This document shows positions 1-64,000 of a stretch of DNA of 64,000 bases, piece by piece. The DNA comes from Mucilaginibacter roseus (GTDB lineage: Bacteria; Bacteroidota; Bacteroidia; Sphingobacteriales; Sphingobacteriaceae). The stretch is from NCBI RefSeq assembly GCF_021215455.1, contig NZ_JAJPWV010000001.1, positions 558,001 to 622,000 of the forward strand. Reading direction: 5' to 3'. The stretch's first letter is position 1. Each line of letters starts with the position of its first letter. Both the position numbers and the translations under genes were made by a program. The notes under the pieces were generated by a model, which was not told where the DNA came from, made no database searches, and worked only from the letters and a program-made list of their open reading frames with translations.

Positions 1-1089
1 CATTTTGATGGCTTTGGCAAAGGCTTTAAATATCGCTTCAATTTTGTGATGCTCGTTAACACCTTCGGCTTTTATGTTGAGGTTGCACTTAGCGGCATCA
101 CTGAATGATTTAAAGAAATGGTAAAACATTTCGGTAGGTACATCGCCCACTTTTTCCCGCTTGAATTCGGCATCCCAAACAATCCAGTTGCGGCCGCCAA
201 AATCAATAGCTGCCTGCGCCAGGCAATCATCCATCGGGAGGCAAAAACCATAACGCTCAATTCCTTTTTTATTGCCTAATGCCTCGGCAAAAACCTCACC
301 CAGGGCTATGCCGGTATCTTCAACGGTGTGGTGTTCGTCAATATGCAGGTCGCCTTTGGCAATAACTTCCAGATCAACACTGCCATGGCGCGCTATCTGA
401 TCCAACATGTGGTCGAAGAAATTTAAACCTGTCGAAATCTTAGCTTCGCCCGTACCATCAAGATTTAGTTTGATAAAGATGTCGGTTTCCTTGGTAGTGC
501 GGCGGTGTTCAACTACCCGTTGCCCCAGTTTCAGGTATTCATAAATATCCTTCCAATCGGTGCTTTCAATAGCGATGCTCTCCTTAATGCTTTCGGGCCA
601 TTTGTCGGTATCAAATTCGGCTCCACCAAGATTGGTGTCATTATTTAACCAGATGGCCTTAGCACCCAGATTTTTGGCTAATAACACATCATTCTTACGG
701 TCGCCGATAACGAAAGAGCCTTGCAGATCGTACTCGTCGGCGTTTAGATATTGCGTGAGCAGCGCCGTGCCCGGTTTGCGGGTAGGAGCATTGTCGCGTG
801 CAAAGGTGCGGTCAATAAATATGGCATCGAAGGTTACGCCCTCGTTCTCAAAGGTTTTTAAAATGAAATCGTGCACCGGGTAAAAGTTAGCTTCCGGGTG
901 CGATGATGTACCCAGGCCATCCTGGTTGGTAACCATCACCAGCTCAAAACCAAGTTGGGCTATTTTAGGCAGCCATTGCAGCGCGCCGGGATAAAACTCC
1001 AGTTTGGCAAACGAGTCGATCTGCTCATCGGCAGGCTCGTTGATCAGGGTGCCGTCGCGGTCAATAAAAAGTACTTTTTTCAGGCTCAT
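1..1089 (-). CDS. hisB: Bifunctional histidinol-phosphatase / imidazoleglycerol-phosphate dehydratase (partial)
   Basis: This gene runs off the left edge; 363 codons are visible and probably only about 15 C-terminal residues are missing. The N-terminal half is a HAD phosphatase: D10-x-D12 in FIDRDGT, then VTNQDG and GDRKND. The C-terminal half is an IGP dehydratase with the metal-binding motifs [18 protein letters not shown] and NEHHKIE. Family knowledge: it catalyses steps 6 and 8 of histidine biosynthesis in the cytoplasm. The ATG overlaps the hisC stop by 4 nt (ATGA), so translation is probably coupled. Both halves are intact as far as can be seen. Confidence 0.95.
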
Positions 1090-2132
1090 TTATAATTTTG
1101 TAAAGCGTTGATCAATGTTTCATTTTCGGCTGGCGTGCCGATGGTAATGCGCAGGCAACCCTCGCAGAGCTCCACTTTTGAACGGTCGCGGACGATAATG
1201 CCCTGTTGCACCAGGTAGTTGTAAATATCCCGCGCGCCGGTAGTTTTTACCAAGATAAAGTTAGCGTCGGAAGGATAAATATCCAGCACAAAATCAAAGT
1301 TTTTTAACTGAAGTACAAGTTTATCCCGTTGTGTTAAAGTTTCTTTAATCCAGCTATTTACGGTGTCAATATTGTTCAAGGCCTCCAATGCTAATTGCTG
1401 CGAAGCTTCGTTGATGTTGTAAGGCGGTTTCACCTTGTTCATCACCTCGATGATCTCCTCGCTGGCAAAGGCCATACCCACACGCAGCCCGGCTAAGCCC
1501 CATGCTTTCGACAAGGTTTGCAACACTACAAGGTTGGCATATTCGGTGAGTTCCTGTATAAAGGTTTTTTGGCGACTAAAGTTGATATAAGCTTCATCAA
1601 CCACTACTAAACCACTAAAGTTGGCCAGTAATGTTTCCACATCTTCACGATTAATGGAGTTGCCGGTGGGGTTGTTGGGTGAGCAAATGAAGATCATTTT
1701 GGTGTGCTCGTCAATCGCTTCGGCAATGCCTTCCAGGTTGAGCTGATAATCTTCGGTAAGTAATACCTTGCGGGTTTCAATATCATTGATGTTAGCCGAT
1801 ACCTCATACATGCCGTAGGTGGGTGGTACCAGTATCACATTATCAACTCCCGGATTACAAAAGCTGCGGAATAGCACATCAATAGCCTCATCGCTGCCAT
1901 TACCCAAAAATATGTTGCGCGGCGGCACGCCTTTAATTTCGCTCAGGCGCTTTTTAACCTTGTATTGCAACGGATCTGGGTAGCGATTATAGGCGGTATC
2001 CAACGGTGAGCCAAAAGCATTCTCGTTAGCGTCCAGATACACGCTGGCTTCCCCCTTGAACTCATCACGTGCAGAGGAGTAAGGCACCAGTTTTTTTATA
2101 TTAGGACGAAGTATTTTATTTATATCGAACAT
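1086..2132 (-). CDS. hisC: Histidinol-phosphate aminotransferase
   Basis: This is a 348-residue fold-type I PLP aminotransferase of normal length. Visible motifs are the N-terminal [19 protein letters not shown], the CSPNNPTGN substrate/PLP loop, VVDEAYINF, the PLP lysine in [14 protein letters not shown], and the C-terminal Arg in CLRITIGTP. It converts imidazole-acetol phosphate to histidinol phosphate with glutamate as donor. It lies between the lipoprotein gene (2 nt away) and hisB (4-nt overlap), so it is expressed from the same his transcript. Confidence 0.96.
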
Positions 2133-2134
2133 GG

Positions 2135-2875
2135 TTATTTAAGAGTTAAACCGGAAGAGAAGATATATCTCTTTCCATTAAATTGAAAAATAATTTGGCC
2201 ATTAGATGATTGAGGTGATTCAAAGTAACCCCCATCATCGGTTTCAATAAAATCATTAAATAAATAATGGCTCGTTGTTTTAAGTGTCAGAGGGTCAAAC
2301 ATCGCGGCGAAAACACGATTGTTAGTGCCTGCTTCTGATACTTTCCAGTAATAGATCTTTTGATTGATGATTGCCGGGTTAGCAAACCAGCCAAAGTCTT
2401 CAGCTTTGTTATTGAGGCTGATCTTATTCCCTTTATTCAAGATGATGAAATCACCTATGTTAGCGAATATCGATTTTTTATAACAGTTATTACCAACCAC
2501 TCCATCCTCATTTTCTTTGTCGGTCAGTATGCTTTTACCATCAATCACCAAATACAAATAAATGTCTTTCGAGATTTTCTGTATTCCGTATTGCTGATCA
2601 ATGGTGTCCAATAGTTTATTATCTTTTTTTACAACGGCATATGTGCCATCTCCCAGTCCAAAATCAAAGTAGCCGGTATCAGCAACTATAAAATTATCAA
2701 TCAGTTTGTAAGGCTTAAAAATAGTATCCTCAACTGCGGCGACTTTAATAGTATCTGTTTTTGACTGCGCTGGAGTAGTGTCAAATAGCAAGCTATCCGA
2801 TGGTGCACTTGTTTGCTTGCCTTTGCAGGCCGCAAATAATACCAAGCTCAAAATATAGATAATGTATTTATTCAT
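2135..2875 (-). CDS. Lipoprotein of unknown function inside the his operon
   Basis: The protein has 246 residues from the ATG at 2875; an in-frame TTG at 2887 would add four residues but is a poor start. A hydrophobic signal ends in the lipobox LFAAC, followed by a Ser/Thr-rich linker and a domain rich in short beta-strand patterns with many aromatic and Asp/Gly turns (DTGYFDFGLGDGTYAV). I do not recognise the family. It is probably membrane-anchored in the periplasm or at the surface. It sits between hisD and hisC with 2 nt to hisC, so it is co-transcribed with the pathway, but nothing in the sequence links it to histidine. It may be a later insertion. Confidence 0.75.
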   Translation of the reverse strand: MNKYIIYILSLVLFAACKGKQTSAPSDSLLFDTTPAQSKTDTIKVAAVEDTIFKPYKLIDNFIVADTGYFDFGLGDGTYAVVKKDNKLLDTIDQQYGIQKISKDIYLYLVIDGKSILTDKENEDGVVGNNCYKKSIFANIGDFIILNKGNKISLNNKAEDFGWFANPAIINQKIYYWKVSEAGTNNRVFAAMFDPLTLKTTSHYLFNDFIETDDGGYFESPQSSNGQIIFQFNGKRYIFSSGLTLK

Positions 2876-2888
2876 CTTTACTATCAAA

Positions 2889-2921
2889 AGTCCTCCCTTA
2901 CGGGGAGGATTTAGGAGGGGT
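2889..2921. repeat. Short GC-rich palindromic intergenic repeat, copy 1
   Basis: A small hairpin (TCCTCCC / GGGAGGA) is followed by TTTAGGAGGGG. It matches the copy at 4255-4287 with a single internal difference. This copy overlaps the 3' end of hisD: the last codons and the stop codon of hisD are repeat sequence (Asn-Pro-Ser-stop). It has the look of a dispersed intergenic element; its role is unknown. Confidence 0.75.
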
Positions 2922-4200
2922 TATACCTTACACCAACCGCATTAGCATGCGCATGCAGGCCTTCTAACTCGGCCAGGGTTTGCACCGCCGGACCAATATT
3001 TTGCAAACCATCAGCCGTGATGTGCTGAAAGGTTATCTTTTTAACAAACGAATCAACTGAAACACCTGAATAGGCTTTGGCATAGCTACTTGTGGGTAGC
3101 GTATGGTTGGTTCCGGATGCGTAGTCGCCCGCGCTTTCGGGTGTAAGGTTGCCCAAAAATACCGAGCCTGCGTTTATGATGCTGCCGGTTATTTCCTGCC
3201 ATTTTTCGGTAGCTAAAATCAAGTGTTCTGGCGCGTACTGGTTGCTGAAACTCATGGCTTCGCCGAGGCTTGGGGTTACTACGATGTAAGAGTTATCAAT
3301 GGCCTGGCGGGCAATTTCGGCACGGGGTAATACCGCTAATTGTTTCTCTACTTCCTCAGATGCTGCTGCGGCAATTTCTTGAGATGTGCAAACCAGTACA
3401 GCCTGGCTGTCAATACCATGCTCAGCCTGGGCTAAAAGGTCAGCCGCGATGAATCTCGCATTGGCGGTATCGTCGGCAATCACCAATACTTCAGAGGGCC
3501 CGGCAGGCATATCAATAGCCGTTGTGGTGGTTGATTGTATAATGGTTTTGGCCTTGGTAACAAATTGGTTTCCCGGGCCAAATATCTTATCAACCTTTGT
3601 GATGCTTTCTGTACCATATGCCATTGCCGCGATAGCCTGCGCGCCGCCAGCCAGAAATATCCTGTCGATACCCAGCATTAGTGCCACGTAGGCGATAAAC
3701 GCGTTCACCTTGCCATTTTTTTGCGGCGGAGAACACACGATCAACTCATGGCAACCGGCAATTTTAGCGGGAATGCCCAGCATCAAAAAAGTGCTTGGCA
3801 ATACGGCAGATCCACCGGGAATGTATAAGCCTACCTTTTCAATCGGGCGCAACTCGCGCCAGCAGGTTACACCGGGCATGGTTTCCACCTTATCCTCAGC
3901 TTTTAACTGCGACTCATGGAACCTATAGATATTTTGGTAGGCAATATCCAATGCCGCTTTTTGCTCAGGCAATACGGTGGCGGCTATTTCCTCCAGCTCA
4001 TGCTTGTTGAGGTAAAGCTTGTCAAGCGTTACTTTGTCAAAACGGTTGGCATAGTCATACAGGGCACGGTCGCCATGCTGCTGTACGTTGCTGATAACCT
4101 CTTCAACAATGGTACGTATTTCATTAGCCGGGTCAACGTTGCGTTGCACCAGTCGAGCTATGTCCTGTTTGGTTAAATCTGAATAGTTGTAAGTCTTCAT
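2911..4200 (-). CDS. hisD: Histidinol dehydrogenase
   Basis: This 429-residue NAD-dependent zinc enzyme is of normal length and catalyses the last two oxidations, histidinol to histidine. Visible motifs are [37 protein letters not shown], the conserved AEHGIDSQA, and the C-terminal region [21 protein letters not shown] and GLHAHANAV with the conserved catalytic and metal-ligand His residues. The extreme C-terminus (NPS) is encoded by an intergenic repeat that has replaced or trimmed the original end. It is the second enzyme gene of the operon, 92 nt downstream of hisG, and the gap holds two hairpins. Confidence 0.96.
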
Positions 4201-4202
4201 AA

Positions 4203-4239
4203 AACCTCTCCCCAGCCCTCTCCAAAGGAGAGGGAGTTT
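4203..4239. repeat. GC-rich hairpin repeat between hisG and hisD
   Basis: A perfect 8-bp inverted repeat, CCCTCTCC-AAA-GGAGAGGG (4216-4234), is preceded by a CCTCTCCCCAG arm. It resembles the other CCTCC/GGAGG elements of the window but is a different subtype. On the transcribed strand it would form an intercistronic hairpin in the his mRNA. It lacks a strong U-tract on the minus strand, so I do not call it a terminator. Confidence 0.6.
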
Positions 4240-4254
4240 TATACCACCTTATCA

Positions 4255-4287
4255 AGTCCTCCCTTATGGGGAGGATTTAGGAGGGGT
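4255..4287. repeat. Short GC-rich palindromic intergenic repeat, copy 2
   Basis: This is nearly identical to 2889-2921 over 33 nt: a TCCTCCC / GGGAGGA hairpin followed by TTTAGGAGGGG. It lies directly downstream of the hisG stop codon. Two copies flank hisD, so hisD is bracketed by direct repeats. Confidence 0.75.
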
Positions 4288-4292
4288 GGCGC

Positions 4293-5144
4293 CTAAAATA
4301 TTATCTTCTCAATCGGCAATACCACTATGCCCTGGGCGCCGGCCTGTTTCAATTGGCTTATGCGGTCCCAAAAATCACGCTCGGGTATTACGGTGTGTAC
4401 TGCTACCCAGTCGCTTTCAGCAAGCGCTACTACCGATGGGCTTTTTACCCCAGGTAACAACGCTGTAATGGCATCCAGGTTTGCTTTTGGTGCGTTAAGC
4501 ACTACGTACTTGGTTTCTTTAGCGCGTAATACTGATTGTACACGCTGGATCAGTTCCTGTATCAGGTCGTTATCTTCTTCACCTTTACGGCCGATCAATA
4601 CCGCCTCGCTGCTCATTACATCGGCAAAGGGTTTAAGGCCATTGCTTTTTAGCGTTCCGCCGGTTGATACCAAATCGCATATCGCATCGCTTAAACCTAA
4701 ACCCGGCGAAATTTCAACCGAGCCTGATATGGTGCGGATGTCGGCTTCAATATTATTACTTTGCAGATACTTGTTCAGGATGACAGGGTAGGTGGTAGCG
4801 ATGGCCTTACCATTCAACGATGCCAGGCTACTGATATCGCTGTTGTTTGGTATGGCTATCTTAAGCGAGCAACGGCCAAAGCCCAAGGGCTGCAGGTAGG
4901 CTACGTCAACCTCGGTTTCCTGTATAACGTTTTCGCCTACAATGCCCAGGTCGGCAATGCCATCCTGTACATACTCAGGAATATCGTCGTCACGCAAAAA
5001 AAGTATTTCAAGCGGAAAATTCGATACCGGTGATATTAATGAGCTTTTATAATTTTCAAAGTTAAGGCCGCAGTTTTTAAGCAGCTCAACAGACTTTTCA
5101 TTTAGCCGACCCGATTTTTGGATCGCTATTTTTAGTGTTTTCAC
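4293..5144 (-). CDS. hisG: ATP phosphoribosyltransferase, long form
   Basis: With 283 residues this is the long HisG, which carries its own C-terminal ACT-like regulatory domain and needs no HisZ. Catalytic motifs include AIQKSGRL, LGIVGEN, IATTYP and the PRPP-binding-type ISGSVEISPGLGLSDAICDLVSTGGTL. The C-terminal region from about residue 210 (VLNAPKANLDAI and HTVIPERDFWD) fits the feedback-inhibition domain. It catalyses the committed step from ATP and PRPP. The start codon is GTG at 5144. It lies 61 nt downstream of a His-rich leader ORF, so expression is probably set there. Confidence 0.95.
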   Translation of the reverse strand: MKTLKIAIQKSGRLNEKSVELLKNCGLNFENYKSSLISPVSNFPLEILFLRDDDIPEYVQDGIADLGIVGENVIQETEVDVAYLQPLGFGRCSLKIAIPNNSDISSLASLNGKAIATTYPVILNKYLQSNNIEADIRTISGSVEISPGLGLSDAICDLVSTGGTLKSNGLKPFADVMSSEAVLIGRKGEEDNDLIQELIQRVQSVLRAKETKYVVLNAPKANLDAITALLPGVKSPSVVALAESDWVAVHTVIPERDFWDRISQLKQAGAQGIVVLPIEKIIF

Positions 5145-5205
5145 AAAATAAAATTAAGGGTAAATAAATAAACGGGGGTGCTGTTATTTCACGTAGAAAC
5201 ATACA

Positions 5206-5268
5206 TTATCTAATATCGCCATGGTGGCGATGATGCAGATGAAGATGATGTAGTTTGTAACCGTTCAT
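5206..5268 (-). CDS. hisL: His-rich leader peptide of the histidine operon (20 aa)
   Basis: A short ORF starts at the ATG at 5268 and ends with TAA at 5208-5206. It encodes 20 residues with the run HHLHLHHRHH, seven His in ten codons, directly upstream of hisG and downstream of a promoter-like sequence. Leader peptides of this kind are known from enterobacterial his operons, where ribosome stalling at His codons controls attenuation. The codons CAT-CGC-CAC-CAT-GGC-GAT lie inside a 6-bp hairpin (5215-5231). No GC hairpin with a U-tract follows before hisG, so the output mechanism may differ from classical termination. The symbol is by analogy only. Confidence 0.85.
   Translation of the reverse strand: MNGYKLHHLHLHHRHHGDIR
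5215..5231 (-). promoter_or_regulatory. Hairpin inside the his leader ORF
   Basis: A perfect inverted repeat, ATCGCC-ACCAT-GGCGAT, overlaps the last His codons of the leader peptide. A ribosome stalled on the preceding His codons would cover or release it. It could be the switchable element of an attenuator. There is no U-tract behind it, so it is not itself an intrinsic terminator. Confidence 0.5.
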
Positions 5269-5306
5269 TTTTAATATATAGTAGTACTATAGATTTTGAA
5301 GTGCTG

Positions 5307-5336
5307 CAAATATATACAGTAGATCATAAAATCAAA
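5307..5336 (-). promoter_or_regulatory. Promoter of the his operon (Bacteroidota type)
   Basis: On the minus strand a -33 element TTTG (5336-5333) is followed after 18 nt by TATATTTG (5314-5307), an exact match to the -7 consensus TAnnTTTG of the primary Bacteroidota sigma factor. Transcription would begin near 5300, about 30 nt before the leader-peptide ATG. Confidence 0.65.
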
Positions 5337-5356
5337 ATTATATGTGAATTTTTATG

Positions 5357-5394
5357 AAAAAGAGAAAGCCCTTCCGGATGGTGGAAGGGCTTTC
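5357..5394 (-). terminator. Intrinsic terminator of the lipoprotein array
   Basis: A 12-bp perfect stem (GAAAGCCCTTCC / GGAAGGGCTTTC, 5364-5394, 7-nt loop) is followed on the minus strand by TCTTTTT. It lies 20 nt past the stop of the last lipoprotein gene and separates the array from the his promoter. Confidence 0.85.
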
Positions 5395-5414
5395 ACTTTC
5401 AATTAAACGCTTGC

Positions 5415-6377
5415 TTAAAATGATTTATAAACAATATTGCTGTTCCATGTGCTGTCAACTTTAACATTCGTACCTGTGGCGGTGCCGTTTCCGCCGAATA
5501 AATTTCCGGTTAAAAGCGTTATCTGGTTAGGGTTACATGTAACGTCGGTAAGCGCTTTTGAAGCTATTACCTTGTTGTTGGCATCCACCGCTTCAATGGT
5601 TATATTGTGCTTGCTGTTGGCATCAACCAATGCATAAGTGGCAAAACGCAGGTTGCTTTTTCCGGATAAACTGCTGGTAATAGTAAAACGTGCACCTGCG
5701 TCAGCACTATTCAGGAGGTCGTCCACGCCGTAAGGTTCTGAACCCCAGTTGTAAACATGCTTTGCCGGTGACACGCGCGTGTATATATATTTAACGTTGC
5801 TTGGTATAGCATCTTTAATATGCAATTGTACCTGGGCTACTACACGTTCAAGTACTATGTTAAGCGACTGGTTTGATTGGCCCACCGTAAATGCCATACT
5901 TTTGGCAAATGTTTCTCTGAATAGGGAAGGATAAAAACTGGTGTCATAGTAAAAAGCGATGCTTGAGTTGCCTGAATGGACAAGTGTGCCATACACTGCA
6001 CCTTCTTTTTCTTGCCTGCTAAGCCCACGCGTGTCATCGTTTAAGCCGGCTGCGCAATAAATTGTATAGTTGCCGGGTTGCAATTTTACCTTTATGCTGC
6101 CATCGGTAGTGGTTATATAATTGCCTACCTCGGCTCCGGTACTGTTTAATATAAACCGGTGAAATACACGGTAAAATTTATAGTCATTATCCTCTCGTAT
6201 AGCCGTATCTCCAACTGCGTTGGTTTTTATACCCGAATAATCTTTAGAGAAACCGGATACTGTAAAATTTACTTCATACTCCTTGTTATTATCAGATGGT
6301 GTGGGTTTTACATCTTTTTTACAGGATGCAACGGTAGTTAGTATGGCAATGGCTATAGTATTGTAAATTGCTTTCAT
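5415..6377 (-). CDS. Array lipoprotein A1 (family A, FimB/Mfa2-like)
   Basis: The protein has 320 residues, with a signal peptide and lipobox (TVASCKKD). The domain begins KEYEVNFTVSGFSKDY, has a central segment VAQVQLHIKDAIP, a late segment PNQITLLTGNLFGG, and ends VKVDSTWNSNIVYKSF. These marks recur in the three other family A members (starting at 8252, 10097 and 11920 on the minus strand). The pattern (beta-rich, L-x-R then V-x-V-x-I-x-D-A-I-P) resembles fimbrillin-type FimB/Mfa2 anchor or minor subunits; this family call is inference. It is the last gene of the eight-gene array, followed by a strong terminator, and is probably at the outer membrane surface. Confidence 0.75.
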   Translation of the reverse strand: MKAIYNTIAIAILTTVASCKKDVKPTPSDNNKEYEVNFTVSGFSKDYSGIKTNAVGDTAIREDNDYKFYRVFHRFILNSTGAEVGNYITTTDGSIKVKLQPGNYTIYCAAGLNDDTRGLSRQEKEGAVYGTLVHSGNSSIAFYYDTSFYPSLFRETFAKSMAFTVGQSNQSLNIVLERVVAQVQLHIKDAIPSNVKYIYTRVSPAKHVYNWGSEPYGVDDLLNSADAGARFTITSSLSGKSNLRFATYALVDANSKHNITIEAVDANNKVIASKALTDVTCNPNQITLLTGNLFGGNGTATGTNVKVDSTWNSNIVYKSF

Positions 6378-6400
6378 GTTTTAAAAATTGCAGGTTATTA

Positions 6401-7288
6401 TTAATATTCTACCACTGTAGTGTCGTTACCATACAACTCATTATAGGTTACGGTAAAGCCCTGTTCTCCATAAGCACCTTTAAACACATTGCCCGATAGT
6501 ATAGTACGTGTGTTAGGATAAATCATCACGCTATCTATCACCTTGCCGTATGTTCCAAATATTTTATTACTTACGGTTACTACCACTTTAATTGGTTTTA
6601 CAGTGTTGGTAACATAAGTTTTGTAAGTGTAGTTAGTGATGCCGAATAATGAAGGCGCTATGTTTTTTGTTTCACTACGACGGTAGGGCTTACTAATATC
6701 GGGCGTGCCGTTGTTCAACAACAGGCTGTAATCGTTTTCCAAACTATATTGTATTGATAAAGTCTCATCATCAATAGCATCAAGAAACTTCACTTCCAAC
6801 TGGCCGTTTACACGTTGAAGGTTAATATTTTGGGTTACAGTAGATGCCGTTACAGTAAGTTCAAATTTTTGATAGAAAGTGTCGCTGCCCAGCGCAACTA
6901 TATGTTTAGAGTCATATTCCGTCGGCTTATTTTTAGTAGCTACCAGTACAACAGTATACGTTCCGGCAGCAAAGCCATCAGTTATCTTTCCAAAATTTGG
7001 CGTGGTACTGGTTTGTATCAGCGAGGTTACTAATTTATCATCGCTATTAAAAACATAATAGGCTAAAAAGGTGGCCAAGTCTGCCAGGTTAGCCGGGGTA
7101 TTGTTCAGTTTTTTAATTTTAGACGAGCGTTGCAGGTTTTGCTCGTCGGCATCAATACCGATATTGAAATTAACTTCATATTTTTTACCATCATTATCCG
7201 GATCAGGCTTCGACGGGCTTTTGCCATCCTTTTTACATGCCGCGAAAAGCAAAAAGAGCAATGGGAAAATTATATAAATCTTTTTCAT
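6401..7288 (-). CDS. Array lipoprotein B1 (family B, FimB/Mfa2-like)
   Basis: The protein has 295 residues and lipobox LFAAC, then the family B linker CKKDGKSPSKPDPDN and KKYEVNFNIGIDAD. Shared marks are INLQRVNGQLEVKFLDAI in the middle, PNTRTILSGNVF late, and an acidic/aromatic end (TTVVEY). Family B is related to family A through the L-x-R and N-x-x-T-x-L-x-G motifs but is shorter and ends differently. It is followed after 23 nt by A1. A surface-exposed fimbrillin-like or adhesin subunit is the best guess; no enzymatic motif is visible. Confidence 0.75.
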   Translation of the reverse strand: MKKIYIIFPLLFLLFAACKKDGKSPSKPDPDNDGKKYEVNFNIGIDADEQNLQRSSKIKKLNNTPANLADLATFLAYYVFNSDDKLVTSLIQTSTTPNFGKITDGFAAGTYTVVLVATKNKPTEYDSKHIVALGSDTFYQKFELTVTASTVTQNINLQRVNGQLEVKFLDAIDDETLSIQYSLENDYSLLLNNGTPDISKPYRRSETKNIAPSLFGITNYTYKTYVTNTVKPIKVVVTVSNKIFGTYGKVIDSVMIYPNTRTILSGNVFKGAYGEQGFTVTYNELYGNDTTVVEY

Positions 7289-7298
7289 TCTTGATAGA

Positions 7299-8252
7299 CT
7301 AAAATGATTGATTGATCACGTTTGTATTCCAGGTGGTATCAACCTTTAAACCGAGGTTGTTAAATAATTTACCCGAAAGCACGGTTATACTGTTAGGGCT
7401 CAAAGGCACATTCTGTATGGTTTTTACCTTGCTGTCGTTTGTTTCTTTAAGCCGGTAGCCTATTTTTACATCCCTTATAGTATTGGGCTCAACTAAAAAA
7501 TACGATACAAACTTGCGGCCTTTTTGGGAATACAATGTGTTGGGTATATCATATTCGCAACTCAAGCGGGTTTTTTCACGCCACGCAGTACCTTTAAAAA
7601 TAAACTCATCAGATAGTGAATCCACACCAATAGAAATTAAATCGATGTTATCAGGTATCGCATCCTTAACTTCAACTATAACTTTGGCAACTATACTTGT
7701 TAATTGTACCGTAATAGGCGTTGTACTGGTAGTTGAAACCGTAAAGTCAACTTTCTTGAAAAATGATTCGCGTGTGAATGGTTGTATCCCATCATAATTT
7801 CCATAATGCAAGGTTCCTACATCAGGCCCGTCTGCAGATGTGTAAGCGCCAACGGCATCGTACGTTTGTCTTGGGTCATTATATGGGTTAAAACCCTCTG
7901 TGTTATCATTCAAAGAGCTAAAAAAGTATGCTGTATAGTGGCCTTCATTTAATTCGAGCGATATGTTGCCTGTGGATGTATTTACATATTTAACCGCGAC
8001 TTGATATCCGGCATCATTACATACGTATACAGATACGCTTCTGGAGAGTGGATACCTACCGTAGGTTGGATAAATAAGCGAATCGCCTAACGCGTTTGTT
8101 TTAATATTTTGGTATTGCTGCGTAAAGCTGCTAACATTAAATGCTACCTGGTATTTTTTACCGTTGGTACTTTGTGGCGAAGGTTTATTATCTTTTTTAC
8201 AGGCCGATATAATAATACATGCCAGAGTTAAGCTAAAAAATATTTTTTTCAT
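7299..8252 (-). CDS. Array lipoprotein A2 (family A, FimB/Mfa2-like)
   Basis: The protein has 317 residues and lipobox IISACKKD. The start KKYQVAFNVSSFTQQYQNIKTNALGD is closely like A1, with VAKVIVEVKDAIP in the middle, PNSITVLSGKLFNN late, and the end LKVDTTWNTNVINQSF. Ser/Thr/Tyr-rich loops between residues 100 and 180 differ strongly from A1, as expected for exposed variable regions. It lies 10 nt upstream of B1. Confidence 0.75.
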   Translation of the reverse strand: MKKIFFSLTLACIIISACKKDNKPSPQSTNGKKYQVAFNVSSFTQQYQNIKTNALGDSLIYPTYGRYPLSRSVSVYVCNDAGYQVAVKYVNTSTGNISLELNEGHYTAYFFSSLNDNTEGFNPYNDPRQTYDAVGAYTSADGPDVGTLHYGNYDGIQPFTRESFFKKVDFTVSTTSTTPITVQLTSIVAKVIVEVKDAIPDNIDLISIGVDSLSDEFIFKGTAWREKTRLSCEYDIPNTLYSQKGRKFVSYFLVEPNTIRDVKIGYRLKETNDSKVKTIQNVPLSPNSITVLSGKLFNNLGLKVDTTWNTNVINQSF

Positions 8253-8269
8253 GATTGCAGGTTCAATGG

Positions 8270-9142
8270 TTAAAACTCAATTTGAGTTGTATCCGCATAA
8301 GTTGCGTAGCCAACTCCAAAATTGCCTGTACCTAAAGGTTCAGATAATTTGCCCGAGAGTATGGTACGGGTGTTAGGCTTTATAATAACATTATCAACGG
8401 TAATAATTTTAACAGGCGTATTGGCTTGGTTTAACGTAGTGATGGTTACGCTAACAGGGTCCGCGGTATTGGTAACATATGTGCCAAAGGTAAAATCTAT
8501 ATGGTTGGTTACGCCTTTAACGTAATTATGTGTGTATGATGATTGCGTGTTTGGTAAACCGGTAGATAAGAGCAATTCACGATCATTATGTATATCGAAT
8601 TTTATAACCCTTATATCCGGTGTAATTTTATCGAGAACTTTTATTTGTAATTGCCCGTTTACGCGTTTTAAATCCAGGTTACGGGTAACCCCGGCGTCAG
8701 CAATAGTGAAGGTATATTTAGCATAAAATAATTGTTGCCCCACTGCTTTAACCTTTGTGGCATCAAAAAAGGCGGGTGCAGTCTTTGTGGCAAAAACAAT
8801 AAGGGTGTAAGTACCGTTGCTAAATTCGTGGTTTATTAAGCCAAAATTCGGGTTTGTGCTGTTTTGCGTTACCTCATTTACCAGCTGGTTGCTGCTGTTG
8901 TAAACGTAATAACTTAAAAAGGAGACGGCTTTAGCAAGGTCAACGGCTTCATTGTTGCGCAATTTACCCGAAGGTGTAACGCTTAACTCGCTGGCACTAC
9001 TAACCTCAATACCAACATCAAAACTTACATGATATTTTTTTCCATTATTGTCCGGATCGGATTTCGACGGGCTTTTGCCGTCTTTTTTGCATGATGCGAA
9101 AAGCACAACCAGCAAACTCGTCAGTATGTAAATCTTTTTCAT
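8270..9142 (-). CDS. Array lipoprotein B2 (family B, FimB/Mfa2-like)
   Basis: The protein has 290 residues and lipobox LFASC, with the same CKKDGKSPSK linker as B1 (here SDPDNNGKKYHV). The middle motif is LDLKRVNGQLQIKVLDKI, the late motif PNTRTILSGKL, and the end DTTQIEF. The linker is conserved almost at DNA level while the mature domain has diverged from B1. The gap to A2 is 17 nt. Confidence 0.75.
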   Translation of the reverse strand: MKKIYILTSLLVVLFASCKKDGKSPSKSDPDNNGKKYHVSFDVGIEVSSASELSVTPSGKLRNNEAVDLAKAVSFLSYYVYNSSNQLVNEVTQNSTNPNFGLINHEFSNGTYTLIVFATKTAPAFFDATKVKAVGQQLFYAKYTFTIADAGVTRNLDLKRVNGQLQIKVLDKITPDIRVIKFDIHNDRELLLSTGLPNTQSSYTHNYVKGVTNHIDFTFGTYVTNTADPVSVTITTLNQANTPVKIITVDNVIIKPNTRTILSGKLSEPLGTGNFGVGYATYADTTQIEF

Positions 9143-9152
9143 GTTCGAGATA

Positions 9153-10097
9153 TTAAAATGATTTGTTGATCACGGTTGAACTCCAGGCGGTATCAACTTT
9201 AACATTATTGCCCGACGGGCCTGTAGCGCCACCAAATAAATTGCCACGCACCAGCGTAATTTTGTTAGGACTGCAAACAACGCCTGTAATGATTTTTTGC
9301 GCATATAACGTACTGCCCGAATATGCTCTTATACTTACGGTATGAGTACTGTTTGGCGGTACCAGCATTTGCACGTCTGCGGTTATATCATTGCGCTTGT
9401 TTTGTGCAATCCCAAAAGATCCTCCGCTACTGACTAATTCATGGTACACTTCAGGACTGTTGCTGAATTTGTTATACGTTGAATCTATACCAACATCAAT
9501 ACGGGTTACCGCGGTAGGTACGTAATCCTTTATGTTTACCCGTAGCCTGCTGGTTATTCGTTGCAAGGTTACGTTTTGAGTTTGGTTGTTTTGCGGAACG
9601 CTGAAGTTCACCTCTTTAAAAAATATATCTTTCGATAACTGCATAGGGCCAAATTCGGTATCCAATTGATATACGTAATAATAGTTGCCGTCACTTTCCA
9701 AGTCAACTATTAAATTATAGCTAAAACGGCCTTCACTGTAGTAAGTCTCTTTCATGCCGGTAAATACCGCTTTGTAGTTGCCCTGTGGTAAGATTACCGA
9801 AAACTGCCCGAGGTTGCCTCCGTATACCGAAGTTGCGCCCTTATAAACTTCTTTTTCCTGACTATCAAAAATATTGAGGCGTATCGCGTCGGTTGTGGTG
9901 TCAAGTATGGCGTTAATTTTTAAGCCCTTAGTTACTGATGATGGATCAACATCCGTAAATTCCTGCGAAAAGCCTGTTGCATTAAATTTTACTTCGTATT
10001 TTTTGCTGTCGTTGGGTGTGTTTTCGGGCGCTTTATCTTTTTTGCACGCTGTAAATACCAGGGCTGCAAGTATGGTTATAGTAAGTATTTTTTTCAT
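9153..10097 (-). CDS. Array lipoprotein A3 (family A, FimB/Mfa2-like)
   Basis: The protein has 314 residues and lipobox VFTACKKD. It starts KKYEVKFNATGFSQEF, has TSRLRVNIKDYVP in place of the VAxVxVxIKDAIP motif, PNKITLVRGNLFGG late, and ends VKVDTAWSSTVINKSF. It is the most diverged of family A in the middle motif. It is followed by B2 after 10 nt. Confidence 0.75.
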   Translation of the reverse strand: MKKILTITILAALVFTACKKDKAPENTPNDSKKYEVKFNATGFSQEFTDVDPSSVTKGLKINAILDTTTDAIRLNIFDSQEKEVYKGATSVYGGNLGQFSVILPQGNYKAVFTGMKETYYSEGRFSYNLIVDLESDGNYYYVYQLDTEFGPMQLSKDIFFKEVNFSVPQNNQTQNVTLQRITSRLRVNIKDYVPTAVTRIDVGIDSTYNKFSNSPEVYHELVSSGGSFGIAQNKRNDITADVQMLVPPNSTHTVSIRAYSGSTLYAQKIITGVVCSPNKITLVRGNLFGGATGPSGNNVKVDTAWSSTVINKSF

Positions 10098-10109
10098 GAG
10101 ATGGCTGTG

Positions 10110-10976
10110 TTAAAATTCAACAATTGTTGTGTCGGTCTCAAAGGCTTGATCGTAGCTTGCGTTAAAACCGGCGGAGTTAACATCAAACAAATTACCTGAT
10201 AGTACCGTGCGTGTATTAGGCATCACCTTTACGCTGTCAATAACTACTTTTTTACCTGTTGCAGAATTAATTATTACCCTAAGGTTTCTATCGGTGTTGG
10301 TTAACGATAGCAGGAAACTATAATTTGTAGTACCAATCAAATTAGTGGGTATCTTTTTTACATAGCTCCTTAAATAGGTGGGATCGCCCGGTAAGCCGTC
10401 AGCTATATTTAAAGCCCTGTCAGTACTTACTTCATAGCTTATGCTGTTGGTCCCTTGTGGTATGGCATCCAATATTTTGATTTCCAGTTGGCCATTGCGG
10501 CGCTCCAGGTTTATATTTTGCGTTACGGCGGAGTTGGTTACCGTTAGCGTGAACTTTTTATAAAAGTTATCTCTGCCTATGGCTACAAAATGTTCATCGT
10601 TATACAACGTAGGCTTTCCATCTGTAGCTAATAGCATTACGGTATAGGTGCCCGCCTGTAAATTATCATTTACCGAACCAAAGTTTGTCAGGGTGCTGTC
10701 CTGAACGTAATGGCTCACCAGCTTATTCTGAGCGTTGTAAACAAAATAAGCTAAAAATGAAGCAACGTCCGATATGTCAATATCTGCATTGATTTTTTGC
10801 CCGCCTGCTGATTTTGTGCTGATTGTTTTGCTGCTGGCATCTATACCAACGTTAAAACTTACCTCATAAGTTTTATTATTGTTGTCCGGATCAGGTTTCG
10901 ACGGGCTTTTGCCGTCTTTTTTGCATGATGCCAGAGCAATACCAAACAATGCGCAAATATAAATTACCTTTTTCAT
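10110..10976 (-). CDS. Array lipoprotein B3 (family B, FimB/Mfa2-like)
   Basis: The protein has 288 residues and lipobox ALASC, with linker CKKDGKSPSKPDPDN and KTYEVSFNVGIDASS. The middle motif is INLERRNGQLEIKILDAIP, where the A-family and B-family motifs look most alike. The late motif is PNTRTVLSGNLF and the end ETDTTIVEF. It is followed by A3 after 12 nt. Confidence 0.75.
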   Translation of the reverse strand: MKKVIYICALFGIALASCKKDGKSPSKPDPDNNNKTYEVSFNVGIDASSKTISTKSAGGQKINADIDISDVASFLAYFVYNAQNKLVSHYVQDSTLTNFGSVNDNLQAGTYTVMLLATDGKPTLYNDEHFVAIGRDNFYKKFTLTVTNSAVTQNINLERRNGQLEIKILDAIPQGTNSISYEVSTDRALNIADGLPGDPTYLRSYVKKIPTNLIGTTNYSFLLSLTNTDRNLRVIINSATGKKVVIDSVKVMPNTRTVLSGNLFDVNSAGFNASYDQAFETDTTIVEF

Positions 10977-10984
10977 AGCCTTTG

Positions 10985-11920
10985 TTAGAATGATTGATAC
11001 AGAATGTCTGAACTCCAGGTTGTGTCGGCCTTCACGTCAACGGCGTTGTTGTTTGTGCCATTACCCCCAAACAGATTGCCCGATAGTACAGTGATTTTGT
11101 TTGGATTGATTGTGATGTTCCTGATCGCTTTTGTTGCGATTATCTCCTGGCGTATGTTATACGCCTTTAAGCTTAGGCTGATGGTGTTGTTTGGGCCACT
11201 TAAAAGCTGCTTTGTAATTGTATAGTTTAAAGTGCCTGCTGAATTATTGAAATAGTAACGGTCCCAAAAGGCAACATCAACATATTTATCTGACTTTAAA
11301 GGCAAACCATCTTTTATCTGCATCGCGCTGTAAACGGTATCGATAGTTAAAATTAGGGTAGATGCATTTGCCGGTATTGCATCCTTTATAATAATTTTTA
11401 AACCGGCAACCACCCGTGTCAGATCAACAGTGTTTGACACATCGTTGTTACTTACCGTAACTGATAATCGCTTGTAAAATGTTTCCCTGAACTCGCCCCT
11501 GTCAACGTTTGTGCCACTATAATAAATATAACCAGTATTCAATTGGTCCTTGTTTGGATAACCGAAATTGTTGATTAGACTTAAGTTAATAAATACAAAG
11601 GTGTATGTGCCTGAAGGTAGCTGGTATGATATATTCGCGTAGCTGCCATCAATACCTCTTCTAAGAGTTGATTCACGGTAAAGTTTACCGTTACTGTCAT
11701 ATATAAATACTCGAATTTGATTGCTTTCTATTGCTTGTATAGCGAGTGCGTTGTTTTTCAAATCATTGGTTTGAGTGTTGGCATATTCAACACTAAACGC
11801 GTTAAAAGTAAAGTTAACGTTATGAAGTTTGCCATCACCTACAGGTGCAGCCGGTTTATCCTTTTTGCACGATGAAAATGCCAGCAATAGTAATGCGGCC
11901 ATTTTAAATATATTTTTCAT
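10985..11920 (-). CDS. Array lipoprotein A4 (family A, FimB/Mfa2-like)
   Basis: The protein has 311 residues and lipobox AFSSCKKD. It starts LHNVNFTFNAFSVEYANTQ, has VAGLKIIIKDAIPANAS, late PNKITVLSGNLFGG, and ends VKADTTWSSDILYQSF. It is the first family A gene in transcription order, 27 nt after B4 and 8 nt before B3. Confidence 0.75.
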   Translation of the reverse strand: MKNIFKMAALLLLAFSSCKKDKPAAPVGDGKLHNVNFTFNAFSVEYANTQTNDLKNNALAIQAIESNQIRVFIYDSNGKLYRESTLRRGIDGSYANISYQLPSGTYTFVFINLSLINNFGYPNKDQLNTGYIYYSGTNVDRGEFRETFYKRLSVTVSNNDVSNTVDLTRVVAGLKIIIKDAIPANASTLILTIDTVYSAMQIKDGLPLKSDKYVDVAFWDRYYFNNSAGTLNYTITKQLLSGPNNTISLSLKAYNIRQEIIATKAIRNITINPNKITVLSGNLFGGNGTNNNAVDVKADTTWSSDILYQSF

Positions 11921-11947
11921 TACAATGTGTTTAAGGTGAGTGTAAAA

Positions 11948-12826
11948 TTAAAAGCCAACAGTGTCGGCAACAGGTTCCCAGTCGTTAAATGTGAAATTAA
12001 ATACGCCGCTTGGGTTAGAAAATATCTTTCCGGATAATATAGTACGCTTGTTTGGCAGGCACTTTACGCCGTTAACCGTAGTGTTTGTAAACACATCACT
12101 GCCAATGTAGCTGGTTATATTAACATTTATCCTACTGACTGTATTTAACACATAAGTTGTAGCCACAAAATCGGGCTTGCCTTGATAGTCGGTTGTTAAA
12201 TAGGTTTGTGTGAATGAGCCTGGTGAGTTGGATAATACACCGGTAGGTATGTCAAAACCATAGTCGTTGGTTATGTTTAATATAATGCGCGATACTTTAT
12301 TTGGTACAGTATCCAATATTTTAACCTGCAGCTGGCCTACAATTCGTTGCAGATTTACTTCTTGATTTACTGCGGTTGTAGCATCAACCTTTAGTGTAAA
12401 TCTTTTGTAGAACACTTCGCGCCCGACACCAAATATTTTATCATCTTTTATATTAGGCTCGGCGCTTGCAGCCCAAACAACAACCGTGTATTCACCAGTC
12501 TTAAAGCTGTCTGCAAGTTTGCCAAAGTTGGGTTGATTACTAAGTTGTATCAATGATCCCAAAATTTTTCCTGAAGCATCGTACACACGGTATTGCAAGT
12601 AGGTGGCTATCGACTTAATATCAACAAGAGCATTGGTGGTTAAGCCGTTTTCGTTTGGTGCAATACCTACTACTTTTTGGCTGTCGGCATTAATACCAAC
12701 ATTAAAATTAACGGTGTACTCCTTATTATCGGGTTCCGGATCAGGTTTTGACGGGCTTTTGCCGTCTTTTTTACAAGAGAGCACAGCAAGCCCTATTAAT
12801 GCAAAAAGGTAAAAGGTTTTTTTCAT
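11948..12826 (-). CDS. Array lipoprotein B4 (family B, FimB/Mfa2-like), first gene of the array
   Basis: The protein has 292 residues and lipobox AVLSC, with the linker CKKDGKSPSKPDPE and KEYTVNFNVGINADS. The middle motif is VNLQRIVGQLQVKILDTVP, the late motif PNKRTILSGKIF, and the end VADTVGF. It opens the array behind a promoter-like sequence at 12842-12869. As the first-transcribed member it may be the most abundant subunit; that is inference. Confidence 0.75.
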   Translation of the reverse strand: MKKTFYLFALIGLAVLSCKKDGKSPSKPDPEPDNKEYTVNFNVGINADSQKVVGIAPNENGLTTNALVDIKSIATYLQYRVYDASGKILGSLIQLSNQPNFGKLADSFKTGEYTVVVWAASAEPNIKDDKIFGVGREVFYKRFTLKVDATTAVNQEVNLQRIVGQLQVKILDTVPNKVSRIILNITNDYGFDIPTGVLSNSPGSFTQTYLTTDYQGKPDFVATTYVLNTVSRINVNITSYIGSDVFTNTTVNGVKCLPNKRTILSGKIFSNPSGVFNFTFNDWEPVADTVGF

Positions 12827-12841
12827 GGGTGAAAATTTTTG

Positions 12842-12869
12842 TAAAGATAGTTATTAAATTAATAACCAA
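12842..12869 (-). promoter_or_regulatory. Possible promoter of the eight-lipoprotein array
   Basis: On the minus strand TTG (12869-12867) is followed after 17 nt by TATCTTTA (12849-12842), one mismatch to TAnnTTTG. It lies in the 57-nt gap upstream of B4, about 16 nt from the ATG. Read-through from the glycosyltransferase gene upstream is also possible. Confidence 0.4.
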
Positions 12870-12883
12870 TACTTTAATTACCG

Positions 12884-14383
12884 TTAAGGCTTTTCCATCA
12901 GATAGATCGCGCCATCATCAAACCCATAAAGTTTTTTTACACGAAATTGTTTTTCAATGTCAGCAATGCTTATTAGTTCAGCATTAGCCATGGCATTGAA
13001 CCAAACCAGGTAGAACTTTTTTTGCTGCGAGAATTTGGCAACGTCAGCAGTGAAAAATTTTTGCGGAACCAGTTTAGCGTGGCCGCCGGTAAAAAAATAT
13101 ACAGCCTCATCAGCATCGGAGTAAACGGGGATGCCGGGTTTGTATATATGCTTGTTCTTTTTCTGGAAGCTTATAAAAGGGGAGGTGTTCCAGTCGTCAT
13201 CGCTATAGCCCGGCACGCCGTATTCAAATTCATCGTCATAGCGTTTCAGGTCAATAAGCGTAAGGTTGTACAGAAAACCTGCCATTATAATAACGGCCAC
13301 GGCAGCCATCCATTTACGACTGTTGTTTTTAAAGGCAACAATAGCACCCGGTACCCAATCGGTGCAGGCTAATAATAACGGCACATACATAGGCGATAGA
13401 AGCCTCGAATTCAATTGCTCAAATCTTGAAACCGAGGCTATCACTAATATAAACGTAGCGTAAACTATTGCGAAGCTTAAAAATATGGTTTCGTAACGGT
13501 TTATCTGTTTTTGCTTCACCTGCCAGATGAAACGAGCTGTCAAAGCAATTAAAATTAGTGCACTTAACATTGCGCCGTAAGAGTAGGCGGCTTCGGTAAG
13601 GCCAAGCCAACCGCAAATAGTAACACCAAAATAATGCAGGTTTTCGCCAAACGTGGTTACTGATGGTTTGCGGGTACCCGTTGAATAGCCGGATGAAAAA
13701 TAGTTAACCAGCAGGTTAATTATCAATGGCAATAACCCTGCAAAGCCAAATAGGGTAATATGTACAAAACGTTTTTTAAGCTCAGGTTTGGCATTTGCCA
13801 ATATCATCAGGCATCCGGTAGTTATAACCGTAATGCCGGCATATCGGGTAATACAACATAAACCCGCAACCACCGCGACGTACAATAAATGTTTTATTCG
13901 CGGTGAATCTAAGTATCGCTTAAAAAAGGGTACAAAAAGGATGGTCAGGAAAATGAATAACGTTTCTGACCATAAATAGCTGTAAATCTCAAGCAGGGCA
14001 GGGCTAAGCAATATGGCCGCTAACACCAGCCATTTATATAGTACAGAAGGCTTTTTAAACCTGCTGATGCAATAGCCTGTCAACAGCAAAACCCCGCCAA
14101 AAAGTAGTCCGTTGATTACCGGCCCGGCCTTTATAGCGTCAACTCCGAACAGAAAACTCAAGCTCAACACCGCCGGGTAAAACACCGGGAAAAAGGTAAG
14201 GGGAGAGCCATTAAAAGTAATAAGGTTGCCGTGCTTGTAAATGCTTTCGGCAGCGCTGGCATACATAATGGAGTCGGGCGATATACCGACTCCGCTGTAT
14301 TTTGTAAAAAAGTAAACCGCAAAGTAACCCGCTATAGCGAATAACAGCGTATCGAGATGTTTTAAATAGCGGGTTTTCGGCAT
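12884..14383 (-). CDS. Polytopic membrane glycosyltransferase (GT39/ArnT-like)
   Basis: The protein has 499 residues with about ten hydrophobic segments over the first 370 residues and a soluble C-terminal domain. The first periplasmic loop has ISPDSIMYASAAESIYKHG, where the acidic D is the position expected for polyprenyl-phosphate-sugar-dependent GT-C enzymes. Family knowledge: such proteins move a sugar from a lipid carrier to an acceptor at the periplasmic face. The acceptor is unknown; envelope lipids or the nearby lipoproteins are both possible. It lies between gmhB (16 nt) and the lipoprotein array (57 nt), same strand. Confidence 0.65.
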   Translation of the reverse strand: MPKTRYLKHLDTLLFAIAGYFAVYFFTKYSGVGISPDSIMYASAAESIYKHGNLITFNGSPLTFFPVFYPAVLSLSFLFGVDAIKAGPVINGLLFGGVLLLTGYCISRFKKPSVLYKWLVLAAILLSPALLEIYSYLWSETLFIFLTILFVPFFKRYLDSPRIKHLLYVAVVAGLCCITRYAGITVITTGCLMILANAKPELKKRFVHITLFGFAGLLPLIINLLVNYFSSGYSTGTRKPSVTTFGENLHYFGVTICGWLGLTEAAYSYGAMLSALILIALTARFIWQVKQKQINRYETIFLSFAIVYATFILVIASVSRFEQLNSRLLSPMYVPLLLACTDWVPGAIVAFKNNSRKWMAAVAVIIMAGFLYNLTLIDLKRYDDEFEYGVPGYSDDDWNTSPFISFQKKNKHIYKPGIPVYSDADEAVYFFTGGHAKLVPQKFFTADVAKFSQQKKFYLVWFNAMANAELISIADIEKQFRVKKLYGFDDGAIYLMEKP

Positions 14384-14399
14384 TTGTGAATAACTCCGA

Positions 14400-14891
14400 T
14401 TAGTTTATCAAATGTAACACGGTGCTTATCGGCTGGTCGCTATCAATCAATATACCCGTAACGCCCGCCAGTGTGCCTGCCTCAACATCGCGCTCGCGGT
14501 CGCCAATAAAGTATGATTTTGACGGATCGATATTATATTTCTCAATGCCTTTAAGCAACATGCCGGGTTTGGGTTTACGGCAGTCGCAATCACCCGTAAA
14601 ATTGGGGTGGTGCGGGCAATAGTAAAAATCGGTAAATGTTACGCCGTGTTCACGGTAAACTTCGCTCAGGTGTTGGTGCATTTTGCCGAGTTCGTCCTCA
14701 GTGTACCAGCCTTTAGCTAAACCGCCTTGGTTAGTAGCTACAATAAGCAAGTATCCTCTGTCCTGAAGTGTCTTTAAGGCTTCAAAGTTGTCCAGCACAT
14801 GGAAATCTTCCAGACGGCACACGTAATCGCCCATCTCTTTGTTTAACACACCGTCGCGGTCGAGGAATACTGCTTTGTTCTTTTCTTGCAT
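14400..14891 (-). CDS. gmhB: D-glycero-beta-D-manno-heptose 1,7-bisphosphate 7-phosphatase-like HAD phosphatase
   Basis: The protein has 163 residues and HAD motifs D11-x-D13 (FLDRDGV), VATNQGG and GDRERD. The zinc loop typical of GmhB is present: CPHHP followed by DCDCRKPKPG. It removes the 7-phosphate in ADP-heptose synthesis for LPS core or other heptosylated glycans. No other heptose gene is in the window, so the heptose role rests on the zinc loop; a broader sugar-phosphatase role is possible. It is the first gene before the membrane glycosyltransferase. Confidence 0.8.
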   Translation of the reverse strand: MQEKNKAVFLDRDGVLNKEMGDYVCRLEDFHVLDNFEALKTLQDRGYLLIVATNQGGLAKGWYTEDELGKMHQHLSEVYREHGVTFTDFYYCPHHPNFTGDCDCRKPKPGMLLKGIEKYNIDPSKSYFIGDRERDVEAGTLAGVTGILIDSDQPISTVLHLIN

Positions 14892-15233
14892 TTGTTTTAA
14901 ATTTTTGCAAAATTAGCAATTCTAAAATTTTAACTGACCCAATAAAGCATCAGCAATTTTGCTGTAAGCGGTATAAACCTGCCATCAGGTAGAGATAATC
15001 GGAATACTATATTACGATATTCTAATTTTCAAAATTAAATTCTGATTTTAGAATGATTCTATATTCGCTTAAATATGTAATAAATAATAGTTTTCATTAA
15101 AAAATTATTAAATTAACATCATATTATCTTGGCTATATTAAGAAAGTCGCAAAAATATTGCGCTTATTTTTAGTGTTTGTCAATTTAATTATCTTCGTAA
15201 TTACACCCTAATTGAAACGGTTTAATTTTTATT
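14892..15233. other. 342-nt AT-rich intergenic region between divergent gmhB and gltB
   Basis: This non-coding stretch must hold the promoters of gmhB (minus) and gltB (plus). I see no convincing TTTG / TAnnTTTG pair. Two inverted repeats stand out: ATTCTAA / TTAGAAT (15019-15025 and 15048-15054) and CGCAA-AAATA-TTGCG (15148-15162), the latter 72 nt before the gltB ATG. Either could bind a nitrogen regulator, but that is speculation. Confidence 0.5.
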
Positions 15234-18200
15234 ATGAATCAAACTGATAGCCACCAGGGCCTTTACCGGCCTGAATTTGAACACGACTCGTGCGGAACCG
15301 GATTTATAACTAATATAAACGGCCATAAGGAGCACAGGATAGTAAGCGACGCGCTTACCATGCTGGAGAATATGGAGCACCGCGGCGCCTGCGGATGCGA
15401 TCCGGAATCGGGCGATGGTGCCGGTATACTGATACAGTTACCGCACGAATTATTGATGGAAGAGTGCTCAAACCTCGAGATCAGTCTGCCTGAACCGGGA
15501 GAGTACGGTGTGGGTATGATCTTTTTCCCGAAAGACTCAACCCTGAAAAAAGCCTGCCGTACCATTATTGATAAAGCGGTTGAAAAGCTGGGCCTGCATA
15601 AGCTGGGTTACCGTAAGTTGACTACCGATAACAGCGTTATTGGAGAAACCGCCCGCAGTGCAGAACCGGATGTAGAGCAAATTTTTGTGGCGAAGCCGCA
15701 CCATATTTTAAATATTGATGATTTTGAGCGTAAACTTTATGTGCTGCGCCGCTATATTAATAAATCGGTAACCGAACAGTTTCCGAAAGCTGCCGATGCT
15801 TTTTACTTTACCTCGTTTTCGGCTAAAACTATTATTTACAAGGGCCAGTTAACTACTTACCAGTTGCGTAAGTATTTCTCTGATCTGTCTGATCCGCGTG
15901 TGGCCTCGGGCTTTGCTTTGATCCACTCACGTTTCTCAACCAATACCTTCCCGTCATGGAAGCTGGCGCAGCCGTTCCGCCTGATAGCGCACAACGGTGA
16001 GATCAACACCCTGACCGGTAACCTGAACTGGTTCTACTCAGGCCTGCAATCGCTGGCATCATCATACTTTACAAATGAGGAGATGGAGATGCTGTTGCCG
16101 GTTATTGATAATAATCAGTCTGACTCGGCTTGCCTGGACAATATTATCGAGATATTGCTGCACACCGGCCGCTCATTGCCACATGTAATGATGATGCTGA
16201 TACCTGAGGCATGGGATGGTAACGAGCAGATGGACCCGATCAAAAAGGCGTTCTATGAGTATCACGCTACACTGATGGAGCCATGGGATGGCCCGGCTGC
16301 TATCAGCTTTACTGATGGTAAACTGGTAGGTGCCGTGTTGGATCGTAATGGCTTACGCCCGCTGCGTTACGCCATCACCAGCGATGGCAGGGTGGTAGCC
16401 GGTTCAGAAGCAGGTGTACTGATCATTGATGAAAGTACCATTGTTAAAAAGGGCCGCTTACAGCCAGGTAAGATGTTCCTGATCGATACCGAGAAAGGCA
16501 AGATCATCACCGATGAAGAGATAAAGCACCAGGTAGCATCGCGCCAGCCTTATGGCCGCTGGTTGGAAAACTATAAGATACGCTTGCATGAACTCACCGA
16601 GCCTCGTTTAGCTTTCGCTTCATTAAGTGCCGATTCGGTTTACCGTTACCAAAAGGTATTCGGTTATACACGTGAGGATACTGATCTGATCATCAAATCA
16701 ATGGCGCTGGACGGCAAGGAGCCTATCGGCTCAATGGGTACCGATGTGCCTTTGGCTATATTGTCTGACAAGCCTCAGCACCTGTCGAGCTACTTTAAGC
16801 AGTTCTTTGCGCAGGTAACCAACCCGCCTATCGACCCGATCCGCGAGCGTTTGGTAATGAGCCTTGCTACCTTTATAGGTAACAATGGCAACCTGCTGGA
16901 CGAAGATAAAATGCATTGCCACTGCGTAATGCTTAAGCATCCGATATTAAAGAACCATCAGTTGGAAAAACTGCGTAGTATTGATACCGGTTTGTTCCAT
17001 GCTAAAACACTGCAAACGTACTTTAAGGCTGACGGTCTGCCGGGTTCGCTGGAAAAGGGTATAGCCAGGCTTTGCCGCTACGCGGAGGACGCTGTTGATG
17101 ATGGTTTTGAGGTATTGATCCTGTCAGACCGTGCCGTGGATTCAGAGCACGCCCCAATCCCGTCATTGTTAGCGGTATCAGCCGTGCATCACCACCTGAT
17201 CAAAAAAGGCCGTCGTGGCGCGGTAGGTATTGTGGTTGAAAGTGGCGATGTTTGGGAAGTACACCACTTTGCCTGTTTGCTGGCATTCGGTGCAACGGCA
17301 ATTAACCCGTACCTGGCCCTGTCAACCATCGAAACCATGATGGAAAGCGGCAGCCTGGAAACCAGCCTTGATCTGCGCCAGTTGCATAAAAACTACGTAA
17401 AATCGGTTAATGATGGCTTGCTGAAGATATTCTCAAAAATGGGTATTTCCACGCTGCAATCATACCATGGTTCGCAGGTGTTTGAAATATTGGGTATAAA
17501 CCAGGATGTGGTTGACAATTACTTTGTTGGCGCCGTTAGCCGCATAGGTGGTTTAGGCTTGGATGAAATAGCCCGCGAGTCGCTTACCAAGCACCGCGCA
17601 GGTTTCAATATCAATAAAGAAGATAACGCTCACTTGCTGCCCGAAGGTGGTATATACCAGTGGAAACGCAGGGGCGAAGCGCACTTGTTTAACCCGCAAA
17701 CGGTTCACCTGTTGCAGCATGCTACCCGTACCAACAATTACGACGTATATAAAAACTATTCCAAGCTGATCAACGAGCAGGGCGAAAAGCATTACACCAT
17801 CCGTGGTTTGTTTGATTTTGCCCACCACCGCGAACCAATCAGTATTGACGAGGTTGAACCGGCAGAAAGCATACTGAAGCGTTTTGCAACAGGCGCCATG
17901 TCGTTCGGTTCCATCTCTCACGAGGCACACAGCACGCTGGCCATTGCCATGAACCGCATCGGCGGTAAAAGTAATACCGGCGAAGGTGGCGAGGATGAAA
18001 TGCGTTACGAGAAGCTGCCAAACGGCGACTCTATGCGCTCCGCAATTAAACAAGTAGCGTCGGCACGTTTCGGGGTAACGTCAAACTACCTTACCAATGC
18101 TGACGAATTACAGATAAAAATGGCGCAGGGTGCAAAACCGGGCGAGGGTGGCCAGCTACCGGGCCATAAGGTTGACGACTGGATTGCTAAAACCCGCCAC

Positions 18201-19757
18201 TCAACACCGGGCGTGGGTTTGATCTCGCCGCCGCCGCACCACGATATTTATTCTATTGAGGATTTGGCGCAGTTGATATTCGATTTAAAGAATGCTAACC
18301 GTGCCGCGCGTATTAATGTTAAACTGGTATCAAAAGCCGGTGTGGGTACTATTGCCGCGGGTGTGGCTAAAGCCCACGCCGATGTTATACTGGTTGCAGG
18401 TTATGACGGCGGTACCGGTGCATCACCAATAAGCTCCATCAAGCACGCCGGTTTACCGTGGGAGCTCGGCTTGAGCGAGGCGCACCAAACACTGGTACGC
18501 AACAAACTGCGCAGTCGTGTAGTTCTGCAAACGGATGGTCAGCTAAAAACCGGACGTGATATTGCCATAGCTACCCTTTTGGGTGCCGAGGAGTGGGGCG
18601 TAGCCACTGCTGCTTTGGTTGCAGGCGGTTGTATCATGATGCGTAAATGTCATTTAAATACCTGCCCGGTAGGTGTAGCCACGCAAGATCCGGAACTGCG
18701 CAAACTGTTCTCTGGCGATCCGGAGCATGTGGTTAACCTTTTCAAATTCCTGGTACAGGAGTTCCGCGAGGTAATGGCCGAGTTAGGTTTCCGTACCGTT
18801 AACGAGATGGTTGGCCGTGTACAGTTCCTGAAAGTAAAAGATAATGTGAAGAGCTGGAAAGCCCGTACCATTGACCTGTCAGGCATCCTGCACCCGGTAA
18901 CCAACGCTAAAGGCGCTACCCTGTACAACAGCGAAAGCCAGGATCATGGCATGAGCAACATTATCGATTGGAAATTGCTTGAAGCAGCTAAACCGGCATT
19001 AGAGGATAAAACCCCGGTTTACGCGTCATTCAACGTAGTTAACGTTGACCGTACCATCGGTACCATGCTGTCAAACGAAATATCTAAAGTGTACGGTTCA
19101 GTAGGTTTACCAGCCAATACCATCAACTTTAAGTTTAAAGGCTCGGCCGGACAAAGCTTTGGCGCGTTCGCTACCAAAGGCGTGTCGTTTGAGCTGGAAG
19201 GCGAGGCTAACGATTATGTGGGCAAAGGCCTTTCGGGCGCTCAACTGGCTATCTATCCGGCAGCTAACGCTACGTTTAAGCCGTCAGAGAATATCATCAT
19301 CGGTAACGTGGCCTTGTATGGTGCCACTTCGGGTGAGTTGTTTGTAGGCGGTATGGCCGGCGAGCGTTTCGCGGTGCGTAACTCAGGTGCTACCACGGTA
19401 GTTGAAGGCGTGGGCGATCACGGTTGTGAGTACATGACTGGTGGCCGTGCGCTGATACTGGGTTCAACAGGCCGCAACTTCGCGGCAGGTATGAGCGGCG
19501 GTTTAGCCTGGGTGTACAATCCGGAGAATGACTTTGCCGAAAAATGTAACACCGAAATGGTTGATCTTGACCCGCTATCAGTTACTGATGAAGAAGAGAT
19601 ACTGACCTTACTGCGCAAGCACATACAGCTAACCGGCAGCAAGCTGGCACAAGGATTACTGGATAACTGGAACGAGGTATCAACCCAGTTTGTAAAGGTT
19701 TATCCAAAAGAGTACAAAAGAGTTATCGAACAATCACAATATCAAACTACAGCATAA
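15234..19757 (+). CDS. gltB: Glutamate synthase (NADPH) large subunit
   Basis: The protein has 1507 residues, full length. The glutaminase (Ntn) nucleophile is Cys20 in HDSCGTGF, so about 19 residues would be removed on maturation. The central domain spans roughly 460-750. The FMN-binding synthase domain (about 820-1190) shows GAMSFGSISHEAH, PGEGGQLPG, SPPPHHDIYS and GYDGGTGASP. The 3Fe-4S cysteines are C1133, C1139 and C1144. The GXGXG domain closes the protein. It makes two glutamates from glutamine and 2-oxoglutarate with GltD; gltD follows after 7 nt. Confidence 0.98.
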   Translation: MNQTDSHQGLYRPEFEHDSCGTGFITNINGHKEHRIVSDALTMLENMEHRGACGCDPESGDGAGILIQLPHELLMEECSNLEISLPEPGEYGVGMIFFPKDSTLKKACRTIIDKAVEKLGLHKLGYRKLTTDNSVIGETARSAEPDVEQIFVAKPHHILNIDDFERKLYVLRRYINKSVTEQFPKAADAFYFTSFSAKTIIYKGQLTTYQLRKYFSDLSDPRVASGFALIHSRFSTNTFPSWKLAQPFRLIAHNGEINTLTGNLNWFYSGLQSLASSYFTNEEMEMLLPVIDNNQSDSACLDNIIEILLHTGRSLPHVMMMLIPEAWDGNEQMDPIKKAFYEYHATLMEPWDGPAAISFTDGKLVGAVLDRNGLRPLRYAITSDGRVVAGSEAGVLIIDESTIVKKGRLQPGKMFLIDTEKGKIITDEEIKHQVASRQPYGRWLENYKIRLHELTEPRLAFASLSADSVYRYQKVFGYTREDTDLIIKSMALDGKEPIGSMGTDVPLAILSDKPQHLSSYFKQFFAQVTNPPIDPIRERLVMSLATFIGNNGNLLDEDKMHCHCVMLKHPILKNHQLEKLRSIDTGLFHAKTLQTYFKADGLPGSLEKGIARLCRYAEDAVDDGFEVLILSDRAVDSEHAPIPSLLAVSAVHHHLIKKGRRGAVGIVVESGDVWEVHHFACLLAFGATAINPYLALSTIETMMESGSLETSLDLRQLHKNYVKSVNDGLLKIFSKMGISTLQSYHGSQVFEILGINQDVVDNYFVGAVSRIGGLGLDEIARESLTKHRAGFNINKEDNAHLLPEGGIYQWKRRGEAHLFNPQTVHLLQHATRTNNYDVYKNYSKLINEQGEKHYTIRGLFDFAHHREPISIDEVEPAESILKRFATGAMSFGSISHEAHSTLAIAMNRIGGKSNTGEGGEDEMRYEKLPNGDSMRSAIKQVASARFGVTSNYLTNADELQIKMAQGAKPGEGGQLPGHKVDDWIAKTRHSTPGVGLISPPPHHDIYSIEDLAQLIFDLKNANRAARINVKLVSKAGVGTIAAGVAKAHADVILVAGYDGGTGASPISSIKHAGLPWELGLSEAHQTLVRNKLRSRVVLQTDGQLKTGRDIAIATLLGAEEWGVATAALVAGGCIMMRKCHLNTCPVGVATQDPELRKLFSGDPEHVVNLFKFLVQEFREVMAELGFRTVNEMVGRVQFLKVKDNVKSWKARTIDLSGILHPVTNAKGATLYNSESQDHGMSNIIDWKLLEAAKPALEDKTPVYASFNVVNVDRTIGTMLSNEISKVYGSVGLPANTINFKFKGSAGQSFGAFATKGVSFELEGEANDYVGKGLSGAQLAIYPAANATFKPSENIIIGNVALYGATSGELFVGGMAGERFAVRNSGATTVVEGVGDHGCEYMTGGRALILGSTGRNFAAGMSGGLAWVYNPENDFAEKCNTEMVDLDPLSVTDEEEILTLLRKHIQLTGSKLAQGLLDNWNEVSTQFVKVYPKEYKRVIEQSQYQTTA

Positions 19758-19764
19758 TTATACG

Positions 19765-21249
19765 ATGGGAAAACCAACAGGATTTCAGGAATTTAACAGG
19801 GAGCTTCCCGCTAAAACACCCGTTGCCGAACGTGTTAAAAATTATAACGAGTTTGTAGGATTGTATAGCGATGAAAAGCTGAACCAGCAATCGGCACGCT
19901 GCATGAACTGCGGTATCCCGTTTTGCCACTCAGGTTGTCCGCTGGGCAACATTATCCCTGAATTTAACGATGCCGTTTACCGTAAAAATTGGGAAGAGGC
20001 ATATAACATTTTATCATCAACCAATAATTTTCCGGAGTTTACCGGTCGGATATGCCCGGCTCCGTGCGAGTCGGCCTGCGTGCTGGGTATCAACAAACCG
20101 GCCGTAGCTATTGAGGAGATTGAGAAACATATCATCGAGATAGCCTACTCTAAAAATCTGGTTAAGCCTACCGCACCGCTTATTAAAACCGGTAAAACGG
20201 TGGCGGTTGTAGGTTCTGGTCCGGCGGGTTTGGCTGCTGCGGCTCAACTGGCAAAGGCCGGCCATAGTGTAACTGTTTTTGAGCGCGACGACCGTGCAGG
20301 TGGTTTATTACGTTATGGTATTCCGGATTTTAAACTGGAAAAATGGGTGATAGATCGCCGTGTAAAGGTGATGGAAGACGACGGCGTAGTGTTTAAATAC
20401 AATACCGAGGTTGGTAAAGATATTGCCGCTGATGAAATAGTGCGCAGCTTTGACGCCGTTGTTTTAGCCGGTGGTTCAACCATTCCGCGCGATTTAAAAA
20501 TCCCTGGCCGTGAGTTGAAAGGCATTCACTTCGCTATGGACTTTTTGAAACAACAGAACAAACGTGTTGGCGATAGCCCTTTCACTGCCGAGGATATTTT
20601 AGCTACCGATAAAGATGTAATCGTTATTGGTGGTGGCGATACCGGGTCAGATTGTGTGGGTACATCAAACCGCCAGGGCGCGCGCTCAATTAAGCAGTTT
20701 GAGGTAATGTTCAAGCCTGCTGATTCACGCCCGAGCAGCACGCCATGGCCAAGTTTCCCTGGCCCGGCAGTGTTAAAGATCACCAGCTCGCACGAGGAAG
20801 GTGCCGACCGTTACTGGAGCATCAACACCAAGGAATTTTTAGGTGATGAAAATGGTAACCTGCGCGCCGTAAAAGTGGTTGACCTTGAATGGGAAGTTGA
20901 CTTTTTAGACCGCCCGGTTAAGTTTACCGAGGTTGCCGGTACTGAACGTGAGCTGCCTTGCCAACGTGTGTTCCTGGCCATGGGTTTCGTACATCCGCAA
21001 TTTGAGGGTGCCCTTGAAACTTTAGGTGTTGAGCTTGACGAACGCAAGAATGTTAAGGCTACTGAAGGCGTTTACCGTACTAACGTGAGCAAGGTATTTG
21101 CCGCAGGCGATATGCGCCGCGGTCAATCGCTGGTAGTATGGGCAATATCTGAAGGCCGTGAAGCTGCACGTAAGGTTGATGAATTCCTGATGGGGCACTC
21201 TATACTGGAAAGCAAAGATGGCGTTAACGAGTTTGAACAGGCTTATTAG
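19765..21249 (+). CDS. gltD: Glutamate synthase small subunit
   Basis: The 494-residue protein has an N-terminal cysteine-rich domain with C46-x2-C49-x4-C54-x3-C58 and CPAPCESAC, which bind two 4Fe-4S clusters. Two dinucleotide-binding folds follow: VVGSGPAGLAAAAQLA (FAD) and VIGGGDTGSDCVG (NADPH). FAAGDMRRGQSLVVWA is the second FAD contact. It passes electrons from NADPH to the GltB FMN. It is co-transcribed with gltB and followed by a strong terminator. Confidence 0.98.
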   Translation: MGKPTGFQEFNRELPAKTPVAERVKNYNEFVGLYSDEKLNQQSARCMNCGIPFCHSGCPLGNIIPEFNDAVYRKNWEEAYNILSSTNNFPEFTGRICPAPCESACVLGINKPAVAIEEIEKHIIEIAYSKNLVKPTAPLIKTGKTVAVVGSGPAGLAAAAQLAKAGHSVTVFERDDRAGGLLRYGIPDFKLEKWVIDRRVKVMEDDGVVFKYNTEVGKDIAADEIVRSFDAVVLAGGSTIPRDLKIPGRELKGIHFAMDFLKQQNKRVGDSPFTAEDILATDKDVIVIGGGDTGSDCVGTSNRQGARSIKQFEVMFKPADSRPSSTPWPSFPGPAVLKITSSHEEGADRYWSINTKEFLGDENGNLRAVKVVDLEWEVDFLDRPVKFTEVAGTERELPCQRVFLAMGFVHPQFEGALETLGVELDERKNVKATEGVYRTNVSKVFAAGDMRRGQSLVVWAISEGREAARKVDEFLMGHSILESKDGVNEFEQAY

Positions 21250-21317
21250 TCATCGGGCATGGTCATTAGTCATTGTGGACGGTGATAAATGAAATAAATC
21301 CTAATAATATGAGTATG

Positions 21318-21347
21318 GCCGGGTGCGCAAAACGCCCGGCTTTTTTT
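21318..21347 (+). terminator. Intrinsic terminator of gltBD
   Basis: The hairpin GCCGGGTG / CGCCCGGC has an 8-bp stem with one G-U pair and a 7-nt loop, and is followed by seven T. It lies 69 nt past the gltD stop. Confidence 0.9.
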
Positions 21348-21387
21348 GTCGTTATAATACAATTTAGGACTAAAGCGTTTATTTAAG

Positions 21388-21836
21388 GTGAAAATTTCAA
21401 CTCAGATAACCGAACGTGAATTCATTCAACTGCAATATCTGCTGTCGTACCGACGGCCTACAGCCATATTTGTAACAGTATTTGGCGCTTAAATGCTAAT
21501 GGCTGCAATAGCGCAATCATTGACAAGTTTTACGGAGATTGATCTGAGTATTGGGTATATACTGGGCGGTTATTTGCTGTTGAGAGCCGTGTTGATTTAT
21601 TTTTTCTCAAAACGTAATTATAACAGCAACGCACTGATCAGGGAGCGGTATATGTATGAATTTTTACCTGGCAAAATTTTTATAAGATAATCGAGCATAG
21701 AAATTGGTTTCTGCTGTATCAAAGCACTAATCTGGCTAACATGATACCCAAAACGCAATTAAGCCAGCAACAAATCAACGAAATACGATGGCTGTTGCAA
21801 AATGTGCCTGTGAAGAATAAGAAGTTGAAGAAATAA
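21388..21836 (+). pseudogene. Decayed YcxB-like membrane protein gene
   Basis: Three pieces read as one former protein. From the GTG at 21388, TQITEREFIQLQYLLSYRRP runs to an in-frame TAA at 21490. From the ATG at 21493 in the same frame there is a hydrophobic segment, then NSNALIRERYMYEF. After a frame change near 21665 comes WQNFYKIIEHRNWFLLYQS and then MIPKTQLSQQQINEIRWLL, ending with TAA at 21836. The order (two membrane segments, W-x-x-x-Y-K-I, NWFLLYQS, IPK) is that of YcxB-like proteins, but most of the central beta domain is missing. One nonsense change and one frameshifting deletion are the simplest reading. Confidence 0.7.
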
Positions 21837-21963
21837 GTTAGAAGGGAGTTGTACTTTACTTATTAGTTCTACAACGCCGTCATTTAGAGTGATAGCGAGA
21901 AATTTGCACGCGTTCAAAACCCTTATTATATCGTCCCTAAAGTAGGACCTTTCTTTTTTTTAG

Positions 21964-21991
21964 CCCTCCCTTTGGGAGGGTTGGGTGGGTT
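21964..21991. repeat. CCTCC/GGAGG hairpin repeat next to the MFS gene
   Basis: CCCTCCC-TTT-GGGAGGG (21964-21980) is followed by TTGGGTGGG. It resembles the GC-rich elements in the his operon. It lies at the 3' end of the MFS gene and could help end transcription from either side, though the U-tract is weak. Confidence 0.5.
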
Positions 21992-21992
21992 T

Positions 21993-23162
21993 TCACTGCT
22001 TTAACTTTGAAGATAGCAAAGTAACCGTCAACCCCATCACGGCAATAATAGTGTATGATACCCTTAAATTAGTTGCCGCTGCCGCAAAACCTATAATAGG
22101 CGGCCCTAACAGAAAGCCTAAGAAACCGACAGTTGATACCGCCGCCAATGCCACCCCTGCGGAAATGGTGGTTGATTTACCGGCTTCGCCGTACACAAGT
22201 GGTATGATGGATGATACTCCAAAACCAACAATAAAAAAGCCCGCTATGGCAGTATATAAGTGAGGGAATATAACTGAAAGCAACAATCCTGCGGCTATTA
22301 AACTACCGCTTATCTGCAGCATGGTTTTCATGCCGAAACGAGCCGTAAACCAATCGGCTACAAAGCGCCCGCCAGCCATGGTACACATGTAAGCCGTATA
22401 CCCGGCGCCAATCCACGCTTTTTCGGCGTGTACAATTTCTTTAAAGTAGATGCCGCCCCAATCAACCATGGCACCCTCGCACATCAGGCCTGAAAAAGCG
22501 ATTACGCCCAATAGCATCAATGCCTTATCGGGTTTGGCAAATACAGGCTGATCAACTGCTACCGTGCCCTCATCTTTAATAACAAAGCCCGAGCTGATAG
22601 CCGCTATTACCAACGCCGCCGAAGTAATTATTACGTAGTGCCAAAATGGGATCAATCCGAATCCTATCATCATGGTACCGATTGATGCACCGGTAAAACC
22701 CGCCAGGCTCCACAAGCCATGGAATGAGGCCATTATTGGCTTACGGTACATGGCCTCAACCTGTACAGCCTGGGTATTCACCGCGATGTTTACCATATTG
22801 CCGCTGAAGCCAAACGCAAACAGGCCGCCCAATAAAGCATATACAGATGGAGAAAGGCCTATAACAACCAGTGTTAAAGCATATACTACCGTAGCTGCCA
22901 ATACTATTTTACGGCTGCCGAACTTTGCGGTGAACCAGCCTGAAAAAGGTAAGGCTACCATCAAACCTGCCGGTAGGGCTAAAAGCAACCCGCCAACTTC
23001 GGCTTCATTGAGATGGAATTTTTGCTGAAATGTAGGTATACGTGAGGCCCAGCTGGCAAAACATAAACCTTGCGTAAAAAATAACGCGCTTACTGCAACC
23101 CTGTGCGCAAGGCGCGACACACTTTTTACCGGGGCGTTAACTGTTATAGCTATATCGTTCAT
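21993..23162 (-). CDS. MFS transporter (YbjJ-like)
   Basis: The protein has 389 residues from the ATG at 23162; an in-frame TTG at 23168 is less likely. Twelve hydrophobic segments are visible. The inner-membrane major facilitator signature GWFTAKFGSRKI is in the loop after the second helix. The sequence FFTQGLCFASWASRIPTFQQKFHLNEAEVG near the N-terminus is typical of the YbjJ-like group, whose substrate is not established. It is a single gene, convergent with the decayed YcxB-like gene. Confidence 0.8.
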   Translation of the reverse strand: MNDIAITVNAPVKSVSRLAHRVAVSALFFTQGLCFASWASRIPTFQQKFHLNEAEVGGLLLALPAGLMVALPFSGWFTAKFGSRKIVLAATVVYALTLVVIGLSPSVYALLGGLFAFGFSGNMVNIAVNTQAVQVEAMYRKPIMASFHGLWSLAGFTGASIGTMMIGFGLIPFWHYVIITSAALVIAAISSGFVIKDEGTVAVDQPVFAKPDKALMLLGVIAFSGLMCEGAMVDWGGIYFKEIVHAEKAWIGAGYTAYMCTMAGGRFVADWFTARFGMKTMLQISGSLIAAGLLLSVIFPHLYTAIAGFFIVGFGVSSIIPLVYGEAGKSTTISAGVALAAVSTVGFLGFLLGPPIIGFAAAATNLRVSYTIIAVMGLTVTLLSSKLKQ

Positions 23163-23272
23163 CTCCAATCCAAAATATAATGCAAAATTACAAATTTTAA
23201 TTGGTGTAAATAATACACTAACTTGTTGCTTTTATAATATTACAAAACGATGAATAGCGATATTGATCCGGT

Positions 23273-23932
23273 TTATTTATCTCCGGGATGCTTTTTATTA
23301 TCGAGCAGCATTTGCAGCATTTTGGTAACGCGCGCTTCCCTCGTTTTTTCCTGTTTGGCGCTTACTATCCAAACTACATATTCCTTTTTGTGCGTATACG
23401 CTAATTTGTTAAAGTATTCTATAGCTGCGGGATGTGCACTTAATGTTTGCTGTACATCCAAGGGCAGTGTTACTAATCTTTTTTCGGTATCGATGTACTG
23501 CGCGTAATTGTTTTGCGGAATGGCATCGTTTCTGGAGGCGGATCTGTTCACTAAAGATTCCGGTTTAAATCTAAGGGCAGTCCAGGTTTTATCAATCGCC
23601 GCGGAGGTTACCGGTCGCAAACAATAATTTGCCATCACATCCCAACTGCCCATTATTTCCAGATCGGTGCTGATATTGCTGGTTTTCTTTGGGAATATAA
23701 TCCACAGTAATGTTTGTGGTTGTAGTTTTTGAGATAAGATGCCAATATCACGGATTAATTCAGCATTGCTCTTTACAAATAATTGAATGCCGTGGAAGCT
23801 TTCATTCAAATCATAGTTAATCATGATCTCCTCATCGGCATCAAAAATTGTAAGATAATCATCCGGCGCATTAAGCAACACCCAGCGCTGTCCGGCTTTC
23901 ATCTGTAATTTTTTGGCGAGTGAACTGATCAT
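23273..23932 (-). CDS. YdeI/OmpD-associated family protein
   Basis: The protein has 219 residues and no signal peptide. The C-terminal part, LVTLPLDVQQTLSAHPAAIEYFNKLAYTHKKEYVVWI followed by AKQEKTREARVTKMLQML, is the YdeI/OmpD-associated C-terminal domain. The N-terminal part resembles the accompanying domain (GQRWVLLNAPDDYL and LLWIIFPKK). The molecular role is unknown; family names refer to envelope stress or bacteriocin protection. The ATG overlaps the trmH-like stop by 4 nt, so the two are coupled. Confidence 0.75.
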   Translation of the reverse strand: MISSLAKKLQMKAGQRWVLLNAPDDYLTIFDADEEIMINYDLNESFHGIQLFVKSNAELIRDIGILSQKLQPQTLLWIIFPKKTSNISTDLEIMGSWDVMANYCLRPVTSAAIDKTWTALRFKPESLVNRSASRNDAIPQNNYAQYIDTEKRLVTLPLDVQQTLSAHPAAIEYFNKLAYTHKKEYVVWIVSAKQEKTREARVTKMLQMLLDNKKHPGDK

Positions 23933-24462
23933 GCTTTGCTAAGCTTACTAAAAAAATCCCAAAGTACAATACCTGCCGATACCACTATATTGAACGAATG
24001 CTTGGTGCCAAACTGTGGTATTTCAATACAAGCATCAATCTCCTGCATTACTTTGTCGCTCACACCATTCACCTCATTGCCGAATATCAGCGCATACTTT
24101 TCGACAGGGTTGGGTTGGTAAGTGTCCAGCATCAGGCTGTTTTCAGCCTGTTCAATCGCGATTATTTTATAGCCCTCGCCGCGCAATTTTTGTACGGCTT
24201 CAAGCGGTGTTTGATAATATTCCCAGTCCATTGAGGTGGTGGCGCCAAGCGCGGTTTTCTCAATCTCACGGTGAGGCGGGCAGGCGGTTATTCCGCACAG
24301 CACAACTTTTTCTACCGCGAAGCCATCAGATGTACGAAATATGGAGCCGATGTTGTGCATGCTTCTCACGTTATCTAATACTACGGCTACGGGTAGCTTT
24401 TCCTGTTCTTTAAACTCATCTACTGTGGCCCGGTTCAGCTCATCAAGCTTTAATTTACGCAT
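23929..24462 (-). CDS. TrmH/SpoU-family RNA 2'-O-methyltransferase
   Basis: The protein has 177 residues from the ATG at 24462. Three SPOUT motifs are visible: LDNVRSMHNIGSIFRTSDGF, ALIFGNEVNGVS and IPQFGTKHSFNIVVSAGIVLWDF. These form the trefoil-knot SAM site. It methylates ribose 2'-OH in tRNA or rRNA; the target cannot be read from sequence. There is no N-terminal substrate domain, as in TrmL-like enzymes. It is upstream of, and overlaps, the YdeI-like gene. Confidence 0.88.
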   Translation of the reverse strand: MRKLKLDELNRATVDEFKEQEKLPVAVVLDNVRSMHNIGSIFRTSDGFAVEKVVLCGITACPPHREIEKTALGATTSMDWEYYQTPLEAVQKLRGEGYKIIAIEQAENSLMLDTYQPNPVEKYALIFGNEVNGVSDKVMQEIDACIEIPQFGTKHSFNIVVSAGIVLWDFFSKLSKA

Positions 24463-24562
24463 GGCCAAAGTTATCAAATCAGCCTGTATAAACAATATTT
24501 AGCGGTTGAGGTTCACTTGCACATCAGCCTAAACATAGCTACATTGCGCAAAATTATCTGCC

Positions 24563-24853
24563 ATGAAACAGTATCTTCTCACTGCGTTCGACCACACAGA
24601 CGCTGAAGCCCTGCAACGCCGTTTAAACGCAAGGCCACATCACCTCGAATTAGTGAAAAGGTTGAAAGCATCAGGTAACTTTGTTGTCGGCGGCGCGATG
24701 CTTAATGATGAAGGTAACATGATCGGTTCAACCATGATCGTTCAGTTTGAGAGCGATGAGCAACTGGAGCAATGGAAACAAAACGACCCTTACGTAACGG
24801 GCAAAGTTTGGGACAGGATAGAGGTAAGGCCTTTTAAAGTGGCCGACGTATAA
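24563..24853 (+). CDS. YciI family protein
   Basis: The 96-residue single domain begins with MKQYLLTAFDHTD and contains RRLNARPHHLELVKRL, the usual conserved His, and ASGNFVVGGAMLND. The DPYV motif near the C-terminus is typical of this ferredoxin-like fold. The function is not established for most members. It is divergent from the methyltransferase gene and 31 nt before the NIPSNAP gene, possibly in one transcript. Confidence 0.85.
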   Translation: MKQYLLTAFDHTDAEALQRRLNARPHHLELVKRLKASGNFVVGGAMLNDEGNMIGSTMIVQFESDEQLEQWKQNDPYVTGKVWDRIEVRPFKVADV

Positions 24854-24884
24854 CTAAATTAAACACACCAATTTTATAATAATT

Positions 24885-25667
24885 ATGATGTCTGTTAATA
24901 AAATAAAGTCTGCACTGACTTTTATATTTATAATCACCCTGGCTTTTACTGCGGGTGCTAAGGATGGCAGCTATTACCAGCTCAAAGTGTATCATTACAA
25001 AACAGAAGCGCAGTTTAATCAGCTGAATACTTATTTGCAGCAAGCTTATGTACCTGCTCTGCATCGCCATGGTATAAAAAAGGTAGGGGTGTTTGCCACA
25101 TTACCAACTGACACAGCCGACAAGCGCGTTTACGTTTTCATCCCTATGAAGGGGCTAAACAAGCTGGAAGAGCTGGAGCATGAACTTTCTGCCGATCAGC
25201 GTTACCTGGCTGATGGCGCTGCTTACCTGAATGCGCCTTACAATACCGCGCCTTATGCCCGCATTGAAAATATACTGCTTAAAGCCTTTTTAGGCATGCC
25301 CGGTGCGGAAGTGCCTTCGCTAAAATCGCCAAAGGCCGAGCGTATTTACGAATTGCGCAGCTATGAAAGCGCTACCGAAAAGTACCATCAAAACAAGGTT
25401 GACATGTTTAACATTGGCGATGAGATAGCCCTGTTTAAACGTCTTGATTTTAATGCGGTTTTCTATTCTCAGGTACTATCGGGCGGAAGGATGCCTAACC
25501 TGATGTACATGACGGCCTTTAACAACAAGCAGGACCGCGACAGACACTGGGATGCGTTTAGCGCCGATCCGCAGTGGAAGATATTATCGGGCAAGCCGGA
25601 GTATAAAAATAATGTGTCGCGTAACGAGATCGTATTTGTTAAGCCGATGGATTATTCTGATTTTTAG
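24885..25667 (+). CDS. Secreted NIPSNAP family protein
   Basis: The protein has 260 residues with a signal peptide that ends near TAGAKDG. Two NIPSNAP-type repeats are visible: YYQLKVYHYKTEAQFNQL and RIYELRSYESATEKYHQNK. The second ends with VFYSQVLSGGRMPNLMYMTAF and the family's W-x-x-F motif. It is periplasmic or secreted and its role is unknown. Two adjacent ATG codons (24885, 24888) are possible starts. Confidence 0.85.
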   Translation: MMSVNKIKSALTFIFIITLAFTAGAKDGSYYQLKVYHYKTEAQFNQLNTYLQQAYVPALHRHGIKKVGVFATLPTDTADKRVYVFIPMKGLNKLEELEHELSADQRYLADGAAYLNAPYNTAPYARIENILLKAFLGMPGAEVPSLKSPKAERIYELRSYESATEKYHQNKVDMFNIGDEIALFKRLDFNAVFYSQVLSGGRMPNLMYMTAFNNKQDRDRHWDAFSADPQWKILSGKPEYKNNVSRNEIVFVKPMDYSDF

Positions 25668-25713
25668 TGCATTAGCATCTATTCAAAAAAATAAAATAAT
25701 TTTCTGCCGGCAG

Positions 25714-25740
25714 GCAACCCTTGCCCCAACTCTGGCGTAA
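25714..25740 (+). promoter_or_regulatory. Possible ECF-type promoter upstream of the sigma gene
   Basis: GCAACC (25714-25719) and CGTAA (25736-25740) are separated by 16 nt, which fits the AAC / CGT pattern of many ECF promoters. It stands out from the AT-rich surroundings. It would give a leader of about 100 nt and point to autoregulation. This is inference from motif shape only. Confidence 0.35.
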
Positions 25741-25840
25741 TTGCTTATAAATAAGTTAAAATAAACGGCATGTTTATATTGGCTTAAGCAGTTACATGCT
25801 ATTTTTAAAGTAATTAATAGGACCGGCCCCCACCCGATCT

Positions 25841-26479
25841 ATGGCAGAAAAAGACTTAAAGGAGCTTATTGAAGGCTGCATTCGGCAAAACCGGCAATGC
25901 CAAAAGCAACTGTATAAAAATTTTTACAGTTACGCTATGGCCATTTGCCTGCGCTATGCTAATGACCGGGATGAAGCCGCAGGTATCATGAACCAGGGAT
26001 TCTTTAAGGTATTTAAATACCTGAAGAACTATGATGAGAACCGTCCATTTAAAATATGGCTCGGTAAGATCATGACCAATACGGCTATTGATAGTTACCG
26101 GGCTGCGGCGCGCATGGTAGCGGTTGATGAGCTGGACAAGGCAGAACATGTAAGCGATGTTGAAATGGCGGATAAGCGCTTAAATTATAATGATTTACTG
26201 AGTATGATACAGCGTTTACCGCGTGCCTATCGCCTGGTGTTCAACCTGTTTGCGGTAGAGGGATATTCACACGAGGAGATTGCTGACATGCTGCAGATCA
26301 GTACGGGCGCGTCAAAGTCAAACCTGCACAAGGCGAGGCAAAAACTAAAGATGATGATAACCGAGGCAGATAGACGCGATGCCGGTAATTATGGAGCAGG
26401 GGCAGGTTACGCGCCCATAGTGGCTATAAACGGTATGCGTTTGAATACGAATTATATACTCAACAATTTTTTAAGGTGA
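25841..26479 (+). CDS. ECF RNA polymerase sigma factor
   Basis: The protein has 212 residues. Region 2 covers about 25-95 (YANDRDEAAGIMNQGFFKVFKYL and FKIWLGKIMTNTAIDSYRA). Region 4 covers about 125-180 with the helix-turn-helix YSHEEIADMLQISTGASKSNLHKARQKLK. It steers core polymerase to envelope-related promoters. The stop overlaps the start of the next gene by 1 nt, the usual layout for a sigma/anti-sigma pair. A Gly/Ala/Tyr-rich tail of about 30 residues follows region 4, slightly longer than usual. Confidence 0.9.
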   Translation: MAEKDLKELIEGCIRQNRQCQKQLYKNFYSYAMAICLRYANDRDEAAGIMNQGFFKVFKYLKNYDENRPFKIWLGKIMTNTAIDSYRAAARMVAVDELDKAEHVSDVEMADKRLNYNDLLSMIQRLPRAYRLVFNLFAVEGYSHEEIADMLQISTGASKSNLHKARQKLKMMITEADRRDAGNYGAGAGYAPIVAINGMRLNTNYILNNFLR

Positions 26480-27675
26480 TGGATCAGGAGAGAGATAAAG
26501 AATTGGATGAGTTGTTCCGTAAGGCTATGCAAAATCCTGATGAAATTAATTTTCGTGAGGATGACTGGAGCCGAATGGAAGAAATGCTGGACAGGCGGCG
26601 AAAACCACTCATTATGTGGATGCGCGTTGCCGGCGGTATTGCGGCAATGCTGCTCATTGCTTTATGCATGTGGTGGCTATTGCCGGACAAACATAAAAAT
26701 GAACAACAAAACACAGCCAGGGTGAAACATAACAAGCCGATGCCAGATGAACGAGAGAAAAGCGAAGCGCCCTTGGTTGAGCTTAATGGAGACAGCGTAG
26801 CCGGATTGTCTGTACGTGGGGGGACTGCAGCAGGAACACAACACCGTAGGGAAAGTTCTTATCCGGCTGCCGCTCCATTTAAGCAAATAGCTGAATCAGT
26901 TAATACTGCGGATACCGCTGAAGTATCTCAAAATACGGACGAACTTGCATCAAGTAACGGTAACCGTTCGCAGTTTCCGGGAGTGGATACAGCGGAGCAG
27001 GCCAGTGTCATAGCGGTTAATAATCCGGATACTGTTGTAGCTGAGCAAGTGGAAAAGAAAAATAACGTTACCAAGCCTGCCCGGATGGATAAAAAACCGG
27101 TGTTCGCGGTGAGCGTACTTGCCGCCCCCGATGTAAACGGTATAGGCTCATTTGGAGAGGGTAAGATGGGGCTTAACGCCGGTGTTTTATTAAGCATGAA
27201 GCTGGGCAGCAGGTTAACTGTAACTACCGGCGCGGCTTATTCATACAAGCCTTACGCTACCAACTTTAGTAACTACCGCACTGCTTACAGGTTTGATGTG
27301 AACCCTACGCGTGTAATGGCCGATTGCCGGGTGCTTGATATACCGCTTAATATAGATTATATGGTATACTCAAAAAGGCAAAACAGCATGAGTTTTGGCG
27401 CAGGTTTATCATCATGGTTTATGCTGAACGAAAAATACACCTTTACTTACCCGGGTAATTTTGGTGGCCCGCAATCATACAGTGTATCAAATCAAAATCA
27501 ACATATTCTGGGTGTGCTTAACCTCCAGGCCACGTACCACAGGCAACTGAATAACAAGGTTGGTGTCGCGATACAACCTTTTATGAAAGTGCCGCTAACC
27601 GATATAGGGTACAGCCAGGTGCGGTTACGGAGTTTGGGTATAGCCGCCGGATTAACATGGAACTTGAGCCCATGA
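26479..27675 (+). CDS. Putative anti-sigma protein with outer-membrane-barrel-like C-terminal domain
   Basis: The protein has 398 residues from the ATG at 26479. Residues 1-45 are charged and helical (DKELDELFRKAMQNPDEINF, then WSRMEEMLDRR), as in anti-sigma N-terminal segments. One membrane helix follows (GGIAAMLLIALCMWWLL). A low-complexity linker of about 130 residues comes next. The last 170 residues have alternating beta strands and aromatic girdle residues like small OM-barrel (OmpA/PorT-like) domains. This would span inner membrane to outer envelope. An inhibitor of the sigma factor upstream is the likely role, inferred from overlap and topology. Confidence 0.7.
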   Translation: MDQERDKELDELFRKAMQNPDEINFREDDWSRMEEMLDRRRKPLIMWMRVAGGIAAMLLIALCMWWLLPDKHKNEQQNTARVKHNKPMPDEREKSEAPLVELNGDSVAGLSVRGGTAAGTQHRRESSYPAAAPFKQIAESVNTADTAEVSQNTDELASSNGNRSQFPGVDTAEQASVIAVNNPDTVVAEQVEKKNNVTKPARMDKKPVFAVSVLAAPDVNGIGSFGEGKMGLNAGVLLSMKLGSRLTVTTGAAYSYKPYATNFSNYRTAYRFDVNPTRVMADCRVLDIPLNIDYMVYSKRQNSMSFGAGLSSWFMLNEKYTFTYPGNFGGPQSYSVSNQNQHILGVLNLQATYHRQLNNKVGVAIQPFMKVPLTDIGYSQVRLRSLGIAAGLTWNLSP

Positions 27676-27689
27676 CAAACTAAGAAAAC

Positions 27690-28253
27690 ATGAAACATTT
27701 ATTGATTTTACTTGCCCTGACAAGCAGTTTGCTTGGTCAGCAGGCTACTCCTGCGCTTTATGTTAGCAAAAATGCGGCTATTACACTGTACTCCAACGCT
27801 CCGATGGAAGACATTGAAGGTGCCTCTACCGATGGTAAATCAGTTTACAACGCTTCAACCGGTGAGTTGGCTTTTAACGTAGCTATCCGCTCATTCAAGT
27901 TCCAGAAATCATTAATGCAGGAGCATTTTAATGAGAACTATATGGAGAGCGACAAATATCCGCAGGCATCCTTTAAAGGTACTATAGCTGAAAAGCCTGA
28001 TGTTACGGTGAACGGCAGCTACCCGGTAACCGCTACTGGCGTACTTGAGGTGCATGGGGTAAAGCAGCAGCGCACCATTAAAGGCAAAATCAATGTAAAC
28101 AATGGCAAAGTAACCATGACCTCGGAATTTATGGTGAAATGCGCCGACCATAAGATTGAGATACCAAAGCTGGTATTTCAAAAAATAGCCGAAACACTTA
28201 AGATCACGGTTACGGCCAACTACACGGCATACAACAAAAACCCCACAAAATAG
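27690..28253 (+). CDS. Secreted YceI family protein
   Basis: The protein has 187 residues with a short signal peptide (LLILLALTSSLLGQQ). The YceI lipocalin-like fold is marked by GELAFNVAIRSFKFQKSLMQ, ENYMESDKYPQASFKG and LEVHGVKQQRTIKG. Members bind isoprenoid-type lipids in the periplasm. It sits 14 nt after the anti-sigma gene and 3 nt before the DUF5777 gene, so it is probably in the sigma-controlled operon. Confidence 0.85.
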   Translation: MKHLLILLALTSSLLGQQATPALYVSKNAAITLYSNAPMEDIEGASTDGKSVYNASTGELAFNVAIRSFKFQKSLMQEHFNENYMESDKYPQASFKGTIAEKPDVTVNGSYPVTATGVLEVHGVKQQRTIKGKINVNNGKVTMTSEFMVKCADHKIEIPKLVFQKIAETLKITVTANYTAYNKNPTK

Positions 28254-28256
28254 ATC

Positions 28257-29201
28257 ATGAAGAAAGTATGTATTGCATTGGTGCTGCTGTTTGCGGGCCA
28301 AACACTGCGGGCACAAACGGACACATCGTCGGCAGACGCGGTAATGTCATCATTAACAGCCGAGGAGAAGCCGGAAGATGTTATTGCCAGCTTTAAGGCC
28401 ACCCGGTTAATTTTTTCGCAAACTACCGAAACGGTTAAAAAGCACAACCTTAACTTTTTAGTTACCCACCGCTTTGGCGACATTGCCGGGAGTGAGGGCG
28501 GCGGATCAACCTTGTTCGGCCTGGATAACTCAAGCGATATATTTATCGGGTTTGAATACGGCCTTACTGATAACCTGGACCTGCAGTTTGGCCGTAGCAA
28601 GTACGAACAGTTGATTGAGGCGGGCTTCAAATACGCTGTCCTGCATCAAAAAGCGGATGGCAGTATGCCATTCTCATTAGCCCTGGCCGGTAAAATGGGC
28701 CTTAAACCGTATAGTGTAAATACCGATGTTTTTGACGATTACACCAATCGCATCAACTACATGGCGCAGGCCATCATCGCGCGTAAGTTCTCGTCAAAAC
28801 TCTCGGTGCTGATATCGCCAACATTTGTGCGTAACAACCTGCCTTTTCCATTTATTGATGGTAACGAGAAGGATTACGTAGCTATAAGCGCCGCCGCACG
28901 CTATAAAATAACCAAGCGTTTTGGGCTGGTGGTTGATTACGCACATCCGTTTTCATCATTCCGCAATAACAGCACCAACCCCAAATTCTACGATCCGCTG
29001 GGCGTAGGCTTTGAGGTAGAGACAGGCGGCCACGTATTTACGCTCAACTTCTCAAACGCAAAGGCAATTTCTGAAATGAATTATTTAAGCGATACTGAAT
29101 CGAGCTGGGGTAAAGGCCAGTACCGCCTGGGTTTCACCATATCGCGCATGTTTGACCTCGGACCAAAACATAATAAAAACAAAAAACAATCAAATTATTA
29201 A
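28257..29201 (+). CDS. DUF5777 family beta-barrel protein
   Basis: The protein has 314 residues with a signal peptide that ends at LRAQ. Conserved family features are ATRLIFSQTTETVKKHNLNFLVTHRFG, LFGLDNSSDIFIGFEYGLTDNLDLQFGRS and TNPKFYDPLGVGFEVETGGHVFTLNFSNA. It is predicted to be an outer-membrane or periplasmic beta-rich protein of unknown function. It is regularly found next to YceI and Rieske genes in this phylum; here it lies between them. Confidence 0.8.
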   Translation: MKKVCIALVLLFAGQTLRAQTDTSSADAVMSSLTAEEKPEDVIASFKATRLIFSQTTETVKKHNLNFLVTHRFGDIAGSEGGGSTLFGLDNSSDIFIGFEYGLTDNLDLQFGRSKYEQLIEAGFKYAVLHQKADGSMPFSLALAGKMGLKPYSVNTDVFDDYTNRINYMAQAIIARKFSSKLSVLISPTFVRNNLPFPFIDGNEKDYVAISAAARYKITKRFGLVVDYAHPFSSFRNNSTNPKFYDPLGVGFEVETGGHVFTLNFSNAKAISEMNYLSDTESSWGKGQYRLGFTISRMFDLGPKHNKNKKQSNY

Positions 29202-29205
29202 CGCA

Positions 29206-29640
29206 ATGGAAAGAAAAGAATTTTTATCGAAACTGGGCATCGGCTTTGCCGCGGTTTGTGTAGGTTGTGGCGTTGCCGCCTGCGGCAGCTCAAAAAGTAA
29301 CGATCCTACGCCGGATGACAACAATAACAACAACGGCGACTTGTTCACGGTAAATCTTGCCAACGAGCTTACTACAGTAGGGCAGTCAAAAGTATCAAAT
29401 GGCGTTATCGTGGTGCGCACTGCTGCGGGTAATTCGGCCAGTTCGTTTACCGCTGTGCAGGTGGCATGTACGCACCAGGGTACCTCCATAAACTACAATA
29501 ATGCGCAAGGCCGCTTTATTTGCCCTAACCATGGCAGCCAGTTCAGCACTTCGGGAGCGGTATTGGTTGGCCCGGCAACCGCGGCGCTTAAGGAGTATAA
29601 AGTTGCAGTTAACGGCAGTACATTAACTATATCGGCATAA
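29206..29640 (+). CDS. Rieske 2Fe-2S lipoprotein
   Basis: The protein has 144 residues from the ATG at 29206. It begins MERKEFLSKLGIG, a Tat-like (RKxFL) signal, with a lipobox-like VAAC. An Asp/Asn-rich linker follows. The cluster motifs are CTHQG and CPNHGSQF, that is C-x-H and C-x-x-H. It is probably an electron-transfer protein at the membrane. It is not the bc1 subunit, as there is no quinol oxidase nearby. It closes the sigma-YceI-DUF5777 operon. Confidence 0.88.
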   Translation: MERKEFLSKLGIGFAAVCVGCGVAACGSSKSNDPTPDDNNNNNGDLFTVNLANELTTVGQSKVSNGVIVVRTAAGNSASSFTAVQVACTHQGTSINYNNAQGRFICPNHGSQFSTSGAVLVGPATAALKEYKVAVNGSTLTISA

Positions 29641-29667
29641 GTTATTCTGATAAGTTTTAAGCTATAC

Positions 29668-29698
29668 AGCCTGTACCTAAAGTAGGTACAGGCTTTTT
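29668..29698 (+). terminator. Intrinsic terminator after the Rieske gene
   Basis: A 10-bp stem, AGCCTGTACC / GGTACAGGCT, with a 7-nt loop (TAAAGTA) is followed by a T run. It ends the sigma factor operon. Confidence 0.88.
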
Positions 29699-29848
29699 GC
29701 TTTATGGATAGCTTTATACCAAACCAAAATGGAATTTAAACGTATATAAGAACTGAAAAAAAGCTCAGTCACAACTTTGTTGTATTTTTCAGCGATATTT
29801 ACCGATCAAGGTATATATTGCCGTCAAATTACTCTTAAAACTCTTTTA

Positions 29849-30541
29849 ATGAAAATACAGGTACTATCGGTATTTATTTTTCTGTTTCTGATTTTACATA
29901 AGCAATCGGCTTATGCGCAGGAAAGTATAGTACAGGATATATCAGAAGTGTACGTAGATAAACTGGTGAATGTTGCCAGGCAAAACTATCCGCGTGTTAA
30001 AAGTTTTCAGAGCAGGGTTGATGTAGCCAAAGCCAACGTGTCGATAGCTTCGGTGTCCATATTTGATGCATTGAGCCTTTCCTATATTTACCAGCCCGAA
30101 AATGTCACGGTGGTTGATCCTTCAAATCCGGGTACACGCTTTTTTCAGGGTTTACAGCTTGGGGTATTTATTAACCTGGGTACTATACTGCGTACGCCCA
30201 TGAACATTAAACGGGCCAAAGCAGAACGCCGCGTTGCCGAGAGCGAACGTGATGAATATCAGCTTACGCTGGCTGCCGAAGTTAAACGCCGTTATTACCT
30301 GTATATACAGCGCGTAGGGCAGCTAAAAACGCAAACCCGCGCCTGGCAGGAATCAGAGAACGGAATAAAGGATATTGAGTATCGTTACAAAAAAGGCGAG
30401 GCTACGTTTGAAACATTTAATACCGCGCAGGTACAGCTTACCCAGCGCCGTACGCAAAAAATAGAGGCAGAGGCCAACGTGTTCATCTCAAAGGCTGATT
30501 TGGAAGAAATGTTAGGAGATAAGCTGGAAAACATAAAATAA
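29849..30541 (+). CDS. Short TolC-family-like outer membrane protein
   Basis: The protein has 230 residues from the ATG at 29849. The signal peptide ends near AYAQES. It has the long heptad-like helices of TolC proteins (RAKAERRVAESERDEYQLTLAAEVKRRYYLYIQR and KGEATFETFNTAQVQLTQRRTQKIEAEANVFISKADLEEMLG), but only one half of the usual duplicated structure (about 230 versus 430 or more residues). It directly abuts the Wzc-like gene (TAA, then ATG). It may form the outer-membrane exit for the polysaccharide, as no Wza-type export gene is visible in the window. Confidence 0.75.
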   Translation: MKIQVLSVFIFLFLILHKQSAYAQESIVQDISEVYVDKLVNVARQNYPRVKSFQSRVDVAKANVSIASVSIFDALSLSYIYQPENVTVVDPSNPGTRFFQGLQLGVFINLGTILRTPMNIKRAKAERRVAESERDEYQLTLAAEVKRRYYLYIQRVGQLKTQTRAWQESENGIKDIEYRYKKGEATFETFNTAQVQLTQRRTQKIEAEANVFISKADLEEMLGDKLENIK

Positions 30542-32698
30542 ATGGAATTCGGTAAATTTATTAAACTACTGCTTAGGCATAAATACACCCTTATAGCCGT
30601 ACCTGTTATTGCAGTGGTTATAACTTATTTTTTAGTACGCAACCTGCCTGATGTTTACACTTCAACCTCGCAACTGGCAACCGGTATAGTTGACCCAACA
30701 CAACAGGTTTTAAGTACCGAGCAACCGCAGGAATCAAAAATAAGCCAGGAATTCAGCAACCTGGTACAGATGCTGCGCTCAACTAAGATATTGGATCAGG
30801 TATCGTACCAGTTGATATTGCATGACCTTACGAGCGACAAACCGTTTCGTAAACCCAGCGAACTGCTGGAAGACCTGAACCCCGACGCGCGTAAACATGC
30901 TGTACAGGTTTATCGTGACCTTTATCAGAAAAGACAAGGGCTTTCACTGTTTGACCGCGACCAGAATGGCTTGAATAAAGTGATTGAATCCATGCGGTAT
31001 GATGATCAATCATTACTTAAAACACTGAGCATTTACCGCCTGGAAAGCAGCGACTTTATTAATATCCAATTCGATGCCGAAAACCCGGAACTAACCGCTT
31101 TTGTGGTGAACGCATTATGCAGGGAGTTTATCAATTACTATACTTTTATAGTTAAAGAAAACCAGCGCAAGGCAGCCACTTTCTTAGGTAAATTATTACA
31201 GGATAAGCAGGATTCGCTGCGTGGGCTTAATGATTCGCTCAAGCAATACAAAATCCGCAACCGGGTATTCAGCCTTACCGAGCAGGCACGCAGTTTATAT
31301 GGCCAGCTTGCCGATTACGAAACCCGCCGCCAGGAGAACGAAAAGGATGTAGCCTCAACCCGCGCGGCCATCAGGCGGATAGACCAGAGCTTTGATCCGG
31401 CAGACCGCCAGTATGTAGAAAGCTCCATGACCCGCGTAAACGCGCAGATAACCGAGCTTGACAAGCAATTAAACGCGGCTAATAACGCTTACATCGAAAA
31501 TAATTTCGATCCGGCCTATAAAGGCAGGGTTGACTCTTTGACCAATGTAATTGCCTCTAAAATTCGTCAATCGTCAGATAAATACATACTTAACCCGCTT
31601 TCAGCTAAGCAGGAGCTGGTAAATACCAAGCAAACGCTGCAAACGGCTAACGTGGTTGCTAAAAACAGCAAAGGCTCAATTGACAAGGAACTCGGGCGAT
31701 TAAACCGTCGTTTTGATAACCTGGTACCTCACGAGGCGGTTATCGGCTCGTACGAGAAAGCTATAGATATTGCCCAGGAAGAATACCTTACATTGCTTGC
31801 CAAATACAATCAGGTAAGCATGGAAGCCAGCATGTCGGTAACCTTACGCCAAGTGGTAGCGGCTATGCCGGGTGTTGCGCAGCCATCGAAAAAAATGCTG
31901 CTGGTTATATTGGCGGGTGTAGGCTCTTTCGCGGTATGTGTAGTAATATTGTTCGCAATTTTCTTTTTGGATAACACCGTAAAAACGGCCAAAGAACTGG
32001 CTAACCGCACCAAGATACCGGTATTGGGTTATTTAAATTTGCTGGATAACAAGGTGATTGATTTCCGCAAGCTTTGGGAAAGTAACGATCCGGATAAAAA
32101 AGTACGCACTTTTAAAAACCTATTGCGATCGTTACGATACGAGATAGACAACGACATGCAGGGCGAAAAAATATTGCTGATAAACAGCTTTAAAGCCAAC
32201 GAGGGTAAAACTGTAGTGGCCGTTAGCTTGGCTTATTCTCAAGCGGTAATAAACAAACGCGTGTTGTTGATTGATGGTAACTTTGAGGATTCGGGTATTA
32301 CAAAGGCGACTAAAGCGGCGCTGTACCTGGAAGATTATTTGACGGGTAAAGCTAATCCGGCTGCTGACAACACCGGCATGCTAACTGTTTGGGGTAACCG
32401 CGGCGGTGACGTATCATTATTTGAGGTTGCGCCTGAACACGAGGTTAAGCAGAAGCTGGAAGCCTTAAAAAATAACTTCGACCTGATCGTGGTAGAGGCG
32501 TCTGCGCTCGACACGTTGAACCGCTCGAAAGAATGGGTAAGCGTGGCTGATAAGATACTAACGGTATTTGAGGCCGGTCAAAACTTAACTGAGGCACAAA
32601 AACCAAACATTCAATATCTCAAATCCGTAAGAAACAAATTTATGGGTTGGGTACTTAACAAAGTGACGAATGTTGATGTAGCTGAAGGTAAGGCGTAA
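30542..32698 (+). CDS. Wzc/GumC-like polysaccharide co-polymerase with degenerate kinase domain
   Basis: The protein has 718 residues. A Wzz-type N-terminus has a first membrane helix at about 15-35, a long coiled-coil periplasmic part (about 180-430), and a second helix at about 450-480 behind a proline-containing segment. The C-terminal 200 residues resemble bacterial tyrosine kinases (BY-kinase). The Walker A is NEGKT instead of GEGKS/T, the A-prime motif reads LLIDGNFEDSG, the B motif is FDLIVVEAS, and there is no C-terminal Tyr cluster. Chain-length control is likely; kinase activity is doubtful. It is followed by glycosyltransferase genes. Confidence 0.85.
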   Translation: MEFGKFIKLLLRHKYTLIAVPVIAVVITYFLVRNLPDVYTSTSQLATGIVDPTQQVLSTEQPQESKISQEFSNLVQMLRSTKILDQVSYQLILHDLTSDKPFRKPSELLEDLNPDARKHAVQVYRDLYQKRQGLSLFDRDQNGLNKVIESMRYDDQSLLKTLSIYRLESSDFINIQFDAENPELTAFVVNALCREFINYYTFIVKENQRKAATFLGKLLQDKQDSLRGLNDSLKQYKIRNRVFSLTEQARSLYGQLADYETRRQENEKDVASTRAAIRRIDQSFDPADRQYVESSMTRVNAQITELDKQLNAANNAYIENNFDPAYKGRVDSLTNVIASKIRQSSDKYILNPLSAKQELVNTKQTLQTANVVAKNSKGSIDKELGRLNRRFDNLVPHEAVIGSYEKAIDIAQEEYLTLLAKYNQVSMEASMSVTLRQVVAAMPGVAQPSKKMLLVILAGVGSFAVCVVILFAIFFLDNTVKTAKELANRTKIPVLGYLNLLDNKVIDFRKLWESNDPDKKVRTFKNLLRSLRYEIDNDMQGEKILLINSFKANEGKTVVAVSLAYSQAVINKRVLLIDGNFEDSGITKATKAALYLEDYLTGKANPAADNTGMLTVWGNRGGDVSLFEVAPEHEVKQKLEALKNNFDLIVVEASALDTLNRSKEWVSVADKILTVFEAGQNLTEAQKPNIQYLKSVRNKFMGWVLNKVTNVDVAEGKA

Positions 32699-32709
32699 CA
32701 ATAAAATTT

Positions 32710-33891
32710 ATGGCGGTTGTAAATATACTTTGGGTTACTGTTCAGGTTGTAATTGGTTATAACCTCGTGTTGCCGTTCATCCTTTATCTGTGTTCGCTAA
32801 CCTCACGCAAAAAGCTGTATCCCTCGTCTATCAATGACGCTGACTATGCCATTATCGTAACCGCTTATGAGCAAACATCATCGTTACCTGCGGTGGTAAA
32901 CTCTATATTGCGGGTTAATTATAGCAACTACCTGGTGTATGTAGTGGCTGATAAGTGTGATATCAGCAACCTGCATTTTGATGATGAACGCGTTATCATA
33001 TTGCGACCACCTGAAACTTTAGCTAATAATATCAAATCGCACTTTTACGCAATCAATAACTTTCGCCGTCAGCACGATAGGGTAACTATTATTGATAGTG
33101 ATAACCTTGTACACCCATCATATTTAAATGAGTTAAATAAGATGTTTGATGCCGGTTTCCTGGCCGTGCAGGGTGTTCGCGAAGCTAAAAATCTGGATAC
33201 AACCTACGCGCGTTTAGATGCCGCCCGAGATATTTATTATCATTATTACGATGGCAAGCTGCTGTTTAATTTAGGTTCATCAGCCACGTTGGCAGGCTCA
33301 GGCATGGCATTCACCACGCAGCTGTACCGCGATTGCCTGGAGCGTAAGGAAATCTCAGGCGCGGGTTTTGACAAAGTTTTGCAGGCCGAAATTGTAGGCC
33401 GCAACCTGCGCATCGCTTTTACTGAGAGTGCTATAGTTTACGATGAAAAAACCACCCGGTCAGACCAATTGGTGAAACAACGTTCACGCTGGATCAATAC
33501 CTGGTTTAAATATTTTGGCTTTGGCTTTAGCATGATAGGTAAGGGTATAGGCAATGCCAGCCGTAACCAGCTGTTATTCGGATTAATATTGTTAAGGCCG
33601 CCACTATTTATCTTCCTGTTGCTTGGTGGGCTGTTTATGTTTATTAATTTATTTATCAGCATTACGGTAGCATTTACATGGCTGGTTGCTTTTTTGTTGT
33701 TTGTTTTGGGCTTTTATATTGCCCTGGCGAAATCACCTACTGATAAGCGTATTTACCAGTCGTTGGTCAACATTCCCAAATTTATTTTTTATCAAGTGTT
33801 ATCGCTAACCAAAGCGCGTAAAGCCAATCAGCATTCCGTGGCAACGCAGCATTATCATACCGGCGAGAACGATACGACAGGAGAGCCGTAA
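32710..33891 (+). CDS. Membrane glycosyltransferase family 2
   Basis: The protein has 393 residues with one N-terminal and three C-terminal membrane segments. The catalytic core (about 45-300) has VTAYEQTSSLP, a DSDN motif, an E/D region at FDKVLQAEIVGR, and the acceptor motif QRSRW. The Q-x-x-R-W type motif and membrane anchoring suggest a cellulose-synthase-like processive or polyprenyl-linked transferase. It is probably part of repeat-unit assembly. The stop is 1 nt before the small membrane ORF. Confidence 0.85.
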   Translation: MAVVNILWVTVQVVIGYNLVLPFILYLCSLTSRKKLYPSSINDADYAIIVTAYEQTSSLPAVVNSILRVNYSNYLVYVVADKCDISNLHFDDERVIILRPPETLANNIKSHFYAINNFRRQHDRVTIIDSDNLVHPSYLNELNKMFDAGFLAVQGVREAKNLDTTYARLDAARDIYYHYYDGKLLFNLGSSATLAGSGMAFTTQLYRDCLERKEISGAGFDKVLQAEIVGRNLRIAFTESAIVYDEKTTRSDQLVKQRSRWINTWFKYFGFGFSMIGKGIGNASRNQLLFGLILLRPPLFIFLLLGGLFMFINLFISITVAFTWLVAFLLFVLGFYIALAKSPTDKRIYQSLVNIPKFIFYQVLSLTKARKANQHSVATQHYHTGENDTTGEP

Positions 33892-33892
33892 T

Positions 33893-34042
33893 ATGCGTAT
33901 TGATCCGGCTGAAGAAATTGTACACAGCGACCGCTTTAAACGCCGCTACCAGCGCAAGGTAAACCGTATTGCGCGTATAGTTGCCATCGCCTTAGCCGCG
34001 GTTAGCACTTATGCGTTGATTTTTAAGATCGTATTTTTATAA
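33893..34042 (+). CDS. 49-residue single-pass membrane protein
   Basis: The ORF runs from an ATG 1 nt after the glycosyltransferase stop to a TAA 9 nt before the polymerase start. The protein begins MRIDPAEEIVHSDRFKRRYQRK, then has one hydrophobic helix (IARIVAIALAAVSTYALIFKI). It is packed tightly in the operon and has a positive-inside profile, which supports its being real. There is no known family. It may assist the Wzy-like or glycosyltransferase protein; that is inference. Confidence 0.7.
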   Translation: MRIDPAEEIVHSDRFKRRYQRKVNRIARIVAIALAAVSTYALIFKIVFL

Positions 34043-34051
34043 AGATAACCT

Positions 34052-35584
34052 TTGGAACAAATTCAGCTCGAAATAGACAATACCGTACGCGCCGGCAATC
34101 CGGGGCGAGGTTTGTTTGGTGCGCTGAAAAAAACCTTATTTATTGATAAGCTTAACAACAAGGGGGGGATTATTATACTTGCTTTATTAGCATTGGCGTT
34201 TGGTGCAGGGGTGGCCAAGTTCGGTATAATATTTAGCGTATTGGTTTTTGGGGCTATTGTGGCCACATGGGTAATGGCCGGTATTATAGCATCCATAAAT
34301 TTCGGTATTGTGGTTGTAATTGTGATGGCCTTTATGCTTTTTATGCTGATGCGGATCGGCGTGTCGGGCCCCGTGGGTATATTGATGGATGCGCTGCAGG
34401 TTATACTGATGATCAGCACGCTGGTGCGCCTGAAGCGTGAAGACAACTGGGAACTAATGCGCGGACCGGTGAGCACGGTGGTGCTGATATGGATAGGCTA
34501 CAATGTACTGCAATTTGTTAACCCGGCAGCCGAATCGCGCTTGGCCTGGGTATATACTATACGTACCGTAGCAATTGTGTTGTTTAGTTATTTTGTATTC
34601 GTTTACAACATCCGCACGGTAAACATGCTGCGTATTGCTATTAAAGTTTGGCTGTTGCTTGCATTAATAGGCGCTTTGTATGCCTACAAACAGGAGTATA
34701 TCGGTTTTTCGGCGGCAGAGGATGCCTACCTGCACTCTGACCCTGAAATAGCATCCTTATTATTCATCGGCGGGCATTGGCGTAAGTTTTCCATTTTCTC
34801 TGATCCTGTGGCATTTGCCTATAACATGGTGATGCCAAGCATCATTTGCATCTGCATATTAGCAGGTAAATTTAAGCTTTGGCAAAAAGTTATAGCAGGT
34901 TTAATGGTTTGCATGTATCTGCAATCTATGCTGTTTTCGGGTACGCGTGGCGCTAACGTGCTTTTACCTGCTGCAATGGTATTATTTGCCATACTGAATT
35001 TTAATAAAAAAGTATTGATTTTTGCCATAATGGGCGCGGTATTTTTGGTGGTGCTTATTAACATACCCACCAGCAACCCTAATATCATGCGTTTTCAAAC
35101 AGCGTTCCGGCCTAATAACGACGACTCTTACAACCTGCGTAAAATGAACCAGAAGCGTATTCAGCCCTTTATACAATCGCACCCGTTTGGTGGCGGCTTG
35201 GGCGCTACCGGTACGTGGGGTAAGCGGTTCGCGCCGGGGTCGTACCTGGCAAATTTTCCGCCGGACAGCGGTTATATCCGTACTGCAGTGGAGCTGGGCT
35301 GGGTGGGGCTTATCATTTTTTGCACCATGGTGTTCATTATCGTAAAAACAGGCATTAATTATTTTTACAGGATAAAAGACCCCGAGCTTCGCAGCTATTG
35401 TTTGGCTATGACGTTGGTTGTTTTCGCCTACAACATCGCTAACTTCCCGCAGGAGGCATTGGTGCAGTATCCTTCAAATCTGCTGTTCCCGCTGGCTGCT
35501 GCACTCATAACGGTAAGTTACCGGCTGGACAGGCAAAAACAGAAAGGTGACAACATTGCGGAACCTGTTTCCGTAAAATATTGA
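34052..35584 (+). CDS. O-antigen ligase/polymerase family protein (Wzy-like)
   Basis: The protein has 510 residues from a TTG start at 34052; no ATG or GTG start is available nearby. About eleven membrane helices are visible. The large periplasmic loop after the middle has FSGTRGANVL, HPFGGGLGATGTW and FPPDSGYIRTAVELGWVGL, typical of the Wzy/WaaL family. It joins lipid-linked repeat units in the periplasm. It lies after the small ORF and 3 nt before the next glycosyltransferase. Confidence 0.85.
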   Translation: MEQIQLEIDNTVRAGNPGRGLFGALKKTLFIDKLNNKGGIIILALLALAFGAGVAKFGIIFSVLVFGAIVATWVMAGIIASINFGIVVVIVMAFMLFMLMRIGVSGPVGILMDALQVILMISTLVRLKREDNWELMRGPVSTVVLIWIGYNVLQFVNPAAESRLAWVYTIRTVAIVLFSYFVFVYNIRTVNMLRIAIKVWLLLALIGALYAYKQEYIGFSAAEDAYLHSDPEIASLLFIGGHWRKFSIFSDPVAFAYNMVMPSIICICILAGKFKLWQKVIAGLMVCMYLQSMLFSGTRGANVLLPAAMVLFAILNFNKKVLIFAIMGAVFLVVLINIPTSNPNIMRFQTAFRPNNDDSYNLRKMNQKRIQPFIQSHPFGGGLGATGTWGKRFAPGSYLANFPPDSGYIRTAVELGWVGLIIFCTMVFIIVKTGINYFYRIKDPELRSYCLAMTLVVFAYNIANFPQEALVQYPSNLLFPLAAALITVSYRLDRQKQKGDNIAEPVSVKY

Positions 35585-35587
35585 TAC

Positions 35588-36802
35588 ATGAGCATAAGCG
35601 ACAGCATACAAAACGGTGATATTGTTATTGTAGGGCAGCAACCCTGGGATGTTGAGATAGGCAGTAATTGCAAAAATCTGGCCCTTGAGTTCAGCAAGCA
35701 CAACCGGGTGCTGTATGTCAACTCGCCGCTTGATCGTATCACCCTGTACAAACAAAAGCACGATCCGAAAGTGCAGAAGCGCATTGATGTGATCAACGGC
35801 AAAACAGAAGGGTTGGTTACACTACAGGATAACCTATGGAACCTTTATCCCGACCAAATGATCGAGTCCATTAACTGGGTGCGTGGCAACTTTATTTACG
35901 ACGTACTAAATAAGATCAATAACAGGCGCTTTGCAGCATCCATCAGCAAGGCAATAAAGCGTTTGGGTTTTAAGGACGTCATTTTGTTTAATGACAACGA
36001 TATGTTCCGTAGCTTTTACCTCAAAGAGCTATTGCAGCCCGATGTAAGCATTTACTACTCGCGCGATTACATGCTGTATGTGGATTACTGGAAACGCCAC
36101 GGCGAACGTATTGAACCTTTAATCATCAAAAAAAGCGATTTGTGTGTGGCTAACTCCACTTACCTGGCCAGTTATTGCGGCAGGTATAATCCCAACTCTT
36201 TTTACGTAGGGCAGGGTTGTGATCTGGAGATGTTTACTAACCAAACCGGTCTGCCTGTTCCTGATGATTTGAAAAACATCGCAAAACCGATTATCGGTTA
36301 CGTCGGCGCGCTGCAGAGCATCAGGCTTGATATTGATTTGCTAGCCCATATTGCCAACACCAAACCCGATTGGAGCATTGTTTTAGTTGGCCCGGAGGAC
36401 AACGAGTTCCAGGCCAGCAGTCTCCACGGCATCCCTAACATCCATTTTTTAGGGCCGAAACCGGGTACCATGCTTCCAGCTTATATTAATGCTTTTGATG
36501 TATGCCTCAATCCGCAAAAAGTAAACCAGGTAACGATAGGGAACTATCCGCGTAAAATTGATGAATATTTAGCAATGGGTAAACCCACGGTAGCTACCCG
36601 GACAGAGGCCATGAGTGTTTTTGAGCAGCACACTTATTTGTGCGATACCAAAGAGGATTACGTGAATGCAATCCAAAAGGCTTTAGCCAAAGATTCGCCC
36701 CAGAAGCAACAGGAGCGGGTTGCCTTCGCGTCAACCCATACCTGGGAAAATAACGTGAAAGAAATTTATAAGGCCATTAATACGGTAAAAGCCGGCAATT
36801 AA
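35588..36802 (+). CDS. Glycosyltransferase (GT-B fold, TuaH/GT4-like)
   Basis: The protein has 404 residues. The N-terminal Rossmann part has DIVIVGQQPWDVEIGSNCKNLA and the C-terminal part has IIGYVGAL, WSIVLVGPED, PGTMLPAYINAFDVCLNP and YPRKIDEYLAMGKPTVAT. This places it with GT4-like retaining enzymes, similar to TuaH or WbuB-like proteins. There is no membrane helix. The 3' end overlaps the convergent gene by 4 nt. Confidence 0.85.
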   Translation: MSISDSIQNGDIVIVGQQPWDVEIGSNCKNLALEFSKHNRVLYVNSPLDRITLYKQKHDPKVQKRIDVINGKTEGLVTLQDNLWNLYPDQMIESINWVRGNFIYDVLNKINNRRFAASISKAIKRLGFKDVILFNDNDMFRSFYLKELLQPDVSIYYSRDYMLYVDYWKRHGERIEPLIIKKSDLCVANSTYLASYCGRYNPNSFYVGQGCDLEMFTNQTGLPVPDDLKNIAKPIIGYVGALQSIRLDIDLLAHIANTKPDWSIVLVGPEDNEFQASSLHGIPNIHFLGPKPGTMLPAYINAFDVCLNPQKVNQVTIGNYPRKIDEYLAMGKPTVATRTEAMSVFEQHTYLCDTKEDYVNAIQKALAKDSPQKQQERVAFASTHTWENNVKEIYKAINTVKAGN

Positions 36803-37569
36803 TCGCGCTTGGTTTTAAAGGTTGCCAAGTCGTAATTGTGTTTGATGTTGCGATAGATCATCCGTGCGAACGCGATAAAGGGATTGGTGCTCTGCCTGAA
36901 ATCGCTGCGAGTCATGGTTGATGGTTCGTCATCCGGGTTAACCTGGTCAAACAAACCTTTAAAGTCTTCGTAAAAAATAGCTTTCCCTTTATTTTTCAGG
37001 AACGACATCGCCATCAGGAATTCTGTACGGTCGCCTTTTATACCCTCTGCATAGCGCCCGAATTTGTTGAAAAAAGAGGTACGGCGAAGGTGCGGGTGAT
37101 CGCTATATACGTGGAATTTGCGGTATCCGGGTTTCCAAACGCTGAACATCATCTCTGAAAAGCCTTTTCGCAATGGTTTTAAGTAAGGATACTTGAAGTA
37201 GGCATAAAAGCGGGCCATATCCAGATCAGGGCGCTCGTTTAACAGATCAAGCGCATCCTGCAGGTGTTCGGCATAACCCGGAAACGGATCAAAATCTTCC
37301 TGAACATACAGTGTGTATGGAGTAGTTACCGCATCCTGCCCCTTATTTATATTGTTACCCAAGCCCCGGTTTTTTGGCGTTGTGATTAGCCGGAAATTAT
37401 AAGTAACGGCAAGTTCCCGCAAACGGTCGAGATGCTCCGGGCGGCTGCCGTCGTCAGATACTACGATATCCGCAAAGTTGATGTTTTGGTTAGCAAAGGC
37501 CTGCAACAAACGCTGTAGCGATTGGCTGCGGTTATAATGCGTTACAAGCAGGGTAATAGTATTAAACAT
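36799..37569 (-). CDS. Glycosyltransferase family 2 (duplicate 1)
   Basis: The 256-residue GT-A fold begins TLLVTHYNRSQSLQRLL, has VVSDDGSRPEHLDRL for the nucleotide-sugar site, TPKNRGLGNNINKGQDAVTTPYTLYVQEDFDP with an acidic pair at the metal site, and a C-terminal DEPSTMTRSDFRQS. It is strongly similar to the neighbour at 37575-38369, from which it is separated by 5 nt. It is read against the main locus direction. Its tail overlaps the TuaH-like gene by 4 nt. Confidence 0.85.
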   Translation of the reverse strand: MFNTITLLVTHYNRSQSLQRLLQAFANQNINFADIVVSDDGSRPEHLDRLRELAVTYNFRLITTPKNRGLGNNINKGQDAVTTPYTLYVQEDFDPFPGYAEHLQDALDLLNERPDLDMARFYAYFKYPYLKPLRKGFSEMMFSVWKPGYRKFHVYSDHPHLRRTSFFNKFGRYAEGIKGDRTEFLMAMSFLKNKGKAIFYEDFKGLFDQVNPDDEPSTMTRSDFRQSTNPFIAFARMIYRNIKHNYDLATFKTKRD

Positions 37570-37574
37570 ACGGG

Positions 37575-38369
37575 CTATACTTTCTTAAATAACACATCAT
37601 AAGTCCACTTCAATAACTTGAATTGCAGGTATACTGCCCTGGCGGCAAGCGCAAGCGGGTTTTTACTTTCGCGCCACGAAGCACGGTTCATGGTGCTCGG
37701 CTCGTCCGACGAATTTTTTTGATAAAACAAGTCGGTGAAGCGATCAAAGAATATGCCTTTGCCCTTATTTTGTATAAATGATAATGCCATACGGTATTCG
37801 GTCAAATCACCTTTAATTCCTTCAGGGTAACGGCCAAATTTTTGCAAAAAGTTACTTCGCCGCAAATGAGGGTGATCGCTGTAAACGTAAAATTTAAGGT
37901 GATTGTTTTTTAACGGCGATGCAGAAAATTTCATTTCCGAAAAGCCCTTGTTATACGGTTTGGTGTAAGGGTATTTAAAGTAGGCGTAAAAGCGCGCTAT
38001 ATCCAATGCCGGTTCGGTCTCAAAAAAATGCAGGGCATCTTTAAAGTGCGTGGCAAATATTTCTTTTGGCTCAAAATCCTCCTGAACGTATAGGGTATAA
38101 GGTGTTTGCACGGCGTCCTGTCCTTTATTAATGTTATTACCCAAGCCCCGGTTTTTCGGTGTGGTAACCAGGCGATAATTATAATCGGGCTGCATGGCTA
38201 CCAGTTTTTCAAGATGCTCGGGGCGGCTGCCATCGTCAGATACCACAATGTCGCCAAAAGTTATGCCCTGGGCTTTGAAAGCGTCAAGCAAACGTTCCAG
38301 CGAGCGGCTGCGGTTGTAGTGGGTAACCAGCAAGGTAACATCCTTAAAATGCAAATCAGCAGTAGTCAT
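37575..38369 (-). CDS. Glycosyltransferase family 2 (duplicate 2)
   Basis: This 264-residue paralogue of the preceding gene shares VTLLVTHYNRSRSLERLL, DIVVSDDGSRPEHLEKL, TPKNRGLGNNINKGQDAV and SSDEPSTMNRASW, and the conserved SDHPHLRR and P-E-G-I-K-G-D motifs. It is the first gene of a two-gene minus-strand operon set inside a plus-strand locus. The tandem copies may add the same sugar at two positions, or one may be redundant. Confidence 0.85.
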   Translation of the reverse strand: MTTADLHFKDVTLLVTHYNRSRSLERLLDAFKAQGITFGDIVVSDDGSRPEHLEKLVAMQPDYNYRLVTTPKNRGLGNNINKGQDAVQTPYTLYVQEDFEPKEIFATHFKDALHFFETEPALDIARFYAYFKYPYTKPYNKGFSEMKFSASPLKNNHLKFYVYSDHPHLRRSNFLQKFGRYPEGIKGDLTEYRMALSFIQNKGKGIFFDRFTDLFYQKNSSDEPSTMNRASWRESKNPLALAARAVYLQFKLLKWTYDVLFKKV

Positions 38370-38494
38370 ACAATCTTTTACGCAATTTATAACGTATAAG
38401 GTTTATAATTGCTTTGTTTATTTTTATAAGCTAATATGCAATAAAAACATGTTTTACCAATAGGTGTTTTACAACCACTGTATATCAACCATTC

Positions 38495-39832
38495 ATGCTA
38501 AACAAACTACTGGCCGTTATTAAAAATAAGCATTTCCTGTCGCTGGCAGGCAACATTATCATGTCTGGCCTGGGTATGCTTACAACAGCCATCATTTACC
38601 GCTCACTTACACTTGCCGAGGTTGGTATATGGGTTATTTTTCAAACAACTATCCTTTTTGTTGATACCTTTCGTTCAGGTTTCCTTACAACGGCCTTTAT
38701 TAAATTTTATGCAGGCGCCACACCCGAACGTGCCGCCGAAGTGGTAGGCTCAACCTGGTATATTGCCTTAGGCATAACCGGTACGTTGATTTTACTTAAC
38801 CTGCCGGTATTGTTTTTTATGGAGTATATTCAGGATGGGGGGTATATTCTGTTTCTCAAGTACTTTGGGTTGACTTATATTTTATCATTGCCTTGGTTTA
38901 TAGCGAGTTGTGTGCTGCAAGGCGAGCAGCGGTTTGACCGGCTGTTATATGTGCGCTTTGTTAACCAGGGTAGCTTTATATTAATTGTTGTATTGTTGCT
39001 GATATTTGGTAAAGCCAGCCTGCTCACCGTGTTATATGCTTACCTGGCATCGCACGGCATAACCAGTCTGTATACGCTGCTTATGCGTTGGACGAGGTTA
39101 AATACCCTGGGTAAGCGCACCAAAGAAACCACGCTTACCATATTTAACTTTGGTAAATTCAGCGTGGGTACAACGCTCAGTTCAAACATGTTCCGCCTGT
39201 CTGACGTGGCCATTATTAATCATTTTTTGGGCGCTGCACCCGTGGCGATATACAACCTTGGCCAAACGCTTATGCAACTGGTAGAGATACCCTTACGCAG
39301 CTTTGCTGCCACGGGTATGCCATCGCTGTCAGCCGCTTATAATCAAAACAGCCGCAGCGAGGTGATCTATATCATGAAAAAGTACATCGGCCTGATTACC
39401 GTAGTGCTTATACCTGCCGCTATTGTTGCCGTGTTGCTTGCCGATGTGCCTATTTACTTAATAGGTGGTGGTAAGTATGTAGGTACTGAGGCCGCAAACG
39501 TTTTCCGCCTGTTTATGACCTTTGCTTTGCTTTACCCGGCCGATCGTTTTTTCGCGCTTACGCTGGATGTGATACACAAGCCCAAGATTAATTTTTACAA
39601 GGTACTGGCGATGCTCGCCGCCAACATCATTTTTGATATACTGGGCGTAATGCTGTTTAAGAGTATTTATGGTATAGCGATAGCCACCGTATTCCCAACG
39701 CTTATAGCTGTAATAGTAGGTTACATCGCCCTTAACCGTTATCATAAATTCCCTTTTTTGAGTGTTTATGAATTGGGCGTGAGCGAGGCTAAGATATATT
39801 TGACGCAGATAAAGCAAAAGATCAGGCGTTAA
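38495..39832 (+). CDS. Oligosaccharide flippase (Wzx-like, MATE-like fold)
   Basis: The protein has 445 residues and about twelve to fourteen hydrophobic segments. It starts HFLSLAGNIIMSGLGMLTTAIIYRSLTLAEVGIWVIFQT, typical of polysaccharide flippases. The mid-section LSDVAIINHFLGAAPVAIYNLGQTL is the usual second half. It moves lipid-linked units across the inner membrane. It is divergent from the duplicated glycosyltransferases, with a 125-nt gap that should hold promoters for both. Confidence 0.85.
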   Translation: MLNKLLAVIKNKHFLSLAGNIIMSGLGMLTTAIIYRSLTLAEVGIWVIFQTTILFVDTFRSGFLTTAFIKFYAGATPERAAEVVGSTWYIALGITGTLILLNLPVLFFMEYIQDGGYILFLKYFGLTYILSLPWFIASCVLQGEQRFDRLLYVRFVNQGSFILIVVLLLIFGKASLLTVLYAYLASHGITSLYTLLMRWTRLNTLGKRTKETTLTIFNFGKFSVGTTLSSNMFRLSDVAIINHFLGAAPVAIYNLGQTLMQLVEIPLRSFAATGMPSLSAAYNQNSRSEVIYIMKKYIGLITVVLIPAAIVAVLLADVPIYLIGGGKYVGTEAANVFRLFMTFALLYPADRFFALTLDVIHKPKINFYKVLAMLAANIIFDILGVMLFKSIYGIAIATVFPTLIAVIVGYIALNRYHKFPFLSVYELGVSEAKIYLTQIKQKIRR

Positions 39833-39903
39833 TACCGTGAACTAAAATTTATGAAATAGTTAATTTGCGTATCATTACGGGCATATGCTACGTAAAACGG
39901 TTA

Positions 39904-40743
39904 ATGAAGCTGGCTCATTTAATACTTGCTCATAATCATCCTGAACAGCTGGAACGCCTTATAAATAAACTGGCGCATCCGGATGCCGACGTTTACGTGC
40001 ACATTGATGCAAAGGTGAACTTGCGACCTTTTGAAAATTTAAGAAGTATAAAAAATGTATATTTTATAACTAACCGTATTAAGATATATTGGGGTGCCTT
40101 TAATATGGTTGAGGCAACCGTTAACAGCCTTAAGCAGATAATAAATAGTGGGAATTATAACTACATTAACCTGCTTAGCGGGCACGATTATCCGCTACAG
40201 CCGGCAAATGAGTTTTTAGAATATTTGCGCATTAATCCCGGCAAAGCTTTTATGAGTTCGCTGGTTGCTGAAACCGATTGTCGGGATCTGCTGCCACGGA
40301 TTGAAAAATATTACCTCGATAACTATCGCTTCCCGATGCGGTATAGGGCGCAGCGGTTAATTAACCGCATTTTACCACGACGCAAAATGCCCGGCAACAT
40401 GGTATTGGTAGGCCGCTCGCAATGGTTCACCTTAAGTATTGAGTGCATTGATTTCATATTAAAGTATTGGGATGCGCACCCTGCCTTCCGCCGGTTTATG
40501 ACCTTTACCTGGGGGCCCGATGAGTTTATTTTTCAGACTATTTTATACAACTCGCCTTTGCGCGATAAAATGGTGAACGATGATTTGAGGTATATCGATT
40601 GGTCGGCCGGGGGCAAAAACCCTAAAACACTCACAATGGACGATGCTGACAAATTGCTTGAATCTAAAAAATTCTTCGCCCGCAAGTTTGATGTACAACG
40701 GCATCCCGATGTGCTTGATTATATCGATAAACACCTGCTTTGA
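39904..40743 (+). CDS. Core-2/I-branching-type glycosyltransferase (GT14)
   Basis: The protein has 279 residues from the ATG at 39904; a TTG at 39865 would add 13 residues of poor sequence. Motifs of the GT14 branching family are LAHLILAHNHPEQLERL, VYVHIDAKV, YWGAFNMVEATV, INLLSGHDYPLQP, GRSQWFTLS and FTWGPDEFIFQT. It likely adds GlcNAc or xylose as a branch on the polymer. It is convergent with the HATPase gene. Confidence 0.85.
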   Translation: MKLAHLILAHNHPEQLERLINKLAHPDADVYVHIDAKVNLRPFENLRSIKNVYFITNRIKIYWGAFNMVEATVNSLKQIINSGNYNYINLLSGHDYPLQPANEFLEYLRINPGKAFMSSLVAETDCRDLLPRIEKYYLDNYRFPMRYRAQRLINRILPRRKMPGNMVLVGRSQWFTLSIECIDFILKYWDAHPAFRRFMTFTWGPDEFIFQTILYNSPLRDKMVNDDLRYIDWSAGGKNPKTLTMDDADKLLESKKFFARKFDVQRHPDVLDYIDKHLL

Positions 40744-40751
40744 CGCGCTAT

Positions 40752-41288
40752 TTAAGCACTGGGCAGTTTAATAACGGCAGTAAATAAGTTAAGTCTGTTC
40801 TCCGCATTATAATGATAAGTAAACTCATCGGCACATTTGGCAATTATCAATAAACCAAAGTGCTCGGTTACGCTTTCAATGTCGGGAATTTCGTCATCTG
40901 TACATTCTTCAATGCTAAAGCTAACGTTGTGTTCGCCGGTATAGTTGGCAAACAGGCGGCACATAATATCGTAACTCAACTGTACCTTACCTGCAACCGG
41001 GCCTGGCTTGCCAAAGGTTACCGGCGGGCCGCTATCGTATTTTTGTATAATGATGTGGCTGCTATCAATATCAACCAGCAGATTTACCGTATTGGCGTGA
41101 GAATGTTTAAAGCCATTGGTTAACAACTCGGTGGTGATGGATTTTACTTTAAAATGCAGCTCATAGTTTTCAACTAATGACGCGCCGGTACTATCTTCCA
41201 AAAAAGCCAGCACCTGCTTTAACGATGGTGTTAATACCAGGCTATCATTTAAAAATATAAACTCTTTACGGGTGGTTGTTATACGCAT
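40752..41288 (-). CDS. HATPase-type ATP-binding regulator (RsbW/SpoIIAB-like)
   Basis: The protein has 178 residues. The N-box SITTELLTNGFKHSHANTVNLLV and a G-box-like YDSGPP point to the GHKL fold of partner-switching kinases. There is no phosphoacceptor His and no sensor domain. In partner switching it phosphorylates the STAS protein on Ser, which breaks its hold on a target. It is the last gene of the four-gene operon, 1 nt after the STAS gene. The target in this locus is not known. Confidence 0.7.
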   Translation of the reverse strand: MRITTTRKEFIFLNDSLVLTPSLKQVLAFLEDSTGASLVENYELHFKVKSITTELLTNGFKHSHANTVNLLVDIDSSHIIIQKYDSGPPVTFGKPGPVAGKVQLSYDIMCRLFANYTGEHNVSFSIEECTDDEIPDIESVTEHFGLLIIAKCADEFTYHYNAENRLNLFTAVIKLPSA

Positions 41289-41289
41289 T

Positions 41290-41625
41290 TTATATTGCGG
41301 TGGCTTCGGTCAGGTTTTTATAAATTTTAAATACTTTATCCAATCGGATCAGGCTGAAAAGGTTGTGAATATCGGGTTTTAATCCGACAAGTAAAATATC
41401 ATTTTTAGAGGCAATAGCATGTTTTAATGATGATACAAGCGCTCCTAAAAACGAGCTGTCCATATAACTGATGCTGCTTAGATCGAGTACAACTTTCTTG
41501 TTGTGCTCATCGATAAAAGCAATCAGTTCGGCTTTAAATTTCTCAGAATTATTCAGATTAGCCTCTGTAACGTTGCTTTTAAGGGATACATAGCTATCGG
41601 TAACATTTTCAATATCGATCATCAT
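41290..41625 (-). CDS. STAS-domain anti-anti-sigma-type protein
   Basis: The 111-residue single STAS domain has VVLDLSSISYMDSSFLGALVSSLKHA, where the Ser after Asp in MDSS is the usual phosphorylation site. Two adjacent ATG codons (41625, 41622) are possible starts; the first overlaps the phosphatase stop by 4 nt. It is a switch protein between the HATPase and the SpoIIE-type phosphatase. Confidence 0.85.
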   Translation of the reverse strand: MMIDIENVTDSYVSLKSNVTEANLNNSEKFKAELIAFIDEHNKKVVLDLSSISYMDSSFLGALVSSLKHAIASKNDILLVGLKPDIHNLFSLIRLDKVFKIYKNLTEATAI

Positions 41626-42764
41626 AACGTTCTTACAATATTTATTATGCTCTGATCATCCACAACAATGTCAGGGCTTAGGTTAAAAAGCTGTTGTTTT
41701 ATTTCTTCAAAGCTAATGCCAGCTGTGAGCAGTTCGCTTAATTTATACTTAAAATTTTCGTAGTCGGTTTTAATCTTACCATTGTCAGCAACGTCAATCA
41801 TGCCGTCAGTAAAAATAAAAAGCTGGTCTGTAGGGTTTAAAACCAATTGTTGTTCAGTATAACTAACACCTGCAAACATGCCGAGTAATAATCCGTCCGT
41901 AGTTACCTGCTGCAATTGCTGTGTATTGGCATTATAGTGTAACAGCGGCAAATCGCCTGCACCGGCGTAGGTAATTAGGCCGCTCTCGGTATCAATCAGC
42001 ACTAATGATAAGCTGGAGAGTATGTCCTGCAACACATCGTCAAGGCAAATAATGCTGTTTACTTTCTGCAATATATTTGCCGGCGAAAACTCATTACTTA
42101 ACGTAGCAAACCTCACTGCCGAGCGCACGTAACTCAGGTAGCCAAAGGTAAAGTACCAGGCCATCCATTTTTTACCCATAATATCGCCAAGCACCACGTA
42201 GGTATAACGCTTATCAACCTGTATAAAGTCAATAAAGTCGCCGCCCGGCACGTCATTATATGGGCGGTGCCAAAAGTTAATATCATAGCCGGTTATTTCC
42301 GGCTTCTTTTGCGGTATCGATTTGATGTTTAGTGCCTTTGCTGCATTCTGTACCTCAAGTGTTGATAGCTCGCGCTGTTTATTTACGGTGAGTAATATGT
42401 TATTAAGTTTGGATATGATTACATTGATGGGCGTATCTTTTATAATAAAGTCAATAGCCTGCAAATCAAGCCCCTGCTCAATAGTTTCTTTATCGCTTAA
42501 CGAGGTCAGAAATACGAAGGGGATATCCCTGAACATTTCCAGTTCCATCAGCTTTTGCCTGAACTCGATACCATTCATACCCGGCATCTCGTAGTCTGAC
42601 AGAATAATGTCGGGAATATCGGTACTTAGCTTTTCTATAGCGCTTGCTGCCGACATGGCGGTTACGCATTCCCAACCGGTTTTTTTCAAAGCCTGTACCA
42701 TGATGTTTAAAAACAACAGGTTATCATCAACCAAAAGAATCTTGTTTTCTTTAGCCTGTGTCAT
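41622..42764 (-). CDS. Receiver-SpoIIE phosphatase (RsbU-like response regulator)
   Basis: The protein has 380 residues. The receiver (about 8-125) has LVDDN, the phospho-Asp in ILSDYEMPG, and a Lys in IIKDTP. The C-terminal PP2C/SpoIIE domain (about 165-380) shows DVPGGDFIDF and LGDIMGKKWMAWY, the metal-binding motifs, and IFTDGMID. A kinase would set its activity through the receiver, and it would dephosphorylate the STAS partner. It abuts the membrane protein gene upstream (no gap) and overlaps STAS by 4 nt. Confidence 0.9.
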   Translation of the reverse strand: MTQAKENKILLVDDNLLFLNIMVQALKKTGWECVTAMSAASAIEKLSTDIPDIILSDYEMPGMNGIEFRQKLMELEMFRDIPFVFLTSLSDKETIEQGLDLQAIDFIIKDTPINVIISKLNNILLTVNKQRELSTLEVQNAAKALNIKSIPQKKPEITGYDINFWHRPYNDVPGGDFIDFIQVDKRYTYVVLGDIMGKKWMAWYFTFGYLSYVRSAVRFATLSNEFSPANILQKVNSIICLDDVLQDILSSLSLVLIDTESGLITYAGAGDLPLLHYNANTQQLQQVTTDGLLLGMFAGVSYTEQQLVLNPTDQLFIFTDGMIDVADNGKIKTDYENFKYKLSELLTAGISFEEIKQQLFNLSPDIVVDDQSIINIVRTL

Positions 42765-43301
42765 TTACTTTTGGGTACCGGGGAATTTAAATATTGATTT
42801 AATAAGCAAATATATGCCCGAAAGTACAATTAACGATGATATCAGATCCATAATCGTGATACCATCGTTAGGATTAAAGTAAAAAATGGTGTAAATCTCA
42901 AAATCGGGCGGGGCCGGCAACACAATCATGGCCAACCCGAGTGTAATGAGTACCAGGCTAATCACCATCAGTACGATGTTTGCGCCCTTTTCGGCACGGA
43001 TATATTTTTTAGAGGATTCGCTATCAAACTGGTGCGATGATAAAAGTATGCTGAACTCATCCAGCAAGTCATCTCTTGAGGCGTTCTCCGTATCAATTTG
43101 TCTTAGCGCGTCAATACCGGTTTCGCCATGTGCCGAGTTTTCAATAGCACTATTCAGTTTTTGTTGAATATCGCGGGCCTTATCGCTGTCAATATTGGTT
43201 TCAGCAAGCAGGGCAATCAGTTCATCAAGTTTTTGGTTGATGGCCTGTTCGTCGGGCTGATCATTTTGACTGTTATTTATATTACTAACTTGGTCGCTCA
43301 A
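42765..43301 (-). CDS. Two-helix membrane protein of the partner-switching operon
   Basis: The protein has 178 residues from a TTG start at 43301; no upstream ATG is available. The first 105 residues are acidic and helical (INQKLDELIALLAETNIDSDKARDIQQKL). Two membrane helices follow, at about 108-130 and 150-170, with a short loop between. The family is unknown. The gene ends exactly at the start of the receiver-phosphatase, so it is translationally tied to it and may anchor or sense for the module. Confidence 0.65.
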   Translation of the reverse strand: MSDQVSNINNSQNDQPDEQAINQKLDELIALLAETNIDSDKARDIQQKLNSAIENSAHGETGIDALRQIDTENASRDDLLDEFSILLSSHQFDSESSKKYIRAEKGANIVLMVISLVLITLGLAMIVLPAPPDFEIYTIFYFNPNDGITIMDLISSLIVLSGIYLLIKSIFKFPGTQK

Positions 43302-43328
43302 TTTAAATTGATAATTTCAAAAACACTA

Positions 43329-43357
43329 TTGACATTAAACCGTACAAAGGTTATAAT
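43329..43357 (+). promoter_or_regulatory. E. coli-type consensus promoter TTGACA-N17-TATAAT
   Basis: Perfect TTGACA (43329-43334) and TATAAT (43352-43357) are separated by 17 nt, and the ATG at 43362 lies 5 nt further. The predicted start would be at or just inside the ATG, giving a leaderless or near-leaderless mRNA. In this phylum the usual motif is different, so function is uncertain. Confidence 0.4.
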
Positions 43358-43361
43358 TTGA

Positions 43362-44276
43362 ATGAAACGCGTATCAATAATAACCGTCAATTACAATCAA
43401 AGTTTGGTTACAGAGGATCTATTGGCCTCTATCAGTTCAACAAACACTTATCCGGCTATTGAAATTATAGTTGTTGATAACGGTAGCGCCATCAACCCGG
43501 TGCCTGCATGGACAACCCTTTATACGGATGTAAGATTTATACGCTCTGATGAAAATTTAGGTTTTGCCGGTGGTAATAATATAGGCATAGCCGCTTCAAC
43601 AGGCGATTACCTGTTCCTGGTGAATAATGATACGGAGTTTACAGCAGGCTTAATTGAAACGCTGGTTAAAACATTGGATGATAATAGTAAGGTAGGCATG
43701 GTATCGCCTAAGATACGCTACTTTGATGAGCCTGATACCTTGCAATACATGGGCTTTACGCCGATGAATTACTATACTGCCCGCAATAATTCTATCGGTC
43801 AGTTTGAAGTTGATAAAGGGCAATACGATAATTTGACAGGCCCTACAGGTTACGCACATGGTGCCGCCATGATGCTGCGCCGCGAATGCATTGATAGGGC
43901 GGGTTTAATGGCCGACCATTTTTTTCTGTATTATGAAGAACTGGATTGGTGCGACCGTATAAATCGGGCAGGCTATGAAATATGGCTGAATACCGGCGCG
44001 CTGATTTATCATAAGGAGTCGGTATCAGTAGGGCGGGTAAGCGCGCTTAAAGAATATTTTATGAACCGCAACCGCATCTTGTTTATCCGGCGGAACGCGC
44101 CGTTAACCGCGCGGATAGTGTTTTACCTGTTCTTTTTGCTGATAGTAACGCCCCGCAACATCATCAGATACATTAAAACCGGCCATGCCGATTTTATAAA
44201 ATGGCTTTTTAAGGCCATATGGTGGAATATTACCCGAAGTAAAAACAGTACTTATTTAGGTTATCCTTTAAAATAA
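43362..44276 (+). CDS. Glycosyltransferase family 2 (rhamnosyltransferase-like)
   Basis: The protein has 304 residues. Motifs are VSIITVNYNQSLVTEDLL, IIVVDNGSA, ENLGFAGGNNIGI, YLFLVNNDTEF, GAAMMLRRECIDRAG, the catalytic acidic segment FLYYEELDWCDRI and KESVSVGR. This set is typical of the WbbL/rhamnosyltransferase subgroup. A C-terminal hydrophobic stretch (about 250-270) suggests membrane association. It lies 3 nt before the next GT2 gene. Confidence 0.88.
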   Translation: MKRVSIITVNYNQSLVTEDLLASISSTNTYPAIEIIVVDNGSAINPVPAWTTLYTDVRFIRSDENLGFAGGNNIGIAASTGDYLFLVNNDTEFTAGLIETLVKTLDDNSKVGMVSPKIRYFDEPDTLQYMGFTPMNYYTARNNSIGQFEVDKGQYDNLTGPTGYAHGAAMMLRRECIDRAGLMADHFFLYYEELDWCDRINRAGYEIWLNTGALIYHKESVSVGRVSALKEYFMNRNRILFIRRNAPLTARIVFYLFFLLIVTPRNIIRYIKTGHADFIKWLFKAIWWNITRSKNSTYLGYPLK

Positions 44277-44279
44277 TAT

Positions 44280-45443
44280 ATGATAGTTACTTTCTGGCTA
44301 AGCCTGTTTATAGTTTTTTATGCCTTTGTAGGCTATGGCATCGTGTTGTTTGGTTTAATAAAAATTAAGCGCGCGCTTAAAGGTAAACCTGTTTTGCCCG
44401 ATGTTGTAAACCTGCCAACCTGTACGCTGGTGGTTGCCGCCTACAATGAAGAGCGTTTTATTGCCGAAAAAATCCAGAATAGCCTGGAACTAAACTATCC
44501 TGAAGGTAAGTTGGAGTTTATTTTTATTACCGATGGCTCGACCGATAATACCGCCGCTATTGTTTCAACGTTTCCGCGGGTTAAACTGATGCATAAGGAC
44601 GGGCGCAGCGGTAAAATAGCTGCCGTTCACCGCGCCATGACTGAAGTAACCACCGAGGTTGTGGTTTTTACAGATGCCAATACCTTTTTAAATAAGGATG
44701 CCATTGTAAATATCTGCCGTCATTACGCCGATAAAAAGGTAGGTGCTGTGGCGGGAGAAAAACGCGTACATATTGATGAAACCGCGGATGCTACTGCAGG
44801 AGAAGGCTTTTACTGGAAATACGAATCAAAACTTAAAACCTGGGACTCAGAGCTATATTCCGTTGTAGGGGCAGCAGGGGAGTTGTTCAGCATACGCCGC
44901 GAGTTGTACGTGCCCGTACAGCCTGACACCATTCTGGATGATTTTATGATATCGCTGCTGGTTACTATTGATGGCTACCGGGTTATTTATGAGCCGGATG
45001 CTTACGCTACCGAAACCGCATCGCAAAACGTAGGTGAGGAGCTTAAACGCAAGATCAGGATAGCGGCAGGTGGCATACAGTCTATTCTCCGTTTAAAACC
45101 ACTGTTAAATCCTTTGCGCAATTTTATACTAAGCTTTCAGTACATCAGTCACCGGGTGTTACGGTGGACGGTGGTGCCCTTTTTAATGATACTCGCGCTG
45201 TTGTTAAACATAGCTATTGTAGCTCAGGGTGTATATGGTATTTACTTGCTTATATTGATAGCGCAGATAGGTTTTTATGGAATGGCGCTATTGGGCTGGA
45301 TATTGGAAGCGAGAGAAATAAAGGTGAAAATATTTTTCATTCCATACTATTTTTGCATGATGAATTACGCCGTTGTGCGTGGAATATTCCGCTACTCGGC
45401 AGGTAAACAAAGTGCGATATGGGAGAAAGCGAAGAGGCAGTAG
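44280..45443 (+). CDS. Processive-type membrane glycosyltransferase family 2
   Basis: The protein has 387 residues. An N-terminal helix (about 1-28), a GT-A domain (TLVVAAYNEERFI, FITDGSTDNTAA, VVFTDANTFLNKDA, DTILDDFMISL) and two or three C-terminal helices are visible. The motif before the helices is KRKIRIAAGG rather than Q-x-x-R-W, as in a subset of poly-GlcNAc or hyaluronan-like enzymes. It is co-transcribed with the rhamnosyltransferase-like gene. Confidence 0.85.
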   Translation: MIVTFWLSLFIVFYAFVGYGIVLFGLIKIKRALKGKPVLPDVVNLPTCTLVVAAYNEERFIAEKIQNSLELNYPEGKLEFIFITDGSTDNTAAIVSTFPRVKLMHKDGRSGKIAAVHRAMTEVTTEVVVFTDANTFLNKDAIVNICRHYADKKVGAVAGEKRVHIDETADATAGEGFYWKYESKLKTWDSELYSVVGAAGELFSIRRELYVPVQPDTILDDFMISLLVTIDGYRVIYEPDAYATETASQNVGEELKRKIRIAAGGIQSILRLKPLLNPLRNFILSFQYISHRVLRWTVVPFLMILALLLNIAIVAQGVYGIYLLILIAQIGFYGMALLGWILEAREIKVKIFFIPYYFCMMNYAVVRGIFRYSAGKQSAIWEKAKRQ

Positions 45444-45558
45444 TTTGGAGAGTAATGAGATATTAGTGGTGAGTGATCTTTAAAATTAACGATCTAACCC
45501 TGCTAATCTTAACTTGCCGCTCTTCACTCACAATTCACAACTAACCACTCACCAAAAA

Positions 45559-46173
45559 ATGTCTTTAAAAGATAAAATAAAGAATAACCCCAAGCTGAAA
45601 AAGCTGGTACACTGGATGCTGATACCGAGCGGTGAGGCGAGGCCGCGCCTTTGGGTTAAATGGTTTGTAAACCCATTTATACACAAGCGGGGCAAGGGCT
45701 CAAAGGTACGCAGCCGTACGCGTATGGATGTGCTGCCATTCAATCAGTTTCAATTGGGTGCAGGTTCAACTATTGAGGATTTTTGCACTGTAAATAACGG
45801 CGTCGGTGATGTATCAATCGGTGAAAACTCGCTGATAGGTATGGGTAATGTGATAATCGGTCCTGTGCGTATTGGCAACAATGTAATATTCGCGCAAAAT
45901 ATAGTTGCAAGCGGCTTAAATCATGAGTACCGCGATGTTAACCAACCTATCCATGCCCAAAAAATATTAGTAGCGCCTATTGTGGTTGAGGACGATTGCT
46001 GGATAGCCGCCAATTCCGTAATTACATCAGGCGTAACGATTGGCAAGCACAGTGTTGTTGCCGCAGGGGCTGTGGTTACCAAAGATATTCCGCCCTATTC
46101 GGTTGCCGTGGGTAACCCTGCCCGCGTGATTAAGCGTTACGATTTTGAATTGAACGATTGGGTTAGGGTATAA
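45559..46173 (+). CDS. Hexapeptide-repeat acyltransferase
   Basis: The protein has 204 residues from the ATG at 45559. Left-handed beta-helix repeats run through about 75-185 (IGENSLIGMGNVIIGPVRIGNNV, IAANSVITSGVTIGKHSVVAAGAVVTKD), ending in the usual VAVGNPARVIKRYD. It probably acetylates a sugar of the polymer. It is separated from the glycosyltransferase by a 115-nt gap. Confidence 0.88.
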   Translation: MSLKDKIKNNPKLKKLVHWMLIPSGEARPRLWVKWFVNPFIHKRGKGSKVRSRTRMDVLPFNQFQLGAGSTIEDFCTVNNGVGDVSIGENSLIGMGNVIIGPVRIGNNVIFAQNIVASGLNHEYRDVNQPIHAQKILVAPIVVEDDCWIAANSVITSGVTIGKHSVVAAGAVVTKDIPPYSVAVGNPARVIKRYDFELNDWVRV

Positions 46174-46612
46174 GTATAGTTGTTACATGTCCTAAATTTC
46201 TTTTGAGCGATCAGAAGAAATAAAACTAAGCGTTAGCGATCTCATGAGCACCACAAAAAATAAGCAACAGCGAATAAATTGCCGGCTTTTTAATTTTCTA
46301 TTAAGGCAGTGAATTATCAGTGCTACCCGAAAATTAAGAGGCCGGAGAAGTTGGTTATGAGTGGTCTCCCCATTTTTTTAATGATTAAAAGAGCGTGGGC
46401 CTGCCGGAAAACCGGGCCGGGAGTATGGCATGTGCGGCTGAAGGTTTTTTCCGGCTTGATGTTTGGTTACTTTGCATCTAAGGTAAAGTAACTGGCCTCT
46501 GCGGCCAAGAGCAGACCAAAGTTAATTTGAGCAAACCCTGTCAAAGTAATTTTGAAAGAGCACTTTATTACCCTACCTATGTCTTTTAGTTGATAAAAGA
46601 ATTTGAGTAGGA
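46174..46612. other. 439-nt intergenic region between convergent genes
   Basis: I find no convincing gene. A short ORF (46309-46491) has no family features. Two palindromes lie close together: GTTACTTT / AAAGTAAC (46466-46473 and 46485-46492) and TGGCC-TCTGC-GGCCA (46493-46507). It is probably a convergent 3' region that holds degenerate intergenic repeats and terminator-like hairpins. Confidence 0.5.
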
Positions 46613-47800
46613 TCAAACTTGCTCTTTTTGGAGCAACGCCGGTATGGTTTTTAATATCACACGGGCATCATTCCATAAACTGTGGTGCTCGGCGTAATAG
46701 TTGTCGAGCATCAGGCGTTCTTCTTCGCTCATTTCAGCTTTGCCACGTTTTTCAACCTGCCATAAGCCGGTAATACCCGCCGGTGCGGCAAATCGCAAAG
46801 CATATTTATCCGTAGTTAGTTTTTCTGCTTCATAAAGTGGCAGCGGACGGTTGCCCACAATGCTCATGTCGCCTTTAATAACGTTCCACAATTGTGGCAA
46901 CTCGTCAATACTGGTATTGCGTATAAAATTACCAATCTTGGTAATTCGCGGGTCATTCTTGATCTTGAAGAAAGCAGAGTCACCACCCTCACGTTTTGAG
47001 CTGATGTATTGTTTTTCGCACCAGGTAACCTTGTCGGCATGCAGCGGGAACTGGCACTTACCATATTGCGTACACTCGGCACATAAAAAGTTTGTGTTGT
47101 CGCTTGCAGATTTTTCCTGCTTGCTTTGCGCGTCAATAGTATACTGGTTAAGGTGCTTCAAGTCTTTAACGCGCTGATCTGCATTTACATACATTGAGCG
47201 GAATTTGTAAAACTTAAACACGTTATAACCTGTACCTACCCGCAATGAATAATAAAACGCGGGTCCGCGCGATTCAAGCTTAATGGCCAGGTAAATGATC
47301 AGGAACAGAGGAGACAACACCAGTAATACACCACCGGCAAAAACAATGTCGAATATGCGCTTGCCTATTGGTGTTTTCTTTGGAGCAGGTACTTTTTTAA
47401 CCAGGTTGGTTTTAAGCTTGCTCCACTGCGTAAGCGTAAAGTTGATGCGTGATTCAACGTTATCGGCCATCATTGGCTGCCAGAAAACATCCACCACGCC
47501 CGATTCAAGGGCGAGTTTACGCAGGTTAGCGCTCAGGTGATTTACCACCAAAAAAAACGGCGGCGCGTCAGCACGCGTTTTTTTGATGGCTTCAATTAAT
47601 TGTACGCCACCCGGCGCCAGTATTTCACTTTGCGAAATTACGGCAGCAATGCTGGTGCCTTTTTCAAGCGCTTCGGTAAGTTCCTGGTTATCATTAAAAC
47701 ATGTTACATCATTTACAGGCAGGTTCATGCCCTTAAAAAAGTCAACTATGTTATTGCTGCAATTAACCAGTGCAATTATGCTTCCGTTCGTGTCTGACAT
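46613..47800 (-). CDS. Initiating phosphoglycosyltransferase with N-terminal pseudo-receiver domain
   Basis: The protein has 395 residues. Residues 1-125 resemble a receiver fold, but the phospho-Asp position is replaced (AAVISQSEIL), so it is probably not phosphorylated. From about 145, the WcaJ/EpsE-like sugar transferase: KRIFDIVFAGGVLLVLSPLF (membrane), FYKFRSM, DELPQLWNV, KGDMSIVGNRP and GITGLWQV. An insert of about 40 residues has C240, C243, C249 and C261 (CAEC, then KCQF and TWCE), a possible zinc site. It starts the polymer by moving sugar-1-phosphate to undecaprenyl phosphate. A response regulator lies just upstream. Confidence 0.88.
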   Translation of the reverse strand: MSDTNGSIIALVNCSNNIVDFFKGMNLPVNDVTCFNDNQELTEALEKGTSIAAVISQSEILAPGGVQLIEAIKKTRADAPPFFLVVNHLSANLRKLALESGVVDVFWQPMMADNVESRINFTLTQWSKLKTNLVKKVPAPKKTPIGKRIFDIVFAGGVLLVLSPLFLIIYLAIKLESRGPAFYYSLRVGTGYNVFKFYKFRSMYVNADQRVKDLKHLNQYTIDAQSKQEKSASDNTNFLCAECTQYGKCQFPLHADKVTWCEKQYISSKREGGDSAFFKIKNDPRITKIGNFIRNTSIDELPQLWNVIKGDMSIVGNRPLPLYEAEKLTTDKYALRFAAPAGITGLWQVEKRGKAEMSEEERLMLDNYYAEHHSLWNDARVILKTIPALLQKEQV

Positions 47801-47824
47801 GATTAAATACCTTCCTCTATCTGT

Positions 47825-48226
47825 TTACAATGGCCTTTCAACGCGCCTTAATACTACCCTTATACGTGCGGCAAGCTCCGCAGGGTTAAAGGGTTTTACA
47901 ACAAAATCGTCTGCACCGCTATCAAGGCACTTGATTCTCTTCTCAGAGCTTTCTTCACCCGAAAGAATAATGATCGGTATCGATTTAAAGAAGTCGCTGG
48001 CCTTTACCTGTTCAATCAATTGCAAACCGGTAATTTCAGGCGTATTATAGTCGGATAAAATAAGGTTGGGAATATTGCCGTTCTGCAAAAAAGCAAGCGC
48101 CGCCATACCATTATCAGTAATTTCAACCTCATAGGTCGAGCTCAAAAACTCGTTCAGAATGATCTGCATGTACGGATCGTCCTCAACAACAAGTATTTTA
48201 ATTTTATTAGTATCAGTAAATGCCAT
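47825..48226 (-). CDS. Single-domain response regulator
   Basis: The protein has 133 residues of receiver only: LVVEDDPYMQ, the phospho-Asp in NLILSDYNTPE, ILSGEESSE and VVKPFNPAEL with the Lys. It has no output domain. It lies 24 nt upstream of the receiver-like phosphoglycosyltransferase gene in the same direction and divergent from the hybrid kinase. It may take phosphate from that kinase and act by protein contact. Confidence 0.9.
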   Translation of the reverse strand: MAFTDTNKIKILVVEDDPYMQIILNEFLSSTYEVEITDNGMAALAFLQNGNIPNLILSDYNTPEITGLQLIEQVKASDFFKSIPIIILSGEESSEKRIKCLDSGADDFVVKPFNPAELAARIRVVLRRVERPL

Positions 48227-48397
48227 AGGCTTCGCTTATTTTTTGTTTCTGTATAAAAATATCCAACGTTTAGTTATCTGCCAATTAAACTTACATTTAT
48301 TTTCTGTGTAACATTATTACGAAAAATGCAGTATATAAGTTGGTGACATATAAAATAAATATTTTCTAATACTGTTTTAAGTAATTATTAATAGCCG

Positions 48398-48428
48398 TTT
48401 TGATGTAAGTACTTTAATAGTAACTTCG
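48398..48428 (+). promoter_or_regulatory. Promoter of the hybrid kinase gene
   Basis: TTTTG (48398-48402) is followed after 18 nt by TAACTTCG (48421-48428), one mismatch to TAnnTTTG. It is about 21 nt before the ATG at 48450. Confidence 0.5.
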
Positions 48429-48449
48429 CTTAACACATTTCGTTGGTTG

Positions 48450-51242
48450 ATGAACGTATCGCACTTTTTTTTTAATGCAGAGCAGCTTGGCCGTTTGTTT
48501 CCTTATTACATATTGATAAGCAATCAGGAGCTAAAAATTGATGCCTGCGGTGCCGCGCTTAACAACTTTGTAACCCTGCCTGAGTATGGCAGTTTTGCGC
48601 AACATTTCACTATTGCCGATAAACCCGGCGATACCATCAATAATCATTACCTGTCTTCTCAGATAGGGCGGTCGCTAACACTAACCCCGGCCGGTAAACC
48701 AGGCTTATACGTACACGGGCAGCTGGAATATTTAAAAGCTACCGATCAGTATCTTTTTGCCGGTAACAGTATCACCGGCTTGCCGAACGAAAAAGCAGGC
48801 GGTGGAAGTGCTGACCCGGTGCTTAAAAACAAGCTCGATTTTTATTTTGACATACTGAATGAGATACCGGGCGAGGTTGTGGTGTTTGATACCTCGCACC
48901 GTTATATATTTATAAACCAGGCAGCCATACGTGATACAGCCTTGCGTGAGCGGATGATAGGCCTGCGCGACGAGGATTTTTGCTGGCTTACCAACCGGCC
49001 GGAAAGCCTTGCACAGGAGCGGCGCGCACACTTTAACGAGGTGATGCAATCGCATAAGCTAAAAACCTGGGAAGAAACGATCATCAACCGTTATGGCGAA
49101 GAGCTGTATAAGCTGCGCCATATGTACCCCGTGCTGGATCATCAGGGTGAGGTGAAGTTTGTGGTTGGTTACAGTTTTGACATTACCGACCGAAAACGAG
49201 CCGAGGAGCAATTGCTCATCAGCGAGAAAAAATATCGTGAACAATACAACCTGAGCCCGGCGTTGATTTACACGCATGATCTTAATGGTAATATCCTTTC
49301 CGTAAATCCGGCAATTGCCGATACGCTCGGTTTTGAGCAGGACGAAGTGAATGGCAAAAACATCGCGCAGTACCTCACCGATGAAGATGGCGCCAAACTC
49401 GAAAAGCTCTACCTGAATAAGCTAAAAGCAAAAGGCCATGCCCGCGGCGTTTTCAGGGCCATGCATCATGATGGTAAAAACACGGTTTACCTGTTTTATC
49501 AAAGTTATGTGGTGGGTGCTGATACCGACCAATCTTATATCATCGGTTTCTCGCATGATATTACCGACCGGATAAACATCGAAAAAGAGCTCCGTAAAGC
49601 TAAAAATGCTACCGAAAGTGCGGCGCAGGCTAAGGGAATTTTCCTGGCTAATTTGAGCCATGAGATACGTACACCTATGAATGGTGTGCTCGGCTTAAAT
49701 AAGTTGCTTTCAAAAACACCATTGAATGAGCAGCAACAAGGCTATGTGAAACTTATTGCCGAATCGGCAGACAGTTTATTAGCCATAGTGAATGATCTGC
49801 TCGACCTTGAAAAAATAACTTCAAACAACCTGGAATTTGAGAGCCGCCCGTATAACATCACCAATAAACTTAATCGTACACTGCAACTGTTCCAGTTAAA
49901 AGCCAGGCAAAAAAATCTGGAACTGGTGTTAAAGAATCGTCTGCCAGAGGAATTTATAGTAATAGGTGATGAATCGCGCTTTATCCAGATATTGTCAAAC
50001 CTGCTAAGTAACGCAATTAAATTTACTAAAACCGGTACCGTAACTGTTTCATCAGCAATGCTCTACAATGCTAACGATAGGGTGTTGCTTGAATTTTCGG
50101 TAGCCGATACCGGCATTGGTATCAGCGACGACCGCTTGCCTTACATATTTGATCCGTTTATGCTTACCACCTCAAATATGGTGAGGCAGCAGGGCGGTAC
50201 AGGCATGGGGCTTGCCATTGTGAAAAACCTGGTTGAAATGCAAGGTGGCCACATCAAGGTAAATAGCAAGGTAAATTCAGGTACTGAATTTACGTTCAGC
50301 CTCACCTTAAAAAAGGGCCTGGTGTACATACAGCGTTACAACGGCAACGATGGCCAGTACGATCCGGACAAGTTGAAAGGCAAACGCGTTTTGGTAGCCG
50401 AAGATGTTGAGTTGAATATGTTTCTGGTGAAAACGTTGTTAGAAAGCTGGGGGTGTGAGGTTGATTCGGCCGAAGACGGCCAAAAAGCGCTGCAAAAGGC
50501 ATCCAATAAATATTATGATGTAATACTGATGGACATCCAGATGCCCGAAATGGATGGTTTAACAGCCACGCGCCATATCAGGCAGCTTGAAAATCCGCTT
50601 TATCGTGATGTGCCTATTATTGCGCTTACAGCCAACGCGTTAAAAGGTGATGGTAAGTATTACGCCAACGCCGGCATGAATGATTGCGTTACAAAACCAT
50701 ATTCTGAAGAACATTTATACGAAAGAATAGTTGAAACTATAGCGAAGGATAAAGCACGAGGAGATAGCGCGCCTTCCTTAAACAATGCTGACAATGTTGA
50801 GAATAAAGTTATGCAGGAAGCTGCATCGCAGTTCTCAGGCGAAAAGAAATTAGAAATACCCCAAGATACCCCTATACAAGATACCCCGCTACCCATGAAC
50901 ACCACCGTTAAGTTATACGATCTTTCTATAATTGATAGTATAAGCAAGGGAAACCAGGCATTCAATAACAAGATGATCAAGATGTTCTGCGACGTAACCG
51001 CGCAGGATTTGAGTAAGATTAAAGAAGCCGCCTCAGGTGGCGATTGGCAAACTGTGGGCTCACTGGCGCATAAGCTCAAATCAACTGTTGGCAATATGGG
51101 CGTTGAGATATTGAAAGAGCCAGTACGCATGCTTGAAACCCGTACCGCTGCTAATCCCCACGCCACTGTAAACGAACTTGAAGAAAAGTTAAACCAGGTA
51201 AGCCAGCAACTTAAAGCAGATTACCCGGAAGCTTTTAATTAA
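48450..51242 (+). CDS. Hybrid sensor histidine kinase with receiver and Hpt domains
   Basis: The protein has 930 residues from the ATG at 48450. The N-terminal 120 residues begin FPYYILISNQELKIDACGAAL and look like the HNOBA-type sensor. Two PAS domains follow (about 130-250 and 260-390). HisKA has LSHEIRTPMNGVLG. HATPase has LLSNAIKFTKTG, DTGIGIS and GGTGMGLAIV. The receiver has AEDVELN and VILMDIQMPEMDG. An Hpt domain (about 825-930) has LAHKLKSTVGN. There is no membrane helix, so it is cytosolic. It is divergent from the receiver-phosphoglycosyltransferase pair. Confidence 0.9.
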   Translation: MNVSHFFFNAEQLGRLFPYYILISNQELKIDACGAALNNFVTLPEYGSFAQHFTIADKPGDTINNHYLSSQIGRSLTLTPAGKPGLYVHGQLEYLKATDQYLFAGNSITGLPNEKAGGGSADPVLKNKLDFYFDILNEIPGEVVVFDTSHRYIFINQAAIRDTALRERMIGLRDEDFCWLTNRPESLAQERRAHFNEVMQSHKLKTWEETIINRYGEELYKLRHMYPVLDHQGEVKFVVGYSFDITDRKRAEEQLLISEKKYREQYNLSPALIYTHDLNGNILSVNPAIADTLGFEQDEVNGKNIAQYLTDEDGAKLEKLYLNKLKAKGHARGVFRAMHHDGKNTVYLFYQSYVVGADTDQSYIIGFSHDITDRINIEKELRKAKNATESAAQAKGIFLANLSHEIRTPMNGVLGLNKLLSKTPLNEQQQGYVKLIAESADSLLAIVNDLLDLEKITSNNLEFESRPYNITNKLNRTLQLFQLKARQKNLELVLKNRLPEEFIVIGDESRFIQILSNLLSNAIKFTKTGTVTVSSAMLYNANDRVLLEFSVADTGIGISDDRLPYIFDPFMLTTSNMVRQQGGTGMGLAIVKNLVEMQGGHIKVNSKVNSGTEFTFSLTLKKGLVYIQRYNGNDGQYDPDKLKGKRVLVAEDVELNMFLVKTLLESWGCEVDSAEDGQKALQKASNKYYDVILMDIQMPEMDGLTATRHIRQLENPLYRDVPIIALTANALKGDGKYYANAGMNDCVTKPYSEEHLYERIVETIAKDKARGDSAPSLNNADNVENKVMQEAASQFSGEKKLEIPQDTPIQDTPLPMNTTVKLYDLSIIDSISKGNQAFNNKMIKMFCDVTAQDLSKIKEAASGGDWQTVGSLAHKLKSTVGNMGVEILKEPVRMLETRTAANPHATVNELEEKLNQVSQQLKADYPEAFN

Positions 51243-51248
51243 CCCGTA

Positions 51249-52058
51249 TTATTTGATATTTAAAACGCGTTTAAGGCGTTTCCAGGTGCCTTTCCACAGG
51301 CCGCCGTCAATTTGTATGCGCCTGTCCGTTGTCCAAACAATTGCTTTTGAGGCTGATACCCGGTGCATTTTACCAAAGCCTTTGCGGGTTAGCTTCAGGG
51401 CCAGATAACCGTCCTCGTTAGTGCCGGGAGGGTGGTTAAAGCCATCAACCTGAAGGCCCTGTTCTTTACGGAAGCCGGAGTTGAAACCATAAACGTTTAC
51501 AGCTTCGCTTTTAAATTTGGTATTGTAAAAGCGGCTTAGTTCGGCAAACCACTCGTAAAAATAATAAGTTACGCGGCCAGTGCTCCCAATGGGGATAAAA
51601 GAAAATATGCCGTAGGTGATGGCCACATTGTTATTAGTGACAAGCGGCTTAACCATTTCCTCAATCCAATCCTTAGGGTAGATAGTGTCGGCATCGGCAT
51701 TTAAAATGTATTTGCCACGGGCCTGCCCAAGCCCGCAGTTACGGGCGGGGGTAATGCCCTGTGTAGTTTCAAGCACATAATTAACGCCGCAGTTTTTAAT
51801 AAGCTGCTCGGTAGCATCTTTAGAGTTGTTGTTTACCACCAGTATTTCAACCGGCCACTGGGTGCTGTTGTTGCATAATGATGCCAGTGTTTGAACAATG
51901 TTCTCTTCCTCATTATAAGCGGGCATCACCACCGAAATTAACGGTTCAGTATCCTTTGAAAGCTGTTTATACGCCGCGCGGATACGCTCAAAGTTTTCGG
52001 CAGAGTGATCTTTTACCAGGTATTGCGTTATGTATGATGGTATAAAAACTGATTTCAT
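51249..52058 (-). CDS. Glycosyltransferase family 2
   Basis: The protein has 269 residues. GT-A motifs are SVVMPAYNEEENIVQTLASL, EILVVNNNSKDAT, GITPARNCGLGQARGKYILNADADTIYPKDW and a C-terminal NEDGYLALKL. It is soluble or membrane-associated by a hydrophobic patch near 160. It is read toward the hybrid kinase gene. It is the last sugar gene of the locus. Confidence 0.85.
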   Translation of the reverse strand: MKSVFIPSYITQYLVKDHSAENFERIRAAYKQLSKDTEPLISVVMPAYNEEENIVQTLASLCNNSTQWPVEILVVNNNSKDATEQLIKNCGVNYVLETTQGITPARNCGLGQARGKYILNADADTIYPKDWIEEMVKPLVTNNNVAITYGIFSFIPIGSTGRVTYYFYEWFAELSRFYNTKFKSEAVNVYGFNSGFRKEQGLQVDGFNHPPGTNEDGYLALKLTRKGFGKMHRVSASKAIVWTTDRRIQIDGGLWKGTWKRLKRVLNIK

Positions 52059-52151
52059 TTACGGGGCAAAGGTTACATTATGAATATAAGCGCTTATACG
52101 CTTCTTTTTAAAATAAGATACATAGGCGCTTACATCACCTTAAAACCGGCA

Positions 52152-52424
52152 TTAATATTCAGTGAATACCTCGTCCGGGTAGCACCACAGCCAGCGTTCG
52201 CCCGGCTCGGCCGAGGCAATTACCGGGTGCTGCGAGCGGTGGTAATGCTTGGTCATATGTTTATACGGCGAAGCATCACAGCATAGCGTAATACCACAAG
52301 TTTGGCAGGTACGCAGGTGCACCCACGTACCGCCGTTTTTTATGCATTCATCGCAAACATATTCGTCGCCAATGGTAACTTGTATTATAGCGCTGATGTG
52401 GCTGCATGTTGTTGGTTGATCCAT
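52152..52424 (-). CDS. UBP-type zinc finger protein
   Basis: The protein has 90 residues from the ATG at 52424. The zinc ligands are C7, H9, C24, C27, C40, C43, C48 and the His set H56, H60, H62, H66 (CSH, CDECI, CQTCG, KHMTKHYHRSQHP), as in the zf-UBP fold. In eukaryotes this fold binds free ubiquitin C-termini; bacterial members have no known partner. It lies 4 nt downstream of the receiver-oxidoreductase gene and is probably in one operon with the kinase gene. Confidence 0.85.
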   Translation of the reverse strand: MDQPTTCSHISAIIQVTIGDEYVCDECIKNGGTWVHLRTCQTCGITLCCDASPYKHMTKHYHRSQHPVIASAEPGERWLWCYPDEVFTEY

Positions 52425-52428
52425 GATG

Positions 52429-54087
52429 TTATACTTCGGCCAGGTATTTATGTACAAAGCTAATGGCCATTGAGCCTTCGCCCACGGCTGATGCAACACG
52501 GTTCATGGCGCCGGCGCGTACGTCACCGGCGGCGAATATGCCGGGTGTGCTGGTTTCAAGCAGGTACGGGTCGCGTTTCATTTTCCATATTTTATCAAAA
52601 CCATCATAACGGTTAAGCTCGCGTCCGGTTTCAACAAAGCCCTTATTATCTTTAATAATGTTGGTGCCCAACCACTCAGTGTAAGGTTTTGCACCGATGA
52701 ATATGTAAAGCGCATCTGCTTCAACCGTTTCCACATCGCCCGAAATTAAGTGAGTTATGGTAAGCTCGCGCAGTTTATCATCGCCCTTGGCCTCGGTTAT
52801 CTCGCTGCATCCCTTAACACATATATTTTCCACACCATTGATCTGCTCAATAAGGTACGCCGACATGGTAGATGTAAGGTCTTCCCTGCGGATGATGATA
52901 CAAACCTGCTTAGCAAATTTAGACAAATACATCGCGGCTTGCCCGGCAGAGTTACCACCGCCAACAATATAAACCTGCTTGTCGCGGCAGGAGAGGGCTT
53001 CGGTATTAGCCGCGCCGTAATATATACCGGCACCGGTAAAGTTGTTCACGCCCTTGGTTTCCAGCTTGCGGTAATCAACGCCGGTGGTTATAATAATGGC
53101 TTTGGCGTTAATTTCGGTTTCGTCGTTTAGTACGATGGCTTTGTAACCATCTTTAATTCGTATTTCCTTTACCATTTGCGGCGATAAAAATTCAGTACCA
53201 AAACGGGTAGCCTGTGTAATAGCACGGCGGGTAAGGTCTGAGCCGCTCAAGCCGCTTGGGAAGCCGAGGTAATTCTCTATACGTGAGCTTGTCCCTGCCT
53301 GTCCGCCTGGTGCGTGCCTTTCAATAAGCAGGGTGCGTAAACCTTCGGATGCGCCGTAAACGGATGCCGCCAGGCCCGCAGGACCGGCGCCAACTATAGC
53401 CACATCATAAACATTATTGCTTACACGCGGGTTAAGACCAATTTTTGACGCTACATCAATAATGGTTGGGCGTTTTACCACCTCGCCATCTTCAAAAATA
53501 AGCACAGGGAAATCCTTAGGCTGCAGGTTGTTTACATTGCAAAGGCGCGTTCCTTCCTCATCAGCCATATCAACCCATTGATAGGGTACCAGGTTGCCTG
53601 CCAAAAACTCCTTTACCTCATGCGATTGCGGCGAAAATTGATAGCCCAAAACCTTTATACCTTTAAAATCCGGGCGGTAGCTGCCCTGCCAATCGTCCAA
53701 AAGATCGTCAATTATCGGGTAAAGCTTTTCTTCAGGCGGATCCCATGGTTTCGTCAGATAATAGTCAAGCTTAACATCGTTAATGGCCTTTATGGCAGCA
53801 TCGGTATCAGAATATGCGGTAAGTAAAACACGCTTAGCATCAGGAAAAAATACCATCGCCTTGGTCAAAAAGTCGACGCCCTGCATTTCGGGCATGCGTT
53901 GGTCTGAAATAAAAGCGGCTACAACCTCGCCCTTATTCTTCAGCTCGCGCAGGCTGCTCAAGGCTTCGTTTGCCGATGATGTGCTGAGTATGCGGTAATC
54001 CTGGCGATATTTTGAGCGAAGGTCGCGGTTAATTGCCCGCAACACCTGCGGGTCGTCATCAATTAAAAATATTATCGGCTGATCCAT
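52429..54087 (-). CDS. Response regulator fused to glutaredoxin-like and TrxR-like domains
   Basis: The protein has 552 residues. The receiver (1-130) has DDD at 10-12, phospho-Asp D62 and K113. The middle domain (about 142-218) is glutaredoxin-like, but its active-site Cys pair is S152-P-Q-S155. The C-terminal part is a thioredoxin-reductase-like FAD/NAD(P) enzyme: GAGPAG near 233, GGGNSAGQAA and FAAGDVRAGAMNR. The usual CxxC is absent (GAGIYYGAANTEALSC). So phosphorylation could control a flavoprotein with no disulfide exchange site. It lies between the zinc finger and the CNB-kinase genes. Confidence 0.9.
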   Translation of the reverse strand: MDQPIIFLIDDDPQVLRAINRDLRSKYRQDYRILSTSSANEALSSLRELKNKGEVVAAFISDQRMPEMQGVDFLTKAMVFFPDAKRVLLTAYSDTDAAIKAINDVKLDYYLTKPWDPPEEKLYPIIDDLLDDWQGSYRPDFKGIKVLGYQFSPQSHEVKEFLAGNLVPYQWVDMADEEGTRLCNVNNLQPKDFPVLIFEDGEVVKRPTIIDVASKIGLNPRVSNNVYDVAIVGAGPAGLAASVYGASEGLRTLLIERHAPGGQAGTSSRIENYLGFPSGLSGSDLTRRAITQATRFGTEFLSPQMVKEIRIKDGYKAIVLNDETEINAKAIIITTGVDYRKLETKGVNNFTGAGIYYGAANTEALSCRDKQVYIVGGGNSAGQAAMYLSKFAKQVCIIIRREDLTSTMSAYLIEQINGVENICVKGCSEITEAKGDDKLRELTITHLISGDVETVEADALYIFIGAKPYTEWLGTNIIKDNKGFVETGRELNRYDGFDKIWKMKRDPYLLETSTPGIFAAGDVRAGAMNRVASAVGEGSMAISFVHKYLAEV

Positions 54088-54129
54088 TTATTGTTTAGTG
54101 GTGGTAGATTGTTGGTTGTGATTGTTTAA

Positions 54130-55527
54130 TTATTGATCTAAGGGCAGGCAAACCTCAAATTCCGTTTCGCCGGGTTTTGATTTTACCTTGATGGTACCAT
54201 TATGCTGCTGAATAATGCGGTTTACAACATCGAGCCCCATGCCGGTACCTTTGCCCATTGCTTTCGTAGTAAAAAACGGATCGAAGATGCGGCTACGGAT
54301 ATCCTCAGGTATGCCCGGGCCGTTATCAGTAATCTTGATCTGTACAAAAGCACCGTCACGTTGCGTACTTATCTTAAGCGTGTCGCCATTGTTGCCTTCC
54401 ATGGCATCGAGCGCATTATCTATAAGGTTTGTCCACACCTGGTTAAGGTCGCCGGGGCGGGCATTAACCTTAGGCAGGTCTTCGGCAAAGCTTTTAACCA
54501 TGTTGATATTGTTCTTCTTGATCTTGTAGATCATCATCTTTAACGTACTGATGATGCCTTCCTTAATATCAACCGGCTGCTTATCGGCGGCCATATCCAT
54601 GTGGGTGAAATTCTTTACGGATGTAACCAGCTCGCTTATGCGGCGCGATGCTTCTTCAATGTCTGACACGAGTTTGTCCGTCATCAGCGTATTATTGATC
54701 CATACCAGCACCGGCGAAACGCAATCAACAGCCACCTGGTCACGCAGCTTTTCCAGGTCATTAACGGCAAAGCCTACATCCACTAACGTTTCAGCCATTT
54801 CGTAGCTGTTCACCTCGTGGTCTTCCAACCAGTCCATCATCTCATCTTCCTTGGCCGATTTTTCGAGCATGCTCAAAACCGGTTTATCCGGCCTGTTGAT
54901 AATGTCCTGAATAAAGACGTTGATCGGGTCAACCTCGCTCATTTTTAGTTTAACCGCGGCTATTTGCTTAAAAATATGCGGGTATTGTTTTAACTGTTCT
55001 TTTAATGCCGATGTATTGCGTACAATAGCGGCTGCCGGGTTATTCAGCTCATGCGCCAGGCCGGCTGATAATTTGCCCAGCGCCATCATTTTTTCGTTTT
55101 GCTGTTGTAAGGCCGTAAAATCGCGCACGCGGTTGGTCATGATGTGTACCAATGCTTCGGTAAGCTCGTAATGCAACTTTATGCTTTCCTGTACTTTTTC
55201 GGCAGGGCATACCAGCGCCGTCATTTTACGTACGCATTCACCGTAACCGGTAAGTTTTTTACCACGCGAAAATGGCAGGTAGCCGGTTATGGAGCCTTCG
55301 CCAAGCACGGCGAGTTCTCGAATACTGCCGCCTTGCACCATACATATCCGGAAACTGCCTTCCAGCACAACCATGGTGATATTTAATGGGGCGCCGGCTT
55401 CAAATATACGTTCGCCGGACTCGTATTCCCGAACTTCGCCCTGTTCTATAAGCCATTGCAACTGGTCTTCAGGTACAGTTTGCAGGCTTTCAATTTTTTT
55501 TAGCTGATCAGCAGTTACAGTATACAT
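54130..55527 (-). CDS. Histidine kinase with N-terminal cyclic-nucleotide-type domain
   Basis: The protein has 465 residues. Residues 10-125 form a CNB-like beta-roll ([20 protein letters not shown] and [11 protein letters not shown]). HisKA is at about 145-180 with [12 protein letters not shown], and HATPase at about 340-465 with [21 protein letters not shown] and [11 protein letters not shown]. There is no membrane helix. It is the likely partner kinase for the receiver-oxidoreductase downstream, 42 nt away. The CNB domain may bind another ligand rather than cyclic nucleotides. Confidence 0.88.
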
Positions 55528-55654
55528 TGGTAGTGTTTTGCGTTAGTAAAAATAGCGCAGATTTTTTAAAATTCCACTATTTTACAAAGCACAAAACTGT
55601 TGTAACCGCCTTTTGTGTGAATGCCGGCAGGCCGATTGGAAAGGAAGCCGGAAT

Positions 55655-57115
55655 TTATGTATTTAAAGGCAGGCTAAAGTAAAAGGTGGCGCCCTCATAC
55701 TCCTTGCTCTCTACCCATATTTTACCTTGATGCAGGTGCACAATCTCTGCCGCGATGTACAGGCCGATACCGAATCCCGCTACGGTTTTCATAACCTCAT
55801 TATCAGCGCGGTAAAAACGATCGAACAGCTTGTCGAGATCCTGTGTTTTAACGCCGATGCCCTTATCAGCCACCGATATAGTTACCTCGTGTTCGGTAAC
55901 TACGCTATTCACGTAAATCTCCGTTTCGAGCGGAGAGTACTTGGCTGCGTTGCTTAGCAGGTTATCAAGCACCTGTGCAATCTTGTTACGGTCGGCATTT
56001 ATGATGACAGAATCGTTACGGTCAATTTCAATAAAGTGGTTGCTGTTTATAAAGCGCGATTCCGCTACAACCTCGCTGATCAGATCACTGATATCAAACA
56101 CTTCTGGCGATAAGCTGATCTTCCCTGATTCCAGCTTCGACAGATCAAGGAAACCGCGTATCATCTTGGTCATTTTAACAATTTGCAGGTCGGCTTTGGT
56201 AAGCGCCCCGGCAATAAAGTCTTCATTGAGCTTCTTGGCCTTGCTGATAGATATCTGGATGTATGATTTTATTGACGTAAGCGGCGTTTTCAGCTCATGG
56301 CTTACCATGGCAATAAAATCGTTCTTGCGTATTTCTTCCTGCTTGCGTTCGGTAATATCAATCATGATACCCGAATAGTTAGACGGCTTGCCATTGGCAT
56401 CGTAATATAACTTTCCGTTTGAATGTACCCAGCGCTGCCTGCCGGTTTTAGGGTCCGTTATCGGGTATTCCATATCGCAGCCGCCGCCTTGTTCAAAGGC
56501 TTTATTTATCGCTTCAACAACCAGCGGGCGCTGCCTTTCGCCAATTCGGTTTATAGCTTCACTAAACAAGAGTTCCTCATCCGGTTGCAAACCAAAAAAT
56601 TCCTTCGTTCGTGCAGAGGGATATACCTGCATGTTGGTTGCGTCAATACTCCAGGTACCTAAACCGGCCGAATCAATAGCCAGGCGCAGCCGCTCTTCGG
56701 CCTCTGCCAGTTGAAAGCGTGATTCTACCTGGTCAGTAACGTCAGTAGCGGTTTGCAGCACGCCCCAAACATATCCATCGCTGTTAATTAGCGGCTTAAA
56801 GGTAAAATTATAGTAAAATGCTTTTGGGCGATAATTGATTACGCGTTCTATGCGTTGCTCCTTCAATTCAACCAACTGCCGGTTTTTATAGGCATGGTAA
56901 AGCACCGATGTAAGCAGTCGCTTATCGGCTTCAGGTAAGGCGGTATCAAACGGCATCCCGGTAACGCTTTCATCCCGTTGCCAAACATTGAGCATGGCTT
57001 TATTAGCCAGCTTGATAAGCATATTGGCGCCGGTGTAAAGCGCGGTAGGAGCGGGCGTTTCGTCAATTACGGCACGCAGCATTTCTGATTCTATATCTAT
57101 AACCGAAAAATTCAT
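55655..57115 (-). CDS. PAS-domain sensor histidine kinase
   Basis: The protein has 486 residues. Two PAS domains (about 15-125 and 135-255, the second ending with the PAC motif MIDITERKQEE) are followed by HisKA with MVSHELKTPLTS and HATPase with LLSNAAKYSP, DKGIGVK and VAGFGIGLYIA. It has no transmembrane helix and no receiver. It is upstream of the CNB-kinase cassette with a 127-nt gap and may be an independent unit. Confidence 0.9.
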   Translation of the reverse strand: MNFSVIDIESEMLRAVIDETPAPTALYTGANMLIKLANKAMLNVWQRDESVTGMPFDTALPEADKRLLTSVLYHAYKNRQLVELKEQRIERVINYRPKAFYYNFTFKPLINSDGYVWGVLQTATDVTDQVESRFQLAEAEERLRLAIDSAGLGTWSIDATNMQVYPSARTKEFFGLQPDEELLFSEAINRIGERQRPLVVEAINKAFEQGGGCDMEYPITDPKTGRQRWVHSNGKLYYDANGKPSNYSGIMIDITERKQEEIRKNDFIAMVSHELKTPLTSIKSYIQISISKAKKLNEDFIAGALTKADLQIVKMTKMIRGFLDLSKLESGKISLSPEVFDISDLISEVVAESRFINSNHFIEIDRNDSVIINADRNKIAQVLDNLLSNAAKYSPLETEIYVNSVVTEHEVTISVADKGIGVKTQDLDKLFDRFYRADNEVMKTVAGFGIGLYIAAEIVHLHQGKIWVESKEYEGATFYFSLPLNT

Positions 57116-57206
57116 GTAGAGATTAGCAAGCAGGACGGTTTACTTAAAGTGTGTTATACGTATTTTTACAACTAATAGTTAACAAAAATTAACGGGTATT
57201 TTAGCC

Positions 57207-57542
57207 ATGGCTGCAAATTCTTTATTACTCGATTTAGTACGAAACTCGTTAATGCAAACTGCTACCGCGACGGAAAAGAAAATGTTTGGCGGCGTTTGCT
57301 TTATGGTTGATGGAAAGATGTGCGTTTGCGTAGGCGACGTTTACTTAATGTGCCGACTTACCCCCGATAATTACGAGCACGAACTGCAATTACCGGGCGT
57401 ACAACAAATGGTACATGGCGGGCGGTTGATGAAAGGGTATGTTTATGTAAATGAAGCGGTATTAAATACCCAGGCCGATGTAGACTCATGGGTTAACAAA
57501 GCATTAGGCTACAATCCTGCGGCCTGGGCATCAAAAAAGTAA
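57207..57542 (+). CDS. TfoX N-terminal domain-like protein
   Basis: The 111-residue protein contains TEKKMFGGVCFMVDGKMCVCVGDVYLMCRL, the TfoX_N core (MFGG). It lacks the C-terminal TfoX domain. Such short proteins are widespread and of unknown role; a link to competence is not shown. It is divergent from the PAS kinase and convergent with the DUF3575-like gene. Confidence 0.85.
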   Translation: MAANSLLLDLVRNSLMQTATATEKKMFGGVCFMVDGKMCVCVGDVYLMCRLTPDNYEHELQLPGVQQMVHGGRLMKGYVYVNEAVLNTQADVDSWVNKALGYNPAAWASKK

Positions 57543-57545
57543 ATC

Positions 57546-58289
57546 TTAAAAACGTATACCTAATGCCAAGCCTAAACGGGCGGTGATCCATTTGCCGTTC
57601 AGATCAACAGTTGCGCCGTTTTGGTCTACCCGGTATTTAGTATCAATAAATCCGTTTTTAAATTGTTCCAGCTCATTCCGCAAAGCTTGTTGCTCATTCT
57701 CGTCCAGCGGGGCGCTGCCGTCAATACGGCCGGACGAATGGCCATAGGTGCCGCCGATGATCCACCAATCCAAATACAGCAAACGGCTTAGTTTAAACTG
57801 CGTGCCTATCATCACACCACCCGAAAAGGCGTTAAGGCTGCCCTCCAGCGGGAAGATTTTCTCCGTACCATTATAGTCGTATTTAAAAGGCAGTTGGGCG
57901 CTGTAATGCGCATACCTTACGTAAGGCGCAACATAAAAACCGCGGCCTGCCTGCCCGCCGGTGTAGTACCTAAACTCAGGCGCGATTACAAAGTTGCCGG
58001 TGCGCAAACCATCAATTTGTTTGGACACCTCATCATCGTCAATGATATTTTTAAATGCCTGTTTAAAAGGAAGGTCAGACGTTGGCGCATAGCGTACATT
58101 AAGCGCTACAGATATCTGCTGGCCTACAGGGCGCTCGTATTGCAGCGATATGTTTTTGAGCGCGAGTGCGGGCACATTTATCTTTAGGTAATTATCGCCA
58201 TCGTAGTCCACCGTTTGGGCTGTAGCAACTGAGATAAGGCATAGGGGCAAGCATAAAGCTCTCCCAATATGTTTAACAAAAGGCATCAT
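57546..58289 (-). CDS. Outer-membrane protein, DUF3575-like
   Basis: The protein has 247 residues from the ATG at 58289 (58286 and a GTG at 58298 are alternatives). The signal peptide ends near VATAQT. The mature part starts YLKINVPALALKNISLQYERPVGQQISVALNVRYAP and has beta-barrel alternation with a C-terminal ARLGLALGIRF ending in Phe. It resembles DUF3575 proteins of this phylum. The function is unknown. Confidence 0.65.
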   Translation of the reverse strand: MMPFVKHIGRALCLPLCLISVATAQTVDYDGDNYLKINVPALALKNISLQYERPVGQQISVALNVRYAPTSDLPFKQAFKNIIDDDEVSKQIDGLRTGNFVIAPEFRYYTGGQAGRGFYVAPYVRYAHYSAQLPFKYDYNGTEKIFPLEGSLNAFSGGVMIGTQFKLSRLLYLDWWIIGGTYGHSSGRIDGSAPLDENEQQALRNELEQFKNGFIDTKYRVDQNGATVDLNGKWITARLGLALGIRF

Positions 58290-58357
58290 AATATTCACAG
58301 GTTATGTTACGGGTATACGATGCCTCTGTTTTATTTGTTTATCTATTTGTTAAATAA

Positions 58358-59587
58358 TTAAACTACAGCTTCGGTTTGTATAACAGGTTCCGGGTTGTTT
58401 AAAGGCTCCTTTAGTTTAGCTGATCGTTTTTTGCTCTTTTTATTACGCTTGCCCCACCATATTAAAAAGCCTGTTATGGGTAATGAGGCACATATAAAAC
58501 TGGCTAAAAAAGCCAGCAGTTGAGTACCCAAACCATAAATACGCCCGGTATGGATATCCTTGTTGGAGTTGCGCCATTTTAAGCCTAAAGGCTTTTGGCT
58601 ATGTATTAACTTGTCGAACTGCTTACCGTTGCGCATGTCGAAATAAAAATAGCTCATGTTACGCCAGCCGTCGGTCCGGTTTTTATGGTAAACAAAAGCC
58701 ATCAGGGTAGGCTCATCCTTTTCGGGCAGGTTAAGGCCTATGGTAACGTAACTATGGTTGATTTCCTGTTGGATGTGATGCAATATCTCATCCAGCGTAC
58801 CACTCGATTGCGCAGCAGGCGTAGTTGTTTTAGGTGCCTTGCGTACCAGCTCAATCTTGCCCGGCGAACCTAAAATACGGTAAATACCGTCTTCCCACCA
58901 TTTGAACGACCATACCAGACCTGTGATAGCGATGATCATGGCAATGGGCAGCACATAAAAGCCAAAGCTGTTGTGCAAATCGTAATTAACACGTTTCCAT
59001 TTGGCGCCCCATTTTACCGAGAGATTCTTTTTGAGCTGTTTCAGATTTTTTGGCAGCCAAAGCATAAAGCCGGTGATCATCATCAGCAAAAACAACAAAA
59101 TGCACGAGCCTATAATAACGCTGCCCACCGGTTTTACCAGCAATAACTGTCGGTGCAGTTGCTCGGTAACGTTAAAAAACTCGTATCTAACGTCAATAAC
59201 GCCAAGTACCTCGCCGGTGTAAGGGTTAATGTAAACATCATCCTTATACTTAAACTGGCTAAAGTAACTCCACCACTTTATCTGATCTTTCTTGTTGATT
59301 TTGGCCGCGGAAAACACATAGCTGCGATCAGCCTCATTAATGCGGATATCGGTAACCGGCTTTTTTTTGCCGAGCTTTTTTTGGGCTATCACCAATAACT
59401 CAGAAACCGGCCTTGCGGGGCCGGTTTGCTTCACCTCAACCAGGTCGCGGTGAAAAGTATCAAAAAGCTCATCCTCAAACACCAGGATACACCCGGTTAC
59501 AGATACCAATACTACGATGATACCGGTAACCAGGCCTACCCATAAATGCAGCCACGCGGCTACGGCCTTAACTCGCTTCCAGATCAT
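58358..59587 (-). CDS. PepSY-associated membrane protein
   Basis: The protein has 409 residues and four membrane helices. It starts WLHLWVGLVTGIIVVLVSVTGCILVFEDEL and contains the second-helix pair region FMLWLPKNLKQLKKNLSVKW, HNSFGFYVLPIAMIIAITGLVWSFKWWEDG, and a C-terminal FLASFICASLPITGFLIWWGKR. This is the PepSY_TM (PiuB-like) family, often a partner of siderophore receptors and thought to reduce ferric-siderophore. It is 6 nt after the TonB receptor gene, same operon. Confidence 0.85.
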   Translation of the reverse strand: MIWKRVKAVAAWLHLWVGLVTGIIVVLVSVTGCILVFEDELFDTFHRDLVEVKQTGPARPVSELLVIAQKKLGKKKPVTDIRINEADRSYVFSAAKINKKDQIKWWSYFSQFKYKDDVYINPYTGEVLGVIDVRYEFFNVTEQLHRQLLLVKPVGSVIIGSCILLFLLMMITGFMLWLPKNLKQLKKNLSVKWGAKWKRVNYDLHNSFGFYVLPIAMIIAITGLVWSFKWWEDGIYRILGSPGKIELVRKAPKTTTPAAQSSGTLDEILHHIQQEINHSYVTIGLNLPEKDEPTLMAFVYHKNRTDGWRNMSYFYFDMRNGKQFDKLIHSQKPLGLKWRNSNKDIHTGRIYGLGTQLLAFLASFICASLPITGFLIWWGKRNKKSKKRSAKLKEPLNNPEPVIQTEAVV

Positions 59588-59593
59588 AAGCTA

Positions 59594-62053
59594 TTAAAAG
59601 TCATAAGTTAATGTTAGCAGGTAGTTTGCAGGTGCACCCGGGAACAGCCTGATATAATCATAACCACCTACCCAATATTTTTTGCCGGTAATGTTGTTGG
59701 CATTAAACTGCAACTGTACTTTATTAACACGATAGTAAGCTGCCGCGTTAACCAGCAGATATTCCGGTATGCTTTGCGTAAGGTTGATAGACAGGTTACG
59801 CTTGCCTACGTAGTTTGAACCAACGCCCAAACCAAAGCCATTCAACGGGCCACGTACAAAGTTATACCTTGTCCAAATGTTGGCGGTATTTTTTGGTGCG
59901 TTTGGTTTCTGCAATCCCAGTTCAACCGGGTTTAAGCTCTCCACAATTTTGGCGTCATTGTACGCGTATGATGCCAGGATGCTCCAATTGGGCATTATGC
60001 GGCCGGTTATATCAAACTCCACACCGCGCGCACGCTCTTTACCTACTTGTCTTAAAAGATCGGGGTTGGTGGCATCGTTGGCATTGTAAAGCGTGTTGTT
60101 TTGCTCAATTTGATATACACTTGTTGTAATGCTTAAGCGGTCATCAAACCAGCTGCTTTTAGCGCCGAATTCCACCATGTTACTGGTAACGGGATCAAAA
60201 GGTCCGCCCGCGTTAGGATTAGCCAGGTTAGCTGCGGTTTGTGGGTTATAGCCCATTACATAACTTCCGTAAACATTGATGTTTTTAGTAGCGGTATAAA
60301 CCAGGCCGAAACGTGGCAGCCAAGCGCTTGAGTGTGTTTTAACTTCGGTATTTGTCAGATAGTTGTTAAAGTCGGTATAATATTCGTAACGGATACCGGC
60401 CAATAGTTGCAAACGACCTAATTTGATCTGATCCTGCACATAACCGGCGTTCAGATAATAATAGGTTGGGGCAAGAGTCGTGGGAGCAAAAAATGCTTTG
60501 CTGTCATCCTGCATACGTTGTGAATTGATTGAGTTAGTCAAATCAAACGACGGAATATTCGGCACCGGGTTGCCTTTAGCATCACGTAAATATTTTAAGC
60601 TGTCCTTAGCTGCGTAGTTTGCAATAGTGCCGGTGTTGGTGGCATTACGGTAACCCGAAGCTGTAAGTTGAGACGCGCCAACAGGCATTTTTTCGCTACC
60701 ATAATCATAACCCGCAACAATTTTATGTTCCAGAGCTCCGGTTTTAACATTATAATTAAAGTAGCCACTCAAATTATCAATATAGCGTTTGCGCTTACGC
60801 TGAAAAACCTGCATAGCAACCAAATTAGATATATCGTTACCTAATTTATCCTTAGCATAAGCGTTGGCACTGCGGTGCTCATACAAATCTTCCTGGTAGC
60901 CGGTTTTTGAGTAGGCGGCGTTAAAGCTCAGGTTATCATTAAACTTATGGTTTAGTGATAAGGTAACAATATACGTTTGCTCGTTCAAAAAATCGTTAGC
61001 GGTACTCAGCGCCAGCGATTGCGGGGTAGAGTAAAGGTCAGTACCAATTACGGATTGGCCCCTGTCCAGCCTTGAGCGTGAGCTGTTGTATACCATATCA
61101 AAGTTGATGCTGGTTTTTTCGGACGCTATAAAAGTAAGCGATGGCGCAACAACCACGTTCTTGTCAAACTGCAAATCACGGAATGAGCCTGCATCTTCGT
61201 AACCCAGGTTAAGGCGGTAAAGCAGCGAGCTATCCTTATTGGCAGGGCCGGTAAAATCAGCCAAACCACGAAGGGTGTTAAAGCTGCCTAATGACATGCT
61301 TAACTGGCGACGGGTTTCATTCAGCGGTTTTTTGGTTACACGGTTAACCACACCACCCGGGCTGGCGTTACCGTATAGCGCTGATGACGGGCCTTTCAGC
61401 ACCTCAACACGCTCCAGGTAATTGGTAAGCGGTTGTTTCCAAAAGCCGGTGCTGGTACGCAGGCCGTTAACCAACTGGGTGTTGCTTTGGCCGTTCACGC
61501 GGAAACCACGAATGGTCAGGTCATCATAAAAAGTGAACTGATTTACACCACTAAAGTTTTTAACCACATCGCCGGTGCGGATAACGCCCTGATCGGCCAT
61601 TAATTCCTTACTGGCATAAGATACCGACTGGGGCAAATCCTTAATATCGGTTTCTGTTTTGTTGCCGATAAAGGTGGATTTGGTTTTGTATGTTTTTTCC
61701 TTACGGCCGGTAATTTCTACTTGCTGTAAAGATGAATTATCGGTTGATAAGGAGATGTTTTGATTAACGTTGCTACCCGCGTTAACAGTGATTTTACGCG
61801 CTGCAGAAGCGTAGCCAATAAAGCTAACGCGAAGGGTATAAGTTCCGGGTTCAAGTTTAATGGCGTAACGGCCCTTTAAGTCGGTAGCTCCGCTAAGCGA
61901 TGTGCCTTCAACGGCTACGGTAGTACCAGGCAGTGGATCGCCTTTTTCGTCGAGCACTACACCGCTTACGGTTTGTTGGGTTTGTGCTTGAGTGATGATG
62001 GTGCAAAGAGATAAGCTTATCAGCAAAAAAATGGATAATAAACGTTTCGTCAT
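59594..62053 (-). CDS. TonB-dependent siderophore receptor
   Basis: The protein has 819 residues. The signal peptide ends at TQAQTQ. A carboxypeptidase regulatory-like domain (about 25-110) has DEKGDPLPGTTVAVEG. The plug domain (about 120-240) has TDIKDLPQSVSYASKEL, NQFTFYDDLTIRGFRVNG, VEVLKGPSSALYGNASPGGVVNRVTKKP. The barrel ends in LLTLTYDF with the terminal Phe. The C-terminal region FGLGVGSNYVGKRNL resembles siderophore receptors of the FhuE/FoxA group. It is upstream of the PepSY gene and behind a promoter with a 19-bp palindrome. Confidence 0.92.
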   Translation of the reverse strand: MTKRLLSIFLLISLSLCTIITQAQTQQTVSGVVLDEKGDPLPGTTVAVEGTSLSGATDLKGRYAIKLEPGTYTLRVSFIGYASAARKITVNAGSNVNQNISLSTDNSSLQQVEITGRKEKTYKTKSTFIGNKTETDIKDLPQSVSYASKELMADQGVIRTGDVVKNFSGVNQFTFYDDLTIRGFRVNGQSNTQLVNGLRTSTGFWKQPLTNYLERVEVLKGPSSALYGNASPGGVVNRVTKKPLNETRRQLSMSLGSFNTLRGLADFTGPANKDSSLLYRLNLGYEDAGSFRDLQFDKNVVVAPSLTFIASEKTSINFDMVYNSSRSRLDRGQSVIGTDLYSTPQSLALSTANDFLNEQTYIVTLSLNHKFNDNLSFNAAYSKTGYQEDLYEHRSANAYAKDKLGNDISNLVAMQVFQRKRKRYIDNLSGYFNYNVKTGALEHKIVAGYDYGSEKMPVGASQLTASGYRNATNTGTIANYAAKDSLKYLRDAKGNPVPNIPSFDLTNSINSQRMQDDSKAFFAPTTLAPTYYYLNAGYVQDQIKLGRLQLLAGIRYEYYTDFNNYLTNTEVKTHSSAWLPRFGLVYTATKNINVYGSYVMGYNPQTAANLANPNAGGPFDPVTSNMVEFGAKSSWFDDRLSITTSVYQIEQNNTLYNANDATNPDLLRQVGKERARGVEFDITGRIMPNWSILASYAYNDAKIVESLNPVELGLQKPNAPKNTANIWTRYNFVRGPLNGFGLGVGSNYVGKRNLSINLTQSIPEYLLVNAAAYYRVNKVQLQFNANNITGKKYWVGGYDYIRLFPGAPANYLLTLTYDF

Positions 62054-62092
62054 ACTAAATGGTGCGAATTGTGATGGTAATTAATATTGCCA

Positions 62093-62125
62093 CAAATGTA
62101 TGTTCTTATTTAGATTAAATCCAAA
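62093..62125 (-). promoter_or_regulatory. Promoter of the TonB receptor operon
   Basis: On the minus strand TTTG (62125-62122) is followed after 21 nt by TACATTTG (62100-62093), an exact match to TAnnTTTG. It is about 39 nt before the ATG at 62053. Confidence 0.55.
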
Positions 62126-62126
62126 T
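62108..62126. promoter_or_regulatory. 19-bp palindrome, putative iron-box operator
   Basis: ATTTAGATT-A-AATCCAAAT is a 9-1-9 inverted repeat with one mismatch. It lies between the -33 and -7 elements, where a repressor would block polymerase. The spacing and location fit Fur/DtxR-type iron boxes; the regulator is inferred. Confidence 0.55.
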
Positions 62127-62166
62127 AAAATACCAAAAAGGTGTTGAAACGTTTAATCAATTGAAA

Positions 62167-63387
62167 TTATGCGGATTGTTCCATCCAGTTTTTACCGTGG
62201 CTAAAGCGCGCCACCAACATGGCGGCAACGGTATCGCCGGTTGAATTCAGAAGGGTAGCTAACGGATCGACAAGTGTGCCAATGATAATGGCAGGGGGGA
62301 GCGCCTCCGGCGGAAAGCCGTAAGCGGAGATAAACAGCAGTTCGCCAACGTAACCGCCATTGGGGATGCCTCCTTCAACAATGCTCACTAAAACGGTTAT
62401 GGCCAATGCGCTGATAATGACTTCTACACTGTCAAATCCTTTACCGAATAAAGCAAATACCACAGCCATTTTTACGATGGATGAGATGCTTGAGCCATCC
62501 TTATGCAGCGTGGCGCCAAGGGGTACGCTGATGTTAGCAATATAATCGGGCACGCCGATTTTTTTAGCGGCATCGAGGTTGGCAGGTATAGTGGCAATGC
62601 TACTGCAGGTACTTACTGCCGTTGCCGAAGGGATGATATTGTTTTTCCAGTAGCGTTTAAACCCTTTGAGGCCGCCTGCTATAAAGGCATACGCGCTAAA
62701 TCCGAATACAAAATAAAACGCGCCTACGCTGTAATATAAGCCTAATGATTTTGCATAAGCCCCAAACAATTGCGGCCCGAAATAACCCACCTGGTAGGCA
62801 AAGTAAGCACCAAGGCCAACAGGCGCCATCTTCATCAGGATGATGAATAGTTGCTTGAAAACCTCATTCCCCGCGTTTAAAAAGCGGGCGAAGCGTACGC
62901 CATCTTCGCCGGAGCGCAATACGGCGAAACCAATCAATACCGAAAAAAGTATCATGGCCAACATACTGGAGCGGGTGAAAAGCTGGTAAAAATCGGACGT
63001 AGTAAAAAGCTGTACCATTTGTTCACCAAAAGGCTTTTTACTGATCTGCTCGGTAAGTGGTGGCGCGGTTAATTGCTCATGCACTGGGAACAGCCTAACG
63101 GCAATGATGGTTAAAGTGGCTGATACCAGAATCGTACCCAAAAACACCATTGAAGTTACACTGAGTAACTTACCAATTCGGTTGGTGCCATTAAGGTTGG
63201 CAATGGCCGATGATATAGCGAAGAATACCAGCGGTACCACGGCAATAAACAACAGGTTCAAAAAAATATCGCCCAATGGCTTTAACACAACTACCTCTTT
63301 ACCCATCACCAAACCCGCAATGGCACCGGCGGTTACACCGCTGATGAGCCATAATATTCCGCTGTAGTTTTTAAGCCAGTTACTCAT
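62167..63387 (-). CDS. Dicarboxylate/amino acid:cation symporter (DAACS family)
   Basis: The protein has 406 residues with eight helices. Motifs are AVVPLVFFAISSAIANLNG, ATAVSTCSSIATIPANLDAAKKIGV (the serine-rich re-entrant loop HP1), SVPLGATLHKDGSS, and DPLATLLNSTGDTVAAMLVARFSHG (HP2/TM8). It takes up C4-dicarboxylates or acidic amino acids with Na+ or H+. It is a single gene divergent from the M1-type peptidase gene. Confidence 0.9.
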   Translation of the reverse strand: MSNWLKNYSGILWLISGVTAGAIAGLVMGKEVVVLKPLGDIFLNLLFIAVVPLVFFAISSAIANLNGTNRIGKLLSVTSMVFLGTILVSATLTIIAVRLFPVHEQLTAPPLTEQISKKPFGEQMVQLFTTSDFYQLFTRSSMLAMILFSVLIGFAVLRSGEDGVRFARFLNAGNEVFKQLFIILMKMAPVGLGAYFAYQVGYFGPQLFGAYAKSLGLYYSVGAFYFVFGFSAYAFIAGGLKGFKRYWKNNIIPSATAVSTCSSIATIPANLDAAKKIGVPDYIANISVPLGATLHKDGSSISSIVKMAVVFALFGKGFDSVEVIISALAITVLVSIVEGGIPNGGYVGELLFISAYGFPPEALPPAIIIGTLVDPLATLLNSTGDTVAAMLVARFSHGKNWMEQSA

Positions 63388-63446
63388 TTACCGTTTTGGG
63401 TGATGTAATGCAGGCTAAGATATGTAAAAAAGGGGCTAATAAGCGG

Positions 63447-63478
63447 TTGACAAGCCATGGCTTTGTAAAGTATTTTTG
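63447..63478 (+). promoter_or_regulatory. Possible promoter of the M1-type peptidase gene
   Basis: TTG (63447-63449) is followed after 21 nt by TATTTTTG (63471-63478), an exact match to TAnnTTTG. It is about 48 nt before the ATG at 63526. Confidence 0.45.
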
Positions 63479-63525
63479 CCGTTAGCCAAATACATTTTAC
63501 GTGGTTGGCTTATATTTACTTTTAT

Positions 63526-64000
63526 ATGTTACGATCTCGAATAGTACTTATCGGCATCCTGTTATCAGGCTGCACACTGGCGCAAGCCCAAAATAAAACT
63601 TTTACCCGAGCTGATACCCTGCGGGGCACCATAACGCCGGAGCGCGTATGGTGGAATGTGCTGAAATACGACATCACTGTAAAGCCTGATTACAATACTA
63701 AAACCACCGTCGGATCTAACATCATAACCTATAAAGTGCTTACCGCAAAGCATTCGCCAATAATGCAGGTTGACCTGCAGGAGCCATTGAATATCGACAG
63801 TATCTTACTGGATGGCAAGCAAAAACTAAGATATGCCCGTGAAGGTAACGCCTGGCATGTAACCGTTGGCGAACAGGCTGCAAAATCAGAACATAAACTG
63901 GCCGTTTACTTTTCAGGCACACCCAAGGAAGGGGTCAGGCCGCCCTGGGTAGGCGGGTGGACATTTGCCAAAGATTCACTTAACCGCCCCTGGATGACCG
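63526..64000 (+). CDS. M1-family metallopeptidase-like protein (partial)
   Basis: The ORF starts at the ATG at 63526 and runs off the right edge with 158 codons visible. The signal peptide has ILLSGCTLAQAQ with a possible lipobox (LLSGC) or cleavage at AQA. The segment PERVWWNVLKYDITVKPDYNTKT, then GSNIITYKVL, and the late GVRPPWVGGWTFAKDSLNRPWMT match the N-terminal non-catalytic region of M1 peptidases in this phylum. The HExxH motif lies beyond the window, so the call rests on the N-terminal part. Confidence 0.75.
   Translation, partial: MLRSRIVLIGILLSGCTLAQAQNKTFTRADTLRGTITPERVWWNVLKYDITVKPDYNTKTTVGSNIITYKVLTAKHSPIMQVDLQEPLNIDSILLDGKQKLRYAREGNAWHVTVGEQAAKSEHKLAVYFSGTPKEGVRPPWVGGWTFAKDSLNRPWMT

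Follow-up and report, generated by a model that had tools for sequence, protein, structure and literature searches.

The window, a stretch of 64,000 nucleotides of Mucilaginibacter roseus, contains eight lipoprotein genes of two types, A and B, in strict alternation, and genomes were found to differ by whole B-A pairs, whose two genes diverge together. We consider each B-A unit likely to be an obligate two-part surface complex of predicted anchor fold, the array being a set of diverged versions whose number would have been changed by recombination between B gene starts; the probability that we give to this reading is just above one half (about 0.52).

The eight genes cover 5415-12826 of the minus strand, within the array extent of 5412-12870 proposed in the earlier note, and the open reading frames confirmed the alternation with gaps of 8-27 nt described there. 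In transcription order, B4-A4-B3-A3-B2-A2-B1-A1, the gaps are 27, 8, 12, 10, 17, 10 and 23 nt and the proteins have 288-320 residues. Pair 4 consists of B4 (first gene, 11948-12826, 292 aa, with an NDW motif ten residues before its C-terminal end and a 92.1% ortholog in locus L048) and A4 (second gene, 10985-11920, 311 aa). It is followed by pair 3, B3 (10110-10976, 288 aa, ortholog in locus L051) and A3 (9153-10097, 314 aa), pair 2, B2 (8270-9142, 290 aa, ortholog in L048) and A2 (7299-8252, 317 aa), and pair 1, B1 (6401-7288, 295 aa) and A1 (5415-6377, 320 aa), all on the minus strand. Reading of the sequence placed a CKKD lipobox at the expected position in all eight proteins. A and B are distant paralogues with 19 invariant columns in the eight-row alignment. 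Of the motifs previously attributed to them, the shared ending of the A proteins stood, with TW-x6-SF corrected to [TA]W-x7-SF (AW in A3); N-x-x-T-x-L-x-G was exact in seven of the eight proteins, A3 having V instead of L; and DAIP, said to be common to A and B, was exact in just A1, A2, A4 and B3.

The site is bordered in four genomes by a gene for a glycosyltransferase-like membrane protein on the left (12884-14383, minus strand, sub-threshold matches only) and by a HisG-like gene on the right (4293-5144, minus strand), which we take from its protein sequence to be hisG; the gene beside the glycosyltransferase-like gene on the other flank is, on the same ground, presumably gmhB. An intrinsic-terminator-like hairpin (5364-5394, minus strand) follows A1, the last array gene. 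A short ORF between this hairpin and hisG (5206-5268, minus strand), translated by eye as MNGYKLHHLHLHHRHHGDIR, is histidine-rich and presumably resembles the leader peptide of his-operon attenuators. An Rfam search of 4800-15300 with E up to 1 gave no match. The 57-nt gap upstream of B4 gave no sigma-70-type promoter match, and a Bacteroidota-type promoter there would be a guess. An invertible promoter was considered and rejected, the segment 12700-13000 having only short inverted repeats (8-14 nt). The G+C content of 6001-12000 is 0.38-0.40, below most of the window.

A profile search against the FimB/Mfa2 family, suggested in the earlier note, was positive for two proteins: the PF08842 gathering score (21.2 bits) was passed by A3 (22.7) and A4 (41.6, E 1.5e-10), whereas A1, A2 and B1-B4 gave no PF08842 match and were not filed as members. 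A1 scored 25.1 against PF20200 (DUF6562), just above the gathering score of 25. When the A4 sequence was searched against the PDB no match was obtained, and the link to Mfa2 came instead from profiles and models. The models of A4 and B3 had the two-domain fold of Mfa2 and BT1062, in support of the fimbrillin-type fold called earlier, and both aligned best to fimbrial anchors (Mfa2, BT2657 and BT1062). With the A4 model the anchors gave 12.2-13.3 against 10.9 for the best shaft, structure entry 4gpv; with the B3 model they gave 12.3-12.8 against 11.4 for the same shaft, a small lead; rows within 1 count as tied. The anchor-type best alignment appears clear for the A4 model and narrow for that of B3.

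The shaft families PF06321 and PF13149 (FimA, Mfa1 type) had no match in the M. roseus genome in a profile search for which the Bacteroides ihuae control was positive, and were found in 0 and 8 of 149 genomes of the genus, respectively; 'no recognised shaft gene' refers here to these two families. The two parts had been suggested to work together, for example as two-part surface fibres or adhesins. The A/B pair stands as a unit, but 'fibre' is unsupported as written given the anchor-type best alignments and the lack of a recognised shaft gene, and a two-part lipid-anchored complex fits better. Arg/Lys processing was also tried as a shaft marker: a K or R is present in the loop after strand 1 in all first and all second genes of the 47 pairs described below, and does not split A from B. 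The main rival explanation takes each unit for a minimal fimbria of two genes, in which B would polymerise into a short shaft with A as the lipid anchor. It agrees with the gene order, with the small lead of the anchors for B3 and with the bare pairs of mfa-like genes that one report describes in Parabacteroides distasonis (PMC9409006). We hold it to be rather unlikely, although it is the most probable of the rivals.

To return to the two-part complex, an eight-row profile was searched in the 149 genomes of the genus and matched in 87. Sixty regions taken from the matches listed yielded, together with the window, 138 members scoring more than 150 bits. They form 63 clusters, of which 30 have two genes, nine have four, two have eight, two have three and 20 are single genes. 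Alternation recurred outside the window, in L048 (eight genes, probably M. defluvii) and in two-pair arrays. In the tree of all 138 members the first and second genes of pairs fell into mirrored clades; the deep forks were weak and the pair clades were not separated from other members. Of the 56 pairs in even clusters, nine with both members in one subclade were excluded once the tree had been seen (two in L072, two in L098 and one each in L073, L094, L095, L099 and L100), leaving 47 heterotypic pairs from 25 of the 149 genomes. The distances of first and second genes were correlated with r 0.835 over the 47 pairs, 0.938 within genomes and 0.848 over all 56 pairs, indicating that the partners co-diverge, and nearest neighbours agreed between first and second genes in 31 of 47.

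The assignment to types did not depend on these motifs. When profiles were trained on other genomes, one on the first genes and one on the second, they classed 91 of the 94 genes by position and assigned the order correctly in 46 of 47 pairs, the three misclassed genes (L065, L068 and L070) all lying in single-pair loci. The nearest relative of each of the 94 paired genes lay outside the 44 members that are unpaired or of the same type, and no such member was nearest to one of the 94 either. In a 90-row tree of 45 pairs (L046 and L070 were omitted, their first genes being short) the first/second label needed four changes, and a single split was not rejected (p-AU 0.087). The C-terminal Trp was discarded as a marker of A: within the window it stands at -10 in all four A proteins and in one B (B4), with Tyr or Phe in B1-B3, but over the 47 pairs 36 of the first genes and 32 of the second have a Trp within -13 to -8.

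Two side observations were also made. L098, L096, L092, L142 and L143 carry tandem arrays in which three or four related lipoproteins do not sort into two clear types. The M. roseus genome itself carries another pair (L046, G000:C2:37283-38170), which may be decaying, as its first gene has an internal TAG.

The earlier note had also proposed a survey of the number of pairs in relatives. With the same flanking genes, the site carries four pairs in the window, four in L048, two in L051 and one in L053. The window holds pairs 4, 3, 2 and 1, L048 holds 4, 2, 1 and 0, L051 (Mucilaginibacter sp. UR6-1) holds 3 and 0, and the one pair of L053 (Mucilaginibacter sp. JRF) is nearest to pair 2. A second site holds pairs a and b in L052, just a in L049 and just b in L046. 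Between the window and L048, dS of the pair orthologues was 0.16-0.52, differing by pair and fairly similar within a pair, and that of other genes of the region (4293-14891) was 0.57 for hisG, 0.69 for gmhB, 0.92 for the glycosyltransferase-like gene and 1.10 for hisD. The lower values of the pairs, uncorrected for codon bias and mosaicism, hint that whole pairs may have been exchanged between species.

The four B genes of the window begin with a 151-nt direct repeat, with a period of 1834-1854 nt and 70-73% identity to the reference copy. In DNA comparison of these paralogues, the stretch that spans lipobox and linker (nt 60-90) was 92% identical, against 44-62% in other bins. This block lies on the minus strand at 12737-12766 in B4, 10887-10916 in B3, 9053-9082 in B2 and 7199-7228 in B1. 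Identity of the same block was 84% in L048 and 47% among the A genes of the window; the L053 block is degenerate, and two-pair arrays at other sites showed no comparable single conserved block. Read on the plus strand, the block resembles a terminator, with a hairpin and then a run of T, in three of the four B genes (9066-9082, 10900-10916 and 12750-12766), which could stop antisense transcription.

Three B genes at this site in relatives were mosaics whose type changes at nt 77-95, within the block or shortly behind it. The first B of L051 is B4-like to nt 77 (18/20 informative sites) and then B3 (43/332 B4-like from nt 93). In L048 the second B has a B3-like start (22/25) and then is B2 (17/326 B3-like), and the first B of L053 has a B4-like start (30/31) and a B2-like body (94/287 B4-like); none of 5000 permutations matched the break in any of the three. 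A fourth and weaker mosaic, the first gene of L046 at the second site, is a-like at its start (60/66) and then nearer b (111/252 a-like), with a break at nt 102-106 (0/5000). Five comparisons of ordinary orthologues served as controls: two had no break (4153 and 2685 of 5000), a third had a weak break near the gene end (221/5000), and two, both with L048 B1, had a break at nt 207-213 (4 and 2 of 5000). The L049 control gave 5/5000. The start of L048 B1 resembles that of L048 B0 and is perhaps the trace of another exchange.

Since the mosaic B genes switch in or just after the block, each event would add or remove whole units of B body and A. Two blocks would recombine and the array would change in whole multiples of [B body + A + next B start], so that the B-A-B-A order would survive every such event and alternation would be kept automatically; B-start recombination would thus explain the alternation of the array. 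The events were probably losses rather than gains, loss being the simpler reading. Repeated duplication of an A/B pair, as first proposed, is supported, and so is the co-divergence of partners. We would go further only tentatively, and at somewhat less than even odds, in viewing the locus as a shuffling cassette for surface heterodimers, in which leaders stay put and matched sets of B body and A are swapped or deleted via the 30-nt block. If so, a lineage could change its two-part surface proteins without ever parting cognate partners.

The same data bear on a second rival, that A and B are independent lipoproteins and the pair a block that chanced to be duplicated, with no functional coupling. 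Tandem growth alone is evidently easy, as same-type tandems without partners exist (L098, L142 and L143), and B-start recombination would preserve alternation without selection. However, whole pairs and not single genes differ between genomes at the compared sites, and in the fetched loci no lone member falls within the clades of the 94 paired genes despite their deep divergence. Lone A or B genes in relatives had been named as a finding that would count against a paired unit; single homologues do exist, but in the fetched loci all lie in subclades other than those of the 47 pairs. We consider independence of the two proteins improbable.

When the three genes next to every cluster on either side were grouped into families, no family had more than seven members, so the pair seems self-sufficient, with no general partner gene. 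This, together with the lack of PF06321 and PF13149 in the genome, favours the obligate two-part lipoprotein complex, whose two proteins, of predicted Mfa2-like fold, would be lipidated, displayed at the surface and in direct contact, with a role that is probably adhesive and with different pairs presumably aimed at different targets. Mucilaginibacter degrade polysaccharides, and the BT1062 entry (3gf8) carries the deposition title 'putative polysaccharide binding proteins'. That the pairs bind glycans or nutrients at the surface and are not adhesins is nevertheless the least probable reading, a remote one: the BT1062 paper itself, in the part available, argues for a fimbrial role (PMC2954217), and the absence of a common neighbour family adds weak evidence. 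Two apparently interdependent FimB/Mfa2-fold proteins with no recognised shaft would widen the role of an abundant Bacteroidota fold, and the locus would offer a simple route for a multi-gene surface module to grow or shrink with its partners still matched. Strain JRF, strain UR6-1 and M. defluvii provide natural one-, two- and four-pair strains for testing.

A family-wide search that included the genus itself, with five candidates scored per genome, found matches in 233 of 399 genomes. Twenty strong loci from other genera were taken, 19 of which had members above 60 bits (L151 had none), giving 30 proteins whose genes stand singly or in small tandems that do not fall into two clear types. In a tree of these and the 90 pair members, with the 44 other genus members left out, a branch with support 93 had the 30 proteins together on one of its sides, and five changes were needed for the first/second label. 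Within this sample the two-type unit thus appears to have originated in the Mucilaginibacter lineage. Chitinophagaceae bacterium DXS carries an eight-gene array of the same family (L115:6065-13774) with a unit of about four genes, where identities of 45% (g1-g5), 42% (g2-g6) and 37-40% (g4-g7-g8) suggest an independent block repeat.

The array proteins resemble the Mfa2/FimB/BT1062 anchors of type V fimbriae (PF08842) in the lipobox, in the two-domain fold of the A4 and B3 models and perhaps in the Trp ten residues from the C-terminus of A1-A4 and B4, a position described for anchors in the available parts of two papers (PMC5789003, PMC2954217). Unlike those systems, there is no recognised shaft gene in this genome, just two of the eight proteins pass PF08842, and the unit is two diverged genes of anchor fold repeated up to four times. 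With the shaft-anchor pairs fimA-fimB and mfa1-mfa2, and with the mfa-like pairs of P. distasonis (PMC9409006), the array shares two adjoining FimA-superfamily lipoprotein genes in fixed order, but the first gene of those pairs encodes the shaft, and the accessible parts of the sources, including PMC5954841 and PMC11316588, describe no alternating array. The same-type tandems L098, L142 and L143 share the tandem growth of related lipoproteins but not the fixed first and second types. Among the matches listed in the open-licence literature we found no description of alternating FimB/Mfa2-type arrays or of such genes in Mucilaginibacter, and within that scope the array presents FimB/Mfa2-fold lipoproteins in a previously undescribed alternating form. 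The vsa/vsp loci of mycoplasmas are recombining arrays of surface lipoproteins in which the conserved gene start is the exchange point and the bodies vary. The array of the window likewise appears to have a conserved start as its exchange point, but in mycoplasmas single genes switch within a strain, whereas here two-gene units differ between species.
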